Assembly (NCBI GenBank): GCA_025060105.1
Contig: JANXCS010000001.1
Span: 104,282-168,281 of the forward strand
Direction: 5' to 3'
Length of the DNA: 64,000 nucleotides
Source: Pseudothermotoga sp.
GTDB lineage: Bacteria > Thermotogota > Thermotogae > Thermotogales > DSM-5069
A program made the position numbers and the translations under genes. The notes beneath the pieces were generated by a model. That model saw only the letters and a program-made list of their open reading frames with translations. It searched no databases and was not told the origin of the DNA. This document shows positions 1 through 64,000 of the stretch, one piece after another (positions within the stretch are counted from its first letter, which is position 1; the number at the start of each line of letters is the position of its first letter).

Positions 1-2
1 TA

Positions 3-1142
3 GATGCTCTACTGGGTACTGGGGCACGTGGAGAAGTCAAAGAACCGTTGATGGATATCATCAAATTAGTGAACCTTTACGGTAACTATGTTGTTTCAGT
101 TGATCTTCCTTCAGGCTTAGAATGCGACAGTGGTAAAGTACTAGGTATAGCTGTGAAAGCTTCTCTCACGATTACTTTCGCTTTTCCAAAACCGTGCCAC
201 GTACTTTTTCCTGGCAGAGAGCTGACAGGAAAGTTGAAAGTGGCAGATATAGGTATACCAAGATCTCTGGCTGCTTCGATGAACTTGAAAAGAAGCATTG
301 TAACAAAAAGTTTGGTGAGAGAAATACTGCCGGAGAGAAAAAGAGATTCACACAAGAAAACTTTTGGCACTTTACTCGTAATAGCCGGTTCTCGTCAGTA
401 TTTGGGAGCACCAGTCTTGACATGTGTCGGGGCGTTGAGAAGTGGTTGTGGTTATGTGAAGTTGTTCAGCTATGAGGAAGTTGGACGTTTGGCGATATGG
501 AAAGAACCTGGTTTGGTCTTTTCTGCTATCAAGGGTGAAAGACTATCTTTGAAGGATGTTGAATCGGCGATAGAGTTAGCAAAAGAAGCGGACGCAATCG
601 TTATTGGCCCTGGATTAACATGCGAAGCAGAAGTGTGCGAATTTGTTTCGAATTTTCTCAAATTTGTTGAAAAACCTATTTTGATTGACGCAGACGGTCT
701 CAATTGTATTTCAAAAGATTTGAGCATTTTAAGATCGTTACACGCACCTGTGATCATGACACCGCATCCTGGGGAGTTTTCGCGTTTAACTAAACATCCC
801 ATCGATCAAGTCAGATACAACTATCATTTGGTCGAACAGTTTGCTCTGCAACACGGTGTTATTGTGGTGCTGAAAGGCGCAACCACGATTGTGAGCGACG
901 GAAAGACTACGTATTACAATTTAACCGGAAATACTTCGCTCGCAAAGGCCGGTAGTGGTGATGTTCTATCTGGTATAATCGGAGGCTTTCTCGCACAAGG
1001 CGTGAAACCTTTAGATGCCTGTTTGTTGGGTATCTACGTTCACGGAATTGCGAGTGAGAAGTACCACTCGAAAGAGGGGACCATGCTGGTCAGCGAGCTG
1101 GTGGATCTCATACCGTATGCCATTGAGGAGGTGGCCAAATGA
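3..1142 (+). CDS. nnrD: Bifunctional NAD(P)H-hydrate epimerase/ADP-dependent dehydratase, 5' partial
   Basis: Repairs damaged NADHX/NADPHX: the N-terminal YjeF-type domain epimerises the hydrate and the C-terminal ribokinase-fold domain dehydrates it with ADP. The reading frame is open from the window edge. The first visible residues, DALLGTGARGEV, are a conserved epimerase motif, so the gene begins upstream and the in-frame ATG at 48 is not the start. The epimerase tail includes the VDLPSGL segment. The dehydratase half shows VIGPGL, DADGLN, TPHPGEF and the anion-hole/catalytic segment AGSGDVLSG near the C-terminus. The stop overlaps the start of the next gene (ATGA). It is the first visible gene of a run ending with gpsA. 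The identity is firm; only the N-terminal part is missing. Confidence 0.95.
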   Translation, partial: DALLGTGARGEVKEPLMDIIKLVNLYGNYVVSVDLPSGLECDSGKVLGIAVKASLTITFAFPKPCHVLFPGRELTGKLKVADIGIPRSLAASMNLKRSIVTKSLVREILPERKRDSHKKTFGTLLVIAGSRQYLGAPVLTCVGALRSGCGYVKLFSYEEVGRLAIWKEPGLVFSAIKGERLSLKDVESAIELAKEADAIVIGPGLTCEAEVCEFVSNFLKFVEKPILIDADGLNCISKDLSILRSLHAPVIMTPHPGEFSRLTKHPIDQVRYNYHLVEQFALQHGVIVVLKGATTIVSDGKTTYYNLTGNTSLAKAGSGDVLSGIIGGFLAQGVKPLDACLLGIYVHGIASEKYHSKEGTMLVSELVDLIPYAIEEVAK

Positions 1143-2278
1143 GTGATGCGGTTGAAAGACTGATTAGAGAACTCATAAGAGAGAATCAGTTGTCCAAAGC
1201 ACGTGGTATTTTGAGTATTTTTCAAGATGACTATCCTCATTTGATGCTCGAACTCGAGGCTGCGTCTGGTAACTGGATGGCTGTACTGAAGTTGTACGAG
1301 CGTTTGAGTGAAGAAAAAAAGGAGGAATACAAGACTCTTTACAAGACAGCCCAGGAACGAGTGAAGGAAAACTACAAAGAGGACATCAAAGACTCTTTTG
1401 AAGAAATGGACAGGGCAAACCTTGAAGGTGCGATGGCTATATTGGAATCTGTTTCTAAGACTTATCCAGAGTTGGTAGAAGTGATCGCATTGAAATTAGA
1501 ATTGGCTCGAAGAAAGGGGGATAAGGCCAGAGAAAAGATCTTCGAAGATCTTTTGAAAAAACTCGATGCTTCCCATCCTACCTTGCTGAAGAAGTCAGAA
1601 GGGGTTCGAAAACTTTCGTTCGACATGATCATGTTGGTTTTGATTTCAGCCACACTCATTTTCAGCATCTTAGGTGTGCTTTTCTCCGGTCCCAGAAAAG
1701 CTGAGCTTTCAAAGATTTTTGAGGAAAAACTGGCACCGATCTCCGAGCAGACGAAAAATCTGAACGAGATGTCGAAACGATTATCGATGCAGATCGGATC
1801 CGTCGAATCGAAGCTTCAAGAGATGACTCAAACTGATGTTAAACTCGCCCAGGACTTATCAGTACTGAAGAGTCAAATAAACGGTGTTCTTTCTGAAATT
1901 GAATCCAGCAGGCAAGTTGTTCTTGATGCAGTCGATCAAATCAAACAATTGCTTATTACTACATCTTCTGTCAGAAAAACTTACACGTTGCAATCGGAAT
2001 TCGATACTGATACTGCGCGTTCTATTTGGTTATTTGGCTACAGTCTTTACAAAAAAGGTTATTACCTGGATGCCGCAGAATTGCTCAAAAGTTTGTTGAG
2101 TCATCTGAAAAATGATCTTTACTTCAAGGATGACGCACATTATTACATGGCTTTGAGTTATTACTACGCTGGTAACAATGAAGAAGCCAAGAGGGCTTTC
2201 GATAGTTTCTTGAAAGCTTATCCGACAAGTCAGTACGCTGGTTATGCAAAGTCATTTTTGAGTCGGATAGGACAATGA
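1139..2278 (+). CDS. Membrane-anchored coiled-coil/TPR protein, function unknown
   Basis: A 379-residue protein I cannot assign to a named function. Residues 1-155 are helical and charged and look like degenerate TPR repeats. A single hydrophobic segment lies at about 161-183. Residues about 190-280 are rich in Glu, Lys, Gln, Ser and Leu and read as a coiled coil. The C-terminus, about 290-379, contains two TPR-like helical pairs (ARSIWLFGYSLYKKGYY and DDAHYYMALSYYYAGN). The membrane segment, coiled coil and C-terminal TPR order recalls YbgF/CpoB-type envelope proteins, but there is no N-terminal signal peptide. The start overlaps the nnrD stop by 4 nt and follows GAGGAGG; the stop overlaps trmB by 4 nt, so translation is probably coupled. 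A perfect 22-bp palindrome lies inside the gene at 1533-1554. Confidence 0.85.
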   Translation: MSDAVERLIRELIRENQLSKARGILSIFQDDYPHLMLELEAASGNWMAVLKLYERLSEEKKEEYKTLYKTAQERVKENYKEDIKDSFEEMDRANLEGAMAILESVSKTYPELVEVIALKLELARRKGDKAREKIFEDLLKKLDASHPTLLKKSEGVRKLSFDMIMLVLISATLIFSILGVLFSGPRKAELSKIFEEKLAPISEQTKNLNEMSKRLSMQIGSVESKLQEMTQTDVKLAQDLSVLKSQINGVLSEIESSRQVVLDAVDQIKQLLITTSSVRKTYTLQSEFDTDTARSIWLFGYSLYKKGYYLDAAELLKSLLSHLKNDLYFKDDAHYYMALSYYYAGNNEEAKRAFDSFLKAYPTSQYAGYAKSFLSRIGQ

Positions 2279-3204
2279 ATTTGTCTGTCTTTTCTTACTG
2301 TGTCGATGCTAGAAGATTGTCTCTCCCGATTGAGTGGAAAGAGATTTTCGGGAGAGAAGCAGAGTTGGTGGTTGAACTTGGTTTTGGTAATGGGGAATTC
2401 CTCGTGGAACTTGCTAAGAAAAATTGCTCGAGGAATTATGTTGGTTTCGAAACCTCACTCACCAGTATCGTCAAGGTTCAGAAAAAGATCCATTCAGAAG
2501 GTCTAACGAATATTCGTGTCTTCATGGTTGACGGTTTTTTTGGTTTAAGAGAGTTTTTTCAGGACGAGTCAGTTGAATCAATTTACATCAATTTTCCTTG
2601 CCCTTGGCCAAAAAAGTCACATTCAGATAGAAGATTCACAAAGAGTGAGTTCGTTCAAACGGTAGCGGCAGTTCTCAAAAAGGATGGTTTCTTTCAATTG
2701 ACGAGCGATGTGGATTGGTACGTGAACGATATGACCTGTTTGATTAAAAAAAGCGGATATTTTGATGAAATCACAGTTTTGAAGAATGAAAATGTGGTAT
2801 TTGGAACACGCTACGAGAGGAAGTGGATATCGCAAGGAAAAGCGAGTTACACCGTCAAAGCCATCAAAGTGAAACATGCGACAGTTGAGAGATGGACCTG
2901 GGGAGAGATAGAAATGCCTCACGTACATGTGAAAAACATAGACACTGAAAAACTGCTTCAATTGAAAGGACAAATCTTTCAACACGATCGTGGAGTGTTC
3001 GTGGTGAAGGATGTTTATGAATCGGTGAATGAATACTTACTCAGGATCGTGTCCAACGAGTCCAATTTTCAGCAAAGATATTTTATCAGCGTTGAACGAA
3101 AGGGTGAAGGATGGTTGATCAAGCTGGACCCTGATGCTTTTGCCTATAGAACTTTTGTGGTCAAATTCTCTGTAAAGAAGATCGCCGAGGTGATAAGTTC
3201 TTGA
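2275..3204 (+). CDS. trmB: tRNA (guanine-N7-)-methyltransferase
   Basis: Transfers a methyl group from S-adenosylmethionine to N7 of G46 in the tRNA variable loop. The class I methyltransferase motif I is visible as VELGFGNGEFLVELA near residues 34-48. The TrmB signature FPCPWPKKSHSDRRF is at about 108-122 and contains the catalytic-region Asp. The core family is about 200-220 residues; this protein has 309, with an extra C-terminal domain of about 100 residues. A similar long form is known in Thermotogae. The ATG overlaps the upstream stop (ATGA) and the stop overlaps the gpsA TTG start, so it sits in a translationally coupled set. Confidence 0.95.
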   Translation: MNLSVFSYCVDARRLSLPIEWKEIFGREAELVVELGFGNGEFLVELAKKNCSRNYVGFETSLTSIVKVQKKIHSEGLTNIRVFMVDGFFGLREFFQDESVESIYINFPCPWPKKSHSDRRFTKSEFVQTVAAVLKKDGFFQLTSDVDWYVNDMTCLIKKSGYFDEITVLKNENVVFGTRYERKWISQGKASYTVKAIKVKHATVERWTWGEIEMPHVHVKNIDTEKLLQLKGQIFQHDRGVFVVKDVYESVNEYLLRIVSNESNFQQRYFISVERKGEGWLIKLDPDAFAYRTFVVKFSVKKIAEVISS

Positions 3205-4211
3205 GATTCTCGATCCTGGGCGCCGGTAGTTGGGGAACAGCGTTTGCGAAGTTGCTCGCGGAAAATGGCCACGAAGTGCTCATCTGGGCCAGACGAGCCG
3301 AAGTTGCAGAAAAAATCAATAAAGAGCACAAGAACGAATATCTTGAAAGCATTGAGTTACCTAGAGCTATCAGAGCCACGACAGATCTGAACGAACTACA
3401 ACTGTTCTCTGATATTTTTGTACTTTCGATCCCTGTTAAGCACATCAGGGAAGTTGTGAAGCATGTCCAACCTCCCCCAAAAGTCGTTTTGAATCTGTCT
3501 AAAGGGATCGATGAGGATTTAAAAACCGTTAGTCAAATCATAAAAGATATCTGGCCAAGGTCATCATACGCTGTACTCTCAGGTCCGTGCCATGCAATCG
3601 AAGTTGCCAATAAATTTCCCACCGCTGTCGTGATTGCATCGAAAGATGTCGAGTTCGCCAAAACTATTCAACTTGCAGTGAGCAACTCATACTTCAGGGT
3701 ATATCTGAGTGAGGATGTCATTGGAGTGGAAATCTGTGGAGCTGTCAAAAACGTCATCGCCATAGCAGCCGGTATAATAGATGGTCTTGGTGGCTGGTAC
3801 AACGCGAAATCTGCGCTGATCACACGTGGTTTGCACGAGATGGTACGTTTTGGTCTTGCTTTTGGTGCGGAAAGTCCATTGACATTCATGGGGCTGGCTG
3901 GAATAGGGGATCTCGTGGTTACTTGTCACAGCCCATACAGTAGAAACAGACAAGTTGGAGAGAAGGTTGCTAGAGGTCTAAGGTTGGTTGACGTACTTTC
4001 TTCTATGAAAATGGTCGCTGAAGGTGTTCACACCGTTAAACCACTTCTAAAATTGGCGAAGGATTTGAACGTTGAAATGCCAATTTCTCGAGAGGTTTAT
4101 GAAATACTCTTCAATGGGAAAGACCCCAAATTGAGCATAGAACAACTAATGAGAAGACCTTTGAAGATGGAGAGCAATTTCATAGTAACTGACCTGCCGT
4201 CTTTTCTCTGA
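3201..4211 (+). CDS. gpsA: Glycerol-3-phosphate dehydrogenase [NAD(P)+]
   Basis: Reduces dihydroxyacetone phosphate to sn-glycerol 3-phosphate, the backbone precursor for phospholipids; cytoplasmic. The N-terminal Rossmann motif GAGSWGTAFA is followed by LNLSKGID, LSGPCHAIEV and the catalytic-domain segment CGAVKNVIAIAAGI. The 336-residue length is normal. The start is TTG, overlapping the trmB stop, behind GAGGTG. The 3' end overlaps the 3' end of dnaA on the other strand by 32 bp, with no terminator hairpin between them. Confidence 0.97.
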   Translation: MRFSILGAGSWGTAFAKLLAENGHEVLIWARRAEVAEKINKEHKNEYLESIELPRAIRATTDLNELQLFSDIFVLSIPVKHIREVVKHVQPPPKVVLNLSKGIDEDLKTVSQIIKDIWPRSSYAVLSGPCHAIEVANKFPTAVVIASKDVEFAKTIQLAVSNSYFRVYLSEDVIGVEICGAVKNVIAIAAGIIDGLGGWYNAKSALITRGLHEMVRFGLAFGAESPLTFMGLAGIGDLVVTCHSPYSRNRQVGEKVARGLRLVDVLSSMKMVAEGVHTVKPLLKLAKDLNVEMPISREVYEILFNGKDPKLSIEQLMRRPLKMESNFIVTDLPSFL

Positions 4212-5505
4212 AAAGTTCCTTGACTTTGTTCAACATCGATTCAAGGGATTTATTAGTCCTAAGACTGATTTCAAATTTTTGAATCGTGTTCGAGACTGTT
4301 GGATGAGATCTGTTGAACATCTCGGCGATCTTTCTGAGCGAAAGATTCATATAGTTCTTTGCTACGTACATACCCAGTTGTCGCGCGACGATCGCGCTAT
4401 CTTTCTTACAACTACCCTTGAGTTCTTCTGGTGTCACATTAAAAAGTTCGCAGAGGATATCGAATAACCTCGTTTCAACGGATTTACACTTTGGTTTGAC
4501 CGGTTCTATGGATAGGATCTGTTTTGCTCTGGAAAGATCTATCTCTTCATTGTAGATTTGCTTGTGCATCAACAGTTTAACGATAGCACCCCTGAGCCGT
4601 CTCAAATTATCATTGAAATGTTCTGCTATCAGTAACAAAACTTCTTCAGGGAGATCTCCATTTTCAAACATAACCATTTTTTGAGCTATTTTGAAGCATG
4701 TCTCTATGTCTGGTTTTTCTATTTTGACCACGACTCCCATTTGAAAGCGACTTATGAGCCTGTCTTGGAATCCATCAAGCATCTGTGGATCTCTATCTGA
4801 ACATATGACGATCTGTTTACCTGCATTGTAAAGTTCATTGAAGGTATGAAAGAGTTCCGTCTGAATTCCGTTTTTCCCTATGAGAAACTGTACATCATCC
4901 AGTAACATCACATCAATCTTGGATCTATAGCGTTCTCTGAATTCCTGAGTGGTACCTCGTTGAATAGCTTCTATCAGCTCGTTGAGAAAACGTTCACTGG
5001 TCAGATAAACCACCCGTAGTTCAGGTTTATGTTTGAAGAGATAATGTCCTATAGCTTGGAGTAAGTGTGTTTTCCCCAAACCAACGTCCCCGTAGATGAA
5101 GAGTGGATTATACTTGCCGGGATTCTTAGCTGCTTCAAGGCAAGCACTGTAAGCAAACATGTTACTTGGGCCAGTGACGAAGTTTTCAAATGTGAATATG
5201 GGATTTAGGGGTGTAAGAACGAGTGGTCTTTTTCTGACCAACGGCTCACTTTCGTCTTCCATCGGTTGATCTTGGAGAGGTGCGTATTCTATCTTAAAAT
5301 CAATGGAACGATTGAAGACCTCTTTGAGTGTCCGGGCTATGAGATTACCGTACTTCATCTCCAACCAGTCTTTTATGAAGAGATTCCCAACTTGAAAGAC
5401 GACACAGTTCTCCCCTATTTCCTTAACTTCGAAAGTACTGAACCAACTATCCCAAACCCGGCGGTTCAACTTCGCCTTCAAAGTTTCAATGATTTTCTCC
5501 TTCAT
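4180..5505 (-). CDS. dnaA: Chromosomal replication initiator DnaA
   Basis: AAA+ ATPase that opens the replication origin. I chose the ATG at 5505, giving 441 residues, close to the T. maritima protein; the longer open frame to 5655 crosses a likely promoter and the ferredoxin terminator. An AGGGG site lies upstream. Domain I spans about 1-90, followed by a short linker. The AAA+ core has Walker A GDVGLGKTHL and Walker B MLLDDVQF. Domain IV has a DnaA-type helix-turn-helix ending in FNRSHPTVSN, which differs from the common GGRDHTTV recognition sequence. No dnaN is adjacent. The neighbours are gpsA (convergent) and ferredoxin. Confidence 0.97.
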   Translation of the reverse strand: MKEKIIETLKAKLNRRVWDSWFSTFEVKEIGENCVVFQVGNLFIKDWLEMKYGNLIARTLKEVFNRSIDFKIEYAPLQDQPMEDESEPLVRKRPLVLTPLNPIFTFENFVTGPSNMFAYSACLEAAKNPGKYNPLFIYGDVGLGKTHLLQAIGHYLFKHKPELRVVYLTSERFLNELIEAIQRGTTQEFRERYRSKIDVMLLDDVQFLIGKNGIQTELFHTFNELYNAGKQIVICSDRDPQMLDGFQDRLISRFQMGVVVKIEKPDIETCFKIAQKMVMFENGDLPEEVLLLIAEHFNDNLRRLRGAIVKLLMHKQIYNEEIDLSRAKQILSIEPVKPKCKSVETRLFDILCELFNVTPEELKGSCKKDSAIVARQLGMYVAKNYMNLSLRKIAEMFNRSHPTVSNTIQKFEISLRTNKSLESMLNKVKELFREKTAGQLL

Positions 5506-5542
5506 GATGAGACCCCTATCTCTTTCGAGGTGAGCAATTACT

Positions 5543-5571
5543 ATTATGTCTCTAAATAAGTGTGGGATCAA
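5543..5571 (-). promoter_or_regulatory. Putative dnaA promoter
   Basis: On the minus strand, TTGATC (5566-5571) is separated by 17 nt from CATAAT (5543-5548), about 38 nt upstream of the dnaA ATG and downstream of the ferredoxin terminator. This is a sigma-70-like arrangement read by eye. Confidence 0.5.
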
Positions 5572-5626
5572 GGAACAGAATTGTTTATGTTCTAAAAAAC
5601 TTCCATCCAGGGGGTTAAAATGAGGG

Positions 5627-5651
5627 AAAAGAGGCGGGGTTCCGCCTCTTT

Positions 5652-5652
<1 letters not shown>
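5627..5652 (-). terminator. Rho-independent terminator of the ferredoxin gene
   Basis: A perfect inverted repeat with arms AAAAGAGGCGG and its complement around a short loop follows the ferredoxin stop directly and ends in a T run on the minus strand. It separates ferredoxin transcription from dnaA. Confidence 0.8.
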
Positions 5653-5855
<203 letters not shown>

Positions 5856-5870
5856 TTAAACCTAAGTCTT

Positions 5871-5900
5871 ATTATAGTAGAAACTACATTGTGGTAGTAA
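5871..5900 (-). promoter_or_regulatory. Putative ferredoxin promoter
   Basis: A minus-strand TATAAT (5871-5876) is preceded by TTACTA (5895-5900) at 18 nt. The -10 box is perfect and the -35 is weak. Short inverted repeats GTAG/CTAC surround the region and could be an operator. Confidence 0.4.
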
Positions 5901-5923
5901 ACTTCTAAGAGGAGGTGTTTAAG

Positions 5924-6595
5924 GTGAAAAGGGTGGTGATTTTCTTGATATGCGTTCCTTTATTCGTTTTCGCAGTTTCCGCAAATGAGAGGCTCAATTC
6001 AGCCCTTTCGATCATGAAAGAGCTTTCGAATGTTCCTGACAGTGGTGCTTTTGTTGAGTTGTTGAGACAGTCGGAGGGTCTAGCGATTTTTCCTTCGCTG
6101 ATCAGGATTGGCTTGGTCATAGGAGGTCAATACGGTGAAGGCTTTCTCCTCAAGCGCGACGTGGCAAGAGGTAAATGGTATGGGCCTGTGTTTCTGAAAC
6201 TCACAGGTTTGAGTTTGGGAGCACAGCTAGGCATTCAAAATGTCGGATTGGTTCTCGTTTTGATGAACGAACAAGCTGTGAAAAGTTTGCTCTCAGCCAG
6301 CGTGACGCTGGGCGGGAACGTCAGTATAGCTGCCGGACCATTGGGTAGATCTCTCTCCGCCGAGACTGACTACAAACTTCAAGCGTCGATATATTCTTAC
6401 TCTGTGAGTAAAGGTTTCTTCGCTGGCTTGTCCTTGCAGGGTTCCATGGTTCAACTGGATAACGACGCCAATAAGGAGTACTATGGTACTTTGTTGACAA
6501 CCGAAGAAATGATGAAACGTGAACCCAGCACCAGAGAAGCGGTTGAGTTGATAAAATTTCTTAACAGTTTAATTTACTTGCAACCTGGAGATTGA
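5924..6595 (+). CDS. SYLF-domain (YSC84-type) secreted lipid-binding protein
   Basis: A protein of 223 residues from GTG at 5924, 8 nt after AGGAGG; the GTG at 5915 overlaps the ribosome-binding site. An N-terminal signal peptide (KRVVIFLICVPLFVFAVSA) suggests export. The mature part resembles the SYLF/Ysc84 family: an early LLRQSEGLAIFPS, then GLVIGGQYGEGFLL, a glycine-rich LSLGAQLGIQ, LVLVLMNEQAV and later FFAGLSLQGS, KEYYG. Members bind phospholipid or act as envelope proteins of unclear role. It is followed 52 nt later by uvrB on the same strand. A functional link to uvrB is not evident. Confidence 0.85.
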   Translation: MKRVVIFLICVPLFVFAVSANERLNSALSIMKELSNVPDSGAFVELLRQSEGLAIFPSLIRIGLVIGGQYGEGFLLKRDVARGKWYGPVFLKLTGLSLGAQLGIQNVGLVLVLMNEQAVKSLLSASVTLGGNVSIAAGPLGRSLSAETDYKLQASIYSYSVSKGFFAGLSLQGSMVQLDNDANKEYYGTLLTTEEMMKREPSTREAVELIKFLNSLIYLQPGD

Positions 6596-6647
6596 AGATA
6601 TCACGACCTCATACTCAAGTTGATTTGAAGATGGGGGTATCAACGTT

Positions 6648-8624
6648 TTGTTCCAACTCATCAGTGATTTTGAGCCCACAGGAGATCAACCTCAGGCGAT
6701 TGAAAATCTCGTTGACGGTGTTCTGAGAGGTTATAGGTTTCAAACCCTAATAGGTGTGACCGGTAGTGGTAAGACTTTCACTATGGCCAACGTCATTGCT
6801 CGCTTGAATAGGCCAGCTTTGATTGTGTCACCAAACAAAACCTTAGCAGCGCAGCTTTATAGCGAGTTCAAGTCATTCTTTCCAGAAAACAAGGTTGAGT
6901 ATTTCATCAGTTATTACGATTATTATCAACCAGAGGCGTACGTGCCTTCTAAGGACCTTTACATAGAGAAAAATGCTGATATAAATGACATTCTAGTGCG
7001 CATGAGGATGTCAACCTTCAAATCACTCAGGACGCGAAGAGACGTAATAGTCGTTGCGAGCGTATCTTGTATTTACGCTTCGGGAGATCCGGCAGATTTC
7101 GACAACATGAATATTCAACTGCATGTCGGTCAAAAGATTGAACCACATGAATTGGCCCGAAACTTAGCGAGAATAGGTTATACCAGGAGCAACGAAATCA
7201 CCTTGAAAGGATGCTTCAGATTGGTAGGCGATGTACTCGAAATATTTCCTACGTATCAAGAAGAAGGTATCAGAGTCGAGTTTTTCGGTTCGATAGTGGA
7301 CAGAATAGAATCTTTTGACAAGTTGAACAGAACCATCAGCGAGGAGTATCAGAAAATAACTATTTATCCAGCCGTAGAGTTCATCACCACCGAAGAGAAA
7401 CTGGAACGAGCTGTGGAATCTATAAAAGAGGAGTTACAATCAAGGCTTCAAGAATTGGAGAAAGAAGGAAAACTTTTAGAAATGCAAAGACTTCAACAAA
7501 GGACGATGCATGATTTGGAGCTGTTGATGTCGATCGGTCATTGCCCAGGTATAGAGAATTATTCTAGACATTTTGATGGACGTAAACCGGGTGAGCCACC
7601 TTACACGCTCTTGGACTATTTCGATGAAGATTTCATCGTTTTTATAGACGAATCTCACATCGCAGTACCACAACTGAGAGCCATGTGGCGTGGGGAATTC
7701 TCAAGAAAGAAGAATTTGGTCGATTACGGTTTCCGATTACCTTCTGCTTATGATAATAGGCCTTTGACTTTTGAAGAGTTCCTGAAGAAGGTTCCACAAA
7801 TCATTTTCGTTTCAGCCACACCTGGGCCTTTTGAATTACAAGTGAGTGAGCGAATAGTTGAACAATTGATCAGACCAACAGGATTGGTTGATCCAGAGGT
7901 TGAGGTGCGTCCCACCAGAGGACAGGTAGACGATCTCGTTTTCGAGATTAAGAAAGTTGTAGAGAGAGGTGAAAGAGCTCTTGTGACCGTGCTCACAAAG
8001 AAAACTGCGGAGCGTTTGAGTGAGTATCTAACAGAGCTGGGCATCAGATCGCTTTATATACATTCAGAGCTCGACGCCATTGAACGAATCGAGGTTTTAA
8101 AAAAGCTTAGAAGAGGAGATGTAGACGTCGTTGTTGGCATAAATCTGCTCAGAGAAGGGCTAGACCTTCCAGAGGTTTCTTTAGTCGCCATAATGGATTG
8201 CGATAAGGAAGGTTTTCTGAGATCTGAAACGACTTTGATACAGATCATGGGTAGAGTGGCTAGGAACCTCAATGGAAAAGTTCTCATGTACGCAGATCGC
8301 GTGACGCCCGCCATGCAGAGAGCCATACAAGAGACGAATAGAAGAAGACAGATCCAAATTGAATACAACAAAAAGCATGGCATAGTACCAAAACCCATCA
8401 TAAAACCTCTGCAAATGGAAGTATTCGAGCAGTTCATGGATAAGAAACCAAAACTGGATTATTCAGATCTCACAAAAGATCTCGGCTTGGAAGAGCGTAT
8501 TGCAATTTTAGAGGAAGAAATGTACAAAGCTGCAAGTGAACTGAGATATGAGGATGCAGCTGTGCTCAGGGATGAAATATTCAGGTTAAGGGAGGAGTTG
8601 AGAAAGAATGAAACCCATTTGTGA
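6648..8624 (+). CDS. uvrB: Excinuclease ABC subunit B
   Basis: Damage-verifying helicase-like subunit of nucleotide excision repair. It is 658 residues long with a TTG start 9 nt after GGGGGT. Motif [12 protein letters not shown] is at about 38-48. The beta-hairpin [12 protein letters not shown] inserts between damaged strands. Later helicase motifs include DESH, SATPGP and QIMGRVARN. The C-terminal UVR motif (about 615-655) that binds UvrC is present. The gene overlaps the next by 17 nt. uvrA and uvrC are not in the window. Confidence 0.98.
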
Positions 8625-9372
8625 AGCCGCAAAGATGGCCGGAGAGATGGCTATGGATTTTCTTAAAAAGGAACTTTCGGTGAGCACGAAGAGCATGAGG
8701 GCAGACGTAGTGACTCAAGCAGATGTAGAATGCCAGAAGATCATCGTTGAGGCTTTGAAAAAGTACTATCCGGAGGCAATTTTTATGTTGGAAGAAGGTT
8801 TTGAGGGGATGAGTATACCCGAAGGGGAAACGGTCTTTGTGATTGATCCTATAGATGGGACTTTGAACTATTCACACTCTCTACCGTATTTTGCCGTGAG
8901 CATAGCGATGCTCAATTTTGGAAAGATCGTAGAAGCAGCAGTGTATATCCCTTGGTCAGATGAGATGTTCTACGCAAAGCTTGGTGAAGGAGCCTTTATG
9001 AACTATAAGCGTATTGTGAATCGCAGAAAGCCCAGTATCGATAGATCACTTCTGGTCACAGGTTGGCCTTACGATGAAACGAAGTTCAACTGGGCAATAA
9101 GAAGTGTTGAGAAACTTGCGGGCCTTTGTCAAGAGGTTAGAGTGATAGGGTCTTCAGCCCTCGAGCTTTGCTATTTGGCACAAGGAAGGTTCGATGGTTA
9201 TTGGGAAGTTGGCTTAAAACCTTGGGATGTAGCTGCAGGTGTTTTGATTGCGAGAGAAGCGGGGATAATTGTGGAAGGACTACGGGGTGAATTCAACCTG
9301 GAAAGCGGCGAGATAGTAGCAGCGGTGCCGTCGATCTTTGGGCAGCTGAAATCTGCTCTGGTTTCACTGTGA
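8608..9372 (+). CDS. suhB: Inositol monophosphatase family protein
   Basis: Mg2+-dependent phosphatase of the IMPase/FBPase superfamily, 254 residues. Metal-binding motif EEG is at about 62-64, the signature [16 protein letters not shown] at about 77-92, and the C-terminal WDVAAG near 204. Known Thermotoga homologues hydrolyse inositol-1-phosphate, which is needed for the compatible solute di-myo-inositol phosphate. That role is an inference here, since no inositol-phosphate synthase is nearby. It starts inside the uvrB 3' end and its stop overlaps the next start. Confidence 0.9.
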
Positions 9373-10019
9373 AACCTAAGATCGTGGTCGAGGGAACAGT
9401 TGGGGCAGGTAAGACAACTTTGATCAATCTTATTTCCGCAAGGCTCAAGTTGAAGCCGCTTTTCGAGTTGACCGATGAGAAGCTTGTTGAGTTACTAAGC
9501 CTTTTCTACGTTGATCCAGCAAAGTGGGGTTTTCATCTGCAGATGTATTTCTTGACAAAAAGATTTCAGCAAATGGAGCTGGCGAAAAAATTGGGTAATG
9601 TGGTGATGGATAGGTGTATATACTGCGACCACATCTTTCCGATGGTCCTTCTGAAAAGGGGTGAGATGAGTCGACTGGAGTACGAAATATACAAAGAAAT
9701 TCATAACGAATTCTTGAGATACTCTTCACCTCCAAAATTAATGATTTATCTGCGCTGTTCAACACAGACAGCGATAGAAAGGATCAAGAAAAGGGGACGT
9801 GAATGGGAACTCACCATCGATGAGAATTACTGGTATGCCCTGAATGAGGAATATGAAAATTTCTTTTCAAGTTATAGCTTGTCTCCTCTACTGATAGTAG
9901 AATCGGATCGGCTGGATGAAAATTTTCGAGGGATTGAAAACGTCGTTTCTTCCGTCTTGAAAGTTCAACGTAGAGGTGTTTGGATTTATGATGGTGACAA
10001 ATTGGTGAGGAGGAGCTGA
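9369..10019 (+). CDS. Deoxynucleoside kinase, copy 1
   Basis: A dNK/dGK-type kinase of 216 residues, phosphorylating deoxynucleosides for salvage. The P-loop GTVGAGKTTL is at residues 9-18. The family pattern MDRCIYCDHIF follows at about 80-90, and the LID-like segment ERIKKRGREWE near 137. The GTG start overlaps the stop of the phosphatase. The gene immediately downstream is a paralogue with the same architecture. Substrate specificity of dAK/dGK-like pairs cannot be read from sequence alone. Confidence 0.88.
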   Translation: MKPKIVVEGTVGAGKTTLINLISARLKLKPLFELTDEKLVELLSLFYVDPAKWGFHLQMYFLTKRFQQMELAKKLGNVVMDRCIYCDHIFPMVLLKRGEMSRLEYEIYKEIHNEFLRYSSPPKLMIYLRCSTQTAIERIKKRGREWELTIDENYWYALNEEYENFFSSYSLSPLLIVESDRLDENFRGIENVVSSVLKVQRRGVWIYDGDKLVRRS

Positions 10020-10020
10020 C

Positions 10021-10695
10021 ATGCTCGAGATAATAGTTGAAGGAACGGTTGGAGCAGGGAAAACGGCTATGGTGGAAATACTTGAAAAGGAACTGGGTAT
10101 GAAAGCTTTTTACGAAATGAACGATAAACTTGCCGATCAGTTATTGGAAAGATATTACGCAGACAAACATCGATGGTGTTTGACGATGGAGCTTTATTTC
10201 TTGCATAAAAGATTCCTTCAGTTACAGCAAGCAAACCAAATTGATCGCGCTGTGATGGATAGATCCATGCTGGGAGATCTAGTCTTTGTGAAGATGCAAA
10301 AACAGATGGGATTTCTCCAACCTGTAGAATACGCAGTGTACGAGCAGTTTTATCAAACCATGTCGAAAATATCACCACAACCCAGACTGTTGATATACAT
10401 AAAATGTGAAGTTAAAACAGCAATGGAACGAATAAAGAAAAGAGGCAGACCTTACGAATTGACAGTCGAGCCAGAGTATTGGTATCAATTGGTGAGGTTT
10501 TACGACGAAACATTCTTTTCCAATTTGAAGGGAAACGTTTTGGTGATCGATGGAGATGAGATAGACTTCGTTGAAAACGAACATCATCGCTTGTTGGTGC
10601 TGAAAGCCATTGAAGAAAGTCTAAGGCTCGGAGGTATCCATTGGTTGAGCAGCAACGGAGCGAGAAACTTGGAAAACTGGTATAATAAGGTTTAG
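10021..10695 (+). CDS. Deoxynucleoside kinase, copy 2
   Basis: Paralogue of the preceding kinase, 224 residues. It shares P-loop GTVGAGKTAM, MDRSMLGDLVF, the ERIKKRGRPYELT lid and PEYWYQL. Differences in the residues after MDR (SMLGD against CIYCD) suggest different base specificity. Adjacent dAK/dGK heterodimer genes are known in some Firmicutes, so the two products may form a heterodimer; this is inference. Only 1 nt separates the genes. A further 25-residue C-terminal tail has no clear function. Confidence 0.88.
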   Translation: MLEIIVEGTVGAGKTAMVEILEKELGMKAFYEMNDKLADQLLERYYADKHRWCLTMELYFLHKRFLQLQQANQIDRAVMDRSMLGDLVFVKMQKQMGFLQPVEYAVYEQFYQTMSKISPQPRLLIYIKCEVKTAMERIKKRGRPYELTVEPEYWYQLVRFYDETFFSNLKGNVLVIDGDEIDFVENEHHRLLVLKAIEESLRLGGIHWLSSNGARNLENWYNKV

Positions 10696-10718
10696 GTCAA
10701 GCCTGAGGTGTGGTTTTT

Positions 10719-11300
10719 GTGGAAAAAGAAAAGTGGAAGACAATCGGTGAAGTTTTGAAAAAAGCGCGGGAGGCGCATAACTTAAGTCTTGAGCAATTGT
10801 CGCAAAAAATAGATGTACCTATCTGGAAACTCAGGCTCATAGAAGAAGGGCAGTTCGATAGAGTTGATGCTCCATTCTACGTAAGATATTACATAAAATT
10901 GTATGCACAGGAAGTGGGTCTCGATCCAAATCAATTGATAGGCGAAGAGGATTTTTCGAGGGAGGAAGTAAAAACCGCTGGTAAGATGAGGAAAACTCCG
11001 TTCTCCGAGATGCTCGATCTGACGATGCTTGTGATATTTTTTGCCGCACTGCTTCTTTTCGTCTATTCGGTGATCAGATTTTTTGGTGTGCTTCACGAAC
11101 CGAACGTAAAACTCGTTAACACCAGTAATCAAGCTATTCTTTTGGATGGCAAACCGGTGGCACCAGGTGAGTCTGTCTTGTTGAAAACTGGAAGCAAATA
11201 TGAGATCAAGAACAACAAAGGTGGTTGCACCATAATTTCTGCCAATAAACAGTGGTTAGTGAGGATCGAAAATTTTGAGGTGGTATTGTGGGAGAGGTGA
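10719..11300 (+). CDS. RodZ-like helix-turn-helix membrane protein
   Basis: A protein of 193 residues from GTG 10719, 10 nt after GAGG; the GTG at 10710 overlaps that site. The N-terminal half is the HTH_25 domain of RodZ: IGEVLKKAREAHNLSLEQL, then VPIWKLRLIEEG and FYVRYYIKLYAQEVGLD. A single membrane segment lies at about 102-122 (MLVIFFAALLLFVYSVIRFF). The external part is only about 65 residues, with a small beta-rich domain. RodZ links the MreB cytoskeleton to the cell wall machinery. The position just before DUF4416/rimO/pgsA matches the conserved rodZ neighbourhood. Confidence 0.85.
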   Translation: MEKEKWKTIGEVLKKAREAHNLSLEQLSQKIDVPIWKLRLIEEGQFDRVDAPFYVRYYIKLYAQEVGLDPNQLIGEEDFSREEVKTAGKMRKTPFSEMLDLTMLVIFFAALLLFVYSVIRFFGVLHEPNVKLVNTSNQAILLDGKPVAPGESVLLKTGSKYEIKNNKGGCTIISANKQWLVRIENFEVVLWER

Positions 11301-11926
11301 AGAGACCAGAACTTGTGAATTTGGTCATCTTTGCCTTTTCACAGTACATAGATTATTGGGTGGAAGCTCTGAAGCCAGAGCTTGAGTTTGCTTTTGGAAA
11401 AATAGATTATATTTCAAAAAAGCTGCCTTTCAGCATTTATACAAGTTATTACGATAGGGAACTCGGTTCCGACCTTTGGGGAGTGCTACTGAGCTTTGAA
11501 AGGCTGATTCATCCATTCTTACTTGCCGATGTGAAGCTCTACACGAATGAATTAGAAAAAAAGTACAGCGTGGAAGGCAAAAGGAGGTTCAACCTAGACC
11601 CAGGATATGTACATCATTCGAATTTTGTTTTGGCATCCACAAAATCATGGGGTAATAGGGTGTATTTGAAAAACGGTGTGTATGCCGAGGTGACCTTACT
11701 GTATCTCTCTGGTGAGTTCAAACATTGGGAATTCACTTACCAGAATTACAGGAACGATGAGTACAAACAAGAATTGAAGAAAATCAGAGAGCTTTACTTG
11801 TCGAAACGGAGATGTTTTTTAAAGGGTGAGGAGATCGATGAAAATAGGAATAAAGGTTCTAGGTTGTCCAAAGAACGAAGCGGATTGCGATGTTTTGGAG
11901 GCAATCCTTCGGAGCAGGGGCCATGA
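11288..11926 (+). CDS. DUF4416 family protein, extended 3' end
   Basis: Unknown-function protein of 212 residues as read. Family-like features are FSQYIDYWVEALKPEL early, SYYDRELGSDLW, FLLADVKLYTNELE, a central NLDPGYVHHSNFVLAS and later GVYAEVTLLYL. Homologues usually end near residue 180. Here the last 33 residues (after CFLKG) are charged, low in conserved features, and overlap the first 89 nt of rimO in another frame. One extra T in the TTTTTT run at about 11815 would give a stop at the rimO ribosome-binding site. It overlaps the RodZ-like gene by 13 nt. Confidence 0.8.
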   Translation: MGEVKRPELVNLVIFAFSQYIDYWVEALKPELEFAFGKIDYISKKLPFSIYTSYYDRELGSDLWGVLLSFERLIHPFLLADVKLYTNELEKKYSVEGKRRFNLDPGYVHHSNFVLASTKSWGNRVYLKNGVYAEVTLLYLSGEFKHWEFTYQNYRNDEYKQELKKIRELYLSKRRCFLKGEEIDENRNKGSRLSKERSGLRCFGGNPSEQGP

Positions 11927-13136
11927 GATTGTAAGAAATGTGGACGAAGCCGAGTTGATAGTAATAGATACTTGCTGTTTCATAGAAGACGCGAAGAAAG
12001 AGTCGATAGATGAAATACTTGATTTCATAGAATACAAGAAGAAAAAGCCTTTCTTTCTATGTGTGAAAGGTTGCCTTGTGCAGAGATATGCCCCACAGCT
12101 GGTAAAAGAGCTGCCAGAAGTGGATGCGTGGTATGGTGTATTGCCTCCTCAACTCCTCGTAGAGGCTCTCGAAAAGAAAGTCGGCTTCATAGTAAGAGAA
12201 CCAGATCCAATCTATGACTGTGCTCCTCGCTCAAAAGTTGGCAGTTACGCTTATGTCAAGATTGCCGACGGGTGTGACCGTTCGTGCACTTTCTGCGCCA
12301 TTCCAACCTTCAAAGGTAGATTCAAAAGCCGTAGTATTGAAAGCGTCCGCTCAGAAGTACAAGAACTCGTTCAAAAAGGAACAAAGGAAATCGTGCTCGT
12401 CGCTCAGGACACGACAGCTTACGGTGTGGATCTTTATGGGAAGCCCTCCTTGTCTTCCTTGCTCAAGGCTCTAGATCAATTAGATGGTGATTTCCGAATA
12501 AGGGTTATGTATATGCATCCAGATCACTTCAATGAAGAGATACTGAAAACTTTTCACGAATCGAAAAGGATCATTCACTATTTTGATTTACCGGTTCAGC
12601 ACGGAAGTAACGAGGTACTGAAGTTGATGGGAAGGGCGAGGAGGAGTGAAGAGCTTTTGGATATAATTTTTGAGATACGTAAGTTGCTGCCAGATGCTGC
12701 AATAAGATCGAGTATCATCGTAGGATTTCCTGGTGAAACGGAAAAGAACTTTGAAGAACTGTTGTATTTCTTGAAAGTGGCTAAGTTCGAGAGGCTCGGT
12801 TGCTTTATCTACTCGGAAGAAGAGGGAACGCCCGCAAGTGGACTGCGGAACAAGGTTGATGAGGAGACAGCGAGAGAAAGGTTTGAAGAGGTGCTGTTTT
12901 TGCAAGCAGAGATAGCTAAGGAAAGGTTGAGTAGGTTCCTTGGAAGAGAGCTGACGGTACTCGTAGAAAGATCTGTGAAAGGTCATTACATTGGCCGTTC
13001 CCATTTAGATGCGCCGGAGATAGACGGGGTGATTCGAATACGTAAAGATAAAGATTTAAGATTGAGCATACCCTCTTATCGAAACGTTAAGGTAGTGGAC
13101 GCAGATGGGTTCGATATGAAAGGAGTGTTCATATGA
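11838..13136 (+). CDS. rimO: Ribosomal protein S12 methylthiotransferase
   Basis: Radical SAM enzyme that adds a methylthio group to Asp of ribosomal protein S12; 432 residues. The ATG at 11838 is preceded by GGTGAGGAG, so the GTG at 11826 is not used. The N-terminal UPF0004 domain has cluster cysteines in CPKNEADC, DTCCF and VKGCLVQRY. The radical SAM motif is CDRSCTFCAIP near 144-154. A C-terminal TRAM-like domain follows (about 365-432). The family assignment as RimO rather than MiaB rests on the CPKNEADCD start and the rodZ-pgsA context. Confidence 0.95.
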   Translation: MKIGIKVLGCPKNEADCDVLEAILRSRGHEIVRNVDEAELIVIDTCCFIEDAKKESIDEILDFIEYKKKKPFFLCVKGCLVQRYAPQLVKELPEVDAWYGVLPPQLLVEALEKKVGFIVREPDPIYDCAPRSKVGSYAYVKIADGCDRSCTFCAIPTFKGRFKSRSIESVRSEVQELVQKGTKEIVLVAQDTTAYGVDLYGKPSLSSLLKALDQLDGDFRIRVMYMHPDHFNEEILKTFHESKRIIHYFDLPVQHGSNEVLKLMGRARRSEELLDIIFEIRKLLPDAAIRSSIIVGFPGETEKNFEELLYFLKVAKFERLGCFIYSEEEGTPASGLRNKVDEETARERFEEVLFLQAEIAKERLSRFLGRELTVLVERSVKGHYIGRSHLDAPEIDGVIRIRKDKDLRLSIPSYRNVKVVDADGFDMKGVFI

Positions 13137-13651
13137 ATATACCGAATCTAGTAACACTTTCTAGGCTTGTGATCACTGTTCCGGTGTTTCTTACTATCGA
13201 ATTAGGCCGTTGGGAGTGGGCACTATTTTTCTTTGTGGTGGGGTCGATAAGTGACTATCTAGATGGTTTTCTTGCCAGAAAATTGAACCAAGTGACCAGC
13301 GTTGGCAAGGTTATTGACCAAATTGTGGATAAAATCTTTGTGAATTCCACACTCATCGCACTCATACCTATAGTACCAGCTTGGCTTGTAGCGCTCATTG
13401 TGTCGAGAGATATCGTCGTGAGTGCCGTCAGAATCCTGGTAGCCAGCAGAGGAACCATAGTACAGGCAAACTTGTACGGAAAGGTGAAAACAGTAACGCA
13501 GATGGTTCTTGTCGTCGCTGTGCTAACCTTCAGAAGCTTTACGTTGTCCCTTGACTTGATTGAGCTGATATTGATTTATCTCTGTGCTTTCTTTACATTG
13601 TTATCCGCCATAGTGTACGTGTATCAAAACAAAAAAGCACTGGGGGGATAA
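13133..13651 (+). CDS. pgsA: CDP-diacylglycerol-glycerol-3-phosphate 3-phosphatidyltransferase
   Basis: Membrane enzyme making phosphatidylglycerol phosphate from CDP-diacylglycerol and glycerol 3-phosphate. It is 172 residues with about five hydrophobic segments. The CDP-alcohol phosphotransferase signature is complete: DYLDGFLARKL followed by G and two Asp (SVGKVIDQIVDKI). ATG overlaps the rimO stop, behind AAAGGAG. Its substrate can be supplied by gpsA elsewhere in the window. Confidence 0.95.
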   Translation: MNIPNLVTLSRLVITVPVFLTIELGRWEWALFFFVVGSISDYLDGFLARKLNQVTSVGKVIDQIVDKIFVNSTLIALIPIVPAWLVALIVSRDIVVSAVRILVASRGTIVQANLYGKVKTVTQMVLVVAVLTFRSFTLSLDLIELILIYLCAFFTLLSAIVYVYQNKKALGG

Positions 13652-13653
13652 AA

Positions 13654-14217
13654 GTGAGGACTTTCATTGCTGTCGATGTGAATGAAACCGTTAGGGAAGT
13701 ATCTCAGCAAGTGATCGAGAAACTCATGAAGAGAGGTTTCAAGGCGAATTGGGTCAGCAAGGAGAACGTGCACTTAACATTGTTTTTTCTTGGGGAGGTT
13801 GAGGTCAACCGCGTTTCGCAGGTGGCAGAACATATCTCTCATAGGATTAGAGGTTTTCCTTCCTTCTCTTTCGTTGTTGAAAAGGTTGGATGCTTTTCTC
13901 GCAACAATCAGCCGAGGGTGGTGTGGTTAGGTGTTCGGGCTAACCAGCTTTTACGTAGGTTGTATGAAGAGGTGAAGGCAGAGTTAGTCAAGCACAATTT
14001 CAGTTTCGAAGAAAAATTTTCACCGCACATAACCATTGGGAGGATCAAAGATTTTCCAGCGGCATGGCAACCTTTGATAGAGGATATCACTTATGATCCG
14101 ATCACAGTGGCTGTCGATCGGATCTCCGTGTATTCTTCCACTTTGACACCTAAAGGCTCGGTTTACCGAAGGATCTACGAGTGCCTCTTTGAAGGAGGGT
14201 TGATCAAGCATGAGTGA
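13654..14217 (+). CDS. thpR: RNA 2',3'-cyclic phosphodiesterase
   Basis: 2H-superfamily enzyme of 187 residues, formerly called 2'-5' RNA ligase. The two catalytic motifs are [10 protein letters not shown] (about 43) and HITIGRIKD (about 129). GTG start follows GGGGGG. It occupies the place where cinA stands in many rodZ-rimO-pgsA-recA clusters. The physiological RNA substrate is unknown in the family. Confidence 0.93.
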
Positions 14218-15265
14218 GAACGAAAAGGAGAAAGAACAAAAGGCGAAGTTTGAAGTTCTAGAGAAGGCAATCAAAAAAATTGAAACAAGTTTTGGAAAAG
14301 GTTCGATAATGATCTTGGGAGAAGAAACCAAAGTTGCTCCCGTTGAGGTTATTCCAACTGGGTCCCTCGCTTTGGACATCGCCACGGGTGTGGGAGGATA
14401 TCCCAGAGGTAGGATCGTGGAGATCTTTGGACCAGAAGCAAGCGGTAAGACAACGCTAGCGTTGCATGCGATAGCAGAGGCACAGAAAGCAAAGGGTGTA
14501 GCTGCAATAATCGATGCAGAACATGCTCTCGATCTGTTGTACGTTAAAGCGTTGGGTGTTGATCTCAAACGCTTACTCATTTCTCAACCCGATTATGGTG
14601 AACAAGCTCTAGAAATCGTCGACGAGCTGGTACGAAGTAATGCAGTTGATTTGATAGTGGTTGATTCAGTAGCTGCGTTGGTTCCACGCACAGAGATTGA
14701 GGGTAGCATGGGAGACATGCAGGTAGGTTTGCAGGCAAGATTGATGTCTCAGGCGCTGAGAAAGATTGCCGGTAATGTGAGCAGATCCAAGGCAGTGGTG
14801 ATATTCACTAACCAATTGAGGATGAGGATAGGTTCTTCATTCACCAACCCTGAAACAACCGCCGGTGGCCTCGCTCTAAAATTTTATGCAACCATGAGAA
14901 TCGATGTTAGAAAAATAGACGTGATCAAAGACGGAAGTGAAGCTATGGGAATAACGGTCTCTGCAAAGGTTGTCAAAAACAAAGTTGCTCAACCCTTTAA
15001 AAAAGCTGATATAGACATCATATTTGGTAAGGGAATTGTCAGGGAAAACGAACTCTTTAACCTCGGTGTCTCTGAAGAATTGATACAGAAAAAAGGTAGT
15101 TGGTACTTTTATGTGTCGGAAGATGGGAAGGAATACACTCTGGGGCAAGGAAAAGCTAATGTCGTGCTCTTCCTTGCGCAGAATCCACAAATTGCTGCTG
15201 AAATTGAAAGAAAAATCAGAAAAAAGTACAACTTACCGATGAGGGAAAAAGATGCGAATCGCTGA
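14210..15265 (+). CDS. recA: Recombinase A
   Basis: Strand-exchange protein for homologous recombination and SOS control; 351 residues. Walker [11 protein letters not shown] is at about 73-82, Walker B-like [10 protein letters not shown], the L1/L2 DNA-binding region with VIFTNQLR and NPETTAGG. Start ATG follows GGAGGG and overlaps thpR. No LexA box was recognised nearby. The 3' end overlaps recX, its regulator. Confidence 0.98.
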
Positions 15266-15686
15266 GGCTTTGAAATATGCAAAGAGACTTTTGAGGTTCA
15301 GGATGAGATCAAAAGTTGAACTGAGGGAAAGACTCTTGATGAAGGGTTTTGATTTGGAAACGGTAGAAACCGTCATAGTTGAATTGGAAAAGCTGGGTTA
15401 TCTCGACGATGAGAAGTTTGCTTATCTTTACGCAAGTGACATGCTTGCTGTTCATGGTTATGGACCGTTGAGGATAAGGGTGAAGTTGAGACAGCTCAAG
15501 GTCGATTCAGATATTATCGACAGGGTGATAGAAAGAGTCCTACGAGAAACAGATTTGAAAGATATTCTGAAAAAGATTGTTGAAAGGAAGAAACTTGAAG
15601 GGGTCGAAGTGAAAGAGTATCTCTTTCGCAGAGGCTTCACTCAGCGAGAAATAGATCTGCTCGAAGAAGGAGGTGTTGAGACATGA
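15252..15686 (+). CDS. recX: Regulatory protein RecX
   Basis: Modulator of RecA filaments, 144 residues. The three-helix repeats are visible: [19 protein letters not shown], then [24 protein letters not shown] and RIKVKLRQL-like segment ending in [12 protein letters not shown]. Overlap with recA is 14 nt and the start follows AGGG, so it is probably translated by coupling at a lower level. Confidence 0.93.
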
Positions 15687-17212
15687 CGTTGGTTGTTGCA
15701 GTGATCTGTGCGCTTGCTGGTTTGTTTATAGGATATTCAATGGCAAAATCAGGTATAGAAAAGGCGTACAAACGAGCGCAAAAAGACGCTGAAAGTATCA
15801 TAAAGAAAGCTGAGCAAGATGCGGCCGAACTGAAGCGGAAAACTATTGTCGAAGCTAGAGAAGAAGTCCATAGGCTCAGAGAAGAGGTGGAAGCAGAGTT
15901 AAGGAGAAGAGAACAAGAAATCAGACTCATCGAAGAAAGGCTTTTGAAGAGAGAAGAGATGCTATCCAAGCGTGAAGAGATGGTTGAGAAAAAAGAAAGC
16001 TCTCTGGAACAGCTAAGGGTCCAGCTTGAAATGGCGAAACGGAAGATCGAGCAGAGGGAGAAAGAGTTGGATGAAAAGTTCACTGAACTTGCAGGTATGA
16101 CAGTTGAAGAGGCTAGGCAGATAGTTCTTGAAGAAGCTCGGAGCAGGTATGAGCATGACTTGGCGGTGATGTTCAAACAGATCAAGGAACGTTATGAGGA
16201 AGAAGCCGAGAAAGAAGCGAAAAAGATCATTGCTGCTGCGGTGCAACGGTATGCACCAGAATATGTTGGAGAAATCACTGTTTCAACCGTTAGCCTCCCC
16301 AACGATGAAATGAAAGGTAGAATCATAGGACGTGAAGGTAGAAACATACGAGCATTCGAAAAAATCACAGGTGTGGACCTAGTCATAGATGATACACCAG
16401 AGGTCGTTGTGCTATCCAGCTTCAATCCTATTCGTAGAGAGATAGCCCGCATCACACTTGAGAAGCTCGTTGCAGATGGAAGGATACATCCTGCAAGAAT
16501 AGAAGAAATGTATGAAAAGGCCAAACAAGAGGTGGAGAAAGCCATAAAAGAGGCTGGGCAAGAAGCTGTGTTGAAAGTAGGTGTGACTGCTATTCATCCA
16601 GAGCTGGTAAAATTGCTAGGAAAACTGAAATACAGAACGAGCTACGGTCAAAACGTTTTGGCGCATTCTATAGAGGTGGCGCAACTCGCTGCACTCATGG
16701 CTGAAGAGCTTGGTCTCGATGCTGAAAAAGCTAAGCGAGGCGGGTTGTTACACGACATAGGTAAAGCGCTAGACCATGAAGTGGAAGGTTCCCACACGGA
16801 GATAGGTACCGAAATCGTTAGGCGTTACGGTGAACCGGAATATGTAGTGAATATGATCATGAGCCACCATGGAGAAGTTGAACCAACTTGTCCGGAGTCA
16901 GTGTTGGTAGCCGCCGCAGATGCTTTGTCCGCAGCGAGACCTGGTGCCAGACGAGAGAGCTTGGAAAACTACATCAAAAGATTGGTGAAGATGGAGAAAA
17001 TCGCTATGGGATTTAAAAATGTCGAAAAAGCTTATGCGATACAAGCAGGAAGAGAGATCAGAGTTATTGTAGAACCAGACAAGGTGGATGATGCGGAAGC
17101 CGAGAAAATGGCCTACGAGATCGCGAAAAAAATCGAGGAAGAAGTGGAATACCCTGGGGTTCTCAAAGTAGTTGTGATAAGAGAAAAACGATCTATAGCG
17201 TACGCAAAATGA
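15683..17212 (+). CDS. rny: Ribonuclease Y
   Basis: Membrane-anchored endoribonuclease that initiates mRNA decay; 509 residues. The N-terminal membrane segment ([17 protein letters not shown]) is followed by a coiled coil to about residue 190. The KH domain contains [15 protein letters not shown]. The HD domain has [12 protein letters not shown] and [17 protein letters not shown] overlaps the recX stop behind GGAGG. It ends in a symmetrical terminator shared with pyrG. Confidence 0.98.
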
Positions 17213-17238
17213 GAGGGGATTCGATCCCCTCTCATTTT
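17206..17238. terminator. Bidirectional terminator between rny and pyrG
   Basis: A perfect inverted repeat with 15-bp arms (AAAATGAGAGGGGAT and its complement) and a 3-nt TCG loop. Each end gives a T run on its own strand. The TGA stop codons of both convergent genes lie inside the stem, so coding sequence and terminator overlap on both strands. Confidence 0.9.
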
Positions 17239-18821
17239 GACTGTACTGAGGAGAGATCCTCCATAGCCTTCAAAAGTCCAACAAAAATTGGATGAGGCTT
17301 TCCGACCTTTGTTTTCAACTCGGGGTGGTATTGAACGCCTACGAAGAATGGATGATCTTCAAGTTCTACAGCTTCGACGAAGTTTGATCTTGCGCTTATA
17401 ACCAGTTTGTAACCCGTCTCACCGGGTAACTTGAATAACTCCGGGAATCGATCGTGGTTCACTTCGTAACGATGTCTGTGTCTTTCGGTGATTTCTTCAG
17501 TTCCATTGTAGATCTGCCACAGTTTTGTTCCTTTCAATACACGCATAGGTTGGGCGCCAAGCCTCATTGTCCCACCGAGCTGTAGAATTTTCTTCTGTTC
17601 TTCCATCAGAGTTATCACTGGATATGGTGTGTCAGGATCGAATTCCGTTGAGTTCGCATTTCTGTAACCGAGAACGTTTCTTGCGAACTCTATAACCATC
17701 AGTTGCATCCCGAGACAAATGCCAAGTATCGGTTTTTTGTACTCTCTGGCGTATCTTATGGCCTTCATCTTTCCCTCAATGCCTCTCTTGCCGAATCCCC
17801 CTGGAATAATGAACCCATCGAATTCAGATAGAAACTCGCAGGTTTGTTCCCAGCTCATGTCTTCCAGACTCTGTGCATCAACGACCTTAGGCTTAACACA
17901 ACCAGACAAAAATACAGATTCGATGATGCTTTTGTAAGCATCGTCTGTTCCGAGATATTTTGCTATCAGTGCTATTTTGTAATGCTTGAAATTCTTAGGA
18001 TATTCCCAATTGAATTTTGAATCATTCAAATCTAGATTCAATTTTCTCGCAACTTTTTTGTGGACTTGGATCTCCTTCAGGAACTCTACGATGGAATAGA
18101 CGTTCGAGACATCCGGCAGGTTTATCACCATATCATATGGGACACCACCGAACAGTGCAACTTTCTTGATCGTTTCTGAGTTCACTGGTACTTCTGTCCT
18201 CACCACTATCATGTCTGGATTGAGCCCAGCCCTTCTGAGTAACTGTACCGATTGTTGTGTGGGTTTAGTTTTGAACTCATTCGATGTTTTCAAGTAAGGG
18301 ACGTACGTAACGTGGATGAACATGAAATCTCCGAATGGTTTTTCCAAAGCAAGCTGTCTGACGCTTTCCAAGAATACTTCACTCTCTATATCGCCAACTG
18401 TACCACCTATCTCTATCACATTCGCTTCACCTTCGAGAGAATCTATTCTTCGCTTTATTTCATCGGTTACGTGCGGTACTATCTGTACGGTTGATCCAAG
18501 ATAACCACCTTCCCTCTCACGCCTCACGACTGTGGAATAAACCTGCCCGGCCGTTATGTTGTTTTTCCTGCTCATATCTTCCCCGAGGAATCTTTCGTAG
18601 TGACCAAGATCTAGGTCAGCTTCATAGCCGTCTTCGGTGACGAAAACCTCACCGTGTTGATTTGGATTCATCGTACCCGCATCGACGTTGAGGTAAGGAT
18701 CTATCTTGAGAACGTTGACTTTGATACCGCATTCTTTAAGTAACCTGGCGAGAGAAGCGCAGAATATACCTTTGCCTACTCCACTGAGTACACCGCCTGT
18801 AACAACGATGAATTTTTTCAC
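17232..18821 (-). CDS. pyrG: CTP synthase
   Basis: Makes CTP from UTP and glutamine; 529 residues. The N-terminal synthase domain starts with KFIVVTGGVLSGVGKGI and includes IDPYLNVDAGTM. The C-terminal class I glutamine amidotransferase domain has nucleophile Cys in PILGICLGMQ and the His/Glu of GVQYHPE. GTG start follows GGAGGG and overlaps the upstream kinase gene by 4 nt. It is last in a five-gene minus-strand unit. Confidence 0.98.
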   Translation of the reverse strand: MKKFIVVTGGVLSGVGKGIFCASLARLLKECGIKVNVLKIDPYLNVDAGTMNPNQHGEVFVTEDGYEADLDLGHYERFLGEDMSRKNNITAGQVYSTVVRREREGGYLGSTVQIVPHVTDEIKRRIDSLEGEANVIEIGGTVGDIESEVFLESVRQLALEKPFGDFMFIHVTYVPYLKTSNEFKTKPTQQSVQLLRRAGLNPDMIVVRTEVPVNSETIKKVALFGGVPYDMVINLPDVSNVYSIVEFLKEIQVHKKVARKLNLDLNDSKFNWEYPKNFKHYKIALIAKYLGTDDAYKSIIESVFLSGCVKPKVVDAQSLEDMSWEQTCEFLSEFDGFIIPGGFGKRGIEGKMKAIRYAREYKKPILGICLGMQLMVIEFARNVLGYRNANSTEFDPDTPYPVITLMEEQKKILQLGGTMRLGAQPMRVLKGTKLWQIYNGTEEITERHRHRYEVNHDRFPELFKLPGETGYKLVISARSNFVEAVELEDHPFFVGVQYHPELKTKVGKPHPIFVGLLKAMEDLSSVQSK

Positions 18822-19756
18822 GTTGATCCCTCCAGAACAGCTTTTGCCAACCTTTCCTCTCCCTTGAGCTTCAAAAATTCCACGAGTTTCTCACGAGTCG
18901 GGCTGGCACTAGAACTACCGACTTTGGTCACAACCAGAGCCGAAGCAGCAACGGCTAGTTTGAGAGCGTCCCTCAGGTCAAGTTTATTGAGCTTTGCAAA
19001 TATATAGGCCGCATTGAAAGCGTCCCCAGCACCTGTGGTATCCACCACTTCGACATCGAAGGCATCAACATGGTACGAAGCTTTCTCAGTATAGAGATTT
19101 GCTCCTCTCCTGCCGAGTTTAACCAACACTTCCTCTACACCTATGTTCAATAGTTTTTTCACAGCCTTTTCGATCTCAGTTTCCCTCGTTATTCTGAGCA
19201 GTTCAACTTCGTTTGGAGCAACTGTATCAGCGTAAGCGAGTATTTGAAGATCCGTTGATTCCGAAAATCCAGCGGGATCCACGAAGACATATTTACCATT
19301 TCGTTTGGACATCATGATAGCTTCTTGCGCAGTTTCAGCGGGAATTCCCAGTTGAACGAAGACTGCGGCACAGGTTTCAAGGAAGGTCCAATCGACTTTC
19401 TCCGGTGTCAAATATGCATTGGCACCGAGTATGTGAAACATCGTATTCCTGCCATCGGATTCGACCACGATGAAAGTCTTGCCGATCTGCTCTTCGCAAC
19501 TCTTTATTGAGCTAGTGCCGACTCCAAACTTTTCTAACCGCTTGAGTGCAGTTTGGGAAATAGAATCGCTGCCAACTGTTGCCACAAGTTCACATGGAAC
19601 ATTGAGTTTGGCTAGTGCTATGGCAGTGTTGGCACCCTTTCCACCTATATCCGTGAAAGTTTTCAAGCACAAGTGATTCTCTCCTATACGCAGTTTGTCG
19701 ATGTAGAGAAACGTGTCGATATTTACCTTCCCAAAAACCGTAACACTGATATTCAT
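18818..19756 (-). CDS. PfkB-family sugar kinase, ribokinase-like
   Basis: Sugar or nucleoside kinase of 312 residues. PfkB signature 1 is GGKGANTAIALAKL at about 38-51, as in ribokinase. Signature 2 is DTTGAGDAFNAAYIFA near 247, containing the catalytic Asp. The family fits ribokinase best, but substrate is not proven and no ribose transporter is adjacent. The start ATG follows GGAGAG. A short spacer separates it from sir2. Confidence 0.88.
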   Translation of the reverse strand: MNISVTVFGKVNIDTFLYIDKLRIGENHLCLKTFTDIGGKGANTAIALAKLNVPCELVATVGSDSISQTALKRLEKFGVGTSSIKSCEEQIGKTFIVVESDGRNTMFHILGANAYLTPEKVDWTFLETCAAVFVQLGIPAETAQEAIMMSKRNGKYVFVDPAGFSESTDLQILAYADTVAPNEVELLRITRETEIEKAVKKLLNIGVEEVLVKLGRRGANLYTEKASYHVDAFDVEVVDTTGAGDAFNAAYIFAKLNKLDLRDALKLAVAASALVVTKVGSSSASPTREKLVEFLKLKGEERLAKAVLEGST

Positions 19757-19771
19757 GAAATCTCTCCTTTT

Positions 19772-20509
19772 CTAAGCCAACTGAAGTTGCTCTAACAAGT
19801 CGTTTGCGAATCCGATTAGGTCGACATCAAGTTTGAGATCGGCAAGATCATCTAACCCAGTTTTTCCTCGGTTAACGATGATCAGCATGGCATTGTGATC
19901 CTTTGCGATGATCGGAAGTTGTGCGGCTGGGTACACAACGAGAGAACTTCCAAGTACGATCATGATGTTGCAACTTTTAGCGTGTTCTATCGCCTCTTTT
20001 AGAGCTTCACTCGGCAGATTTTCTCCAAAAAAAACGATGTTAGGTCTTATCAAACCGCCACAGTTACAATAGGGTACAGATCTTTTCTGTAGTAATTCCT
20101 TCACTTTTTCCACTTCGTATTTCTTCTTGCATCTTGAACAATAGTGCTCGTGAATATTTCCATGTAGCTCTATCACATTTTTACTGCCAGCTTTTTGGTG
20201 CAAGCCATCTATATTCTGTGTTATCACAACTTTAAGAAGTCCAATTCGTTCGAGTTCTGCGAGCAATAAATGGACATTGTTTGGCTTGGCTTGGATCATG
20301 AGTGGGAAGGCTTCTTTCCAAAAACGATAGAAGTCAGAAGGATCGGTATAGAAATGATCTATATCAAACACGTATTCCGGATACTTTGAGTACACACCAT
20401 TCGAACCTCTAAAATCAGGGATGCCACTTCCAGTACTCACGCCTGCTCCCGTGAGTGCCACCGTATAGTGTGACTTTTTTAATTCATCGATTAGGTCTTT
20501 TCCCATCAC
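19772..20509 (-). CDS. cobB: NAD-dependent protein deacylase, sirtuin
   Basis: Sir2-family deacetylase, 245 residues, close to the well-studied T. maritima Sir2 in length. NAD-binding GAGVSTGSGIPDFRG, TQNIDGLHQKAG with the catalytic His in ELHGN, and the zinc site with Cys pairs CSRC and CNC are all present. GSSLVVYPAAQLP closes the Rossmann part. The start is GTG or the adjacent ATG at 20506; both overlap the end of the upstream gene. Confidence 0.95.
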   Translation of the reverse strand: MMGKDLIDELKKSHYTVALTGAGVSTGSGIPDFRGSNGVYSKYPEYVFDIDHFYTDPSDFYRFWKEAFPLMIQAKPNNVHLLLAELERIGLLKVVITQNIDGLHQKAGSKNVIELHGNIHEHYCSRCKKKYEVEKVKELLQKRSVPYCNCGGLIRPNIVFFGENLPSEALKEAIEHAKSCNIMIVLGSSLVVYPAAQLPIIAKDHNAMLIIVNRGKTGLDDLADLKLDVDLIGFANDLLEQLQLA

Positions 20510-21087
20510 TTCCCATCACCTTTTCTGAAAACGACACGTGGGAAGTTCATCGAACCAGTTGGTTTCCAGTAAATGTGGTTACCTACAGTTTTTGCAGGTG
20601 TGGGTTCTACAGACAACAACACAGCGTCTTCAGGGACAACGACAACGATTTCTGAATCAGAAACCGCGTTGATGGAAATGTCCTTCAAGTTCGTATCGAT
20701 CACATCGTTCATAACCAAGGCCACATTAGACAGGATAGCTTTTTCTAGCACCTCAACTATTCCTGCTCTTTCTGTTATCGTGGATTCCATCGAAATGACT
20801 TCTATTTGCCTACCGACTCTCTTGCTGATTTCTGTGAAATACTGTTTAAACTGCTCAAGTGAACCTTGGTTGTAATTCTGCACATACTGTTGTTGTTTAG
20901 CTCTATCTTTAAAGAAAAGGCCGGCCGTGGTGGTGAAAATCGCATTTCCTGAGTAATCGTACTCCATTTTGCTTCTGTAATAAACAACCTCGAAAGCCGG
21001 CCGTTGTAGGAACACTCCTATCAATTGCATCACCGTGAAAAACAACACGAAAACTATCAACAAATAAAGTAAGGTACGTTGGTTCAA
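20506..21087 (-). CDS. Single-pass membrane protein, probably DUF4897
   Basis: A protein of 193 residues from TTG 21087, 7 nt after GGGAGG; the longer frame to 21102 runs through that site. One N-terminal membrane segment (LLYLLIVFVLFFTVMQLIGVFL) is followed by an extracytoplasmic domain. I believe it belongs to the Thermotogales-specific DUF4897 group but cannot confirm this. The region EVISMESTITERAGIVEVLEK is amphipathic and conserved-looking. No catalytic motif is visible. It is between the cyclophilin-like gene and sir2. Confidence 0.75.
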   Translation of the reverse strand: MNQRTLLYLLIVFVLFFTVMQLIGVFLQRPAFEVVYYRSKMEYDYSGNAIFTTTAGLFFKDRAKQQQYVQNYNQGSLEQFKQYFTEISKRVGRQIEVISMESTITERAGIVEVLEKAILSNVALVMNDVIDTNLKDISINAVSDSEIVVVVPEDAVLLSVEPTPAKTVGNHIYWKPTGSMNFPRVVFRKGDGK

Positions 21088-21117
21088 ACCTTTACCTCCC
21101 AAGATATGTTAACACAA

Positions 21118-21492
21118 TCACTCAGCTTGAACGATGACTTTGGTACCACTCTTCACACCCTTGAGCGAGCTTAAACCTTCTTTAACCTTGCCGATCACGT
21201 TAACTGCACTGGCTGGCCTGATTTTGTCATCACTGATGGGAGTTTTTCCGAAGAAGATGCATATGGCCCTTCCAGGTATCCAGAAAGCCACATCGCCTTC
21301 TTCTACGACGTCCTTGCTGTTTTCCTCTACGGTCAGTCGCACGGGCGTTTCGAAATACACTTCATCACCCCAACGGTTTGCTACAGCTTTGATGGGAAGT
21401 TCCTTCCTTATAGCTTCGATTGTGAGAGGCGCCTTTTTTTCATCTAGCTCTGCTACGCACTCGATCTGACCGAAAATGAATCTCAGCTTCAT
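21118..21492 (-). CDS. Cyclophilin-like fold protein (TM1367 type)
   Basis: A beta-barrel protein of 124 residues resembling T. maritima TM1367, whose structure is cyclophilin-like. Shared segments are VANRWGDEVYFETPV, EEGDVAFWIPGRAICIFFGKTP and the C-terminal IRPASAVNVIGKV. Peptidyl-prolyl isomerase catalytic residues are not recognisable, so isomerase activity is uncertain. It is first in the minus-strand unit that ends with pyrG. A good promoter lies just upstream. Confidence 0.88.
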   Translation of the reverse strand: MKLRFIFGQIECVAELDEKKAPLTIEAIRKELPIKAVANRWGDEVYFETPVRLTVEENSKDVVEEGDVAFWIPGRAICIFFGKTPISDDKIRPASAVNVIGKVKEGLSSLKGVKSGTKVIVQAE

Positions 21493-21516
21493 AAACTCCC
21501 ACCTCCCGCTTCAAAG

Positions 21517-21545
21517 ATTTTAGAGCAAACTGCCGGAAAGTTCAA
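21517..21545 (-). promoter_or_regulatory. Promoter of the cyclophilin-like to pyrG unit
   Basis: Minus-strand TTGAAC (21540-21545) and TAAAAT (21517-21522) are spaced by 17 nt, followed by a GGGAGG site and the first ATG. A convincing sigma-70-type match. Confidence 0.65.
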
Positions 21546-21596
21546 CTGTATGGCGTTGTAAAATTTATGTAGTTGGTAGAGGGAGGGTGTGGGAGG

Positions 21597-22754
21597 GTGC
21601 GAGTGCCATTGTTCGATATGACGCGGCAATACGGGTCACTCAGAGATGAAATATTGACCGCTGTTGATTCTGTTTTCAAATCCGGTAGGTTGATCATGGG
21701 TGAGAACGTTGAAAGATTCGAAGAAGAAATCGCAAATTATCTTGGCGTGAAACATGCGATAGGAGTTGCGAACGGTTCGGATGCTTTGTACATCGCAGTT
21801 AAATCACTCGGAATCACCCATGGAGATTATGTGATCACGACCGCATTCACTTTCTTTGCCACAGTGAGTTGTATCACTCGAAACAATGCTACACCTATTT
21901 TCGTAGACATTGACGAAGACACGTTCAACGTAGATTTGGATCAGATCGAGCATGTTTTAAGGACGCATCCATATCGTGAAAAAATCAAGGCAGTTATACC
22001 TGTTCATCTGTTTGGTCGAACCGTGGATCTAGAGAGATTGGAGTATATCAAACATACGTATCGAGTGAAGATCATAGAAGATTGTGCTCAATCGGTTGGA
22101 TCAACATGGCATTTCTCTAACGGTGAGATCAAGAAGAGTGGTAGTGTTGGTGATGTATCGATACTTTCCTTCTTTCCGACCAAAAATCTCGGAGCTCACG
22201 GCGACGGTGGAATGATTCTTACCAGCGACGATCGAATAGCAGATTTTTGTCGAATATTCAGGGTACATGGTGCTCGGGTGAAATATTTCCATGAGGTAGA
22301 AGGTATAAACAGTAGGTTGGATGAGGTTCAAGCTGCCATCCTGCGCGTGAAGCTTAAGAAACTCGATGAGTACCACCGGCGCAGGAGAGAAATCGCAAGA
22401 TTATACAACGAGTTGTTCGAAAAATTCGGATTAACACAACACATTGTATGTCCATCCCTTGGAAGGGATCTTGATTGTATTTTCCACCAGTACGTAGTCA
22501 GGGTCAAAAAAGGCCACAGGGACAATCTCAGGCTCTACCTTGAATCTAAGGGTGTGGAAACAGCGATCTACTATCCTTTAGGTATGCACAGACAAAAGTG
22601 CTTCTCTCATCTGCCGTCTGTGGAGCTCGAGAAAACCGACAGAGCTTGCAAAGAAGTTTTGGCTCTCCCCATGTTTCCAGAACTGCGTGAGGAAGAGATA
22701 GAGTACGTTGTCAGCTGTGTTAGAGATTACTTCAGGGAGGTATGTTTGTGTTGA
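21597..22754 (+). CDS. DegT/DnrJ/EryC1/StrS sugar aminotransferase
   Basis: PLP-dependent aminotransferase acting on a nucleotide-linked keto sugar; 385 residues. I place the start at GTG 21597, which gives MRVPLFDMTRQY, the usual family beginning, 9 nt after GGGAGG. A second GTG at 21603 with a closer GGGAGG is possible. The motifs GVANGSDALYIAVK, VIPVHLFG, IEDCAQSVGS and the PLP-Lys segment SFFPTKNLGAHGDGG are present. The next gene makes the uronic acid type of sugar, so the pair fits aminosugar acid synthesis for surface polysaccharide. There is no glycosyltransferase nearby. Confidence 0.9.
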   Translation: MRVPLFDMTRQYGSLRDEILTAVDSVFKSGRLIMGENVERFEEEIANYLGVKHAIGVANGSDALYIAVKSLGITHGDYVITTAFTFFATVSCITRNNATPIFVDIDEDTFNVDLDQIEHVLRTHPYREKIKAVIPVHLFGRTVDLERLEYIKHTYRVKIIEDCAQSVGSTWHFSNGEIKKSGSVGDVSILSFFPTKNLGAHGDGGMILTSDDRIADFCRIFRVHGARVKYFHEVEGINSRLDEVQAAILRVKLKKLDEYHRRRREIARLYNELFEKFGLTQHIVCPSLGRDLDCIFHQYVVRVKKGHRDNLRLYLESKGVETAIYYPLGMHRQKCFSHLPSVELEKTDRACKEVLALPMFPELREEEIEYVVSCVRDYFREVCLC

Positions 22755-24052
22755 GAGATAAGTTGATCAACAAAACAGCGATCGTGGGTGTGATAGGTTT
22801 AGGGTATGTAGGACTTCCACTCGCAGTTGAAAAAGCTAAAGCTGGTTTCACAGTGGTGGGTTTTGACATTCAAAAAGAACGGGTTGACAAAGTGAACCGT
22901 GGAGAGAACTACATTGGAGATGTGGTGCCTGAGGATTTAGAAAAGCTTGTGAAAGAAGGAAAATTATCAGCAACTACTGAATATGAAGCGATCAGAGATT
23001 GTGATGTGGTGACGATCTGTGTACCAACTCCTTTAGATGAGTACAAGCAACCCGATCTCACCTATGTAGTGAACACATCGAAAGAGATTGCCCTCAGACT
23101 GCACAAAGAAATGCTCGTAGTTCTCGAATCGACTACGTACCCTGGTACAACTGAAGAGGTGGTTAAACCAATTCTCGAATCGAGTGGTTTAAAATGCGAG
23201 GAAGATTTTTATCTCGCTTTCAGCCCAGAAAGGGTAGATCCAGGAAATTTGCTCTACAAAACCAGAAACACACCGAAAGTTGTAGGCGGTATCGGTGAGA
23301 AATCCACAGAACTTGCAAGATTGCTTTATGAAAGCGTGCTCGATGCGCCAGTGTTCGCAGTTTCTTCCGCGAAAGCAGCTGAAATGACCAAGATATTGGA
23401 GAACACTTTCAGGATCGTCAACATCGCCTTAGCGAACGAAATGGCGATTATTGCTGAGAAAATGGGAATAAACATTTGGGAGGTTATAGAGGCAGCTTCC
23501 ACCAAGCCGTTCGGTTTCATGCCCTTTTATCCTGGCCCAGGTGTTGGTGGACATTGCATCCCCATCGACCCTTTTTATCTCACTTACAAAGCCAGACAGT
23601 ACGGCTATCACACCAGACTCATTGAGCTTGCTGGAGAGATAAACGATTCGATGCCCGAGTATGTTGTGAACAGGGTGATGAAACTTTTGAACGAGCGAAA
23701 AAAGTGCCTCAATTCAGCTCGTGTTCTACTTTTGGGGATAGCTTACAAAGGTGATGTGGACGATGTGAGAGAGTCTCCAGCTTTGAAAGTGCTCAAGCTT
23801 TTGGAGGAAGAAAAAGCACATGTGATAGTGGTGGATCCATACGTTCAATCGTTCAAATGGAATAATGTCGAGAGAAAGACACAACCACTGACTGTCGAAC
23901 TTGCGCGATGGGCTGATATAGCGATCATAACTACAGCACACAAAAAGCGCGTCGATTATAGAATTTTAGTGGAGAACTGCCAGCTCATCTTCGATACAAA
24001 GAACGTTCTTAAAAGTTTCAATCTGCACGGACCAAATATCGTGGTGCTGTGA
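22748..24052 (+). CDS. UDP-N-acetyl-hexosamine 6-dehydrogenase (WecC/WbpA type)
   Basis: Oxidises a UDP-N-acetylhexosamine to the uronic acid with NAD+. 434 residues from GTG 22748, 7 nt after GGGAGG; ATG 22742 is only 1 nt from that site. Rossmann GVIGLGYVGLPLAVEKAKAG is near residue 15. Catalytic Cys lies in GVGGHCIPIDPFYL, the pattern of the N-acetylhexosamine branch rather than the UDP-glucose branch. C-terminal GIAYKGDVDDVRESPALK is also typical. The exact epimer (GlcNAc or ManNAc) is not decided. Confidence 0.92.
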   Translation: MLRDKLINKTAIVGVIGLGYVGLPLAVEKAKAGFTVVGFDIQKERVDKVNRGENYIGDVVPEDLEKLVKEGKLSATTEYEAIRDCDVVTICVPTPLDEYKQPDLTYVVNTSKEIALRLHKEMLVVLESTTYPGTTEEVVKPILESSGLKCEEDFYLAFSPERVDPGNLLYKTRNTPKVVGGIGEKSTELARLLYESVLDAPVFAVSSAKAAEMTKILENTFRIVNIALANEMAIIAEKMGINIWEVIEAASTKPFGFMPFYPGPGVGGHCIPIDPFYLTYKARQYGYHTRLIELAGEINDSMPEYVVNRVMKLLNERKKCLNSARVLLLGIAYKGDVDDVRESPALKVLKLLEEEKAHVIVVDPYVQSFKWNNVERKTQPLTVELARWADIAIITTAHKKRVDYRILVENCQLIFDTKNVLKSFNLHGPNIVVL

Positions 24053-24064
24053 GGGGGTGAAACC

Positions 24065-26116
24065 GTGGTTTGGTTCATACTGAGTTTGTTGGCAGGAGCA
24101 GGTTCAATGGTTCTCGCACTCATGTTGATGGTTTATGTTTTGAGGAAAGACACTGGAAACGACAGGATGAGGCAAATCCATGCAGCCATCAGAGAAGGGG
24201 CACTCGCTTATTTGAGGAGGCAAAACAAAACGCTCGCCATATTCGTTTTAGTGATGACCATCGTACTTGGCACAGTTGTGAGCTTTCTTAAGGGAGCAAC
24301 TATTGGTTTGTCAATGTCAATCGCTTACGTGCTTGGTTCAGCGTGCACGACACTTGCCGCATACCTAGGTATGAGAGCGGCCGTTGAGGCTAACGTCAGA
24401 GTTGCTGCTGCAGCTCAAAAAGGATTGAGATCCGCTTTTCCGATAGCTTACTACGGTGGAGCTGTAATGGGTTTGTTTGTGGTTGGAATATCACTGCTTG
24501 GTATATCGATTCTGTTTTTTGTGTTCAAAGTACTACTAGGTTGGGTCGATGCTGACGCTGTAACGGTGGTTTTAGGCTTCAGTTTTGGAGCCAGCGCTTT
24601 GGCTCTATTCGCCAAGGCTGGTGGGGGTATTTACACAAAGACGGCAGACATAAGTGCAGATCTGGTGGGAAAAGTGGAACTTGGGATACCCGAAGACGAT
24701 CCGAGGAATCCGGCAGTGATAGCAGACAACGTTGGGGATAATGTCGGAGACGTGGCGGGCATGGGCGCAGATTTGACGGATTCCTACATAGCAAGCGTGG
24801 TAGCTACGATGATCATTGGCGCTGAAATGGCGAACGAGACACTCACCGTCTTACCCCTGACGATAGCGGCGGCGGGTCTGTTCGCTTCGATACTTTCGCT
24901 GATGTTTGTTGCACGTAGTATCAAAAGAAGTCCCGGTAGAGCTCTGAATCTCGGCACGTTCTTGACATGCTTTATCTTCGTCGTGTTTCTGTTCTTCACG
25001 ACACGGTTCTCTAACCTTGAAGGCGATTCTTGGTTGGGCGTTTTTCTACCCACTCTGGCCGGCCTCGGAGCAGGTATGGTGATAGGACTCACTTCGGATT
25101 ACTTTACATCCATAGAAAAGAAACCGACTAAAACCATTGCTGAAGCATCTGTTACGGGCACCGCAATAAACATACTCATGGGTTTTTCATACGGCATGAT
25201 CAGCATCGTTCCACCAATTTTGTGTATCGCTACTGCAACCATCGCCGCTTGGTACTTAGCTCAAAGATTTGGAATAGATCCATTTTATGGCATAGCGTCG
25301 GCAGCACTCGGGATGTTATCGATCGTAGGCACTGTGATTTCCGCCGACGCTTATGGTCCAATTTCTGATAATGCCAAAGGTGTCGCAGAACAATCCGGCT
25401 TGGGTGAAGAAGTGGTAGCTGTGACGGACATGCTCGATGCGGCCGGGAACACTTCTAAAGCCATAACGAAAGGTTTCGCTATAGGTTCTGCGGCTCTCAC
25501 AGTTCTCGCTCTGTTTGCTGCCTATGCACACTTGGTTGATATAAAAACGCTGGAGCTCATGTCACCGAGAGTGATCGCTGGCGTATTCATTGGTGCAATG
25601 ATGCCACCGTTGCTATCAGCAATGCTGATTTTGGCCGTCAGTAGAAATTCTGAAAGGATGATTGAAGAAATAAGAAGACAATTCCGTGAGATACCTGGTT
25701 TGGCGGATGGAAAAGCGAAGCCAGATTATGCGAAGTGCGTTGATATAGCTACAGCCGGTGCATTGAGAGAACTTCTGCTCCCCGGCATAGTCGCCATTGT
25801 AGCACCAGCGTTGACTCTTGTAATACTCGGTAGAGAAGCTCTTGCTGGTTTTCTCGCTGGTAGTATAGTGAGTGGGATCATATTTGCACTCTTCATGGCT
25901 AACGCTGGTGGAGCTTGGGACAATGCAAAAAAGTATATAGAAGAAGGACACTTCGGTGGAAAAGGCTCTGAGGCACACAAAGCTGCGGTCGTTGGTGATA
26001 CGGTCGGAGATCCATTCAAAGATACTGCTGGCCCTTCTCTCAACACTATGATCACTGTGATGTCTCTGGTTGCGGAAGTTTTTGCACCATTGTTGTTGCT
26101 GATTTTGAGTCGGTGA
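24065..26116 (+). CDS. hppA: Membrane-bound pyrophosphatase ion pump
   Basis: Polytopic pump that couples pyrophosphate hydrolysis to H+ or Na+ export; 683 residues and about 16 hydrophobic segments. The substrate-site motifs [24 protein letters not shown] and the C-terminal [17 protein letters not shown] are intact. Lys465 and Thr468 in [10 protein letters not shown] match the K+-independent subclass, which in characterised members is H+-pumping; the T. maritima enzyme TM0174 is K+-dependent and Na+-pumping. The ion-gate position that is usually Glu in (F/Y)E(S/T)Y is Asp239 here (LTDSY). It follows the sugar dehydrogenase by 12 nt. The pumped ion is an inference. Confidence 0.96.
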
Positions 26117-26120
26117 GAGG

Positions 26121-27617
26121 ATGCAACTTTTCTTAGACGAACCGACCAGGTCTTTCACAATGCTCGACGAAATCTTAGAACCATTCAAACCAAAAACGCC
26201 ATATGGAAGAAAGACCATAGAAATGCTTTCCTGTGTTTTGGCGTCGGAACAGCAATTTCATTCCCATTGGTACAGGTTGGAAAGAGTTCTCAAGCAAAAC
26301 GAAGAATTCATATCAAGTGTGGAGAGGATTCTGGAAAGAATACCAGATCTGAGTCATCAAATTGAGAACGGTTTTGTTGAAATATCAGATTTTGCGAAGT
26401 TAAAGAAGTTCGTGTACAATTTTTCATCACTTTACACGTTGGCAAGCTCAGTATGGGACCTTCCAGATGTGGATGACATCTGGAAGGTTCTATTTCATTT
26501 TTTCGGTGATGGGGAGATTCTACAGCTTCAATCAGAAAAGTTACTAGCGCTGAGGAAAGCTCATTTGATTCTCTCTGATCAATTGAAGAAGGAATTTTCT
26601 CGGCTCTGCCGTGAAATTAACAGTTTGATTGGTTTGAGACCAAACAACGAAGAGTTCACTATCCAAGCACAAATTGGTAAAAAGCTCATCGATCACGGTT
26701 TGGCGCAATTGGTGAAAGATTATGGAGAAAGATGGCATCTGCGTCTCATTGAAACGGAGAAGATGCTTCAACTAAGGCAAAGCATGAAGCAACTAGAGGA
26801 AAAGATGGAGCTTGAAGCTGAGGAATTGTTGGATGAGGTCAGAAAACAAATACAAGCTCACCTCGATTTGCTCAAGTTGTGTGAGAAAGCTGTCACAATT
26901 GTGGACATTGATCTGTGTCGTTACAGAATGTATTCTCGCTACAATTGTTGTCGCCCAGAAGTTGGTAACCAAATTCGAGTGATCAATGGTAGGTTTATTC
27001 CTGTGCTTGAATACTGTGAAGCGAAAGGTTACACCTACTATCCGATGAACATTGAAGTGAAATCGGGAGTGACAGTGCTCTGCGGACCGAACATGGGTGG
27101 AAAAACTACAGCTCTCAAGACTGTAGGAGCCTTCGTAGCTTTGTTTCATCTTGGCTTTCCCATTCCTTCGGAGTACTTTTCAAGTCCTGTTTTTAGTAAT
27201 GTTCGTTTCATCTCGAAAGGAGAGGAAATAGGTTTCAGTTCATTCGCTAGGGAGATTCGCTCTTTCATACGAGCTCTTCAATGTCATGGTAGAAAGCTTC
27301 TCCTGTTTGACGAATTCGGAACGAGTACGAACCCAGTTGAAGGGGAAGCACTCACGCTGGCAATCGTTGAGCATTTTTCCGACTCACAAGACTATGTTTT
27401 GCTCAGTACGCATTATCCACGCGTTGTATCAGCAGCCAAAAACGTCTACAGTTGCGGTAGAATAAAGAATCTTGAAGAAGAAGACCCACACAGAATGCTT
27501 GATTATTCTCTCGTCCCAGGTGCAAAACATGTTGAAAAGATCGCCCTGAAGCTTGCTGAAAAACTTGGTGTGCCTTCCGAAATCGTCAAGAAAGCTGAAA
27601 ATTATTCTGGGGGTTGA
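26121..27617 (+). CDS. MutS-like ATPase without mismatch-recognition or Smr domains
   Basis: A protein of 498 residues. The C-terminal third is MutS domain V: Walker [13 protein letters not shown] at about 322-333, Walker [17 protein letters not shown], and STHYP. The N-terminal part is helical and lacks the mismatch-recognition domain; there is no Smr nuclease domain as in MutS2. The NPVEG ending resembles MutS-like ATPases that accompany B12 aminomutases (KamC/OraS), so repair function should not be assumed. Start is ATG 26121, but GAGAGG is directly adjacent; ATG 26160 is an alternative. A strong hairpin lies inside the gene at 26455-26491. xseA follows immediately. Confidence 0.85.
26455..26491 (+). 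other. Strong intragenic hairpin in the MutS-like gene
   Basis: The arms 26458-26470 (ACCTTCCAGATGT) and 26476-26488 are perfectly complementary over 13 bp with a 5-nt GGATG loop. In RNA the stem extends to about 16 bp with G-U pairs. A T-rich stretch follows at about 26500. It lies in coding sequence, so its role is unknown. Confidence 0.8.
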
Positions 27618-28819
27618 GCTTCATAGACCGTGTTTACAGTGTCAGTGATATCACCTTTTACATCGAAAATTTGTTTCTGGGTGATCCAAAACTGACCGAT
27701 GTCACGGTCGCAGGTGAAGTGATTGATTGTAAAAGCAGAAACGGTCATTTGTTCTTTTCATTGAGGGATGACTATGCGACCATTGGTTGTATCCTGTTTG
27801 GAGGAGCGTACATGGGAGTCTCAATTATGGATGGTCAGATGGTTCAGGTTACCGGTGATGTGAGGGTTTATGCGCTCAGGGGACAATACAGGCTCCTTTG
27901 TAAGCGTTTGAAATTGCTTCCGAGTCGAGGTACTATGTTTTTGAAACTCAAGGAAACATACGAACGATTGAGCAAACTCGGCTTGTTCTCGAAACCCAAG
28001 AAATCACTACCAAAATTCCCTTCAAAAATAGGCGTAATAACTTCAAGAAATTCGGCAGCTTTTCAAGATATACTCAGAACGATCTCGGAGAGGTTTCCCT
28101 TTGTAAAGGTTGTGCTCTATCACACCGCTGTACAAGGCGAGGAAGCAAAGAGAGAATTGATGAAAGCATTGCTTGATGCTAACTCTGATGAACTCGATGT
28201 GGTCATAATTGCTAGAGGCGGAGGAGCTACGGAAGATCTCTGGTTGTTCAACGATGAAGAAGTGGTTATGGTTGTTCATTCCATGAGGCATCCAGTGATC
28301 ACAGGTGTTGGTCATCAGATAGATACAGTTTTGGTGGATCTAGTGGCAGATGTGGCTGCACACACTCCAACTGCGGCTGCTCAGTACGCGGTACCGGACA
28401 TCAGAGAAATAGTCGAAAAAGTGAGGCATTCTTTAAAGTTATCTTTCGTCAACTTAATGACAACTTGGAACAATGCAAATGAGCGTTCTAAAGAACTCTT
28501 GAAGGAAGCGAGAAGAAATTCAATTGATTTGCTGCAGAGATTCGAGATGCGCTTGAAATCGAAATTCGGTGAATTGAAATCTCTGTTGGAAGACAGGATT
28601 GACTCTTTGGAACGAAATCTCGAGTTACTCAGGATAAAGCTAGATTTATTGAATCCAATGAACGAATTGAATAGAGGTTATGTGATTGTGGAGAAAAATG
28701 GAGTAAAGGTGAGATCGAAGAACGAGTTAAACGAAAACGATATACTTTTGCTGAGGTTTCACGATGGGTCAGTGAGGGTGATCGTCGATGAAGATAGAAG
28801 AATTGATGAACGAACTTGA
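27614..28819 (+). CDS. xseA: Exodeoxyribonuclease VII large subunit
   Basis: Catalytic subunit of the single-strand-specific exonuclease VII; 401 residues. An N-terminal OB-fold domain (VTVAGEVIDCKSRNGHLFFSLRD) is followed by the nuclease domain with IGVITSRNSAAFQDIL, IIARGGGATEDLWLFNDEEV and ITGVGHQIDTVLVD. The C-terminal region is a long helix that binds small subunits. TTG start overlaps the preceding stop just after GGGGG; the exact start is not certain. Confidence 0.96.
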   Translation: MSFIDRVYSVSDITFYIENLFLGDPKLTDVTVAGEVIDCKSRNGHLFFSLRDDYATIGCILFGGAYMGVSIMDGQMVQVTGDVRVYALRGQYRLLCKRLKLLPSRGTMFLKLKETYERLSKLGLFSKPKKSLPKFPSKIGVITSRNSAAFQDILRTISERFPFVKVVLYHTAVQGEEAKRELMKALLDANSDELDVVIIARGGGATEDLWLFNDEEVVMVVHSMRHPVITGVGHQIDTVLVDLVADVAAHTPTAAAQYAVPDIREIVEKVRHSLKLSFVNLMTTWNNANERSKELLKEARRNSIDLLQRFEMRLKSKFGELKSLLEDRIDSLERNLELLRIKLDLLNPMNELNRGYVIVEKNGVKVRSKNELNENDILLLRFHDGSVRVIVDEDRRIDERT

Positions 28820-29024
28820 AAGGATCGTAGAGTTATTGAACTCGCAGAATTTGACCTTGGATGAATCTTTAAACATGTACAAAAGAGGTGTTGAAATTTA
28901 CAGAAAGTTGCAAGAAGCATTAAAGAGCATCAAAGTTGAGATAGAAGATTTATATGCACAGTTACAACACGATGGGGTGGAGAACGATGGTGACAATCGA
29001 CCAACTGAAGGACGCAACGATTGA
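28788..29024 (+). CDS. xseB: Exodeoxyribonuclease VII small subunit
   Basis: A helical protein of 78 residues that wraps the XseA C-terminus. Family pattern: ELERIVELLNSQNLTLDESLNMYKRGVEIYRK. It overlaps xseA by 32 nt and dxs by 38 nt. The C-terminal 20 residues are hydrophilic and variable. The xseA-xseB-dxs order is common in bacteria. Confidence 0.95.
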   Translation: MKIEELMNELERIVELLNSQNLTLDESLNMYKRGVEIYRKLQEALKSIKVEIEDLYAQLQHDGVENDGDNRPTEGRND

Positions 29025-30867
29025 AGATTTGAAGCTTTTTGCAGAGTTAATAAGAAAAAGAATCATCGAGGTTGTCTCAAAGAATGGGGGGCATTTAGCT
29101 TCCAACTTGGGTGTGGTCGAGTTGACGCTAGCTTTGTATAAAGTATTCGATCCAAAAGAGGATGTGATCGTATGGGACACATCACATCAATGTTACACAC
29201 ACAAGCTTTTGACTTACAGGTGGAACGAATTTTCTACCTTGAGAATGCTTGGTGGAATAAGTGGTTTCAATTGCCTCAAGGAAAGTCCGCTGGATAGATT
29301 TGGCGCCGGACACGCCGGAACAGCTCTGGCCGCTGCTTTAGGGATAGAGAGAGGTCTGAATTTATTGGGAAAAAAGAGAAACGTTGTTGTCGTACTCGGT
29401 GATGGGGCACTCACGAACGGAGAAACTTTGGAAAGTTTGAACCAAATGAAAAGTATGAATTCAAAATTGAAGATAATACTCAACGATAACGGCATGTCCA
29501 TAGCTCCGAACGTCGGAGCTCTCTCGGAAATGTTTGCAAAATTACGTACGAATCAAGCTTACGTGACTTTCAAAGGTTTAGTAAAGAAGGTGCTGGAGAG
29601 CTCTTCTGTTGGAAGAAACGTTGAAGAGGAGCTGAAAAAGATCAAGGAAGGATTGAAGCAGTTCATACAAGGAGTGGACTTTTTCGAGGCGTTAGGTTTG
29701 AAGCACATTGGACCGGTGGACGGTCATGATTTGAAGTTGTTAATTGAGATTTTCGAAAGAATAAAAAGCTACGATTACCCCGTTTTAGTGCACGTTGTAA
29801 CGCAGAAAGGTAAGGGATACAAACCAGCAGAGAGGGATTGTGTTTTCTTCCATAGTTCCCCAAAGTTCGATCCAGAGTCGGGTGAAGCTTTAACGGTTCA
29901 TGGTCAGATTTCCTACAGTGAAGTTTTTGGAGAGACTCTCTTGAGGTTGGCTCAGAAAAACGAAAGATTGATCGCTATAACTGCTGCTATGCCAGACGGG
30001 ACAGGCTTAAGAAAGTTTGCAAACACCTTTCCTAAAAGATTCATTGATCTTGGTATCACGGAGCAATCATGTGTGACTTTAGCTGCCGGACTGGCGAGTG
30101 TTGGATTCAGACCAGTTGTTGCCATATACTCGACTTTCCTACAGAGGGCGTACGATCAAATCATTCACGATGTGGCGCTTCAAGATTTGGATGTGATATT
30201 CGCTGTGGATCGAGCAGGTTTGGTTGGTGAAGATGGGCCAACTCATCATGGCATCTTTGATATTGCATTCTTTCGAACTGTCCCGAAAAGTAGGATCTTT
30301 ACACCATCGAGTTTGCAAGAACTTGTTGATTTGTTAAGGACTGTGGTTGAAACGAACGTGAAAGGAACCGTTGCGATCAGATACCCTAGGCAAACGGAAA
30401 CGGCAAACTTCGAAGAATTATGGCAAAGATCAAAGTTGATAGATCCATTTCGTTGGGAGATAGTCAAGGAAGGGGGCAGTGTAGCTTTTCTAGCCGTTGG
30501 TACAATGTTAAAAAATGTTTTGGAGGCTAATCTCGATGCCACTGTGGCATATGTAAGATGCGTCAAGCCGCTGGACGAAGAAACTTTGATGAAAATTGCA
30601 GAAAATCACGAACTTATAGTCACAGTAGAGGAAGGAATCATCAACGGAGGGTTTGGAGAATCAGTGTTGAGTTATCTCAATGGTAAAGGTTTACATAGAA
30701 AAGTGCTTTTGATAGGTATAGGCGATCAATTCGTTCCACACGGTAGCAGAGAGGAGCTCCTAAGGTTATCTGAGCTTGATCCCGAGAGCATTCGTAATCG
30801 TGTGGTATCATCTTTTGGAAAGGAGGTTGAAACACGTGGTATTCAAGTTGGAATACGGAGATCTTGA
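28987..30867 (+). CDS. dxs: 1-deoxy-D-xylulose-5-phosphate synthase
   Basis: Thiamine-diphosphate enzyme that condenses pyruvate and glyceraldehyde 3-phosphate, the first step of the MEP isoprenoid pathway; 626 residues. The ATG at 28987 follows GTGGAG; the open frame begins earlier at 28954, but without a good site. ThDP motif GDGALTNGE...ILNDNGMSI is present, with the transketolase pyrimidine-binding region (RFIDLGITEQ) and DRAGLVGEDGPTHHG. Other MEP genes are not in the window. Confidence 0.97.
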   Translation: MVTIDQLKDATIEDLKLFAELIRKRIIEVVSKNGGHLASNLGVVELTLALYKVFDPKEDVIVWDTSHQCYTHKLLTYRWNEFSTLRMLGGISGFNCLKESPLDRFGAGHAGTALAAALGIERGLNLLGKKRNVVVVLGDGALTNGETLESLNQMKSMNSKLKIILNDNGMSIAPNVGALSEMFAKLRTNQAYVTFKGLVKKVLESSSVGRNVEEELKKIKEGLKQFIQGVDFFEALGLKHIGPVDGHDLKLLIEIFERIKSYDYPVLVHVVTQKGKGYKPAERDCVFFHSSPKFDPESGEALTVHGQISYSEVFGETLLRLAQKNERLIAITAAMPDGTGLRKFANTFPKRFIDLGITEQSCVTLAAGLASVGFRPVVAIYSTFLQRAYDQIIHDVALQDLDVIFAVDRAGLVGEDGPTHHGIFDIAFFRTVPKSRIFTPSSLQELVDLLRTVVETNVKGTVAIRYPRQTETANFEELWQRSKLIDPFRWEIVKEGGSVAFLAVGTMLKNVLEANLDATVAYVRCVKPLDEETLMKIAENHELIVTVEEGIINGGFGESVLSYLNGKGLHRKVLLIGIGDQFVPHGSREELLRLSELDPESIRNRVVSSFGKEVETRGIQVGIRRS

Positions 30868-31168
30868 AGTGAGCTTGAAAGCGCTGAAGAAGCTTGCTTA
30901 CATAGCGACTCTGCAAAGTTATGGTCCTGTGAACATCTCCTCGGACAGTTTTTTCGGAAAGTTGTTCGGTGAGAAAGAGGAAGAAAGAATCAAAGTTGAA
31001 GAGCACGATAATGGGAAAATCGTAGTTGATATTTACATAGAAGTGGAGTATGGTGTGAAGATCACCGAAGTGGCCAAGAACATCATGGAGAGCGTTTCAC
31101 ATGTCATGCGTAGTGTTGGCGGTTGTGAAGATGTTGAAGTCAATGTACACGTAACGGGTGTTCGTTGA
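30836..31168 (+). CDS. Asp23/Gls24 family protein (YloU type)
   Basis: A protein of 110 residues from GTG 30836, 9 nt after AGGAGG; the longer frame to 30776 has no support. The family core is YIATLQSYGPVNI, a short variable loop, KIVVDIYIEVEYGVKITEVAKNIMESVSHVM and VEVNVHVTGV. In Firmicutes the yloU gene precedes yloV (fakA-like) exactly as here. The role is not settled; it is thought to partner the downstream protein or work at the membrane. The start is inside the dxs 3' end. Confidence 0.9.
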   Translation: MVFKLEYGDLEVSLKALKKLAYIATLQSYGPVNISSDSFFGKLFGEKEEERIKVEEHDNGKIVVDIYIEVEYGVKITEVAKNIMESVSHVMRSVGGCEDVEVNVHVTGVR

Positions 31169-31182
31169 GGAGGTGCCCGCAA

Positions 31183-32784
31183 TTGTCGAAAGTGAATGGC
31201 AAATTCATGAAGCTCGCGTTTGAGAAAGGAACTGAAGAACTCGCTCTTCATGTTGATGAACTCAACGCGTTGAATGTTTTTCCAGTCCCAGATGGAGACA
31301 CTGGCTCAAACATGCTCGCAACGATGAGGGAAGGGTGTAAATACTTAGAGCAACTGACAAAAACTGATTTGCAATCTGTTATGGAAGCCATAAAGAATGG
31401 TACGCTCATGGGAGCGCGTGGAAATTCCGGTGTGATTCTCTCCCAGGTTTTCAGAGGTTTTGCCATCTATTGTGAGAAAAAGAAAACATTGGAACCAAAG
31501 GATATACTGGGGATGTTCAAGGAAGCCAAGAATGTCGCTTATAAAGCCGTCATCAAGCCAGTCGAGGGTACCATACTCACGGTGCTGAGGAGGATTGTGG
31601 AGCGCTCGAGCGAGGCAGAGAATTTACAAGACTTTTCAGAACTGTTTCGTTGGATCGTGCAGGTGGCGGAAGAAACAGTTCGAGAAACACCAAAATTACT
31701 GCCTGTGTTGAGGGAAGCAAATGTGGTTGACGCGGGTGCGAAAGGGCTTTTCTATATTCTCAAAGGTTTTTATGCTGCGGCACTCGGTGAACAAGCAAAT
31801 TTAGAGCTTGTGACCAGTGTCACGGGAGAAGTGACGATCGAGTTACCCCAGGAAGAACTGACGTATCAATATTGCACGGAGGTGATGATAAAAAGAGAAA
31901 ACAGTTTTTCTGGTGCGGATATAGAAACCTTCAGGAACTTTTTGGAAAAACTTGGAGATTCCGCCGTAGTAGTGCACGACGTGAATGTTTTAAAAACGCA
32001 CGTGCATACGAACAATCCTGGTTTAGTCATAGAGGAAGCACTGAAGTACGGAGAAATCTTGAAAGTCAAGATAGACAACATGAAATTACAGCACGAACAT
32101 GTGGTACAACAAGTTGAGCAGAGGAAAAAGTATGGATTCGTCGCGGTCTCACCGGGACAAGGCATTAGCACTGTACTGAGAAACCTCGGTGTAGATCAAA
32201 TAGTTCGTGGTGGGCAAACGATGAATCCAAGCACGGCTGATTTGAAAATCGCCATCGAAAAGGTGAATGCTGATGTGGTCTTTGTTTTTCCCAACAACCC
32301 AAACATTCAGTTGGCTGCGAAACAAGCAGCAGAACAGATCAACAATAAAAAGATCTTTCTGATACCAACAAACACGGTTCAAGAATGCATTTCCGCGATG
32401 ATGGCGTTCGACCCCAACGAGTCAGAAGAAACGCTTTTCAAAAAATTCAACGAGGCTGCTGGTTATATAATCGCCTTGAGCATCACGAAAGCTGTGAGGG
32501 ACGCAAAGCATAACGGCACGAAGATCAAAAAGGGAGAATATATGATAATGAAAGGAAAATCCCTGGTAGCGCATGGTCAATCGTTGAAACAAGCTTTACA
32601 TAGAGCTTTGTTAGCTTTAGACTTAAGGGGAAGGGAAGTCGTTACTATCTTTAAAGGTCAGGAAGCCTCCGATGAAGAGGTGTCGATTTTGGAAAATGTC
32701 TTTCAAAAGGTTATGGAAAATCCTCAGATCGATATCTATGAAGGAGGTCAACCGCACTATCCATACCTGTTGATGATCGAATGA
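31183..32784 (+). CDS. DAK2 (YloV/FakA-type) kinase domain protein
   Basis: A protein of 533 residues from TTG 31183, 9 nt after AGGAGG; the TTG at 31165 is upstream of that site. N-terminal DhaL/DAK2 nucleotide-binding domain with NVFPVPDGDTGSNM and MGARGNSGVILSQ, which bind Mg-ATP. The C-terminal DegV-like half has VVVHDVNVLKTHVHTNNPG, GQGISTVLRNLGVDQIV and FVFPNNPNIQLAAKQA. In Gram-positive bacteria FakA with FakB phosphorylates exogenous fatty acids. No FakB (DegV) gene is near, so this role is a tentative extension. The stop abuts the tdh stop (TGATCA) with no terminator. Confidence 0.9.
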   Translation: MSKVNGKFMKLAFEKGTEELALHVDELNALNVFPVPDGDTGSNMLATMREGCKYLEQLTKTDLQSVMEAIKNGTLMGARGNSGVILSQVFRGFAIYCEKKKTLEPKDILGMFKEAKNVAYKAVIKPVEGTILTVLRRIVERSSEAENLQDFSELFRWIVQVAEETVRETPKLLPVLREANVVDAGAKGLFYILKGFYAAALGEQANLELVTSVTGEVTIELPQEELTYQYCTEVMIKRENSFSGADIETFRNFLEKLGDSAVVVHDVNVLKTHVHTNNPGLVIEEALKYGEILKVKIDNMKLQHEHVVQQVEQRKKYGFVAVSPGQGISTVLRNLGVDQIVRGGQTMNPSTADLKIAIEKVNADVVFVFPNNPNIQLAAKQAAEQINNKKIFLIPTNTVQECISAMMAFDPNESEETLFKKFNEAAGYIIALSITKAVRDAKHNGTKIKKGEYMIMKGKSLVAHGQSLKQALHRALLALDLRGREVVTIFKGQEASDEEVSILENVFQKVMENPQIDIYEGGQPHYPYLLMIE

Positions 32785-33816
32785 TCAGAACTTCATGACA
32801 ACTTTTCCGCATCGCCCACTCATCATTAATCTGAAGCCTTCTTCCCAATCATTGAAATTTATCACATGTGTCACGATCTTGGAAAGATCGACCTTCTTGT
32901 GCTTCAAAAGTTTGTCTGCCACATACCAAGTTTCGAACATCTTTCTGCCGGTTATCCCGAATGCTCTGATTCCCTTGAAGGTTAGCAATTCATCCACATT
33001 GATGGGAATATCTCTACCGTAGAGTCCGAGGATGGACACAGTTCCTCCGTTCGTTGTTACTTTTAATCCCTGCTTGAGTGCCTCAGGACTTCCAGACATC
33101 TCAAGAAAAACATCCACACCGTTTCCATCAGTCAGCTCCATTACTCGTTTTTCGACATCTTCTTTTGTTGGGTCAATCACAATATCAGCTCCGTTAGCAA
33201 TGGCGAGTGATTTTCTATATTCCTTGATTTCTGAAGCTATGACCAAAGCGGCACCTGACACTTTTGCTATTTGTATTGCCATGGCACCTATAGGTCCCAC
33301 ACCACTCACAAACACAGTCTTACCAGTTAGATCTTCCACTAAGGCCGTATGTACTGCATTACCAAATGGCTCCATGACTGACGCGAAAATTGGCTCTATC
33401 TCGGCAGATAATTTCCAGACGACCGTTTGTGGTACTTTCACGTATTCAGCGAATGCACCGTTGATGTCCACACCGATGATTTTCATGTTCCTACACACGT
33501 GCATCCTGTTGGTGCGGCATTGAATACAGCTCAAACATGGAATGTGAGTTTCGCAAGCCACATAATCACCAACTTTTACGACTTCAACAGCTTCACCGAC
33601 AGCTTCCACAACGCCAGAAAACTCATGCCCAATTATGATGGGTGGTTTTATACGGCTTTGAGCCCAGCTGTCCCATTTGTAAATATGAACGTCTGAACCG
33701 CAAATTGAAGCTGTTCTAACCCTTATTAGTACTTCAGTTGGGCCAAGTTCTTGCGGTTCCGGTACTTCCATCATTGTGAGACCTTCCGCCATGGATGTTT
33801 TAACCAAAGCTTTCAC
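32785..33816 (-). CDS. tdh: L-threonine 3-dehydrogenase
   Basis: Zinc alcohol dehydrogenase that oxidises threonine to 2-amino-3-ketobutyrate; 343 residues. Catalytic zinc site is CGSDVHIYKWDSWAQ and GHEFSGVV, structural zinc cysteines are in CLSCIQCRTNRMHVC, and the NAD site is GVGPIGAMAIQIAK. GTG start follows AAGGAGGG. It is divergent from kbl, whose product uses the tdh product, so the two form a complete threonine-to-glycine pathway. Confidence 0.94.
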   Translation of the reverse strand: MKALVKTSMAEGLTMMEVPEPQELGPTEVLIRVRTASICGSDVHIYKWDSWAQSRIKPPIIIGHEFSGVVEAVGEAVEVVKVGDYVACETHIPCLSCIQCRTNRMHVCRNMKIIGVDINGAFAEYVKVPQTVVWKLSAEIEPIFASVMEPFGNAVHTALVEDLTGKTVFVSGVGPIGAMAIQIAKVSGAALVIASEIKEYRKSLAIANGADIVIDPTKEDVEKRVMELTDGNGVDVFLEMSGSPEALKQGLKVTTNGGTVSILGLYGRDIPINVDELLTFKGIRAFGITGRKMFETWYVADKLLKHKKVDLSKIVTHVINFNDWEEGFRLMMSGRCGKVVMKF

Positions 33817-33878
33817 GTTTCATCCCTCCTTCTTTCTCCACAGAACAGTGTACAACAAATAGTTATGAAAAACGAAAT

Positions 33879-33896
33879 GCCGATTGTATAATCGGC
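33879..33896. promoter_or_regulatory. Inverted repeat overlapping the kbl -10 box
   Basis: GCCGATT (33879-33885) and AATCGGC (33890-33896) form a perfect 7-bp inverted repeat with a 4-nt centre. The TATAAT at 33887-33892, the best -10 box for kbl, is inside it, so the repeat may be an operator in the tdh/kbl intergenic space. The -35 is weak. Confidence 0.5.
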
Positions 33897-33916
33897 GTGG
33901 AAGGGGGTGAAAAATC

Positions 33917-35152
33917 GTGGCGGTAGACAGATTGGAAAAGGTTTTGTTCGAAGAAATAGAACAATTGAAGAAAGAAGGACGAGCAAAGGGTAAAGAGTTC
34001 ATCATAGTCGATGTGAAAAAACCTTCCGATGGGAAGGGTCCAAGGTATCTTTTGAAAGGGTTTGGTGAGAGGGAATTCATAAGGATGAATTCAAACTCTT
34101 ACCTTGGTATGTCATTGAAAGAAGAAATCATAAAAATCGAGGAAGAAACGGTTCGAAAGTTCGGTGTGGGACCTGGGGCTGTGAGATTCATCAGTGGGAC
34201 TTTTCAGCCACACCGAGATCTTGAAAAAGCTTTAGCAAGGTTCCATGCGAGAGAGGAAGCCATGATCTACAGTGCAGCGTATGTCACTGTGATAGGCGTC
34301 ATAGCTGCTTTGGTCACGCCCGAAACAATTGTGATCAGCGATGAATTGAATCACAATTGCATCATAAATGCTGTGAGGCTGGCAAGACCCAAAGAGAGGC
34401 TCATTTACAGACACCTCGACATGAAGGATCTTGAAGAGAAGATCGTTCAAAGCATTGGTAAAGCCGAAAGGTTGATCATCGTTACTGATGGTGTGTTCAG
34501 CATGAGGGGAGACTACGCACCTTTGAATGTAATACAAGCACTAGCTGAGAAATATGATCGACATTTCAGTCAGAACATCATCACGGTTGTTGATGATTCG
34601 CATGGAGTTGGTGCGTTCGGTGAAACTGGTAGAGGCACAGAGGAAGTGACAGGATCTAAAGCAGACTTGCTCATCGGAACGCTTGGTAAAGCGTTTGGTG
34701 TCAATGGAGGTTATGTTGTTTCGAGTGAAACTGTCATAACGTACCTCAGAGAAAAAGCCATCACTTACATCTATTCGAATCCAATCACTCCAGCAGAAGC
34801 TGCCTGTGCCCTGAAAGTTCTTCAGATTTTGGATAGTTCCGAAGGTAGAGAAAGGCTTTCATATCTACGCGGTTTGACAAGAAGGTTTCGTGAAGGAATC
34901 GTCAGATTGGGTTACGAAACGATCGAGAGTGAACATCCCATCGTACCTTTGCTTGTCAGGGACACTGCACGAACTGCCGATATGGTGAATTATTTGATCG
35001 AGCATGGCGTACTCGCAACAGGTTTAAATTACCCGGTTGTTCCAAAGGGTGATGAGACCATAAGATTTCAAGTGAACGCTGATCATACACCTGCTGACAT
35101 AGATTACGTACTGGGTGTGTTGGAAAAATACAAAAAAGAGCGAAAAGTTTGA
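33917..35152 (+). CDS. kbl: Glycine C-acetyltransferase (2-amino-3-ketobutyrate CoA ligase)
   Basis: PLP enzyme of the alpha-oxoamine synthase family that cleaves 2-amino-3-ketobutyrate with CoA to glycine and acetyl-CoA; 411 residues. Motifs: NSNSYLGMS, DELNHNCIINAVRLA, VDDSHGVGAFGETGRG and the PLP-Lys segment GTLGKAFGVNGG. GTG start behind AAGGGGGTGA. BioF, the other common member, is less likely because no biotin genes are near and tdh is divergent. Confidence 0.92.
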   Translation: MAVDRLEKVLFEEIEQLKKEGRAKGKEFIIVDVKKPSDGKGPRYLLKGFGEREFIRMNSNSYLGMSLKEEIIKIEEETVRKFGVGPGAVRFISGTFQPHRDLEKALARFHAREEAMIYSAAYVTVIGVIAALVTPETIVISDELNHNCIINAVRLARPKERLIYRHLDMKDLEEKIVQSIGKAERLIIVTDGVFSMRGDYAPLNVIQALAEKYDRHFSQNIITVVDDSHGVGAFGETGRGTEEVTGSKADLLIGTLGKAFGVNGGYVVSSETVITYLREKAITYIYSNPITPAEAACALKVLQILDSSEGRERLSYLRGLTRRFREGIVRLGYETIESEHPIVPLLVRDTARTADMVNYLIEHGVLATGLNYPVVPKGDETIRFQVNADHTPADIDYVLGVLEKYKKERKV

Positions 35153-35160
35153 TGTTGGTA

Positions 35161-35190
35161 TTCATAACGATGTTTTGAGTGTAGTATAAT
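35161..35190 (+). promoter_or_regulatory. Putative promoter of the ABC importer operon
   Basis: TTCATA (35161-35166) and TATAAT (35185-35190) are 18 nt apart, about 40 nt before the substrate-binding protein gene. The -10 box is perfect. Confidence 0.5.
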
Positions 35191-35229
35191 ATATGCTGCT
35201 ATGAAAACCTAAGAAGGGAGGTAGAGGGA

Positions 35230-37062
35230 ATGAAGAAATTACTAGTAGTTGTTACACTTCTCGTCGCATTCTCAGTTTTTGCACAAACCGTGAATTGGGC
35301 TTTCTTACAGGAACCAAAAACGTTGAATCCTTGGAACCATTACGGTCCAAACGCCACAGTATGGAACAGTTACATCTTGGGACCAAGGTATGGTGCATTG
35401 TACGCTTATTCTGACGTGAGATTCGACTGGATCCCAAGCATTGCGTCAGACTTTCCGAAGATCGTTCAGGAAGGAAACCTCTGGGTGTACATCGTTCCAC
35501 TCAGAAAGGATGTAAAATGGTCCGATGGTACCCGTTTGACCGCTGATGATGTAGTTTGGACAATGAATACTGTTAAGAAGTTGATTGTAGATTACGGTCT
35601 TGGTGGAAACTGGGCGAGTATGATCGACAAGGACTATTTTGTCAAGGCAGAGAAAGTCGATGACTTCACGATCAAAGTATACTTCACACAACCCAGTTTG
35701 GCGAAAGCTAACTTTGGAGCTTTGATGATGCCTATACTGTCGAAAAAATATTGGGAACCAAAAGTTGAAGAAGCACTGAAAACGGGAGCACCATTGCAGA
35801 CTCTCTATAACTACGATATAGCTGATGAGCCGATAGTAGGGGCATTCAGCTTCGTCAGGTGGGAAAAAGGTGCCTTCGTGCAGGTCAAGGCTAGAGCGGA
35901 TTACTACGATAAAGGTGCCGTACTGACGCTGTTCAAAAACGGGGCTGTTGAAATTAAGAATCCCAACACCGGTTTCTATTGGTCTGGATATGGTGAACCG
36001 AAGGGAGAAAAAGAACTCGAATTAGTCACAGGGCCGTACGTATCTGACATCATCTACAGATTCTATTTGAACAGAGCCGCTGCGATCACCTCGTTGATCA
36101 ATGGAGATGTGAGCTTCATATTCAACCCACTCGGTTTGGTTAGAGGAGAAATGGATCAACTGGCGAAAGTCAGCGGAATAAAGATGATAACCAACAACGT
36201 GAACGGCTTTAGGTACATGGCATTCAACTTGAGAAGATATCCAATGAGCATCAAAGAGTTCAGACAAGCTATAGCTGCTCTCATCGATAGGGAATTTCTA
36301 TGTTCAAGGGTTCTTGGAGGCCAAGCGTTCCCACAGTACAGTGTTGTGCCGTCTGGAAACGTATTTTGGTACAATCCAAAGACTGCAGAGCTTTCGCCTG
36401 GTTACAACATGAGTTACGGTGATAGGAGAAAACTGGCCATCGATCTGCTCAAAAAAGCGGGGTTCAAGTGGGTAGTTGAACCCAAGATTGAGGGCAACAA
36501 CGTGGTTAGACAAGGTAGAGGTCTTATCGCTCCAAACGGTCAAAGGATCGAACAAATTGAATTGCTTGCGCCTGGCACTGGTTACGATCCGATGAGAGCA
36601 ACGATGGCTCTCTACATTGAAAGGTGGGCCAACGAAATAGGTATCCCCATAAAGGCTAACCTGGTCGACTTCAACTACATCGTGCAAAAAGTTTGGGACG
36701 AACCATTCAATTTTGACATTTATATGCTTGGTTGGAGCTTGGGTTATTATCCAGATCACATTGCTGACTTCTTCCACAGCAAACGTGCTGGTGTTGGTGA
36801 TTTCAATGCCGCTGGATACAACAATCCTGAGTTCGACAAGCTTGCTGACGAATTCCTCGCAGCTTCGGAAATAACTAAAGCAAAAGAACTTGCGTTCAAG
36901 TTGCAAGAAATCTTGGCTCAAGATCTTCCATACATCGTTTTGTTCGATACCCCGATACTCGAAGCTTACAGAATCGATCAGATCATCTTCCCATACGAAA
37001 AAACACTTTCAGGATTGCAATACGTCTCTGGTACACCAACTCTGGTCAAAGTTGTGAAGTAA
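35230..37062 (+). CDS. ABC importer substrate-binding protein, Opp/Dpp family
   Basis: Secreted solute receptor of 610 residues. The signal peptide KKLLVVVTLLVAFSVFAQ has no lipobox Cys, so anchoring is unlike the lipoprotein type. The mature domain is family 5, with EPKTLNPWNH early and DDVVWTMNTVKK, RYMAFNLRRYPMSIKEFRQAIAALIDREF. C-terminal LGYYPDHIADFFHS is in the ligand-cleft region. In Thermotoga many Opp-type receptors bind oligosaccharides rather than peptides, so the substrate is unknown. A terminator follows before the permease genes. Confidence 0.93.
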   Translation: MKKLLVVVTLLVAFSVFAQTVNWAFLQEPKTLNPWNHYGPNATVWNSYILGPRYGALYAYSDVRFDWIPSIASDFPKIVQEGNLWVYIVPLRKDVKWSDGTRLTADDVVWTMNTVKKLIVDYGLGGNWASMIDKDYFVKAEKVDDFTIKVYFTQPSLAKANFGALMMPILSKKYWEPKVEEALKTGAPLQTLYNYDIADEPIVGAFSFVRWEKGAFVQVKARADYYDKGAVLTLFKNGAVEIKNPNTGFYWSGYGEPKGEKELELVTGPYVSDIIYRFYLNRAAAITSLINGDVSFIFNPLGLVRGEMDQLAKVSGIKMITNNVNGFRYMAFNLRRYPMSIKEFRQAIAALIDREFLCSRVLGGQAFPQYSVVPSGNVFWYNPKTAELSPGYNMSYGDRRKLAIDLLKKAGFKWVVEPKIEGNNVVRQGRGLIAPNGQRIEQIELLAPGTGYDPMRATMALYIERWANEIGIPIKANLVDFNYIVQKVWDEPFNFDIYMLGWSLGYYPDHIADFFHSKRAGVGDFNAAGYNNPEFDKLADEFLAASEITKAKELAFKLQEILAQDLPYIVLFDTPILEAYRIDQIIFPYEKTLSGLQYVSGTPTLVKVVK

Positions 37063-37086
37063 GTTTGAATGGGCTTTCTCTGAATG

Positions 37087-37118
37087 CCCAACCGCCCAAC
37101 AAGGGCGGTTGGGTTTTT
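37087..37118 (+). terminator. Attenuating terminator within the ABC operon
   Basis: CCCAACCGCCC and GGGCGGTTGGG form a perfect 11-bp stem with an AACAA loop and TTTTT tail, 24 nt after the receptor stop and 20 nt before the permease start. It should raise receptor mRNA over permease mRNA. Confidence 0.85.
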
Positions 37119-37138
37119 AACAAGGGAGGAGATATAGC

Positions 37139-38290
37139 GTGCTGAAATTTCTGGGCAAAAGGGTGCTGCAAATAGTTGTGCTCATGTTCATCTATGTGAC
37201 GGTGGTTTATTGGTTGATCGAGGCAATGCCAGGTAGCTTCGTCGATCAGTATTTATTGAATCCAAAGCTCACACCTGAAATCAGAGAAAATTTAAAGCGC
37301 CAGTTTGGTTTTGATAAACCTGCTCACATGAGATATCTCATCTACATGAAGAACTTTCTCACGTTAGATTTGGGGATTTCTTTTTCATATTTCCCATCCA
37401 AAGTAACCACCATCATTGCTGAAAGACTGCCAAGGACTGTATTTCTCTTTGTCACTTCTACTCTTGTTTCTTATGCCCTTGGGTACAATCTGGGAAAACG
37501 TGCAGCTTGGAAAAGAAGTGGTGCTCTTGATAAGACTACCACTCTTGTTGGTATCGTTTTCTGGACGATTTTTTTACCCCTACTCGCGATATTCAACATT
37601 TGGCTGTTCGGTGTGATACTGAAAATACTTCCTTTGAACCAGTTCATCGATCCAAATTTGTGGAAGACAACCACGTTCTCTGCCCAGTCGATATTCATAA
37701 AGCTTCTGACTAACGCTTTGATTTTTCTCATCGTTTTGTTGATAGTTCTCTTGGTGTCGAGTAAGCTCAAGACATTGCTTGCCAAAAAAGCTGTTTTGTA
37801 TGCTTCTTCCATTTCCACGATAGTAATTTCGATCGTGACGTGGATCCTCTCAGGCTATTCAATTTATGCCTGGGATATCATAAAACACATGGTACTTCCA
37901 GTGTTAACTCTCACACTTTACTCGTTCGCTGGTAGTATGCTCGTCATGCGCGACACCATGTTGGATGTGATCAGAGAGGATTACATAACCACCGCCAAAG
38001 CCAAGGGCTTGCCGGACGACATTGTTCGTGACAAACACGCGGCGAGAAATGCTTTGCTGCCTTTAGTAACCAACTTCGTCATCAGTTTGGGTTTCACAGT
38101 AGGGGGAGGCATCATCACCGAGACGATGTTCTCTTGGCCTGGCATTGGGCGCGCTTACTTAGAAGCTTTGAACGCTCAGGATACACCTTTGTTGATAGGT
38201 CTTTTGGTCTTCACCGGTATCTTCGTTTTAATTGCCCATCTTGTGGCTGATGTACTTTACGCTGTTCTCGATCCACGCATCAGGTACTGA
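37139..38290 (+). CDS. ABC importer permease 1 (DppB/OppB type)
   Basis: Membrane subunit with about six or more segments, 383 residues. The EAA loop is EDYITTAKAKGLPDDIVRDKHAARNALLP. The protein is some 50 residues longer than most DppB proteins; the extra part, about residues 165-245, holds an extra pair of hydrophobic segments around LIVLLIVLLVSSKLKT. GTG start follows AGGGAGGA. Confidence 0.94.
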   Translation: MLKFLGKRVLQIVVLMFIYVTVVYWLIEAMPGSFVDQYLLNPKLTPEIRENLKRQFGFDKPAHMRYLIYMKNFLTLDLGISFSYFPSKVTTIIAERLPRTVFLFVTSTLVSYALGYNLGKRAAWKRSGALDKTTTLVGIVFWTIFLPLLAIFNIWLFGVILKILPLNQFIDPNLWKTTTFSAQSIFIKLLTNALIFLIVLLIVLLVSSKLKTLLAKKAVLYASSISTIVISIVTWILSGYSIYAWDIIKHMVLPVLTLTLYSFAGSMLVMRDTMLDVIREDYITTAKAKGLPDDIVRDKHAARNALLPLVTNFVISLGFTVGGGIITETMFSWPGIGRAYLEALNAQDTPLLIGLLVFTGIFVLIAHLVADVLYAVLDPRIRY

Positions 38291-38304
38291 AGGAGTGGTC
38301 TAAG

Positions 38305-39285
38305 GTGACTGATCTGACAGTTGCAGAACCTCTGTGGAGAATAAGATTAAGGCTTTGGCTCAGATCACTTAAGACTGGTTGGGAGCTCTTCAGGGAGAAA
38401 AAACTTGCATTGTTTGGTTTAGGTGTGATAATATTCTTCGCAATCTTTGGTTTGATGTATCCATTTTATCCATGGTTGATGAAAAACATTTTTTGGAAAA
38501 ACGATCTTTTCACTTACCAAACGTTCATGCCCTACGATCCAGTCATAGGTTTCGATCCTAACATACTCACTCATCCATCACCACCTTCTCTCAGGCATCC
38601 TTTGGGGACGGATCCGCTCGGAAGAGATATCTTAGCGATGATCATGTATAGTACACCAAGAGAATTCGTACTCGGTATCACTGCGGCACTCATCACCGTG
38701 ATCATAGGAACGATCATTGGAGCCAGTGCCGCTTACTATGGTGGTATCATAGACACGTTTTTCATGAGGCTCGCTGATATCGTCATGTTGTTTCCAAGCT
38801 TAGCACTGTTGATGGTACTGAGTGCTTTCATTGAATTGACGCTCTTTAGGCTTGCACTGATCATGGGTGTTCTTGCTGGTTTTGGTTCAATAACGTTGGT
38901 CCTCAAGGCTCAAGCTTTGACAGTGAAGGTGAGACCTTTCATAGATGCGGCTAAAGCAACTGGGGCAAGTGATGCCTACATCATATTCAGACACATTATT
39001 CCAAACATTCTGCCACTCTCGTTTCTCTACATGATGTTCAACGTCACTGGAGCCATCTTCACGGAAGCTGTTTTGTCGTTCCTTGGTTTAGCGAATATAC
39101 GCATGAGCTGGGGAGTCATCATACAGATGGCTGAATCTTCGGGTTATCTGATGGGGGCCAGCATTGGTACGTACTGGTGGTTGTGGCTTCCTGCGGGTGC
39201 ATGCATCACGCTACTGTGTTCTTCGTTCTATTTCTTAGGTCGCGGTCTTGAAGAGATAGTCAATCCGAGACTGAGGAAGAGGTGA
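38305..39285 (+). CDS. ABC importer permease 2 (DppC/OppC type)
   Basis: Membrane subunit, 326 residues. It has the hydrophobic N-terminal segment LALFGLGVIIFFAIFGLMYP, then the HPLGTDPLGRDILAMIMY motif of OppC and an EAA loop (PFIDAAKATGASDAYIIFRHIIPNILPL). It pairs with permease 1. Stop overlaps the first ATPase gene by 4 nt. Confidence 0.95.
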   Translation: MTDLTVAEPLWRIRLRLWLRSLKTGWELFREKKLALFGLGVIIFFAIFGLMYPFYPWLMKNIFWKNDLFTYQTFMPYDPVIGFDPNILTHPSPPSLRHPLGTDPLGRDILAMIMYSTPREFVLGITAALITVIIGTIIGASAAYYGGIIDTFFMRLADIVMLFPSLALLMVLSAFIELTLFRLALIMGVLAGFGSITLVLKAQALTVKVRPFIDAAKATGASDAYIIFRHIIPNILPLSFLYMMFNVTGAIFTEAVLSFLGLANIRMSWGVIIQMAESSGYLMGASIGTYWWLWLPAGACITLLCSSFYFLGRGLEEIVNPRLRKR

Positions 39286-40292
39286 TCTCAGTGCTTCTGT
39301 CGGTGCGAGATCTGCGAATGTACTACAGAACAAAAATGGGATACGTGAAGGCAGTTGATGGAATAAATTTCGATTTGAATCATGGTGAGAGCTTAGGCAT
39401 AGTCGGTGAATCTGGTTGTGGTAAGACATCTATATCGATGACTATTTTGAGATTGCTCCCAGATAATGCAGAATTTAAGAGCGGTAGCGTGTTGTTCGAT
39501 ATGGGAAATGGTCCAATTGATTTGGTGAAATTACCGGAATTTGAGATGAGAAAATACAGATGGCGCGGCATTTCGATGATATTCCAAGCTGCCATGAATT
39601 CTTTGAACCCTGTTTATAAAGTTGGTGATCAGATCGTAGAAGCCATTCAAAATCACTTTCCAGAGATGCCAGTTGACAGAGCTAGAGAAAAGGTCGCGGA
39701 ACTTTTCACACTCGTCGGTTTGGATCCATCGCGTATGGATCAGTACCCTCATCAGTACAGTGGAGGTATGAAACAAAGGGCAGTTATAGCGATGGCACTC
39801 GCTTGTGATCCCAAAATCATAATTGCTGATGAGCCTACAACAGCTTTGGATGTCATAGTTCAAGATAGAATACTCAAAGAAATCAGAAAAATTCAAAAGA
39901 AGCTCAATATGGCAATGATATATATATCCCACGATATCGCAGTGATAGCAGAGGTCAGCGATAAAATTGCTGTCATGTATGCTGGAAAATTCGTTGAACT
40001 CGCTGATTCAGTAACAATTTTTAAGCGTCCCATGCATCCATACACGTACGGTCTCATGCATGCGTTTCCAAGCACGGTTGGTGAGAAGATCGAACTGGTC
40101 ACGATACCTGGAGAACCACCTAATCTGTTGAATCCTCCAAAAGGTTGTCGTTTTGCACCGCGCTGTCCGAAAGCCGATTCGTTGTGTCAAGAAACTGAGC
40201 CGGAGTACCGGGAGATAGAGAAAGGTCACTTCGTGATGTGCCATCATCCGATTCAACCCAAAGAGGTGGTGCGTTTCTATGCAGAAGAATGA
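39282..40292 (+). CDS. ABC importer ATPase 1 (OppD/DppD type)
   Basis: Cytoplasmic ATPase, 336 residues. Walker A GESGCGKTS, signature YSGGMKQRAVIAMAL, Walker B IIIADEPTTALD and switch His in YISHDIAV. The Q-loop reads MIFQAAMNSLNP, a form common in sugar-type Opp transporters of Thermotogales. The C-terminal domain has the cysteine motif CRFAPRCPKADSLC, which may bind an iron-sulfur cluster. GTG 39282 is used; GTG 39291, 8 nt from AGAGG, is an equal option. Confidence 0.94.
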   Translation: MISVLLSVRDLRMYYRTKMGYVKAVDGINFDLNHGESLGIVGESGCGKTSISMTILRLLPDNAEFKSGSVLFDMGNGPIDLVKLPEFEMRKYRWRGISMIFQAAMNSLNPVYKVGDQIVEAIQNHFPEMPVDRAREKVAELFTLVGLDPSRMDQYPHQYSGGMKQRAVIAMALACDPKIIIADEPTTALDVIVQDRILKEIRKIQKKLNMAMIYISHDIAVIAEVSDKIAVMYAGKFVELADSVTIFKRPMHPYTYGLMHAFPSTVGEKIELVTIPGEPPNLLNPPKGCRFAPRCPKADSLCQETEPEYREIEKGHFVMCHHPIQPKEVVRFYAEE

Positions 40293-41451
40293 CGTGGTTC
40301 TGAAAATAGAGAATCTTCGCAAGTACTTTCCCGCCGAGCGGAGGATCTTCGGTAAGGTCAAACATTTTGTTCATGCAGTTGATGAGATCAGCTTCGAAAT
40401 AAAACGAAGAGAATCGCTCGCCTTGGTTGGTGAATCTGGTTGTGGAAAAACCACTACCGGTAGAGTTCTTGTAGGTTTAGAAGAACCTACATCCGGTAGG
40501 ATCGTGGTGGAACAAGAGGATGTAACGCCACTACTTTATGAAGATGAATCGGCTGCGAGGAAATACGTTAGAGAGACATACGTTAAAAGGTTCTCAAATA
40601 TGAGTGATGAACAACTGAAGTCTTTAACTGGTATCGATGCTATATATGCACAGAGATTTTTGGATTTGGGAAAGAACGAAGCGAAGTTTGTTGATGAGTT
40701 GCTTCAAAACAGGCGCGAGAGAATTTGGCAGTTAAGGAAAAGGATCCAAATGATCTTTCAAGATCCATACGAATCTCTCAATCCAAGGATGACGATCTTC
40801 GACATCGTTGCTGAACCATTGAACATACACGGAATTGGAAACCTGAAGGAAAGAGAAGAGATGGTAGCAAAAATGCTTGCCGATGTTGGTCTGACTCCTC
40901 CAGAGACTTTCATGTTTCGTTTCCCACATGAACTTTCTGGTGGACAAAGACAGCGTGTGGCTATAGCTAGGGCGTTGATATTGAATCCTTCTTTTGTCGT
41001 TGCGGATGAGCCAACATCAATGCTCGATGTATCTATAAGAACAGGGGTCATGAAGCTCATGATGAGGCTCGCTGAGGAACATCAGATGAGTTATCTTTAC
41101 ATCACTCACGATTTAGCAGTCGCAAGGTACATGAGTAACGACATAGCTGTAATGTACCTTGGCAAAATAGTTGAAAAGGGTCCAACTGAGGAGGTCCTGA
41201 AGAATCCACTGCATCCGTACACGCAGGCACTGCTCGCAGCAGTTCCGATACCAGATCCTGAGATCAAGAGGGGGGAACCAAACATCAAAGGAACCGTTCC
41301 GAGGCCGATCGATCCACCTCCACGCTGTAGGTTTTTTGATAGATGTCCTTACGCAGTCGAGTTCTGTGAGAAGAATGATCATCCCCCACTGAAAGAAGTT
41401 GCTCCGAATCATTTCGTGGCGTGCTATGTCGTCTCAGGCGAGGCGAATTGA
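40279..41451 (+). CDS. ABC importer ATPase 2 (OppF/DppF type) with insertion
   Basis: Second ATPase, 390 residues. Walker A GESGCGKTTTGR at 51-62, Q-loop MIFQDPYESLNPRM, signature LSGGQRQRVAIARAL, Walker B VVADEPTSMLDV. Between Walker A and the Q-loop about 65 extra residues (about 84-148) interrupt the usual short link; they look helical and charged (for example DEQLKSLTGIDAIYAQRF). Such insertions make it longer than typical OppF (about 320-330). C-terminal CRFFDRCPYAVEFC motif is present. Inverted repeats lie in its 5' part. Confidence 0.94.
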   Translation: MQKNDVVLKIENLRKYFPAERRIFGKVKHFVHAVDEISFEIKRRESLALVGESGCGKTTTGRVLVGLEEPTSGRIVVEQEDVTPLLYEDESAARKYVRETYVKRFSNMSDEQLKSLTGIDAIYAQRFLDLGKNEAKFVDELLQNRRERIWQLRKRIQMIFQDPYESLNPRMTIFDIVAEPLNIHGIGNLKEREEMVAKMLADVGLTPPETFMFRFPHELSGGQRQRVAIARALILNPSFVVADEPTSMLDVSIRTGVMKLMMRLAEEHQMSYLYITHDLAVARYMSNDIAVMYLGKIVEKGPTEEVLKNPLHPYTQALLAAVPIPDPEIKRGEPNIKGTVPRPIDPPPRCRFFDRCPYAVEFCEKNDHPPLKEVAPNHFVACYVVSGEAN

Positions 41452-41857
41452 TTTTCTCAGAATTGTCTTTTGGACCGCTTTTGTCCTGGTGGCTTTGAAC
41501 TATACTGCTGGGGTTTTTGTTTATCGCGGTTACGCTCAAAAATTGTCCAAAGCTAAGGCGGTCTGCAAGATCAGGTTCGACGGTGGAACAATTCACGGTA
41601 CTGTACTCATCGAAGGTTTCGATGGATTAAAGATTTATCCGGTGGATTACCAGATTTATTTCCAAGATGAACGAGGGAATGTTCTGAAGCTCATTTCAAA
41701 CTCTATGTTTGGCCATCAGACGGCACAATTTTCTACCAGTGTTTGGGAAGGCTACGGTAAAGAGAAATGGAGGGCTCAGGGTTACAGTAACGTGTTGATC
41801 AAATGGCTTTGGTTGAAAGTGAATCTCTATCTTCCGTTGGAAGTGAAAATTGAATGA
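41426..41857 (+). CDS. Single-pass membrane protein, unknown
   Basis: A protein of 143 residues from ATG 41426, inside the 3' end of the ATPase gene. One N-terminal membrane segment (IVFWTAFVLVALNYTAGVFVY) is followed by a beta-rich external domain of about 100 residues. I recognise no family. It overlaps the next membrane-protein gene by 4 nt (ATGA). A link to the transporter is suggested by position only, and the start is not well supported by a ribosome-binding site. Confidence 0.6.
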   Translation: MSSQARRIDFLRIVFWTAFVLVALNYTAGVFVYRGYAQKLSKAKAVCKIRFDGGTIHGTVLIEGFDGLKIYPVDYQIYFQDERGNVLKLISNSMFGHQTAQFSTSVWEGYGKEKWRAQGYSNVLIKWLWLKVNLYLPLEVKIE

Positions 41858-42216
41858 GGAGAACGGTTTTCTTCATTTGTGTGATGGTTTTGGTTTATCA
41901 CGCGGCGGTGTTCGAATTGCTTCTGAATGATTTTTCACCGCTACCTTCGTCTGCGGTTTGGGTGCTTTCTCTCGTGTTGTCCTTGAGGGTTGGTAACGAT
42001 TTGAGACCTTTTTCTAAATCGCTATTTGTTATGACACTTTCCTTCATAATTGCTGGAGTTTTGAGCTATGTTTCGATAAGTTACTACATGAAGGAGACTC
42101 TACAGTTTGTGGTTCAGACTCTAACAATGAAAGCCGTTTCTGTTTCATTACTCGTGTTTTTCACCGCGACTGTTCTGTCGGCGTTTTTTGGTTTCATGCT
42201 CAAGCCAAGGAAGTAA
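41854..42216 (+). CDS. Small polytopic membrane protein, unknown
   Basis: A protein of 120 residues with about four hydrophobic segments (VFFICVMVLVYHAAVFELLL, AVWVLSLVLSL, SLFVMTLSFIIAGVLSYVSI, VSLLVFFTATVLSAFFGFML). I do not recognise a family; the layout resembles MreD-like or small envelope proteins, but this is only a shape. Its last 69 nt overlap the 3' end of the CPBP gene on the other strand. Confidence 0.55.
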   Translation: MRRTVFFICVMVLVYHAAVFELLLNDFSPLPSSAVWVLSLVLSLRVGNDLRPFSKSLFVMTLSFIIAGVLSYVSISYYMKETLQFVVQTLTMKAVSVSLLVFFTATVLSAFFGFMLKPRK

Positions 42217-42759
42217 GATACCAAGAAAGTTGTTTAAAACGTGACAAATCGTGGCAGAAAAGAGGCTTCCTGTTGCAAGCACCGAGTCAGCGAAGATGTA
42301 ACCCACCACAAACCTGTAGATCAAATTGTACAGCGAAAACGTTTCAAACTTTGAGGCAACGTTTAGAAGGTGAACGATTGAAAAAACTATTCCATTGGTC
42401 AAAACGTTTGGACACAGACTTAGTAAAGTTCCTCTGAAAAGAAGCTCTTCAGAAATTGGTATCAAAAGACCGATCGTTATCAAATTGTTGAAAGTTGGTT
42501 TGAATTCAACACGAGCCGATTTTGCCCCGAGAAATTTGCCTGCAAACAAGGTGAAGATGAAGAGTAAACCGAACGGTATGAAACCTTTTAGGTGTGGGGA
42601 AAAGCCAAATTGAGATTTTAAAAGATAAACCAAAGTTGAATAGGTCAACTGCACAGTGGAAATACAAAAAAGTCGAAGATTAAACTTTACGAGCCTACAT
42701 AGATTTTGCAAGATTAGGAAAATTGATAATAGTGTTATACCCTCAATGACTTTCAGCAT
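42148..42759 (-). CDS. CPBP-family intramembrane metalloprotease
   Basis: Membrane protease homologue (CAAX/bacteriocin-processing type), 203 residues from ATG 42759; a TTG at 42768 is possible. Motif 1 EELLFRGTLL, motif 2 FSIVHLLN and motif 3 HVLNNFLG contain the expected Glu-Glu, Arg, His and His/Asn residues. No bacteriocin gene is adjacent, so a substrate is unknown. It ends a long minus-strand run and overlaps the opposite gene tail. Confidence 0.85.
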   Translation of the reverse strand: MLKVIEGITLLSIFLILQNLCRLVKFNLRLFCISTVQLTYSTLVYLLKSQFGFSPHLKGFIPFGLLFIFTLFAGKFLGAKSARVEFKPTFNNLITIGLLIPISEELLFRGTLLSLCPNVLTNGIVFSIVHLLNVASKFETFSLYNLIYRFVVGYIFADSVLATGSLFSATICHVLNNFLGILLPWLEHETKKRRQNSRGEKHE

Positions 42760-44533
42760 GTTTTTCAAGTGTGTTCTTCACTATGGAGTTGCACACCCCA
42801 CAAGCTTGGCAACCATTCCAACGGCAATCTGGAGTTGTTTCTGCCCTCATGGCTTTTTCGAACTCGCTGATGAGGAACTTTTTGTCGACCCCTGTATCTA
42901 TGTGGTCCCAGGGTAACGATTCGTGCGGGGATCTACTGCGCAAATATTTTTCAACTTGTAATCCCGTCAATTCGAACGATTTCAACCATTTCTCTTGATC
43001 AAAAATGTTCTCCCAGCTGTCGAAGCACGCGTTCATTTGATGTGCCTTTATCAATGCTGAAAATACCTTCCTATCACCTCGTGATAGAACACCCTCAATG
43101 AGGCTCATGCTTGGATTGTGAAAGTTCACTTTGGCAAATTTCTTTGCTTGACGCAGTATATTTTCAGCGTGTTTAAAGTAATCCAAATTCTTTTGTTCAG
43201 CGAATTGAAACGGCGTGTGGGGTTTTGGAATGAAGGTTGCGATGGACAATGTCACATGCTCAAAGCCAATTTTTTTCGCGGTTTTTGCCATTGACACTAT
43301 ACCTTCCAAGTCTTCGTCTGTTTCGGTGGGAAGGCCTATCATGAAATACAGTTTTACTCTTCGCCAACCGTGTTTTTTGGCAATTTCGAGGGATTTGATG
43401 AAATCTTCATCTGAAATATCCTTGTTGATCACATTTCTGAGTCTTTGAGTGCCAGCTTCTGGGGCGAAGGTCAATCCAGTTCTTCTAGCTCCTCCAACGT
43501 TATTTGCTAAGGTTATGCCGAATGCGTCAAGGCGCGTTGAAGGAATGGACACAGATATGAGGTTTGTTTCTGAAAGATCTTTCAGTCTTTCAATTATCAT
43601 GGATATGTTTGAGTGATCTGCGCTAGAAAGCGAGAGTAAGCCGATTTCTTCGTAACCAGTGCAGAGTAAAGTTTTAGTTATCTCAAAGAAGATAGAACTC
43701 GACTTTTTCTCTCTCACGGGACGGTACACAAAACCTGCTTGGCAAAACCTGCATCCCCTCGTACAACCTCTCATGACCTCAACAGAGATCCTATCGTGCA
43801 CGAGTTGAATGTGGGGGATGATCCTTTTCGTGAGCTGTCTCTCGATGTTCTGCTCGATCCTACGTCTCACTCTTTCAGGAATATCATGAGAAATGGGCTT
43901 TGGTGGAGTCGAATTGTCGTAAAACATTGGGATATACACACCTTCAATTTGTGAGAGAGCTTTGAGTCTGTCTTTTCTATTTGCACCCTTCGTTTCGATC
44001 AAGCATTTCGAGATTTCTTGAACCACACTTTCCCCATCTCCAATCACTACTGCATCAAAAACGGGAGCTATCGGCTCAGGATTCACTGTGCAAGGACCAC
44101 CGGCCAAAATTATGGGATCAGCGTTGCTCCTTTCTTCAGCCAGCAGAGGTATACCAGCGAGCTCAAGAGCTTTCAGCACATTTGTGTAGAGCAATTCATG
44201 TTGCAATGATACGCCGAGCACGTCTAAATTTTTGACAGGTGTTTTCGATTCGAGGGTGAAAAGAGGTATGCTTCTTTTCTTCATGAGATTCATCATATCG
44301 ATCCAAGGCATGAAAACCCTCTCAGCCCACACATACTCCATTTCATTCAGAACATCATAGATGATGGCCAAACCTAGATTCGACATACCAACTTCGTAAA
44401 CGTCTGGGAAAAGCAGACCTACTCTGAGCCGAATTTTTGATGGATCCTTAAGGATTTGGTTGTATTCATTTCCTATGTATCTTGCAGGTTTTTCAACATC
44501 GTTCAGAATCTCGTGAATTTTTCTTAGAATCAT
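42743..44533 (-). CDS. TIGR03960-type radical SAM protein
   Basis: B12-binding-like/radical SAM protein of 596 residues from ATG 44533, overlapping the PBP2 stop (ATGA) and 7 nt after GGGAG. The N-terminal domain (FPDVYEVGMSNLGLAIIYDVLNE; GGPCTVNPEPIAPVFDAVVIGDGE) precedes the cluster motif RGCTRGCRFCQAGFVYRP. The C-terminus has another cysteine set (CRWNGCQACGVC). The family often stands with a DUF2344 partner (TIGR03936); that gene is not seen here. The reaction is unknown. Confidence 0.88.
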   Translation of the reverse strand: MILRKIHEILNDVEKPARYIGNEYNQILKDPSKIRLRVGLLFPDVYEVGMSNLGLAIIYDVLNEMEYVWAERVFMPWIDMMNLMKKRSIPLFTLESKTPVKNLDVLGVSLQHELLYTNVLKALELAGIPLLAEERSNADPIILAGGPCTVNPEPIAPVFDAVVIGDGESVVQEISKCLIETKGANRKDRLKALSQIEGVYIPMFYDNSTPPKPISHDIPERVRRRIEQNIERQLTKRIIPHIQLVHDRISVEVMRGCTRGCRFCQAGFVYRPVREKKSSSIFFEITKTLLCTGYEEIGLLSLSSADHSNISMIIERLKDLSETNLISVSIPSTRLDAFGITLANNVGGARRTGLTFAPEAGTQRLRNVINKDISDEDFIKSLEIAKKHGWRRVKLYFMIGLPTETDEDLEGIVSMAKTAKKIGFEHVTLSIATFIPKPHTPFQFAEQKNLDYFKHAENILRQAKKFAKVNFHNPSMSLIEGVLSRGDRKVFSALIKAHQMNACFDSWENIFDQEKWLKSFELTGLQVEKYLRSRSPHESLPWDHIDTGVDKKFLISEFEKAMRAETTPDCRWNGCQACGVCNSIVKNTLEKHAESH

Positions 44534-46188
44534 CTTTTCAACTCCCAATAGTATTCAAGAATCCTTCTTGCCATCGGTGCAGCAGCTTCACCACCAGAGC
44601 CAGCATTTTCGATGAGCACAGTGACGACAACTTGTGGCCTATCTACGGGGCTGAAACCCGCAAACCAAGAATGAGGCCTTTGACCCGCTTTACCAACTTC
44701 TGCCGTTCCTGTTTTACCGGCTACCTTGAACCGGGCACCTTTGAAAGCTTGATATGCTGTGCCTTCGTCCTGAGGACCATCTGTGTATTCCACGACTTCA
44801 ACCAGAGCGTTTGTGAGGAAAGACCAAGTTTCTGGACTTATTTGGACAGTCAAAGATATCGATGGTTGTACTTGCTCAGTTGATTTTGTACTTGGTTCAA
44901 AAATCTGCAGTAAAACGTGTGGAGTGTAACATATTCCTCTGTTGGCCAGAGTGTTGAAGAAATTTAGAATCTGTATGGGAGTCATCACGATGAATCCCTG
45001 TCCTATACCGCACAGAATAGTATCGCCGGGGTACCAAAGTTCGCCGAATCTCCTTTGTTTCCAACTTGGGTCTGGAAAAAGACCTCCAACTTCTCCCGGT
45101 AGATCGATACCCGTGGTGTAAGATATTTTGAATTTCTCAGCCCACGTTTTCATTTCCTCAATGCCAAGTTTCAACGCGAGTTGATAGAAAAACACGTTAC
45201 AGGAAACCCTCAGAGCTTTTCGAAGGTTTGTTAGTCCGTGCCCAGCTATGTACCAGTCTTTGTAAACACCAGCAACCGCGCCAGTCGATGTTCTGTACTC
45301 ATAGTATCCCGGACAGTTCACGATTAAATCGCTCTGATTGAATTTTTCCAAGTAAGCAATTGCATATAAAGGTTTTATGACGGAACCAACTGGGTACAGT
45401 GCACTGATGGCTCGATTTAAAAGAGGAGCTTGAGGATCACTTACAAGCAAGTTCCACTCTCTCGGCTCAACACCTTGAGTCAAAATGTTCGGATCGAAAC
45501 TCGGATGAGACGCCAGTGCGAGGATCTCGCCGTTCACTGATTGGACCAAAATCACACCCCTACGGTTCGATCTTTTCAGCAAGTTTTCTGCGTACTCTTG
45601 AAGCCTGGAATCGATAGTGAGAATGAGATCTTTTCCAGGAAGTGGCGCTGATGTGAGCAATCTACCAAGAACTTTCCCAGAAGGTGAAACACTCACCAGT
45701 TCATAGCCAGGTTTGCCCTTGAGCAAGGAGTCGTACTTTTTCTCTACACCTGTCACACCACTGCGGGAGACATCAACATAACCTACAACGTGTGCGGCTG
45801 TGCCTCTATATTTTCGTATGTACTTCTTTTCTATATAGACACCAGCTTGCTGTAACTTGATAGCCTCAGCTTCCGTGACTCTCAAACGTCCGTTCAAGAT
45901 GAGTTCAATTTTTCTCTCTGAGCCGATTATCTTACCAACCTCTTGAAAATCGGTTGCTAGCGTTGCGTGAGCTACCAATTCTTCCTCATCCCAAGCGAGT
46001 ATCACGCCGTCTCTGCTCAGTATACGACCCCTCGGAGCTTCGATACTTCTAACGTGCACTCTGAGTGATTCAACATATTCTCTGTGAGATCTATACTGAA
46101 CGACTTGTAGAACGAAAGCTCTGATGAGTAACGCTGCAAAGGGAACAAAGAGTAATGCTCTGAGAAGAATCTCAGATCTTTTCAACAA
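44530..46188 (-). CDS. mrdA: Penicillin-binding protein 2
   Basis: Class B transpeptidase for lateral wall synthesis, 552 residues. An N-terminal membrane helix (LLRALLFVPFAALLIRAFVLQV) precedes the dimerisation domain APRGRILSRDG. The transpeptidase motifs are S269-V-I-K272 (in YPVGSVIKP), S329-C-N331 and KTG near 500 (AGKTGTAE). TTG start follows GGAGGGG. Gene order mreD-mrdA is typical of the rod system; RodA, MreB and MreC are not in the window. Confidence 0.95.
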   Translation of the reverse strand: MLKRSEILLRALLFVPFAALLIRAFVLQVVQYRSHREYVESLRVHVRSIEAPRGRILSRDGVILAWDEEELVAHATLATDFQEVGKIIGSERKIELILNGRLRVTEAEAIKLQQAGVYIEKKYIRKYRGTAAHVVGYVDVSRSGVTGVEKKYDSLLKGKPGYELVSVSPSGKVLGRLLTSAPLPGKDLILTIDSRLQEYAENLLKRSNRRGVILVQSVNGEILALASHPSFDPNILTQGVEPREWNLLVSDPQAPLLNRAISALYPVGSVIKPLYAIAYLEKFNQSDLIVNCPGYYEYRTSTGAVAGVYKDWYIAGHGLTNLRKALRVSCNVFFYQLALKLGIEEMKTWAEKFKISYTTGIDLPGEVGGLFPDPSWKQRRFGELWYPGDTILCGIGQGFIVMTPIQILNFFNTLANRGICYTPHVLLQIFEPSTKSTEQVQPSISLTVQISPETWSFLTNALVEVVEYTDGPQDEGTAYQAFKGARFKVAGKTGTAEVGKAGQRPHSWFAGFSPVDRPQVVVTVLIENAGSGGEAAAPMARRILEYYWELKR

Positions 46189-46588
46189 CCTTACCCCTCC
46201 AGAGTGATAAAGCCACTAGTGTGACGGCAACAGCTCCGATCCAGTAACTTCCCATGATCGAGCAAATGAAACAGATAGTCACCAAATAGATGACGAAGGG
46301 GACGAAAGGTTTGAGGAAGAGTTCTCTCCAAAGGAGAAACGACTCGTGGAGAGCGAACAGTACAACATACACTATTCGTATGTTACCGAAGCACGCTACT
46401 GAGTGAAATGTGAGAATGATCATCACGCGGAGAGCGTCCAATCCAGACTCAAACCAAAGATATTCTAAAGCAAGATAAAAAATCAAAGATGGAAACAAAT
46501 CGAGGAACGCTCCATCTAGAATAAGACAGATCGTTCCAACCGCGATCAATATCAGACTTCGAACCCACCGAGTACTCAATATTCGCAC
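46172..46588 (-). CDS. MreD-like rod-shape protein
   Basis: A membrane protein of 138 residues with about five hydrophobic segments. Position directly before PBP2 and size fit MreD. Sequence identity to MreD is low by eye, and no mreB/mreC is next to it, so this is a context-based call. It overlaps both neighbours by about 13-17 nt. Confidence 0.65.
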   Translation of the reverse strand: MRILSTRWVRSLILIAVGTICLILDGAFLDLFPSLIFYLALEYLWFESGLDALRVMIILTFHSVACFGNIRIVYVVLFALHESFLLWRELFLKPFVPFVIYLVTICFICSIMGSYWIGAVAVTLVALSLWRGKVVEKI

Positions 46589-47550
46589 TCTGGATCCACC
46601 TTGTTCATCAATTCGCCAGTCAAGATGTACCTTTCAAGGATCTCAAAAGTTTCGTTCATCAAGCCTTTAGATGCTTCTAGACAATATCCTCCTACATGTG
46701 GTGACATGACAACGTTTTTCATGACATTGAAAGGATATTTGCTCGGCAGGACACATTCCCTTTCCGAGCTGGGATAGACGTACCAGGTATCGATCGCTGC
46801 ACCGGCAAGAATTCCTTCTTTCAACGCCTCAAAGAGAGCTTCTTCATCCACCACTTCTCCACGCGAAACGTTTATCAAAAACTTGTTTTTCATTTTGAAT
46901 AACCTCTCTTTGTTGAACAAACCTCTCGTTTCTCTCGTGAGGGGAAGAGTGATGAAGACTACTTCGCTCTTTTCTATTGCCCAATCTAGGTCGGAAGTTA
47001 TACTGTCTTCTACTTTCTGGGCGTTTCTCCTCACTGCGATGATTTGACATTTGAAAGGTTCCAGTAACTTTGCAAGCTCTTGACCGATATGTCCGAATCC
47101 AACGATACAAACGCGCTTGTTGCGCAGACTGGTCCAGTGATCTTTTTCTCCTCCACGAATAGAATAACCATGCCAAATTCCATGTCGAAGGTCTCGATCA
47201 TATTCCACGACACGGCCAAGCAAAGACAAAGCGAGTGCGAGAGCTCTTTCTGCAACGGCGAAGGCATTCGAATGGCAGTTACACACGTTTATTTTCTTCT
47301 CTCTGATTGCTTGCCAATCGAGGGCGTTTACACCCGCCATAGGAACCACTATCAAACGCAGATTCTTTGCTTCGCTTATATCCTCTCTTGACAATCTTCC
47401 TGCCACAACAACCTCAGCTACTTTCAATAAAGAATTTGCCGCCGGGTTTTCAAAACGGGTTTCAAACGTTACATGTGGATATCTCTTTCTCAATTCATTT
47501 ATCCTATTCAACCACTCGATATCCAATCTGTTCATAAAAAGGACGATCAT
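46576..47550 (-). CDS. D-isomer 2-hydroxyacid dehydrogenase family protein
   Basis: NAD(P)-dependent dehydrogenase of 324 residues. Rossmann motif GFGHIGQELAKLL is at about 151-163. The catalytic Arg lies in INVSRGEVVDEEAL, Glu in the following region and His in SPHVGGYC. Closest subgroup (glycerate, phosphoglycerate or hydroxypyruvate type) is not decided. ATG 47550 follows GAGGTG at 5 nt. Confidence 0.88.
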   Translation of the reverse strand: MIVLFMNRLDIEWLNRINELRKRYPHVTFETRFENPAANSLLKVAEVVVAGRLSREDISEAKNLRLIVVPMAGVNALDWQAIREKKINVCNCHSNAFAVAERALALALSLLGRVVEYDRDLRHGIWHGYSIRGGEKDHWTSLRNKRVCIVGFGHIGQELAKLLEPFKCQIIAVRRNAQKVEDSITSDLDWAIEKSEVVFITLPLTRETRGLFNKERLFKMKNKFLINVSRGEVVDEEALFEALKEGILAGAAIDTWYVYPSSERECVLPSKYPFNVMKNVVMSPHVGGYCLEASKGLMNETFEILERYILTGELMNKVDPECEY

Positions 47551-47559
47551 AATATCACC

Positions 47560-48399
47560 TCAAAGTTGCAGCGACATCTCATATTGTTCAAACAGAGGTT
47601 GGAACCCAGCTTGCTTTGCGGCAGGATACAATGGGTCGTTCTCTGGAACATTACCTAAATAGCAGATTCTTCTCTTTTCAACTTGGCAAACGAAATTGGC
47701 AGATTGTTCAACCAGCTCTGAGTACGAGTACTCAACTTTGATTGGAGCACAATCCACGATGAATGCGTTCTCTTCACCTTTGCCCCACACAACATATCCT
47801 GAAAGATTCTGTCCAATTCTGGCCATTTTGTATCTATCACCTGAAAGCAGAAGCGTGACTGGCTCCCTCTGCCAGTTGGGATGTCTAGAAAGTCTCACCA
47901 TCGCTTCCAAAGCAGATTTGTGGATGGATTTTCTTTCGGTACTGAGAAAATGTGCTGAAAATCGTGGATTTGGAATTTCCTTTATCATAGAGATCAGTCT
48001 TCTTGTGACTCTAAAACCAAACTTTGAGTAGAAATTGAAAGCCCTTTCCTGGGTTGTGAGAACTTCAAGAACAACGCTCTTTACTCCCCTCTTCTTGAGT
48101 CCCTCAAGACCGAATGAGAGTATTTCCCTTGCTAAACCCGTTCCCCTTTCTTCGTGGATCACGCCCATAGAATCGATCCTTCCTCTATCTCTCCTGATGC
48201 AGCATAGAACGAAGCCAACGGGTTTTCCAGTTTTCAAAAAGATATACGAATCGGAGAGTGAAAGCGAATTTTCTCTCACATCGAGGTTGAATGAGAACAA
48301 ATCCCACTGGATAGGCAAAGGATAATCTTGGAATATCTCCTTCACCAAATTCAAAAATCGTATCAAGGGAAAGTCTGACACCTTAACTATCTCGTACAT
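47560..48399 (-). CDS. GNAT acetyltransferase with extra C-terminal domain
   Basis: A protein of 279 residues. N-terminal half is a GNAT domain with the acetyl-CoA loop in HEERGTGLAREILSFG and the C-terminal RAFNFYSKFGF strand. Residues about 155-279 are an additional domain that resembles a second, degenerate GNAT half. Substrate unknown. Between fliS and the dehydrogenase gene with short gaps. Confidence 0.85.
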   Translation of the reverse strand: MYEIVKVSDFPLIRFLNLVKEIFQDYPLPIQWDLFSFNLDVRENSLSLSDSYIFLKTGKPVGFVLCCIRRDRGRIDSMGVIHEERGTGLAREILSFGLEGLKKRGVKSVVLEVLTTQERAFNFYSKFGFRVTRRLISMIKEIPNPRFSAHFLSTERKSIHKSALEAMVRLSRHPNWQREPVTLLLSGDRYKMARIGQNLSGYVVWGKGEENAFIVDCAPIKVEYSYSELVEQSANFVCQVEKRRICYLGNVPENDPLYPAAKQAGFQPLFEQYEMSLQL

Positions 48400-48411
48400 G
48401 CGTTCACCCCA

Positions 48412-48813
48412 TCAGACCGATATGTTGAAGCCCCCTTCAGGTTTTCGTTCAACGCTTGAGGATTTCATCGCGGTTCTCCAGGCCATTAGCAGTTCTTCGA
48501 AGTAACCAAGGATTTCCTCGATCTTCTTGATATCTTTCTTAACGTTGCCTTCTACCAGGGTTTTGTACATGTAGAGATAGAGAGATCTGAGAGATTGAGC
48601 GATCTGTCCACCCTTCTCCATATCCAACGAGGCATTCAATTCCATCAATATGTCTTGCACCCTTTTGATTCTATCGTTGGCCTCTAAAAAAAGTTCTTTT
48701 TCAATGAGTTCTTTCGCTTCTTTGAGAAGTTCGATTGACCTTTCGTACATCATCTCAATTAACTTCGCCGGGCTGGCCGTCATTATAGCGTTTTCAAGAT
48801 AAAAATCTTTCAT
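48412..48813 (-). CDS. fliS: Flagellar chaperone FliS
   Basis: Export chaperone that holds flagellin before secretion; 133 residues. ATG 48813 is in TGATG overlap with the upstream stop, with GGGAGG upstream; the longer frame to 48903 is rejected. Family features: YLENAIMTASPAKLIEMMYERSIELLKEA, KRVQDILMELNASLD, AQSLRSLYLYMYK and LLMAWRTAM. No other flagellar structural genes are seen in the window. Confidence 0.93.
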   Translation of the reverse strand: MKDFYLENAIMTASPAKLIEMMYERSIELLKEAKELIEKELFLEANDRIKRVQDILMELNASLDMEKGGQIAQSLRSLYLYMYKTLVEGNVKKDIKKIEEILGYFEELLMAWRTAMKSSSVERKPEGGFNISV

Positions 48814-49391
48814 CAAGTTCTCGCCTCCCTCAACTTTGAAAGAGCTTTCTCGAAAAGCGTTGCATAGAAGCGCATGACCTGAGGCATATCTTTTTCGAGA
48901 CAATCAGCTATCAAACTCATATCTTGTTTTTCTAAAGCTTGCAGAAAATTCTTCAACTTCACCACAACCATGGTACTGCCGTCAGTTTCCACTGGCACAA
49001 TGACTTGTACACTCTGCCTGAGATCTTCCAAAGCAGAAATGGCATTGGATAGATCTTCGATGTCTTTGAAGGCTTTAGGTTCAAGCTCCCTGACTCTCCC
49101 AGCCACACCTGGTAGCAAGTTGATGACGGTGTCTATGTAATTCAAAATGCTAGGTAGCATATCTTCAAGATACTTTTGCGGTGTGACAAAATCCATGACT
49201 ATTCTTTCTCCATCATATAAAGGTTCAGACAACCTTTCAGAAAGTTTGTTTGTTTCAATTTCTTGATCGTCTATGATGATCCTTTTGAGTACCATACCCT
49301 TAGGTGCTATACGATCGTACAGTTCACCGAGATTCTTGAACTGACTCTCTGAAAATACCGATTCTTTCCCATTCAATAGAACCCTCACCAC
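48813..49391 (-). CDS. FliS-linked protein of unknown function
   Basis: A protein of 192 residues with no family I can name. The first 70 residues read like a small beta-grasp domain (VRVLLNGKE; ELYDRIAPKG; RIIIDDQEIE; YDGERIVMDFV). The rest is helical (about 75-192). It overlaps fliS by 1 nt and has AAGGAG before its GTG start, so it is almost certainly cotranslated with FliS. A flagellin or FliS partner is a reasonable hypothesis only. Confidence 0.75.
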   Translation of the reverse strand: MVRVLLNGKESVFSESQFKNLGELYDRIAPKGMVLKRIIIDDQEIETNKLSERLSEPLYDGERIVMDFVTPQKYLEDMLPSILNYIDTVINLLPGVAGRVRELEPKAFKDIEDLSNAISALEDLRQSVQVIVPVETDGSTMVVVKLKNFLQALEKQDMSLIADCLEKDMPQVMRFYATLFEKALSKLREART

Positions 49392-49395
49392 AGTA

Positions 49396-49923
49396 TCAAC
49401 TCCTTCTCATAGAAGCAAGAAAGATCAAAGCAACTGTTTTAGCATCATTTATTTTGCCTTCTTGGCACATTCTCACGGCTTCGTTCAGAGGGAGCTTGAC
49501 TGTTTCAAGTATCTCATCGGGGTCGAGTTGTTGTTCCAGTTGCATCAAATCCTCAGCCAAATACAGATGTATCTTCTCGCTTGAGAAACCAGGACTTGTG
49601 TATATGAAACCAAGGTAAGAGAGTTTCCTGCTCAAAAGTCCCGTTTCTTCACGGAGTTCCCTCAAAGCACATTCGTCAGTGGATTCATCCCGATCAAGTT
49701 TTCCAGCCGGTACTTCGAGCAACTCTTCACCGATGGGGTATCTGAACTGTTTGACCAAAACGACTTCACCGCTTTCGAATAAAGGTAAAACCGCGACCGC
49801 TCCTGGATGCAGCACGACTTCTCTCGATGAAGTTCTACCGTTCCCAAGCTCCACCTGGTCCACCTTGACAGTGATGATTTTACCAGCGAAAACAGTTCGG
49901 CTCACGAGTGTTTTTTCCCTCAA
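49396..49923 (-). CDS. NUDIX hydrolase, ADP-ribose pyrophosphatase-like
   Basis: A protein of 175 residues. The NUDIX box is complete: GKLDRDESTDECALRELREETGLL. The strand VLVKQFRYPIGEELLEVPAGK before it is typical of ADP-ribose pyrophosphatases. TTG start follows GAGGGGTG right after the smc stop. Cleans up ADP-ribose or related nucleotides; exact substrate not known. Confidence 0.93.
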   Translation of the reverse strand: MREKTLVSRTVFAGKIITVKVDQVELGNGRTSSREVVLHPGAVAVLPLFESGEVVLVKQFRYPIGEELLEVPAGKLDRDESTDECALRELREETGLLSRKLSYLGFIYTSPGFSSEKIHLYLAEDLMQLEQQLDPDEILETVKLPLNEAVRMCQEGKINDAKTVALIFLASMRRS

Positions 49924-49929
49924 GTGTTT

Positions 49930-52900
49930 TCACCCCTCTATAGCTAGGTTCTCCAGTTCGACTGGTACTACATTCGAAATACCATCCACCATCGCTATAC
50001 CGTGCAGTACACTCGCGGCTTCCATGACTGCTTTGTTGTGCGTGATCACTATGAACTGTGTACGATCTTTGTTGGCTATCAATAAGCGTTTGAATCTTTC
50101 CGCGTTGAATTCGTCCAGCGCCGCGTCAATTTCGTCCAGCACATAGAATGGACTTGGATTGACTTCCATAAGTGAAAACAAAAGAGCTATGCCAACGAGT
50201 GATTTTTCTCCACCAGAGAGCAACTGAAGTTTTTGCATCCTTTTTCCAGGTTTCTTGAGTGATATCTCCAGGCCAGATTCGAGCAGATCCTTTCCCGCTT
50301 CCAAGCGAATTTCGCCTTCGGCTCCCGGAAAGAGTTGAGATACATAACGCGAGAAAGCGGCATTCACCTGTTCATAAACATCTAAAAAGCGTTTCCTTGC
50401 TTCCTCATCCGTTTTTTCTATGAGTTCCTCGATTTTCTTTTTCGATTCTTCTAGATCCTTCTTTTCCATTGCCAGCTCTTCATATCTTTTTTCCACTTCG
50501 TTGTATTCTTCTATTGCTGTTAAATCCACAGGCCCAAGGTATTTTATCTTGTTCTGGAGATCCTCCATCTCGTTTTTTAAAGCCTCCAATACCTCTTCCG
50601 ATAATTCTTCAACTTGTTGCGCTGAATCAATATCTATCTCCTTTAAATGCTGTTCTATCCTACTTTTGACCTCTTGGATGAGCAACTCGAGGTGATGGGA
50701 GTTCTCCCTCAGTTTTTCCCTCTCTTCTTTGAGCTGATTCATTCGCGTTTCCAGTTCGTTCAATTGATTCAACTTCTGATCTTTATCCATCCTCTGCATT
50801 CTCATGGACTCGAACAATTCCTCGGTTTCTTTGCGTATTGACTCCAATTCTCTTGCGTTCTCTAAAAGTTCCAGTTTGGTACGTTCTATTTGTGTCTCCA
50901 ACTCAACTGCTTGCCGTTGCAAATAGATCTTTTCCTCCGAAGATTTTTCCATTTGACTTTTGATCCTTTCGAGTTCTGATTCATAATGGATCTTTTTCTC
51001 TACAGCGCTGGTAAGATCGGCTTTCAATTCGAGGTACCTTGTGGAAACTTCTTCTAGTAAACGCTTTTCTGATACCAATTCCTTGTCAAAGATCTCGATG
51101 TTTTTTTGAAATTCTTCGACCTCTACCCTCACTGCATCGAGTTGGTTCAATATTTCTTGTTTTCTCAGCTTCAGTCCTTCTGAGCGACTTTTGTACTCTC
51201 TTTCAAGTTGCTGGAGTGAATCTACCTCTTTTTTTACATCTTCGAAGGTTTTTCCGAGTTCTTCTATCATTCTTTTCGTGATCCCATCTTGTGTTGCAAT
51301 CTCCAAAAGCTCTTTCTCAACGAGTTCGCGTTGTCTCTTCAATCCATCGAGTTCCTCTTCAATTTGTTTTAAGTTAGAATCAAGTTTTTTCTCCAACGAA
51401 GTATATTGCATCCTTTGCAAGCTGATTTCGTTGAGTTTTGTCTTTCTGATGATGAGTGAATCACCTCTATCTGGGGTTGTTTCGCCACCCGTAATAGAAC
51501 CGTGAGGTCCAATGATTTCACCATCTAAGGTTGCGATTCGACATCTCAAACGGTATTTACGTTTCATATCGATTGCGTCTTCTAGGTTTCTTACTATCAC
51601 ATCGCTTCCAAACAGATAAGCTGGTAAGTTCGAGAATTGTTGAGAGACGGTCACAAGTTGTGCGGCATAGCCTACGAAACCAGGATGGTTTTCTATCTCA
51701 CGAAGTCTGACAAATTGTGGTTCTATGAGATCTAATGGAAGAAAAGTAACACGACCAATTTTTTCTTTTTTTAACCATTCTATGATGTTTCGCGCATCCT
51801 CGGCGGAGTCAACCACCACGTGTTGAACTGCCCCTCCAAGTAGCGCTTCGATCGCCTTGGCGTGCTCTGGTTGAAAGTTCAGCAAGTTTCCCACGACGTC
51901 ATGAACGTTTGTGAACTCTCCTTCAGCTTTCTTCGCAAAGATCGTTCTCACGGCTCGTGAATATCCTTCATAGCTAGCGATGAGTTGACGCAATCTTTTT
52001 TCTTCATCGTCCAGATATCTAAGATTTCTGCGAATTTCATCCAATTTTTCTAGGAGTTGTTCTCGCTCGCCTTTGAGATGGCCAATCTGTGATTCGATAG
52101 CTTTCAATTCTTCGGAAAGTTTGCTCTTTCGATGGCTCGTTTTACTTGATTTCTCAAAAAGTGTTGAAAGTTCGTACTGGAGAGCATTCAACCTCTCAAT
52201 TTTTGCCGAAAGTTGGGTTTGAAGCATGGAGATTCTCCTTCTAAGGTCTTCCAGAGTTTCATCCAGTTTGGTCAACTCATTCTCCAGAGACACTCTTTTT
52301 TTCTCAAGAGAAGACAGTTTCTCTCTCAAAAGAAGTGCATTCTTCTCTTTTTCTGAATATCTTGAAAGTATCTCTTCTCTAGCTTGCTCTGCTTGTCTCA
52401 ATTGTTGTTCCTTCTGATTCACTTCCTCAAGGAGGGCTTTGAATATCAAACTGAGTTCGTCTTTTCTTTTCAAAAGTTGTGAATTTTGCTCGTCGATCAA
52501 GTATATCTTCGTATTCAGTTCAACGTAATGGCTCTCGAGTTCGCTGAGTTTTCTGTTGTAAATTTCTCTCATCTCACTGAGCGCAATTTGTCGTTTCTTG
52601 TAGTCTTCAAGGAAGGTTGTGAAGGCCTCTATCTCTTTGTCAACGTTTGCGAATTCTTGCTTCAGTGTTGACCATTGAGACTCAAGTTCTATGAGTTTTT
52701 TCTGAACTTGATTGATTTTCTCCTGATTGTTCGCAAATTCAGCTTGAAGATTCTCAAGCCTTTTGAGATCTCTTTTCAACACATTACCGAAGAAGAACTT
52801 TTTAACTTGATCTAACCTTTCTACGTACTCTTTGTATCGCTCAGCTCTTTTAGCTTTGAGGTATAGTGACTTTTTCTGCCTATCGAGCTCAACCAAAAGA

Positions 52901-53457
52901 TCCTGTATTCGCACGAGGTTGTTTGAAACGTTTTCAAGCTTCATCAGAGCCTCCCGTTTCTTTTCCTTGTAGAACGATGTGCCTGCGGCTTCCTCGAACA
53001 GAACCCTTATCTCCTCCGGCGTTGCGTTTGTTATACGTTCTATTTGCCCTTGGCCGACGATGGAATACAATTCTTTCCCAGCACCGGTTCCTGCAAATCT
53101 TTCGTGAATGTCTTTCAAACGAACCGACTCACCATTGAGCATGTAGATGTTCTTGCCATCGTTGGAAAGCATCCGTGCCACTGTGAAGGTGTCGCCGTCG
53201 TGTTCAAAGGTCAATTCTACATAGGCGAATGAGCCAGCGGGAGCCATGCTTGAACCAGCAAATATTACGTCGAACTTCTCTTCGGCACGCAATTGTCTCA
53301 TTGATTGTTCTCCAAACACCCATCTGATCGCATCCACTATGTTGGACTTGCCTCCCCCGTTGGGTCCAACTATTGCTGTCACTCCCTCTGCGAAGCTCAA
53401 CCTTGTCGGTTTTGCAAAGGATTTAAAACCATGTAGGAGCATGCTCTTGAGCCGCAC
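49930..53457 (-). CDS. smc: Chromosome segregation protein SMC
   Basis: Condensin ATPase of 1175 residues. N-terminal Walker A GPNGGGKSNIVDAIRWVFGE is at about 31-50. Two long coiled coils (about 170-500 and 670-1020) flank the hinge (about 510-660, with HVVVDSAEDARNIIEWL and TLDGEIIGPHGSITGG). The C-terminal signature LLSGGEKSLVGIALLF and Walker B FYVLDEIDAALD complete the head. GTG start behind GGGGG. ScpA and ScpB are not in the window. Confidence 0.98.
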   Translation of the reverse strand: MRLKSMLLHGFKSFAKPTRLSFAEGVTAIVGPNGGGKSNIVDAIRWVFGEQSMRQLRAEEKFDVIFAGSSMAPAGSFAYVELTFEHDGDTFTVARMLSNDGKNIYMLNGESVRLKDIHERFAGTGAGKELYSIVGQGQIERITNATPEEIRVLFEEAAGTSFYKEKKREALMKLENVSNNLVRIQDLLVELDRQKKSLYLKAKRAERYKEYVERLDQVKKFFFGNVLKRDLKRLENLQAEFANNQEKINQVQKKLIELESQWSTLKQEFANVDKEIEAFTTFLEDYKKRQIALSEMREIYNRKLSELESHYVELNTKIYLIDEQNSQLLKRKDELSLIFKALLEEVNQKEQQLRQAEQAREEILSRYSEKEKNALLLREKLSSLEKKRVSLENELTKLDETLEDLRRRISMLQTQLSAKIERLNALQYELSTLFEKSSKTSHRKSKLSEELKAIESQIGHLKGEREQLLEKLDEIRRNLRYLDDEEKRLRQLIASYEGYSRAVRTIFAKKAEGEFTNVHDVVGNLLNFQPEHAKAIEALLGGAVQHVVVDSAEDARNIIEWLKKEKIGRVTFLPLDLIEPQFVRLREIENHPGFVGYAAQLVTVSQQFSNLPAYLFGSDVIVRNLEDAIDMKRKYRLRCRIATLDGEIIGPHGSITGGETTPDRGDSLIIRKTKLNEISLQRMQYTSLEKKLDSNLKQIEEELDGLKRQRELVEKELLEIATQDGITKRMIEELGKTFEDVKKEVDSLQQLEREYKSRSEGLKLRKQEILNQLDAVRVEVEEFQKNIEIFDKELVSEKRLLEEVSTRYLELKADLTSAVEKKIHYESELERIKSQMEKSSEEKIYLQRQAVELETQIERTKLELLENARELESIRKETEELFESMRMQRMDKDQKLNQLNELETRMNQLKEEREKLRENSHHLELLIQEVKSRIEQHLKEIDIDSAQQVEELSEEVLEALKNEMEDLQNKIKYLGPVDLTAIEEYNEVEKRYEELAMEKKDLEESKKKIEELIEKTDEEARKRFLDVYEQVNAAFSRYVSQLFPGAEGEIRLEAGKDLLESGLEISLKKPGKRMQKLQLLSGGEKSLVGIALLFSLMEVNPSPFYVLDEIDAALDEFNAERFKRLLIANKDRTQFIVITHNKAVMEAASVLHGIAMVDGISNVVPVELENLAIEG

Positions 53458-53472
53458 TTTTTTGCCCCCTAT

Positions 53473-54600
53473 TCAAACACTATAAACCAAGCGTCCCTCC
53501 ACATAAAGGGCAACGACGTTCAACTCATCATCCAAAGCGACGAGATTCGCGACTTGCCCTTCCGCGATGAATCCATCACTCAAACCGCTCGCCTTAGCTG
53601 GTGTGAAGCTTGCCATTATCAAGGCGGATCTGAGCGGTACATCCAACTTGAAGACCAGATTTCTTACAGCTTGATCGATCGTGAGCGTGCTACCGGCGAG
53701 CGTGTTTTTACCGAGAAGTTTTGCAACACCATCTCGGACTTCAACGTTCATTTGACCGAGCTCGTACACACCGTTGTTCAAACCTGTGGCTGATATCGAA
53801 TCGCTGACCAAAAAAGATTTGAAAACACCTTTAATTTTCATAGCAAGCTTAACTGTCGTGGGATGAAGATGAACAAAGTCGCATATCAATTCACAATAAA
53901 TCTTTTCGTTCGTCAAGACAGCCCCCAGTACACCTGGTTCTCTATGGTCGAACTGTTTCATAGCATTGAAGACGTGCGTTGCTCTTCTAGCTCCAGCTCT
54001 GATGGCATCCATAGTTTGGTCATACGTAGCATTTGTGTGTGCGATGCTGACGATTACCTTGTGTCTTCGTAGTAAATTGATAGCTTCTTTTGCGCCATTG
54101 AGCTCTGGGGCGATAGCAAAAATTTTTATAACATCACCGAATCCTGTCAAGAAGTGTTCTAGTTCGTCGAGATCTGGGTGTTTGATCATTTCACGTTTAT
54201 GCGCACCGCTTTTTGTTGGGTTTAAGTAAGGTCCCTCAACGTACAATCCACCTATTTTGGAAGCGAGCTCACGGTTATCCATAGCTTCTCTAACGGTGGA
54301 GGCGACCTTCGATATGTTCTCGAAACTGTCTGAAACGGTCGTTGGAAAGAAGCAACCGACTCCATGTTCGGCGTAAAATAAGGAAAGCCGTGCGAGATCT
54401 TCAATCTTTGCCCTCATCACATCGATACCTATCGCACCGTGTGTGTGGCTGTCAATGAACGCTGGAGCTAAAATTGGATAGCTTCGTTGTGCGACAAGGT
54501 TATCTTTCTCAATCGAGACTATTCTATCGTTTCTGATCGTTACACAAACCTCCTCAAATTCTCTGAGAGGTGTGAACAACCGTTTGGCTCGAAGTTTCAA
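53473..54600 (-). CDS. nagA: N-acetylglucosamine-6-phosphate deacetylase
   Basis: Amidohydrolase that removes acetate from GlcNAc-6-P in amino sugar use and wall recycling; 375 residues. TTG 54600 is 9 nt after GGGAG; TTG 54609 directly abuts that site. Metal motif DSHTHG, YVEGPYLNPTKSGAH with metal Glu, AHTNATYDQ, THVFNAM and the catalytic Asp in LVSDSISATG are all seen. nagB is not adjacent. It is first in the minus-strand run containing smc. Confidence 0.95.
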   Translation of the reverse strand: MKLRAKRLFTPLREFEEVCVTIRNDRIVSIEKDNLVAQRSYPILAPAFIDSHTHGAIGIDVMRAKIEDLARLSLFYAEHGVGCFFPTTVSDSFENISKVASTVREAMDNRELASKIGGLYVEGPYLNPTKSGAHKREMIKHPDLDELEHFLTGFGDVIKIFAIAPELNGAKEAINLLRRHKVIVSIAHTNATYDQTMDAIRAGARRATHVFNAMKQFDHREPGVLGAVLTNEKIYCELICDFVHLHPTTVKLAMKIKGVFKSFLVSDSISATGLNNGVYELGQMNVEVRDGVAKLLGKNTLAGSTLTIDQAVRNLVFKLDVPLRSALIMASFTPAKASGLSDGFIAEGQVANLVALDDELNVVALYVEGRLVYSV

Positions 54601-54652
54601 ATTTATCAACTCCCGTATGGTCTTGAATCTCCAGAAAATTTGTACTTCTCCT

Positions 54653-54682
54653 TTGATTATGATAACACTTGTGTGGTAATAT
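54653..54682 (+). promoter_or_regulatory. Putative thrS promoter
   Basis: TTGATT (54653-54658), 18 nt, TAATAT (54677-54682), then AAAGGAGGTG before the thrS ATG. There is no T-box-like leader; the space to the gene is only about 25 nt. Confidence 0.5.
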
Positions 54683-54685
54683 TAA
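54656..54685 (-). promoter_or_regulatory. Possible nagA-smc operon promoter
   Basis: Minus-strand TTAATA (54680-54685) and CATAAT (54656-54661) at 18 nt. It overlaps the thrS promoter face to face, so the two would compete. Weak -35. Confidence 0.35.
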
Positions 54686-54706
54686 CTTAAAAAAGGAGGT
54701 GTCGAG

Positions 54707-56626
54707 ATGAAGCTTTTCATCAAAGATGTTGGCGAGATAGATTTGGATGGACCTATAACGATTCAGACTGTTGCGAAGAAGATGGGTAGAAATGATGTCA
54801 TAGCTGCGATTCAAGATGGAAAGTTGCTTGACATTCGCGACACATTGAACGCTGGGCGAATTGAGCTCATAACGATCAACCATCCCCTCGCGCCACAAAT
54901 TTATCGTCATACGATGTCCCACATCATGGCCCACGCAGTGACGAGAATATTTGGTGAGGATAAAGTCCTGCTTGGTATAGGTCCGGTGATCGAAAACGGA
55001 TTTTATTATGATTTTGAGATTGCCTCTGGAAGGATTGTGGAAGAAGATTTACCGAAGATCGAAGAAATGATGAGGAAAATTATCAACGAAGATCTATCCA
55101 TAGAACGAATCACCATGAGGAGGCATGAAGCCATAGAGTTCATGAAGAAGAGAGGACAGAAGTACAAGGTTGAATTGTTGCATGAGATGGAAGAAGAGGT
55201 CGTAACCTTTTACAAGCAGGGTGAATTCATCGATTTGTGTAAAGGACCACATTTGCCATCTACAGGAATTGTGAAACATTTCAAGTTGCTCTCGATTTCC
55301 GGTGCGTATTGGAGAGGGAATGAGAACAATCCTATGCTTCAAAGGATATACGGCACAGCCTTTGCAAGTGAGGAAGAATTGAACAGATATGTGGAAATGC
55401 TTGAGGAAGCCAAGAGAAGGGATCACAGAAAACTGGGACCAGCGCTGGGAATATTTTTCATTGACTATGACTACGCACCTGGTATGCCTATCTTCACTCC
55501 AGCAGGAACGATTATTCTGCGCGAGTTGATGAATTTCTCAAGAGAATTGCACTTGAACAGCGGATATCAAGAGGTCATGACCCCGTTGGTGATGAGCGAA
55601 AAACTTTGGAGGATGTCTGGGCACTGGGATCACTACAAAGAAAACATGTATTTCACTTCGAAAGAAGATCAGAATTTCGCAATAAAACCGATGAATTGCC
55701 CAGGGCACATACTGATTTACAAGAGCAGAACAGTATCGTACAGAGATTTGCCGATGAGGTATTTCGAGTTTGGACGAGTTCATAGGTACGAGAGAAGTGG
55801 AGTGCTTCACGGATTGCTCCGAGTTAGAAGTTTCACACAAGACGATGCCCATATTTTCTGTAGAACCGACCAAATAGAACAAGAGATTGTGGGAATCATA
55901 AGATTGATAGAACGCATATATGCCCAATTTGGTTTTGAATATTCCGTCGAGCTGAGCACTATGCCGGAGAACCATATGGGTGATGTGGAAACTTGGAACA
56001 TGGCCACCGAATCTCTCAAGAACGCTTTAGACTCGATCAAGTTGCCCTACATAATTAAAGAAGGTGAAGGAGCCTTCTATGGGCCGAAGATAGATTTCCA
56101 TGTGAAAGATTCCATCGGCAGAACTTGGCAATGCGCCACGGTTCAACTCGATTTTCTTATGCCACAGAGATTTGATCTATACTATGTAGATGCAGATGGT
56201 TCTGAGGTTCGACCGGTGATGATACATACGGCGAAGTACGGGAGTTTGGAAAGGTTTCTCGGCATACTCATCGAACATTTCGCTGGGGCTTTCCCAACAT
56301 GGCTTGCTCCAGTTCAGGTTGTGATTTTACCCATTTCAGATAGACACAGGCATTATGCCGAGCAACTCGTTGAAAATTTCTCTCAAAGCGGTGTAAGAGT
56401 CAAACTCGATGCGCGCCATGAAACACTTTCTTACAGGGTGAGAGAAGCTCAGACTATGAAGATACCATACATGTTGATCGTCGGAGATAGAGAAATGAAT
56501 GAGAAAAAAGCATCTGTTAGGACCAGAAAGGGAACCGATCTTGGTGCGAAGGATGTGAATGAGATTCTGAACGTGATACTTCAAGAAATAAAAACGCGCT
56601 CGTTGAAGAGCTTGTTAGAGGGATGA
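54707..56626 (+). CDS. thrS: Threonyl-tRNA synthetase
   Basis: Class II synthetase, 639 residues. N-terminal TGS domain (residues 1-60), editing domain with the [11 protein letters not shown] metal motif, catalytic core with [45 protein letters not shown] (motif 2), and anticodon-binding domain from about 535. ATG follows AAAGGAGGTG. Stop overlaps the next gene region. Confidence 0.98.
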
Positions 56627-56628
56627 GC

Positions 56629-57507
56629 ATGGTGTGTAAAGTAATGAAGGAAAAAGATGCCTTGGTTGAACGTTTTGAAAAACTCTGTTCGGCTGAGGAA
56701 CCAGTTTCCACAAATTTGTTCATAACTGATACTTTTCGCGAAGATCTTTCACCATTGCTAGTAGTGAAGAAAAATTCAGTGGAATTGTACGATTCTGGGA
56801 AGCTGGTCGCGCAGTTTGTGAATGAACCAAGCGTTTACGATTCAATCTGGACGTTCGTCAAATCTTTTGTTGACAAAGAAGACGCGAAGTCTGCTTTGAC
56901 GAGTTACAGATTCGCCAGGAAAATCGTCAGTGGGATTCTGCAAGCTATGGTCGTTTTGATGGAAGTTGAAGACAAACAAGGTTTCAGTCATTCCCAGAGA
57001 GTTGCCCGCTTATGTGTGAGAGTGGGTAAGAAATTGGGTTTAAGTAGCAATGAATTGAATCTTTTAAGAGAATGTGCGATGCTTCATGACGTAGGTAAAA
57101 TTGGCATAGAACAGCTCATGATGTATACACCAACGCGAATAAGAATATTCGAGAATATGCCTCAAGATCACACTGTGATGGGCGCAGTTTATTTGTCGTC
57201 AATTGAGTACCTGTGGGACATTGTACCTGCCGTTAGGTCACACCACGAACGATGGGATGGAAAAGGTTATCCTGACGGTTTGAAAGGAGAAGAAATTCCT
57301 CTGTTTGCAAGGATCATAGGTATCTGTGATTATTTCGATGAACTAACACATTTTGTCACATCTGAATGGGGTACTGGACCAAAAACTGAATCTGAAGCAC
57401 TAACCATGATCGAAGCTCAAAGTGGAAAGATGTTCGACCCAAGATTGGTGGAAATCTTCCTACAGATGAAAAGATCCAAAGATTCAGACGACTGCGTTGA
57501 GGAATAA
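56629..57507 (+). CDS. HD-GYP domain phosphohydrolase
   Basis: Likely cyclic-di-GMP phosphodiesterase of 292 residues from ATG 56629, 6 nt after AGAGGG. N-terminal 110 residues are an unassigned sensory-like region. HD pair is in LHDVGKIGIEQ; the GYP part is HHERWDGKGYPDGLKGEEIPLFARI. The usual HP-x-x-G helix reads QDHTVMG, a variant. Activity on c-di-GMP is inferred. It overlaps thrS only in context and ends 24 nt inside the opposite-strand gene. Confidence 0.9.
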   Translation: MVCKVMKEKDALVERFEKLCSAEEPVSTNLFITDTFREDLSPLLVVKKNSVELYDSGKLVAQFVNEPSVYDSIWTFVKSFVDKEDAKSALTSYRFARKIVSGILQAMVVLMEVEDKQGFSHSQRVARLCVRVGKKLGLSSNELNLLRECAMLHDVGKIGIEQLMMYTPTRIRIFENMPQDHTVMGAVYLSSIEYLWDIVPAVRSHHERWDGKGYPDGLKGEEIPLFARIIGICDYFDELTHFVTSEWGTGPKTESEALTMIEAQSGKMFDPRLVEIFLQMKRSKDSDDCVEE

Positions 57508-57963
57508 TCCCAAAGGTTCAAAGAGCATCTTTATGAGTTGGAGCGGCAAATTCATAGCTATTTCGAGAAGCTGAATCTGCTGCTCCAATTTTTCTTTTTC
57601 CTCAGGGGTTGCGAACGCCAGCTGGCTTTCAAGTTGTCTTATCTTCTCTTCAATGTATTGCTTGTAACTTTGTTCTGAAAACTCGTTCGACTGAGCTCTT
57701 TCGCCAGGATAATACACCCATACGCTGGTTCGACCGGCGACAGCGGCAAGAAAAGAGCCCCTTTTTCTCAGATCGAGACTTATACCCCCCTGGATGATTA
57801 CGCCACCTTCTCGTTCAACCTTCCTTTTGAAGTACAACCAGTTGCTGATCTCTTGAGAAAGTACACGCAGAATGCTGCGACTCGCTGGAGCCGAGTTCCA
57901 CAAACCAAGTTCACCGGGATCAAGTTTGTAACCGAGGGTTGGGTTCGCCACAGACTCTGGCAT
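57484..57963 (-). CDS. Unknown Thermotogae protein downstream of ruvA
   Basis: A protein of 159 residues, not recognised. The N-terminal half has GELGLWNSAPASRSILRV, then SLDLRKRGSFLAAVAGRTSVWVYYPGE. The C-terminal half is an acidic coiled coil (KQYIEEKIRQLESQLA; EKEKLEQQIQLLEIAMN) ending in a hydrophobic stretch. ATG follows AAAGGGTG. It is last in the minus-strand valS-folC-ruvA run, and its tail overlaps the HD-GYP gene by 24 nt. Confidence 0.7.
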   Translation of the reverse strand: MPESVANPTLGYKLDPGELGLWNSAPASRSILRVLSQEISNWLYFKRKVEREGGVIIQGGISLDLRKRGSFLAAVAGRTSVWVYYPGERAQSNEFSEQSYKQYIEEKIRQLESQLAFATPEEKEKLEQQIQLLEIAMNLPLQLIKMLFEPLGLFLNAVV

Positions 57964-57966
57964 GCT

Positions 57967-58533
57967 TCACACCCTCTTTGAAAGCTTTTTCAAAGCTTCT
58001 TTAACGATTTGTTCCGCACTCATGCCCGGTTTGAAAACTTTTCTAACTGCCTCGCGCGAGTCGGACTTCGTAAAACCAAGCACTGTCAAAGCTTCTATGG
58101 CGTCAAGATATTCTCTGTTCATGACGAGTGCCACAGAAAATTCCTCATCTTTCAACTCAGATATCAACCGTTCCGCTGTTTTTCGACCGACACCAGGGAT
58201 TTGAGATAACCTGTCCACATCACCACTTTTGATCATGTAAATGAGTTCGTCAGGTTCTACGGAAGAAAGTATCTTCAATGCTGTCCTATGACCAACTTTC
58301 GAAACTTTTGTGATTCTTTCAAAGATTTCAACTTTTTCTTCCTCCAGAAAACCATAAAGGATGAATCCATCTTGATTGAATTCAAGCCGTGTGTAAAGCT
58401 TGGTCTTCTCACCTATCTTCAGGGATTCTAAAGTCTTTTTATCACAGTGAACTTCCAATACAAAATCCAGTACACGAAGGAAAACTACATTGTTCTTGAT
58501 CGTCTCCACACACCCATAGACGGCAGCTAACAT
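57967..58533 (-). CDS. ruvA: Holliday junction branch migration subunit RuvA
   Basis: A protein of 188 residues that binds four-way junctions. N-terminal OB fold (LAAVYGCVETIKNNVVFL), central helix-hairpin-helix VGHRTALKILSSV and IPGVGRKTAERLISEL, and C-terminal domain III (DAIEALTVLGFTKSDSREAV) that contacts RuvB. ruvB and ruvC are not adjacent. Confidence 0.96.
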   Translation of the reverse strand: MLAAVYGCVETIKNNVVFLRVLDFVLEVHCDKKTLESLKIGEKTKLYTRLEFNQDGFILYGFLEEEKVEIFERITKVSKVGHRTALKILSSVEPDELIYMIKSGDVDRLSQIPGVGRKTAERLISELKDEEFSVALVMNREYLDAIEALTVLGFTKSDSREAVRKVFKPGMSAEQIVKEALKKLSKRV

Positions 58534-58536
58534 GGC

Positions 58537-59859
58537 TCACCCCGATATTGTCCATTCTGGTTCGAGTGTACCGTCTAGGATGTAGTCTCTCAGGTATCCG
58601 ACTAGGTACAGTGAGCCTGTTATTATTATCGTCGGCCATCTTTCTTTCTTGAGGATCTCCAAAGCCTTGATCGGATCGGGTTCAAAAGAAACATTCTTGT
58701 TGAACTGTTTCGCCAATTCATACGTTTCTTCCGGTTTCACGGCTCTGTGTGAAATTGGTCGTGTGATGATCAGCCTTTCGAAAAGTGGTGCTATGTGTGA
58801 CAAAACACCGATTTTGTCTTTGTCATCGAGTATACCAACTATCCCAGCGAGCTTCTCGTTCGCCAAATAAGTCATTATCGTTTTCTTCAAAGTGGCTGCG
58901 GCTGGTGTGTTGTGTGCCCCATCAAAAATGTATCTTGGGTTATCACCGATGACTTCAAACCTTCCTGGATTAATTGTTTTCTTCAGAGCTTTTCGTACAG
59001 CTTCTTCTCTCACCTCAAAACCTAGTTTCTCTGCAAAAAGCAGAAACGCCTGGAGGGCCACCGAAGCGTTCAAGAACTGATGTTCACCGTTCAACGTTAA
59101 CTCAAGATCCTTGAAATTTCGCAAACCTCTGAAACTGAACTTATTCTCATTGAGTTTCAATTGCACTTTGTCAAACTCGAAATCCCTGCCAATCAAGTGG
59201 AGCTCGCTCTTTTTCTCTTTGCAAACATTTTGTATGACTTCTAGGGGACCCAATTTAGTCTCTCCACACACGGTGGGATTTGAGAATTTTATTATGCCAG
59301 CTTTTTCAAAGGCAATCTTCTCAACTGTGTCACCGAGAATGTGCATGTGATCGTAATCTACTGTGACTATAACAGCCACATCGCTCTTTAGAATATTCGT
59401 TGCATCATACCTACCACCGAGCCCGACTTCTATTGCACCCGTTTGAACACCCATGCGTTCGAAAATACAGAATGCCATCGCCGTAGTGAATTCGAAGAAA
59501 CTCGGTTTACTACTTTCACCAAGTTGATCCATCATCTCGGCAAACTTTTGAACTTGTTTGAAACATTCTAAGTACAGTTGCTCTGGCACGAATTGTTCAT
59601 TGACTAAGATTCTCTCCTTAAAGGTTGACAAGTGTGGTGAATAATAAGCACCGGTTTTAAAGCCATGTTCTATCATGAGATTACTCAGAAGTTTGGTGAC
59701 GGATCCCTTACCGTTCGTGCCAGTGACGTGAACACTGCGAAATTTATCTTGAGGATTTCCCAAAAAGTCACAAAGCTTTGCGATCCTATCGAGTCCCAGT
59801 GTGATTTTCCCTGAAGGTCTTTCTCTATAGATGTACGCGAGCATCTCAAGATAATTCAT
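58537..59859 (-). CDS. folC: Folylpolyglutamate synthase/dihydrofolate synthase
   Basis: Mur-ligase-family enzyme adding glutamate to folate; 440 residues. P-loop VTGTNGKGSVTKLLSN near 42-57, YYSPHLSTFKERI, EVGLGGRYDATNIL and DYDHMHILGDTVEKIAFEKAGI are typical. C-terminal domain contains YIFDGAHNTPAA. Start ATGA overlaps the valS stop. Whether it also makes dihydrofolate is undecided. Confidence 0.96.
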   Translation of the reverse strand: MNYLEMLAYIYRERPSGKITLGLDRIAKLCDFLGNPQDKFRSVHVTGTNGKGSVTKLLSNLMIEHGFKTGAYYSPHLSTFKERILVNEQFVPEQLYLECFKQVQKFAEMMDQLGESSKPSFFEFTTAMAFCIFERMGVQTGAIEVGLGGRYDATNILKSDVAVIVTVDYDHMHILGDTVEKIAFEKAGIIKFSNPTVCGETKLGPLEVIQNVCKEKKSELHLIGRDFEFDKVQLKLNENKFSFRGLRNFKDLELTLNGEHQFLNASVALQAFLLFAEKLGFEVREEAVRKALKKTINPGRFEVIGDNPRYIFDGAHNTPAAATLKKTIMTYLANEKLAGIVGILDDKDKIGVLSHIAPLFERLIITRPISHRAVKPEETYELAKQFNKNVSFEPDPIKALEILKKERWPTIIITGSLYLVGYLRDYILDGTLEPEWTISG

Positions 59860-62447
59860 GATAGATCCCCCAAAATTTGTCTAAGGATAGCCAGTCTCTC
59901 CTCAATTTGGACTAATTTTTCCTTCGTTTCGTTCACGGCGTCTTCAGGCGCACGCGTTAAAAAGTTTTCATCTGATAGTTTTCTCTGGAGCCATTCTTTG
60001 TCCTGTTCGAGTTTAGAAATGTTTTTCTGAAGCCTTTTGATTTCTTCTTCAACGTTCAAACCCTCCACGTTCACGTACACATGAAGTTCGTTTGAAACAT
60101 AGGCTGTTGCACATCTGGATGGCTTTGCATTCGAATGGACTATTTTATCAACGAACGCGAGGTGTTTCACATAAAGTTCTTCCTCTGAAGATAGTTCTTT
60201 ACCAACTGTGAATAGTTCCACCGTTCGCTTGATAGGAATATTCAATTCTGCTTTGATGTTTCTTATACCTTTGACAATCTGCTGAATTTTAACAAATGAA
60301 CGCTCTGCTTCCTCGTTGATGAATTGTCTTTCTACGTCAGGCCAAGAAGCTATCACTATGGATTCTTTAGCTATGGGCAATTTCTGCCAGAGTTCCTCAG
60401 ACAAGAACGGCATGAACGGATGGAGCAATCTGAAACTGATGTTGAGAACATTAACAAGTACGTTCTGGACAGTTTTCCTATCGTTTGACGAGAGCCTTGG
60501 TTTTGCACACTCGATGTACCAATCGCAGAATTCATCCCAGAAGAAATCGTAAAGAGCTCTTGCCGCGATGTTGAATTCAAAGTTTTCCAAAGCGTTCGTC
60601 ACGGTTTGAACGGTTTTCTGTAATCTTGAAAGGATCCATTTGTCGGCCACATCTAGGTCTTCCAAAGCATACGGCTCAAAACCTTCAAGGTTCATGAGTA
60701 CGAACCTCGTTGCGTTCCAAATTTTGTTTGCAAATTTCCTGTATGTATCAAAGTATTTCTCATCGAGTTTTATATCTACACCCTGTGCTGCGAGAATTGC
60801 AAGGGTGAACCTCACCGGATCAGTTCCATACTTCTCAGACATATCGATAGGATCAATACCGTTTCCCAATGACTTGCTCATCTTTCTGCCGAACTTATCT
60901 CGGATGAGCTGGTGTATATAAACATAGCTGAAGGGCTTTTCGTGCATGAACTCATACCCCATCATGATCATCCGTGCTACCCAGAAGAAGATGATGTCAA
61001 ATCCTGTTACAAGAACGGTGGTGGGATAATACCTCTTCAAATCATCTGTTTCTTCTGGCCAACCCAACGTTGAAAAAGGCCAAAGTGCGGAGGAGAACCA
61101 CGTGTCCAGAACATCTTCATCTTGGTGCAACAAGTTCGAGCCGCACTTTGAACAAATTTTCGGTTCTTCCTCTTCTACAATAATCTGGCCGCAATTTTCG
61201 CAATACCAGACTGGTATCCTATGGCCCCACCAAAGTTGTCTACTGATGCACCAGTCCCTCACATTGTACATCCAATGTAGATAAACTTTCTTCCATCTTT
61301 CTGGAACAAACTTGATCTGTCCGGTTTCAACGGCTTCTATGGCCTTCTCTGCCAAAGGTTTCATGCGAACGAACCATTGATCCATCAACCTTGGTTCCAC
61401 GACTGTCTCGCACCTGTAGCAATGACCAATCGAGTGGGAGATACTTTCAATCTTCAAAAGATAACCACCGGATTCCAAGTCAGCCACAACGGCTTCTCTG
61501 GCTCGATATCTATTCAAACCCTTGTATTTTCCTCCATTATCATTAACAACCGCGTCGTCGTCGAAAATGTCTATCAGAGGCAAATTGTGGCGCTTGGCAA
61601 CTTCGAAATCGTTGGGATCGTGTGCTGGCGTGATCTTCACAATACCTGTTCCAAATTCCGGATCAACGTATTCGTCGGCTACGATCTCCAAAGCTCTGTT
61701 CATCAAAGGCAGGACGACTTTCTTTCCTATCAAGTGTGTGTATCTCTCATCTTTCGGATTGACTGCAACGGCAGTGTCACCGAGCATTGTTTCTGGTCGC
61801 GTTGTGGCAACGACAACGTATTCATCCTGTGAGTCAAGCAGAGGGTACTTCACATAATACAGTTTCCCTTGAACTTCATCGTGTTCCACTTCGTCATCGG
61901 CTAGTACGGTTTTACACCTTGGACACCAGTTCACCATGTATTTTCCTTTGTAAATGAGACCTTTCTTGTAGAGCTCCACAAATACCTTTCGAACAGCGCG
62001 AGACAAACCTTCATCGAGCGTGAACCTTTCCCTCGTCCAGTCTACGGAAGCGCCAAGAGTTTCTATCTGTTGTCTGATTTCTTTTCTATACTTTCTTGCC
62101 CACTCCCAAACTACCTCGAGAAATTCTTGTCTACCGAGTTGTTCACGCGTTTTTCCTTGGGACGCCAAATATTTCTCCACCGCGTTCTGAGTTGCAATAC
62201 CTGCATGATCTTCTCCAGGAACCCACAACGTATCGTATCCCTTCATCCTCTTATAACGCACGAGGATATCTTGCAGAGTTATGTTCAAAGCGTGTCCCAT
62301 ATGGATACGCCCAGTGATGTTTGGAGGTGGTATGACTATCACGAATGTTTCTCCAACACCACTCGGGGTGAAGTAACCTTTGTTCACCCAGAATTCATAC
62401 CATTTTCTTTCGATCGCCTCGGGAGCATAACGTGTGCCAAGATCCAT
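59856..62447 (-). CDS. valS: Valyl-tRNA synthetase
   Basis: Class I synthetase, 863 residues from ATG 62447, behind GGAGGTG; the longer frame to 62492 is not needed. HIGH motif PPNITGRIHMGHALN, KMSKS motif GRKMSKSLGNGIDP, editing domain, and zinc-binding cysteines at WCPRC and CENCG...CSKCG. The C-terminal coiled-coil domain (EEEIKRLQKNISKLEQDKEWL) that grips tRNA is present. Confidence 0.98.
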   Translation of the reverse strand: MDLGTRYAPEAIERKWYEFWVNKGYFTPSGVGETFVIVIPPPNITGRIHMGHALNITLQDILVRYKRMKGYDTLWVPGEDHAGIATQNAVEKYLASQGKTREQLGRQEFLEVVWEWARKYRKEIRQQIETLGASVDWTRERFTLDEGLSRAVRKVFVELYKKGLIYKGKYMVNWCPRCKTVLADDEVEHDEVQGKLYYVKYPLLDSQDEYVVVATTRPETMLGDTAVAVNPKDERYTHLIGKKVVLPLMNRALEIVADEYVDPEFGTGIVKITPAHDPNDFEVAKRHNLPLIDIFDDDAVVNDNGGKYKGLNRYRAREAVVADLESGGYLLKIESISHSIGHCYRCETVVEPRLMDQWFVRMKPLAEKAIEAVETGQIKFVPERWKKVYLHWMYNVRDWCISRQLWWGHRIPVWYCENCGQIIVEEEEPKICSKCGSNLLHQDEDVLDTWFSSALWPFSTLGWPEETDDLKRYYPTTVLVTGFDIIFFWVARMIMMGYEFMHEKPFSYVYIHQLIRDKFGRKMSKSLGNGIDPIDMSEKYGTDPVRFTLAILAAQGVDIKLDEKYFDTYRKFANKIWNATRFVLMNLEGFEPYALEDLDVADKWILSRLQKTVQTVTNALENFEFNIAARALYDFFWDEFCDWYIECAKPRLSSNDRKTVQNVLVNVLNISFRLLHPFMPFLSEELWQKLPIAKESIVIASWPDVERQFINEEAERSFVKIQQIVKGIRNIKAELNIPIKRTVELFTVGKELSSEEELYVKHLAFVDKIVHSNAKPSRCATAYVSNELHVYVNVEGLNVEEEIKRLQKNISKLEQDKEWLQRKLSDENFLTRAPEDAVNETKEKLVQIEERLAILRQILGDLS

Positions 62448-62496
62448 CCTTTTCAGCACCTCCAGTGGCTTCCTTTCAACAAATTTTATCACAGCG

Positions 62497-62877
62497 TTAG
62501 CTCACAAAAATGCGAACCGTTGTGCCATCGTTGCTCGATATATTCACAATGTCACCTTCTAACTCTTCTAAACTGCTTAGAACTTGATCGATCTGATGAG
62601 CGATCATTTGTAGATCAACGTTTGGTAACTTCTCTTTCAAGGCTGGCAACGAGAGTTTCAAAAGTTGTGCCATGCTCACAGGTATTTTCACATCAACTTT
62701 TTCGCCTTGAGCGCTTCTGATTTGAATGTAAAGCATTTTCTTTCCCGAAGTTTTTTCTCTCGCATGTTGCTGAGACGGTGAAAAAATTCCTACTGTTTCA
62801 GCTATCTCCAAAGCTTCCTCCGGACTTATCTTGCCTTCCTTGACGAGCTTGAACAACTTCAATAGTTCCTCCCTCAT
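62497..62877 (-). CDS. SHOCT-like domain protein, C-terminal domain shared with next gene
   Basis: A protein of 126 residues from ATG 62877, behind GAGGAGG; the longer frame to 62901 is rejected. N-terminal helix-turn-helix of SHOCT-like type: LLKLFKLVKEGKISPEEALEIAE. The C-terminal 80 residues (VDVKIPVSMAQLLKLSLPALKEK; GDIVNISSNDGTTVRIFV) resemble the strand-rich part of YvlB-like proteins. The upstream gene carries the same C-terminal domain. Function unknown. Confidence 0.8.
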   Translation of the reverse strand: MREELLKLFKLVKEGKISPEEALEIAETVGIFSPSQQHAREKTSGKKMLYIQIRSAQGEKVDVKIPVSMAQLLKLSLPALKEKLPNVDLQMIAHQIDQVLSSLEELEGDIVNISSNDGTTVRIFVS

Positions 62878-62890
62878 GATCTTCCTCCTC

Positions 62891-63412
62891 TCATACAACA
62901 CCGATTTTCACCGTTGTGTCCTCGGTTTCAATGTGAACGAAGTCTCCCTTGTATGTGAAAAGTTCATCAAGGCAAGAGTTTACCAGCGTGAGGATCGACC
63001 TTACTTCGTTTTCAGACAATGAAGAACCAGATTTTTTGCATAGATGCTTGATGAACAAAGAAGAAAGGGAGTTCAAAAAAGGCCTCACCAGCAGAATTAG
63101 GGATATCGGTATCGATATCTTGATGTCAACTTCTTTTTTTCCTCCTCTAATCCAGACGATGATCTTTCTGCCAACTGGTGCTGTAAAAAAGCTTTCAAGC
63201 CATTCAAGATCTTCTTCATCAATTTTACCTTTCAGTTGTTCTTTAAGAAAAAATAGTTCGTTCTTTTGCCTTTTCCTAGCACGAAGTGCGATTTTTGAGA
63301 GGGTAACTATCAGATAAATTCCGGCAGCTAGGAACAAGATACCGAAGAATACTCTAGCACCGAAAACTATCAAAGCTGTCCCTGCAAGTATCAGTATGAT
63401 GGCCAATAGCAC
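62891..63412 (-). CDS. Two-helix membrane protein with the same C-terminal domain
   Basis: A protein of 173 residues. Two N-terminal hydrophobic segments (LLAIILILAGTALIVFG; VFFGILFLAAGIYLIVTL) are followed by a cytoplasmic part whose C-terminus (VDIKISIPISLILLVRPFLNSL; GDFVHIETEDTTVKIGVV) matches that of the downstream gene. GTG start follows GGGGTGGG. It leads the minus-strand run containing valS. No name can be given. Confidence 0.75.
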   Translation of the reverse strand: MLLAIILILAGTALIVFGARVFFGILFLAAGIYLIVTLSKIALRARKRQKNELFFLKEQLKGKIDEEDLEWLESFFTAPVGRKIIVWIRGGKKEVDIKISIPISLILLVRPFLNSLSSLFIKHLCKKSGSSLSENEVRSILTLVNSCLDELFTYKGDFVHIETEDTTVKIGVV

Positions 63413-63428
63413 GTTCCCACCCCAAAAA

Positions 63429-63457
63429 ATTGTAAATCATATCTTCAAATTTATCAA
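63429..63457 (-). promoter_or_regulatory. Promoter of the valS-folC-ruvA unit
   Basis: Minus-strand TTGATA (63452-63457) and TACAAT (63429-63434) at 17 nt, 17 nt before the GTG of the first gene. A strong sigma-70-like match. Confidence 0.7.
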
Positions 63458-63575
63458 GTTCTAGTTCAGATTTTTTTGCCAAAGTGGTCCAACGACGAAA
63501 GGGTTGTTATAAGGATACGTTGGAGTGAATCGACAGTGGTGTAATGTTTTATTTTCTTAATCTTAATGGTACGGA

Positions 63576-63584
63576 TGATACAAT
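63576..63584 (+). promoter_or_regulatory. Extended -10 promoter of the rplU leader
   Basis: TGATACAAT is an extended -10 element; no good -35 is visible. Transcription from here gives a leader of about 95 nt holding the hairpin described next. Confidence 0.5.
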
Positions 63585-63606
63585 AATGCCGCTGAAAAAA
63601 TTCATA

Positions 63607-63662
63607 GCACTTGAAAAACGTGAAAAAGGTTCCACGGTGAGTGGAACTACGTTTTTCAGTGC
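63607..63662 (+). ncRNA. Candidate rplU (L21) leader RNA structure
   Basis: A two-tier hairpin in the rplU 5' untranslated region. Outer stem: GCAC-T-TGAAAAACGT (63607-63621) with ACGTTTTTCA-GTGC (63649-63662), one bulged T. A 5' internal loop GAAAAA (63622-63627) leads to an inner stem GTTCCAC/GTGGAAC (63629-63647) with a GGTGA loop. It ends about 10 nt before the AAGGAGGTG site. It has no T tail, so it is more like a protein-binding leader than a terminator. L21 leaders are known in Firmicutes; identity here is inferred. Confidence 0.6.
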
Positions 63663-63685
63663 TTGTTTACCAAGGAGGTGTGTTC

Positions 63686-64000
63686 GTGTACGCCATTATA
63701 GAAACTGGTGGAAAGCAGTACCGTGTCAGTGAAGGCGACATAGTCGCGGTGGAAAAATTACCGCAAACCGAGGGAGAGCCTGTCATCTTCGACCGAGTTG
63801 TTCATGTTTCTGCCGATCAACTAGTCAAGATAGGACAACCCTATGTGGAAGGTTGCAATGTGAAAGGCATCGTGTTGAAGCATGAGAAGGCTAGAAAGGT
63901 CATGTCGATACGTTATAGACCTAAAGACAACGTTCGAAGGAGACGTGGTCACAGACAATGGTATACACTAGTTAAGATCGAAAAAATCGAGCTTGGTGAA
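63686..64000 (+). CDS. rplU: 50S ribosomal protein L21, 3' end at window edge
   Basis: 105 codons are visible and the frame is open to the window end. GTG start 63686 follows AAGGAGGTG. The sequence begins YAIIETGGKQYRVSEGD and ends with VRRRRGHRQWYTLVKIEKIEL, the L21 signature at the C-terminus, so probably only the stop codon is missing. The expected next gene is rpmA (L27), outside the window. Binds 23S rRNA in the large subunit. Confidence 0.97.
   Translation, partial: MYAIIETGGKQYRVSEGDIVAVEKLPQTEGEPVIFDRVVHVSADQLVKIGQPYVEGCNVKGIVLKHEKARKVMSIRYRPKDNVRRRRGHRQWYTLVKIEKIELGE

Follow-up and report, generated by a model that had tools for sequence, protein, structure and literature searches.

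We analysed a window of 64,000 nucleotides from a Pseudothermotoga sp. genome (the whole stretch of DNA considered here, in whose numbering all positions are given unless stated otherwise). A long hairpin lies in frame inside a gene for a protein with a MutS domain V, more than 1.1 kb ahead of the end of that gene. The features of the locus are as follows.

24065-26116, + strand: hppA, membrane pyrophosphatase, the upstream neighbour (Pfam H_PPase)
26121-27617, + strand: host gene, encoding a KamC-like protein of 498 aa with a MutS domain V (Pfam MutS_V; NCBIfam ATPase_KamC)
26453-26493, + strand: hairpin, 18 nested pairs including G-U, with 18-nt arms at 26453-26470 and 26476-26493
26455-26491, + strand: the part of the hairpin described in the original prediction, 16 nested pairs
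26458-26488, + strand: unbroken run of 13 Watson-Crick pairs, with the loop that they enclose (26458-26470 with 26476-26488)
26471-26475: 5-nt loop of the hairpin
26494-26503, + strand: T-rich tail, 8 T of 10 (pattern scan)
27614-28819, + strand: xseA, the next gene downstream, which overlaps the host gene at its end (NCBIfam xseA)
28954-30867, + strand: dxs-like ORF, further downstream

The host gene and its neighbourhood

The host gene lies between hppA and xseA-dxs, where the original prediction had placed it. The order degT-like gene, UDP-sugar-dehydrogenase-like gene, hppA, host gene, xseA, dxs-like ORF and further genes is kept in seven of eight neighbourhoods (the names degT-like, UDP-sugar-dehydrogenase-like and dxs-like are putative, given from the sequences rather than from a family search). 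The eighth, on a 6.6-kb contig (L059), has the host gene and xseA-dxs in order, with hppA not adjoining. The dxs-like ORF is in place in all eight.

The description of the host gene as MutS-like holds as far as its Pfam MutS_V domain is concerned, but the protein is better described as KamC-like. Its best NCBIfam model is ATPase_KamC (NF052383; 260.4 bits over residues 15-495 of 498), ahead of the MutS2 model (136.8 bits). KamC is the reactivase ATPase of lysine 5,6-aminomutase, and the likeness to its model extends over nearly the full length of the protein. Unlike KamC proper, however, the host gene scores below the curated cut-off of 300 bits, and it is located apart from the aminomutase gene in this genome (contigs C1 and C11, respectively). 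The cut-off is exceeded in none of the 11 family genomes. All nine family members match both the KamC and the MutS2 models (best E-values of 4.8e-84 and 2e-43).

The aminomutase alpha subunit (PF09043) is present in 10 of the 11 family genomes. G002 has neither PF09043 nor the host gene; in G006 PF09043 is present and the host gene was not found. Across the class, the host gene is matched at E<=1e-32 in 23 of 103 genomes (one match, in G031, is partial). A PF09043 match occurs in all 23 of these, versus 58 of the 80 others, counts in which the G024 match is a fragment and some of the 80 have only a second type of match, of 730-760 aa. The partial host-gene match in G031 ends 40 bases before a PF09043 match on the same strand. 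On the model scores and this co-occurrence, the product of the host gene is probably an ATPase of the KamC type and not a repair protein. Among the papers listed by literature searches for KamC, we recognised none as treating that protein; MutS does not occur in the main text of a paper on P. elfii under pressure (PMC10057702).

Pairing, stability and rarity of the hairpin

The hairpin exists as first described (13 perfect base pairs, 16 with G-U, and a 5-nt loop), and two more A-T pairs extend the stem from 16 to 18 pairs. The RNA fold of 26440-26510 has an energy of -30.1 kcal/mol, compared with -16.1 +/- 2.7 kcal/mol for dinucleotide-shuffled sequences (z -5.14), and none of 200 shuffles was as low as the native fold. 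In a 350-nt context, the probabilities of all 18 pairs are 0.78-1.00 at 37 C and 0.48-1.00 at 70 C, the latter being the assumed growth temperature. At 70 C the stem has an energy of -12.5 kcal/mol and forms a stable stem-loop. G-C accounts for seven of the 18 pairs, and the base of the stem, where it adjoins the tail, consists of weak A-U and G-U pairs.

Such a stem was expected to be rare by chance, and this is borne out by a survey of 304,000 bases (the window and 12 stretches of 20 kb from the same 1.92-Mb contig). With G-U pairs allowed and loops of 3-8 nt, the hairpin is the longest found (18 pairs; the runner-up has 16). Counting Watson-Crick pairs only, it is second, behind a 16-bp hairpin at 17205. 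Hairpins with at least 11 perfect pairs and a loop of 3-8 nt number 11 in these 304,000 bases; a crude ORF rule, which assigns 293,652 of the 304,000 bases to coding sequence, places four of them in coding regions, the present one included. Of the other three, those at 5626 and at L067:4310 are at the 5' ends of a DnaA-like and an ABC ATPase ORF, respectively, both probably over-extended, and the third (L060:4143, 11 pairs) is well inside a 448-aa ORF. Among 883 gap-free windows of 15 codons (step 5, 12 genes), the hairpin site ranks first in stability, in this genome and also in the sum over four congeners.

The hairpin at 5626-5653, with 12 perfect pairs, sits where a DnaA-like ORF (4180-5655, minus strand) begins and is probably outside the real coding region of that ORF.

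Conservation, peptide constraint and codon choice

We identified full-length orthologues of the 498-aa protein in nine of the 11 family genomes, that of the window included. In the other two, G006 (81% complete) and G002, we saw MutS paralogues only; both were left out, so that the within-genus tests cover four of the five genomes of the genus. The nine orthologues align without a gap at the hairpin codons. None of the 32 viral stretches that fit a pattern encodes a relative of the host protein.

Both the pairing and the distribution of the hairpin can be followed directly in these genes, as can its dependence on the peptide. Within the genus the pairing is present in the close orthologues: among the 13 outermost of the 16 pairs (26455-26467 with 26479-26491), L003 keeps 13, L004 12 and L005 13, and of the 13 perfect pairs, 12, 11 and 11 are paired, respectively. 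L003 and L005, which are 92% identical to each other, show changes that keep pairs (G-U to G-C and A-U to G-U). In L004, however, the stem is broken by a synonymous change (CTT to CTA) that leaves the peptide intact. Only one of the four members of the next genus keeps the stem (L008, with 12 of the 13 outer pairs and one C-G changed to U-A). Counted over all 18 pairs of the window, 15 are found in L003, 15 in L004, 14 in L005, 14 in L008, 13 in L009, 10 in L006, nine in L007 and eight in L010. The site folds differently in L006, L007, L009 and L010; the peptide is changed in L006 (WTFL) and L007 (ELP and WKKL). In 13 genes at a greater distance (26-30% identity) there is neither peptide nor stem, and the fold energies of the aligned stretches range from -4.0 to -14.4 kcal/mol. 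In the nucleotide alignment proposed as a check on the hairpin, most pairs are kept within the genus, so that the absence of pairing in close orthologues that was to count against it is not seen there; one member breaks the stem silently, and the number of kept pairs is not significant when codon choice is tested (p 0.11, below).

The peptide at the site is W-D-L-P-D-x4-W-K-V-L, in which the codons of D-L-P and W-K-V can be mutually complementary. GAC CTT CCA (D-L-P) is the reverse complement of TGG AAG GTC (W-K-V), and GTT also works, with a G-U pair. When synonymous codons were redrawn, the four congeners had mean energies of -11.6 to -13.0 kcal/mol; the observed values are -29.0, -22.5, -16.1 and -23.7 kcal/mol.

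We also resampled whole codon columns from a pool of 12 genes of the four congeners, drawing columns with fewer than five equivalents codon by codon. With the window included, which had been chosen for its hairpin, p was 0.0002, the floor of the test. Without it, the three other congeners jointly gave p 0.0016 (0.0010 with a pool of two genes only). Taken singly in this codon-column test, L003 gave p 0.006, L005 0.003 and L004 0.15. L003 and L005 count as practically a single lineage, which is the main carrier of the codon-level excess.

The peptide does not account for all of the stability in the congeners, to which codon choice also contributes: in a test conditioned on the window's own codons, the congeners are more stable than expected (p 0.0022). 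Shared ancestry makes a small contribution, though not nil, because codon identity between the window and its congeners at identical residues is 0.42-0.44, versus 0.34-0.35 if codons were independent. For calibration, we ran the conditional test with 400 draws at each of 40 non-overlapping sites, the most stable ones in the 12 genes; in the test and its calibration, columns with fewer than five equivalents were left as observed. For energy, p<=0.01 was reached at one of the 40 sites, which is the hairpin site itself (p 0.005). For the count of kept pairs, p<=0.01 was reached at two of the 40, both elsewhere, and the hairpin gave the p of 0.11.

Four codon positions are free to vary without loss of the peptide. 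Across three other lineages with the peptide, pairing is favoured at 11 of 12 such positions (5.65 expected, P 0.0005), and in the genus alone at seven of eight (3.75 expected, P 0.011), by a count devised after the sequences were seen. On the nine-row alignment, two figures that relatedness inflates are the share of cells that pair (71.6%; six of 500 shuffles as high) and the covariation score (0.227; reached by five of 500). Seven pairs have changes on both sides, a number reached in 29 of 500 shuffles. Further pair types amount to 15 on this alignment, which is no increase, since 345 of 500 shuffles reach that number.

Among the 883 windows, the conserved coding window that ranks second in stability is in hppA (24065-26116), at aligned codon column 170. 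It has an energy of -22.9 kcal/mol here and -14.4 to -19.6 kcal/mol in the congeners, and the conditional codon test gives p 0.13 for energy and 0.06 for pairs.

Interpretation of the stem and its T-rich tail

From the sequence comparisons, the hairpin is real, rare and apparently largely explained by the protein, with signs of selection within one genus that are suggestive but mixed. On balance, and by a modest preference, we favour the reading that the hairpin is an ORF-internal palindrome that arises mainly from a peptide with self-complementary coding potential and has no function of its own. The conserved W-D-L-P-D-x4-W-K-V-L allows self-complementary codons for D-L-P and W-K-V, and in this genome the free codon positions have also come to carry bases that pair, which brings the stem to 18 pairs. 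On this reading the stem would not require a dedicated function. We prefer this reading because the stem fades as the peptide changes, because L004 breaks it silently and because the tail follows the peptide. In its favour are also the -11.6 to -13.0 kcal/mol that remain with redrawn codons and the results for L004 alone (p 0.15) and for kept pairs (p 0.11). Counting against it are the codon-level excess (p 0.0016, 0.0022 and 0.005), the 11 of 12 free positions and the nine-row shuffles. The extra codon bias may be due to chance or residual shared ancestry, and translating ribosomes would presumably hold the stem open in ordinary growth.

The T-rich stretch that had been noted after the stem is present. 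The sequence 3' of the 18-bp stem is TTCATTTTTT, in which the T run begins only after TTCA, and it codes for F-H-F-F. In the congeners the tail is weaker (L003 and L005) or absent (L004). A terminator pattern scan matches the site of hairpin and tail, and such patterns are not enriched as a class in 22000-32000 (seven found versus 8.2 expected). The stem, at -12.5 kcal/mol, is as stable at 70 C as four intergenic terminator-like stems of the same genome (-9.8 to -12.3 kcal/mol). In this respect, and in having a stable stem followed by a T-rich tail, the site is like an intrinsic (Rho-independent) terminator. It is unlike one in being in frame and more than 1.1 kb before the gene end, in the A-U and G-U pairs at the base and in the loss of the tail in L004; termination here is a proposal made from sequence. 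A search with Rfam 15 at gathering scores gave no match in the window.

A candidate internal promoter at 26392-26420 was also considered. It is one of 13 promoter-like sites where 14.3 are expected by shuffling, which provides no evidence for a promoter.

The leading alternative is that the stem is a genus-level RNA element under selection and acts as an attenuator masked by translation. We regard it as possible, though clearly less probable than the palindrome imposed by the protein. With ribosomes close behind RNA polymerase the stem could not form; if translation of the host gene lagged, it would form ahead of the tail and some of the transcripts would end, lowering expression of xseA and dxs. 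Ribosome coupling suppresses intrinsic terminators in E. coli (PMC5021804). The codon-level excess in the congeners, the stability at 70 C, the eight T in ten and the order hppA, host gene, xseA, dxs in seven of eight neighbourhoods are consistent with such an attenuator. However, the tail is the part that weakens in L003 and L005 and is missing in L004, the base of the stem beside it is A-U and G-U, and the kept-pairs test gave p 0.11. The synonymous break in L004 and the presence of the stem in just one of four members of the next genus also argue against it. Framed more broadly, as a genus-specific RNA switch in a kamC-like gene whose conserved protein codons also make up a hairpin, formed only when translation lags, that then ends or cuts the hppA-kamC-xseA-dxs transcript, the idea is tentative and, in our view, rather doubtful.

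Selection of the stem for some other role appears unlikely. The stem might be a site of RNase cleavage or protection, or might pause ribosomes and so aid folding of the protein; none of these roles would need the tail, and the stem is indeed better kept than the tail. The same codon-level evidence applies. RNA ends inside ORFs, including ends from processing, are reported to be frequent in E. coli (PMC7815308). The ORF-internal ends and ORF-derived small RNAs described there resemble the present case in that a structured coding segment would serve both protein and RNA, but there the ends and some functions were measured, whereas the present hairpin is known from its letters alone. A selected role is again countered by the silent change that breaks the stem in L004 and by the stem's loss outside the genus.

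A feature at the DNA level, either an inserted repeat or a palindrome of the operator kind that a dimeric protein would bind, would suit the 31-base stretch of perfect 13-bp arms around a 5-bp spacer, but it is highly improbable given that the gapless orthologues share the peptide and the 71-base stretch matches only once in the genome. The insertion that the original prediction had offered as one origin of the stem is ruled out, as is a mobile repeat, because nine family genes align without a gap at the hairpin, and the stretch is single-copy.

If the stem is selected, a thermophile would have a single stretch that acts at once as coding sequence and as RNA signal, in an operon that includes dxs. 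If it is not, the case shows how a conserved RNA element can be mimicked by a short peptide whose codons are mutually complementary, which calls for caution in scans that rely on hairpin conservation.

Two other hairpins of the survey also have features of terminators. The perfect 16-bp hairpin at 17205-17239, with a 3-nt loop, is outside called ORFs and looks like a two-way terminator, with AAAA and TTTT flanks within its arms. The hairpin at L067:4306-4341 (16 pairs with G-U) has TTTTTT at its 3' end, is located just ahead of an ABC ATPase gene and is likely a terminator or leader element.

Follow-up and report, generated by a model that had tools for sequence, protein, structure and literature searches.

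A divergent RNA of the L21_leader kind precedes rplU in nearly all of Thermotogota

The leader of rplU, the gene for ribosomal protein L21, contains a conserved, covarying cis-regulatory RNA in nearly all of the phylum Thermotogota, and this element is real and not a product of chance. The element is a divergent form of the L21_leader kind, corresponding element for element in its anatomy to the Firmicutes family RF00559. We believe that it is a feedback element, with L21 as its predicted ligand and translation as its predicted output (probability roughly 0.78). We analyzed a 64,000-nucleotide stretch of a contig of Pseudothermotoga sp. (the window), which comes from a genome of 1.92 Mb, and used 103 genomes of Thermotogota for comparison.

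A two-tier hairpin upstream of rplU

The rplU leader in the window folds into an outer stem of 14 bp with one bulge that encloses a 7-bp hairpin (63607-63662; Table 1). By direct reading of the sequence, this structure follows an extended -10 box, with P1 beginning 22 nt after it, and precedes the ribosome-binding site of rplU. A sequence-only reading had described both the stems, bulge and pentaloop and their placement; the former is borne out by the sequence and the predicted fold, the latter by the sequence. The minimum free energy of the region 63576-63690 was -38.3 kcal/mol (z = -4.64), and 0 of 200 shuffled sequences folded as well. A chance hairpin is ruled out by this z-score together with the covariation across Thermotogota leaders described below. 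The same reading had given the internal loop as six bases, which holds for the minimum free energy structure, whereas the phylogenetically supported structure has 7 nt. A63627, the sixth base of the loop, pairs with U63648; family f8 and many Firmicutes have G-C at the equivalent place.

Table 1. Features of the rplU leader in the window.
Feature	Position	Strand	Remarks
Extended -10 promoter element, TG-A-TACAAT	63576-63584	+	from sequence
P1, 5' strand, GCAC	63607-63610	+	pairs with 63659-63662
Single-nucleotide bulge between P1 and P2, conserved	63611	+	U here, any base elsewhere
P2, 5' strand, UGAAAAACGU, 10 bp, 3' end GU	63612-63621	+	pairs with 63649-63658
Internal loop, GAAAAAG, 7 nt	63622-63628	+	opposite single U63648
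P3 hairpin, 7 bp	63629-63647	+	GUUCCAC 63629-63635 / GUGGAAC 63641-63647
P3 pentaloop, GGUGA	63636-63640	+	loop length varies elsewhere
Single U opposite internal loop	63648	+	U or C in relatives
P2, 3' strand, ACGUUUUUCA, 5' end AC	63649-63658	+	pairs with 63612-63621
P1, 3' strand, GUGC	63659-63662	+	pairs with 63607-63610
Shine-Dalgarno sequence, AAGGAGG	63672-63678	+	9 nt beyond P1 end
rplU (ribosomal protein L21), GTG start	63686-64000, continues past window end	+	PF00829, 1.6e-35

The operon order at this locus is rplU-prp-rpmA-rplM, encoding L21, Prp, L27 and L13 (PF00829, PF04327, PF01016 and PF00572). Beyond the window on its 3' side (L001:1931-2507) lie prp (PF04327) and then rpmA, followed in the same direction by rplM (L13). 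The L27 encoded by rpmA carries an N-terminal extension, MRIDIQLFGRRK. In Firmicutes, the same rplU-prp-rpmA arrangement occurs with an L27 extension, and Prp trims L27. Divergent from rplU are two overlapping genes on the minus strand, both upstream of a valS-like gene. The product of one (62894-63412) has 173 aa, is hydrophobic over a stretch at its N terminus and matched nothing in Pfam. The product of the other (62500-62901) has 134 aa and contains a SHOCT-like DUF2089-C domain (PF22746, 1.7e-06).

Conservation and loss in Thermotogota

The leader has a fixed design throughout the phylum. We oriented the rplU regions of 99 relatives and read their 5' flanks, for 100 rplU loci in all, and a common anatomy was visible even where the leader sequences differed entirely. 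A short stem (P1) is followed by a 1-nt bulge, a 10-bp helix (P2) ending in GU/AC, an internal loop ending in AA[A/G]N, a hairpin whose length varies, a single U or C, and then AC. The internal loop is usually 7 nt (range 5-10). P2 is 10 bp almost throughout, as read with a parser that sought a 10-bp P2; breaks or mismatches outside those 10 bp were rare.

The stems covary. In an alignment of 18 seed leaders, all from Thermotogota (A1), 94.4% of cells were paired and double changes occurred in 12 of 18 pairs, with a covariation score of 0.609 versus 0.218 for shuffled and at most 0.149 for slid alignments. Among 76 distinct Thermotogota leaders, 93.3% of cells were paired, there were 348 double-change cells versus 108 after shuffling, and the score was 0.671 versus 0.204 (shuffled) and at most 0.141 (slid); this alignment (A5) was fitted to the structure, so its counts lean, whereas A1 and A4 were made with MAFFT only and are free of that bias. 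The pair that closes the loop also covaries, being A-U in 63 rows and G-C in 11 of the 76-leader alignment. The sequence-only reading had proposed building a covariance model from Thermotogota rplU upstream regions to look for compensatory changes, and had named absence from close relatives as grounds against the idea; the changes are there, and the relatives have the structure.

Searches with covariance models found the motif almost exclusively at rplU. The model trained on A1 (R1) found 74 of the 100 rplU loci at E<=1, many of them outside the seed. Run on whole genomes, it matched 58 places, spread over 56 of the 103 genomes, and 56 of these places were directly before rplU. The remaining two were weak strays away from rplU (G085:C1:1101141-1101191, 26.0 bits, and G041:C16:90103-90151, 25.3 bits). 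A second regulon was rejected, given only these two places among 103 genomes. A joint model of both phyla (R2) found 82 of the 100 Thermotogota rplU loci at E<=1, and 9 of the 11 families are represented among them.

The position of the element in the leader is also constrained. In 73 of 83 Thermotogota leaders, P1 is preceded by a TG-N-TA--AT sequence at a distance of 3-35 nt (median 15). The end of P1 is 9-21 nt from the Shine-Dalgarno sequence (83 leaders) and 22-35 nt from the start codon. In each of the 77 distinct leaders the motif has a stronger fold than its shuffles (median z -3.66), and the spacer from P1 to the start codon is unstructured (median z 0.07). Predicted accessibility of the Shine-Dalgarno sequence varies by lineage (median 0.47). 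Sequestration of that sequence as a conserved device is ruled out, as the region from P1 to the start folds no better than shuffles.

One clade has lost the element. In family f10, nine genomes (genera g29, g30 and g34) had no R2 match at rplU, and their leaders (L014, L017, L043, L080, L081, L082, L084, L086 and L088) are AT-rich. These nine genomes form one clade in the L21 protein tree (support 100/98), and we infer that they are Petrotoga and its allies. Most simply, the motif was lost once, in this Petrotoga-like clade of f10.

The other loci missed by R2 are of several kinds. Two come from incomplete assemblies, one in f4 and one in f6; another copy (L054) sits at a contig edge; and others are diverged variants. 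L027 and L033 were missed by R2, yet the motif is present by eye, and L027 was also matched by R1. Four others (L089, L096, L099 and L100) keep P1, the bulge and P3 and have an internal loop inside P2. Together with L092, these four (genera g10, g11 and g14, family f3) represent a lineage variant with a P2 loop of GGA/GAAA or similar.

Relation to the Firmicutes L21 leader

The Thermotogota element and RF00559 share their parts. The RF00559 consensus is CGC-a-C aaaucaGGu-UuuuAAGU-hairpin-C-aCCu gauuuG-GCG. Like the Thermotogota element, it lies directly before the rplU Shine-Dalgarno sequence and consists of P1 (CGC in RF00559), a 1-nt bulge, a P2 of about 10 bp ending in GGU/ACC, an A-rich asymmetric loop ending in AA[A/G]N, a variable hairpin, a single C or U, and then ACC. 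There are also differences. The flanks CUACAACCGC and GAGUCUUAGU are invariant in RF00559, whereas Thermotogota leaders lack them and mostly have UGU after P1; likewise, the conserved flanks CUACAACCGC and GGCGAGUCUUAGU were present in Firmicutes leaders and absent from Thermotogota leaders. The loop pair is mostly A-U in Thermotogota and G-C in RF00559, and the sequence of P1 is free in Thermotogota.

RF00559 does not recognize the Thermotogota leaders at its gathering threshold. The comparison with Rfam L21_leader, suggested from the sequence alone, thus gave the same anatomy but scores under the 36-bit cut-off in 103 of 103 genomes. The best matches (26-28.5 bits) were in four f8 genomes, each at rplU, and two faint matches (E above 0.6) lay away from it. 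RF00559 had no match to the window at E<=5, and no Rfam family of any kind matched the leader in the window. The low scores are probably due largely to the absence of the invariant Firmicutes flanks.

A single motif accounts for the leaders of both phyla. When R1, trained on Thermotogota, was run over 206 kb of Firmicutes loci, only three matches reached E<=10, each of them in an rplU leader and on the correct strand. These three (L163, L164 and L174) are intermediates that combine the Firmicutes flanks with a Thermotogota-type core. In the joint two-phylum alignment, covariation was retained (0.565 versus 0.213 shuffled and at most 0.170 slid), and R2 found 58 of 80 Firmicutes rplU leaders at E<=1; a noisy generic stem parser used on the Firmicutes leaders was excluded from the counts. 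Because covariation is kept in the joint alignment and R2 finds the Firmicutes leaders, we conclude that this is one motif in two phyla. The covariation, the placement at rplU and the joint model uphold the earlier proposal of a Thermotogae counterpart of the Firmicutes leader. Its suggestion of a possibly distinct fold is not supported, since the parts coincide with RF00559 and one covariance model serves both phyla. The leaders of L10, L13, L19, L20 and S15 are alike in the principle of feedback and differ in the genes concerned.

The occurrence of the motif is not new in principle. Sun et al. (2013) applied Rfam models, at the noise threshold, to 255 genomes and stated that L13, L19, L20 and L21 motifs "were also identified in Thermotogales" (PMC3766115), so the idea that the element had gone unseen does not stand. 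In that study, which included 11 Thermotogales genomes, the Thermotogales occurrence of the L21 regulog (RegPrecise) receives one sentence; alignment, covariation and anatomy are absent from the text, and the L21 leader is listed as "predicted" and not as "known" (PMC3766115). The authors suggested transfer of L20 and L21 from Firmicutes (PMC3766115).

The L21 protein tree argues against recent gene exchange between the phyla. One branch separates 80 Firmicutes from 100 Thermotogota proteins (98/87; 97% of bootstrap trees) in a tree that is unrooted and built on few columns, and ancient transfer and descent are both compatible with it. Tentatively, a single ancestral L21 leader may have predated the Thermotogota split and may be common by descent with that of Firmicutes, a ruler of bulge, 10 bp and AAA loop that would be read by L21 and that is hidden in Thermotogota by Rfam's Firmicutes-trained model; we regard this joint proposal as possible but short of probable. 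Separate evolution of the Thermotogota fold, with convergence on the Firmicutes leader, would fit with the RF00559 cut-off being reached in 0 of 103 genomes and with the missing flanks, but we consider it quite improbable: the bulge, helix length, loop and 3' single base are all identical, the reciprocal weak matches fall at rplU only, save the two faint RF00559 ones, and the three intermediates unite the flanks of one phylum with the core type of the other.

Proposed feedback by L21

The Firmicutes L21 leader is assumed to mediate feedback by L21 on its own production. For Thermotogota, we infer that the RNA binds L21, rather than another product of the operon, and acts on translation. The hairpin at the 5' end of the rplU-prp-rpmA(-rplM) mRNA would be a protein-binding site. 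When L21 is in excess over 23S rRNA, free L21 would bind the face formed by the bulge, the 10-bp helix and the asymmetric loop. The structure locked by L21 would end 9-21 nt upstream of the Shine-Dalgarno sequence and block loading of the 30S subunit, and synthesis of L21 and the rest of the operon would drop until rRNA caught up. The near-fixed P2 of 10 bp is about one helical turn and would place the bulge and the loop on the same face, which fits a protein footprint. We found no structure matching the leader in the 23S rRNA of this genome with unfiltered R1 or a scan for the core motif, both in two dimensions, so at this level there is no support for mimicry of the L21 site of the ribosome. 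In E. coli, rplU-rpmA is reported to be unresponsive to its own products (PMC10931766), and L21 autoregulation is therefore not universal.

Transcription attenuation could in principle account for some features of the leader. In this scheme, P3 and the U-rich 3' arm of P2 would act as an intrinsic terminator that L21 favors or prevents. Premature termination in leaders is attributed to several ribosomal proteins, L21 among them (PMC4342826), and in the window, UUUUU lies inside the 3' arm of P2, directly 3' of the inner hairpin, where a terminator scan flags 63628-63648 (ACGTTTTTCA); this U5 after P3 has a weak terminator look. All f1 leaders have at least 5 U within 8 nt after P3. However, most families lack the U run (only 1-4 U in f3, f5, f7, f8, f10 and f11) and retain the fold, the run begins 3-4 bases after P3 and is paired within P2, and there is no intrinsic terminator (stem plus T run) between the motif and rplU. 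A conserved intrinsic terminator is thus ruled out, the U run inside P2 being lineage-specific, and we think attenuation unlikely. The earlier statement that there is no T run is not quite right, given the UUUUU in the 3' arm of P2.

A ligand other than L21 is a rather slim prospect. The operon would offer L27, Prp or, where it is joined, L13, and a partner such as L20 might also serve; the first place of rplU in rplU-prp-rpmA-rplM is no proof that its product is the regulator. Against this, the leader always adjoins rplU at the Thermotogota and Firmicutes loci, and L20 and L13 have separate leaders of their own in Rfam (PMC3766115).

Hairpins near the transcript start can stabilize mRNAs. A 5' hairpin that merely stabilizes the mRNA or sets the level of translation, with no protein ligand, would agree with the closeness of the element to the predicted transcript start (the -10 box is 3-35 nt upstream of P1) but is very unlikely, as it would not need a bulge, a 10-bp helix, an asymmetric AAA loop and an A-U/G-C loop pair kept across two phyla, and the structure is lost in one clade that retains rplU.

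We therefore favor feedback by L21 on translation as the function of the leader. Phylum-wide covariation outside Firmicutes reduces the motif to a core of bulge, 10-bp helix, AA[A/G]N loop and U/C-AC, and this core points to the bases that mutation and binding work should target. RF00559 overlooks an entire phylum and deserves widening. The loss in the Petrotoga-like clade provides a natural control, and a thermophilic L21 together with short leaders makes a co-crystal or binding assay practical.
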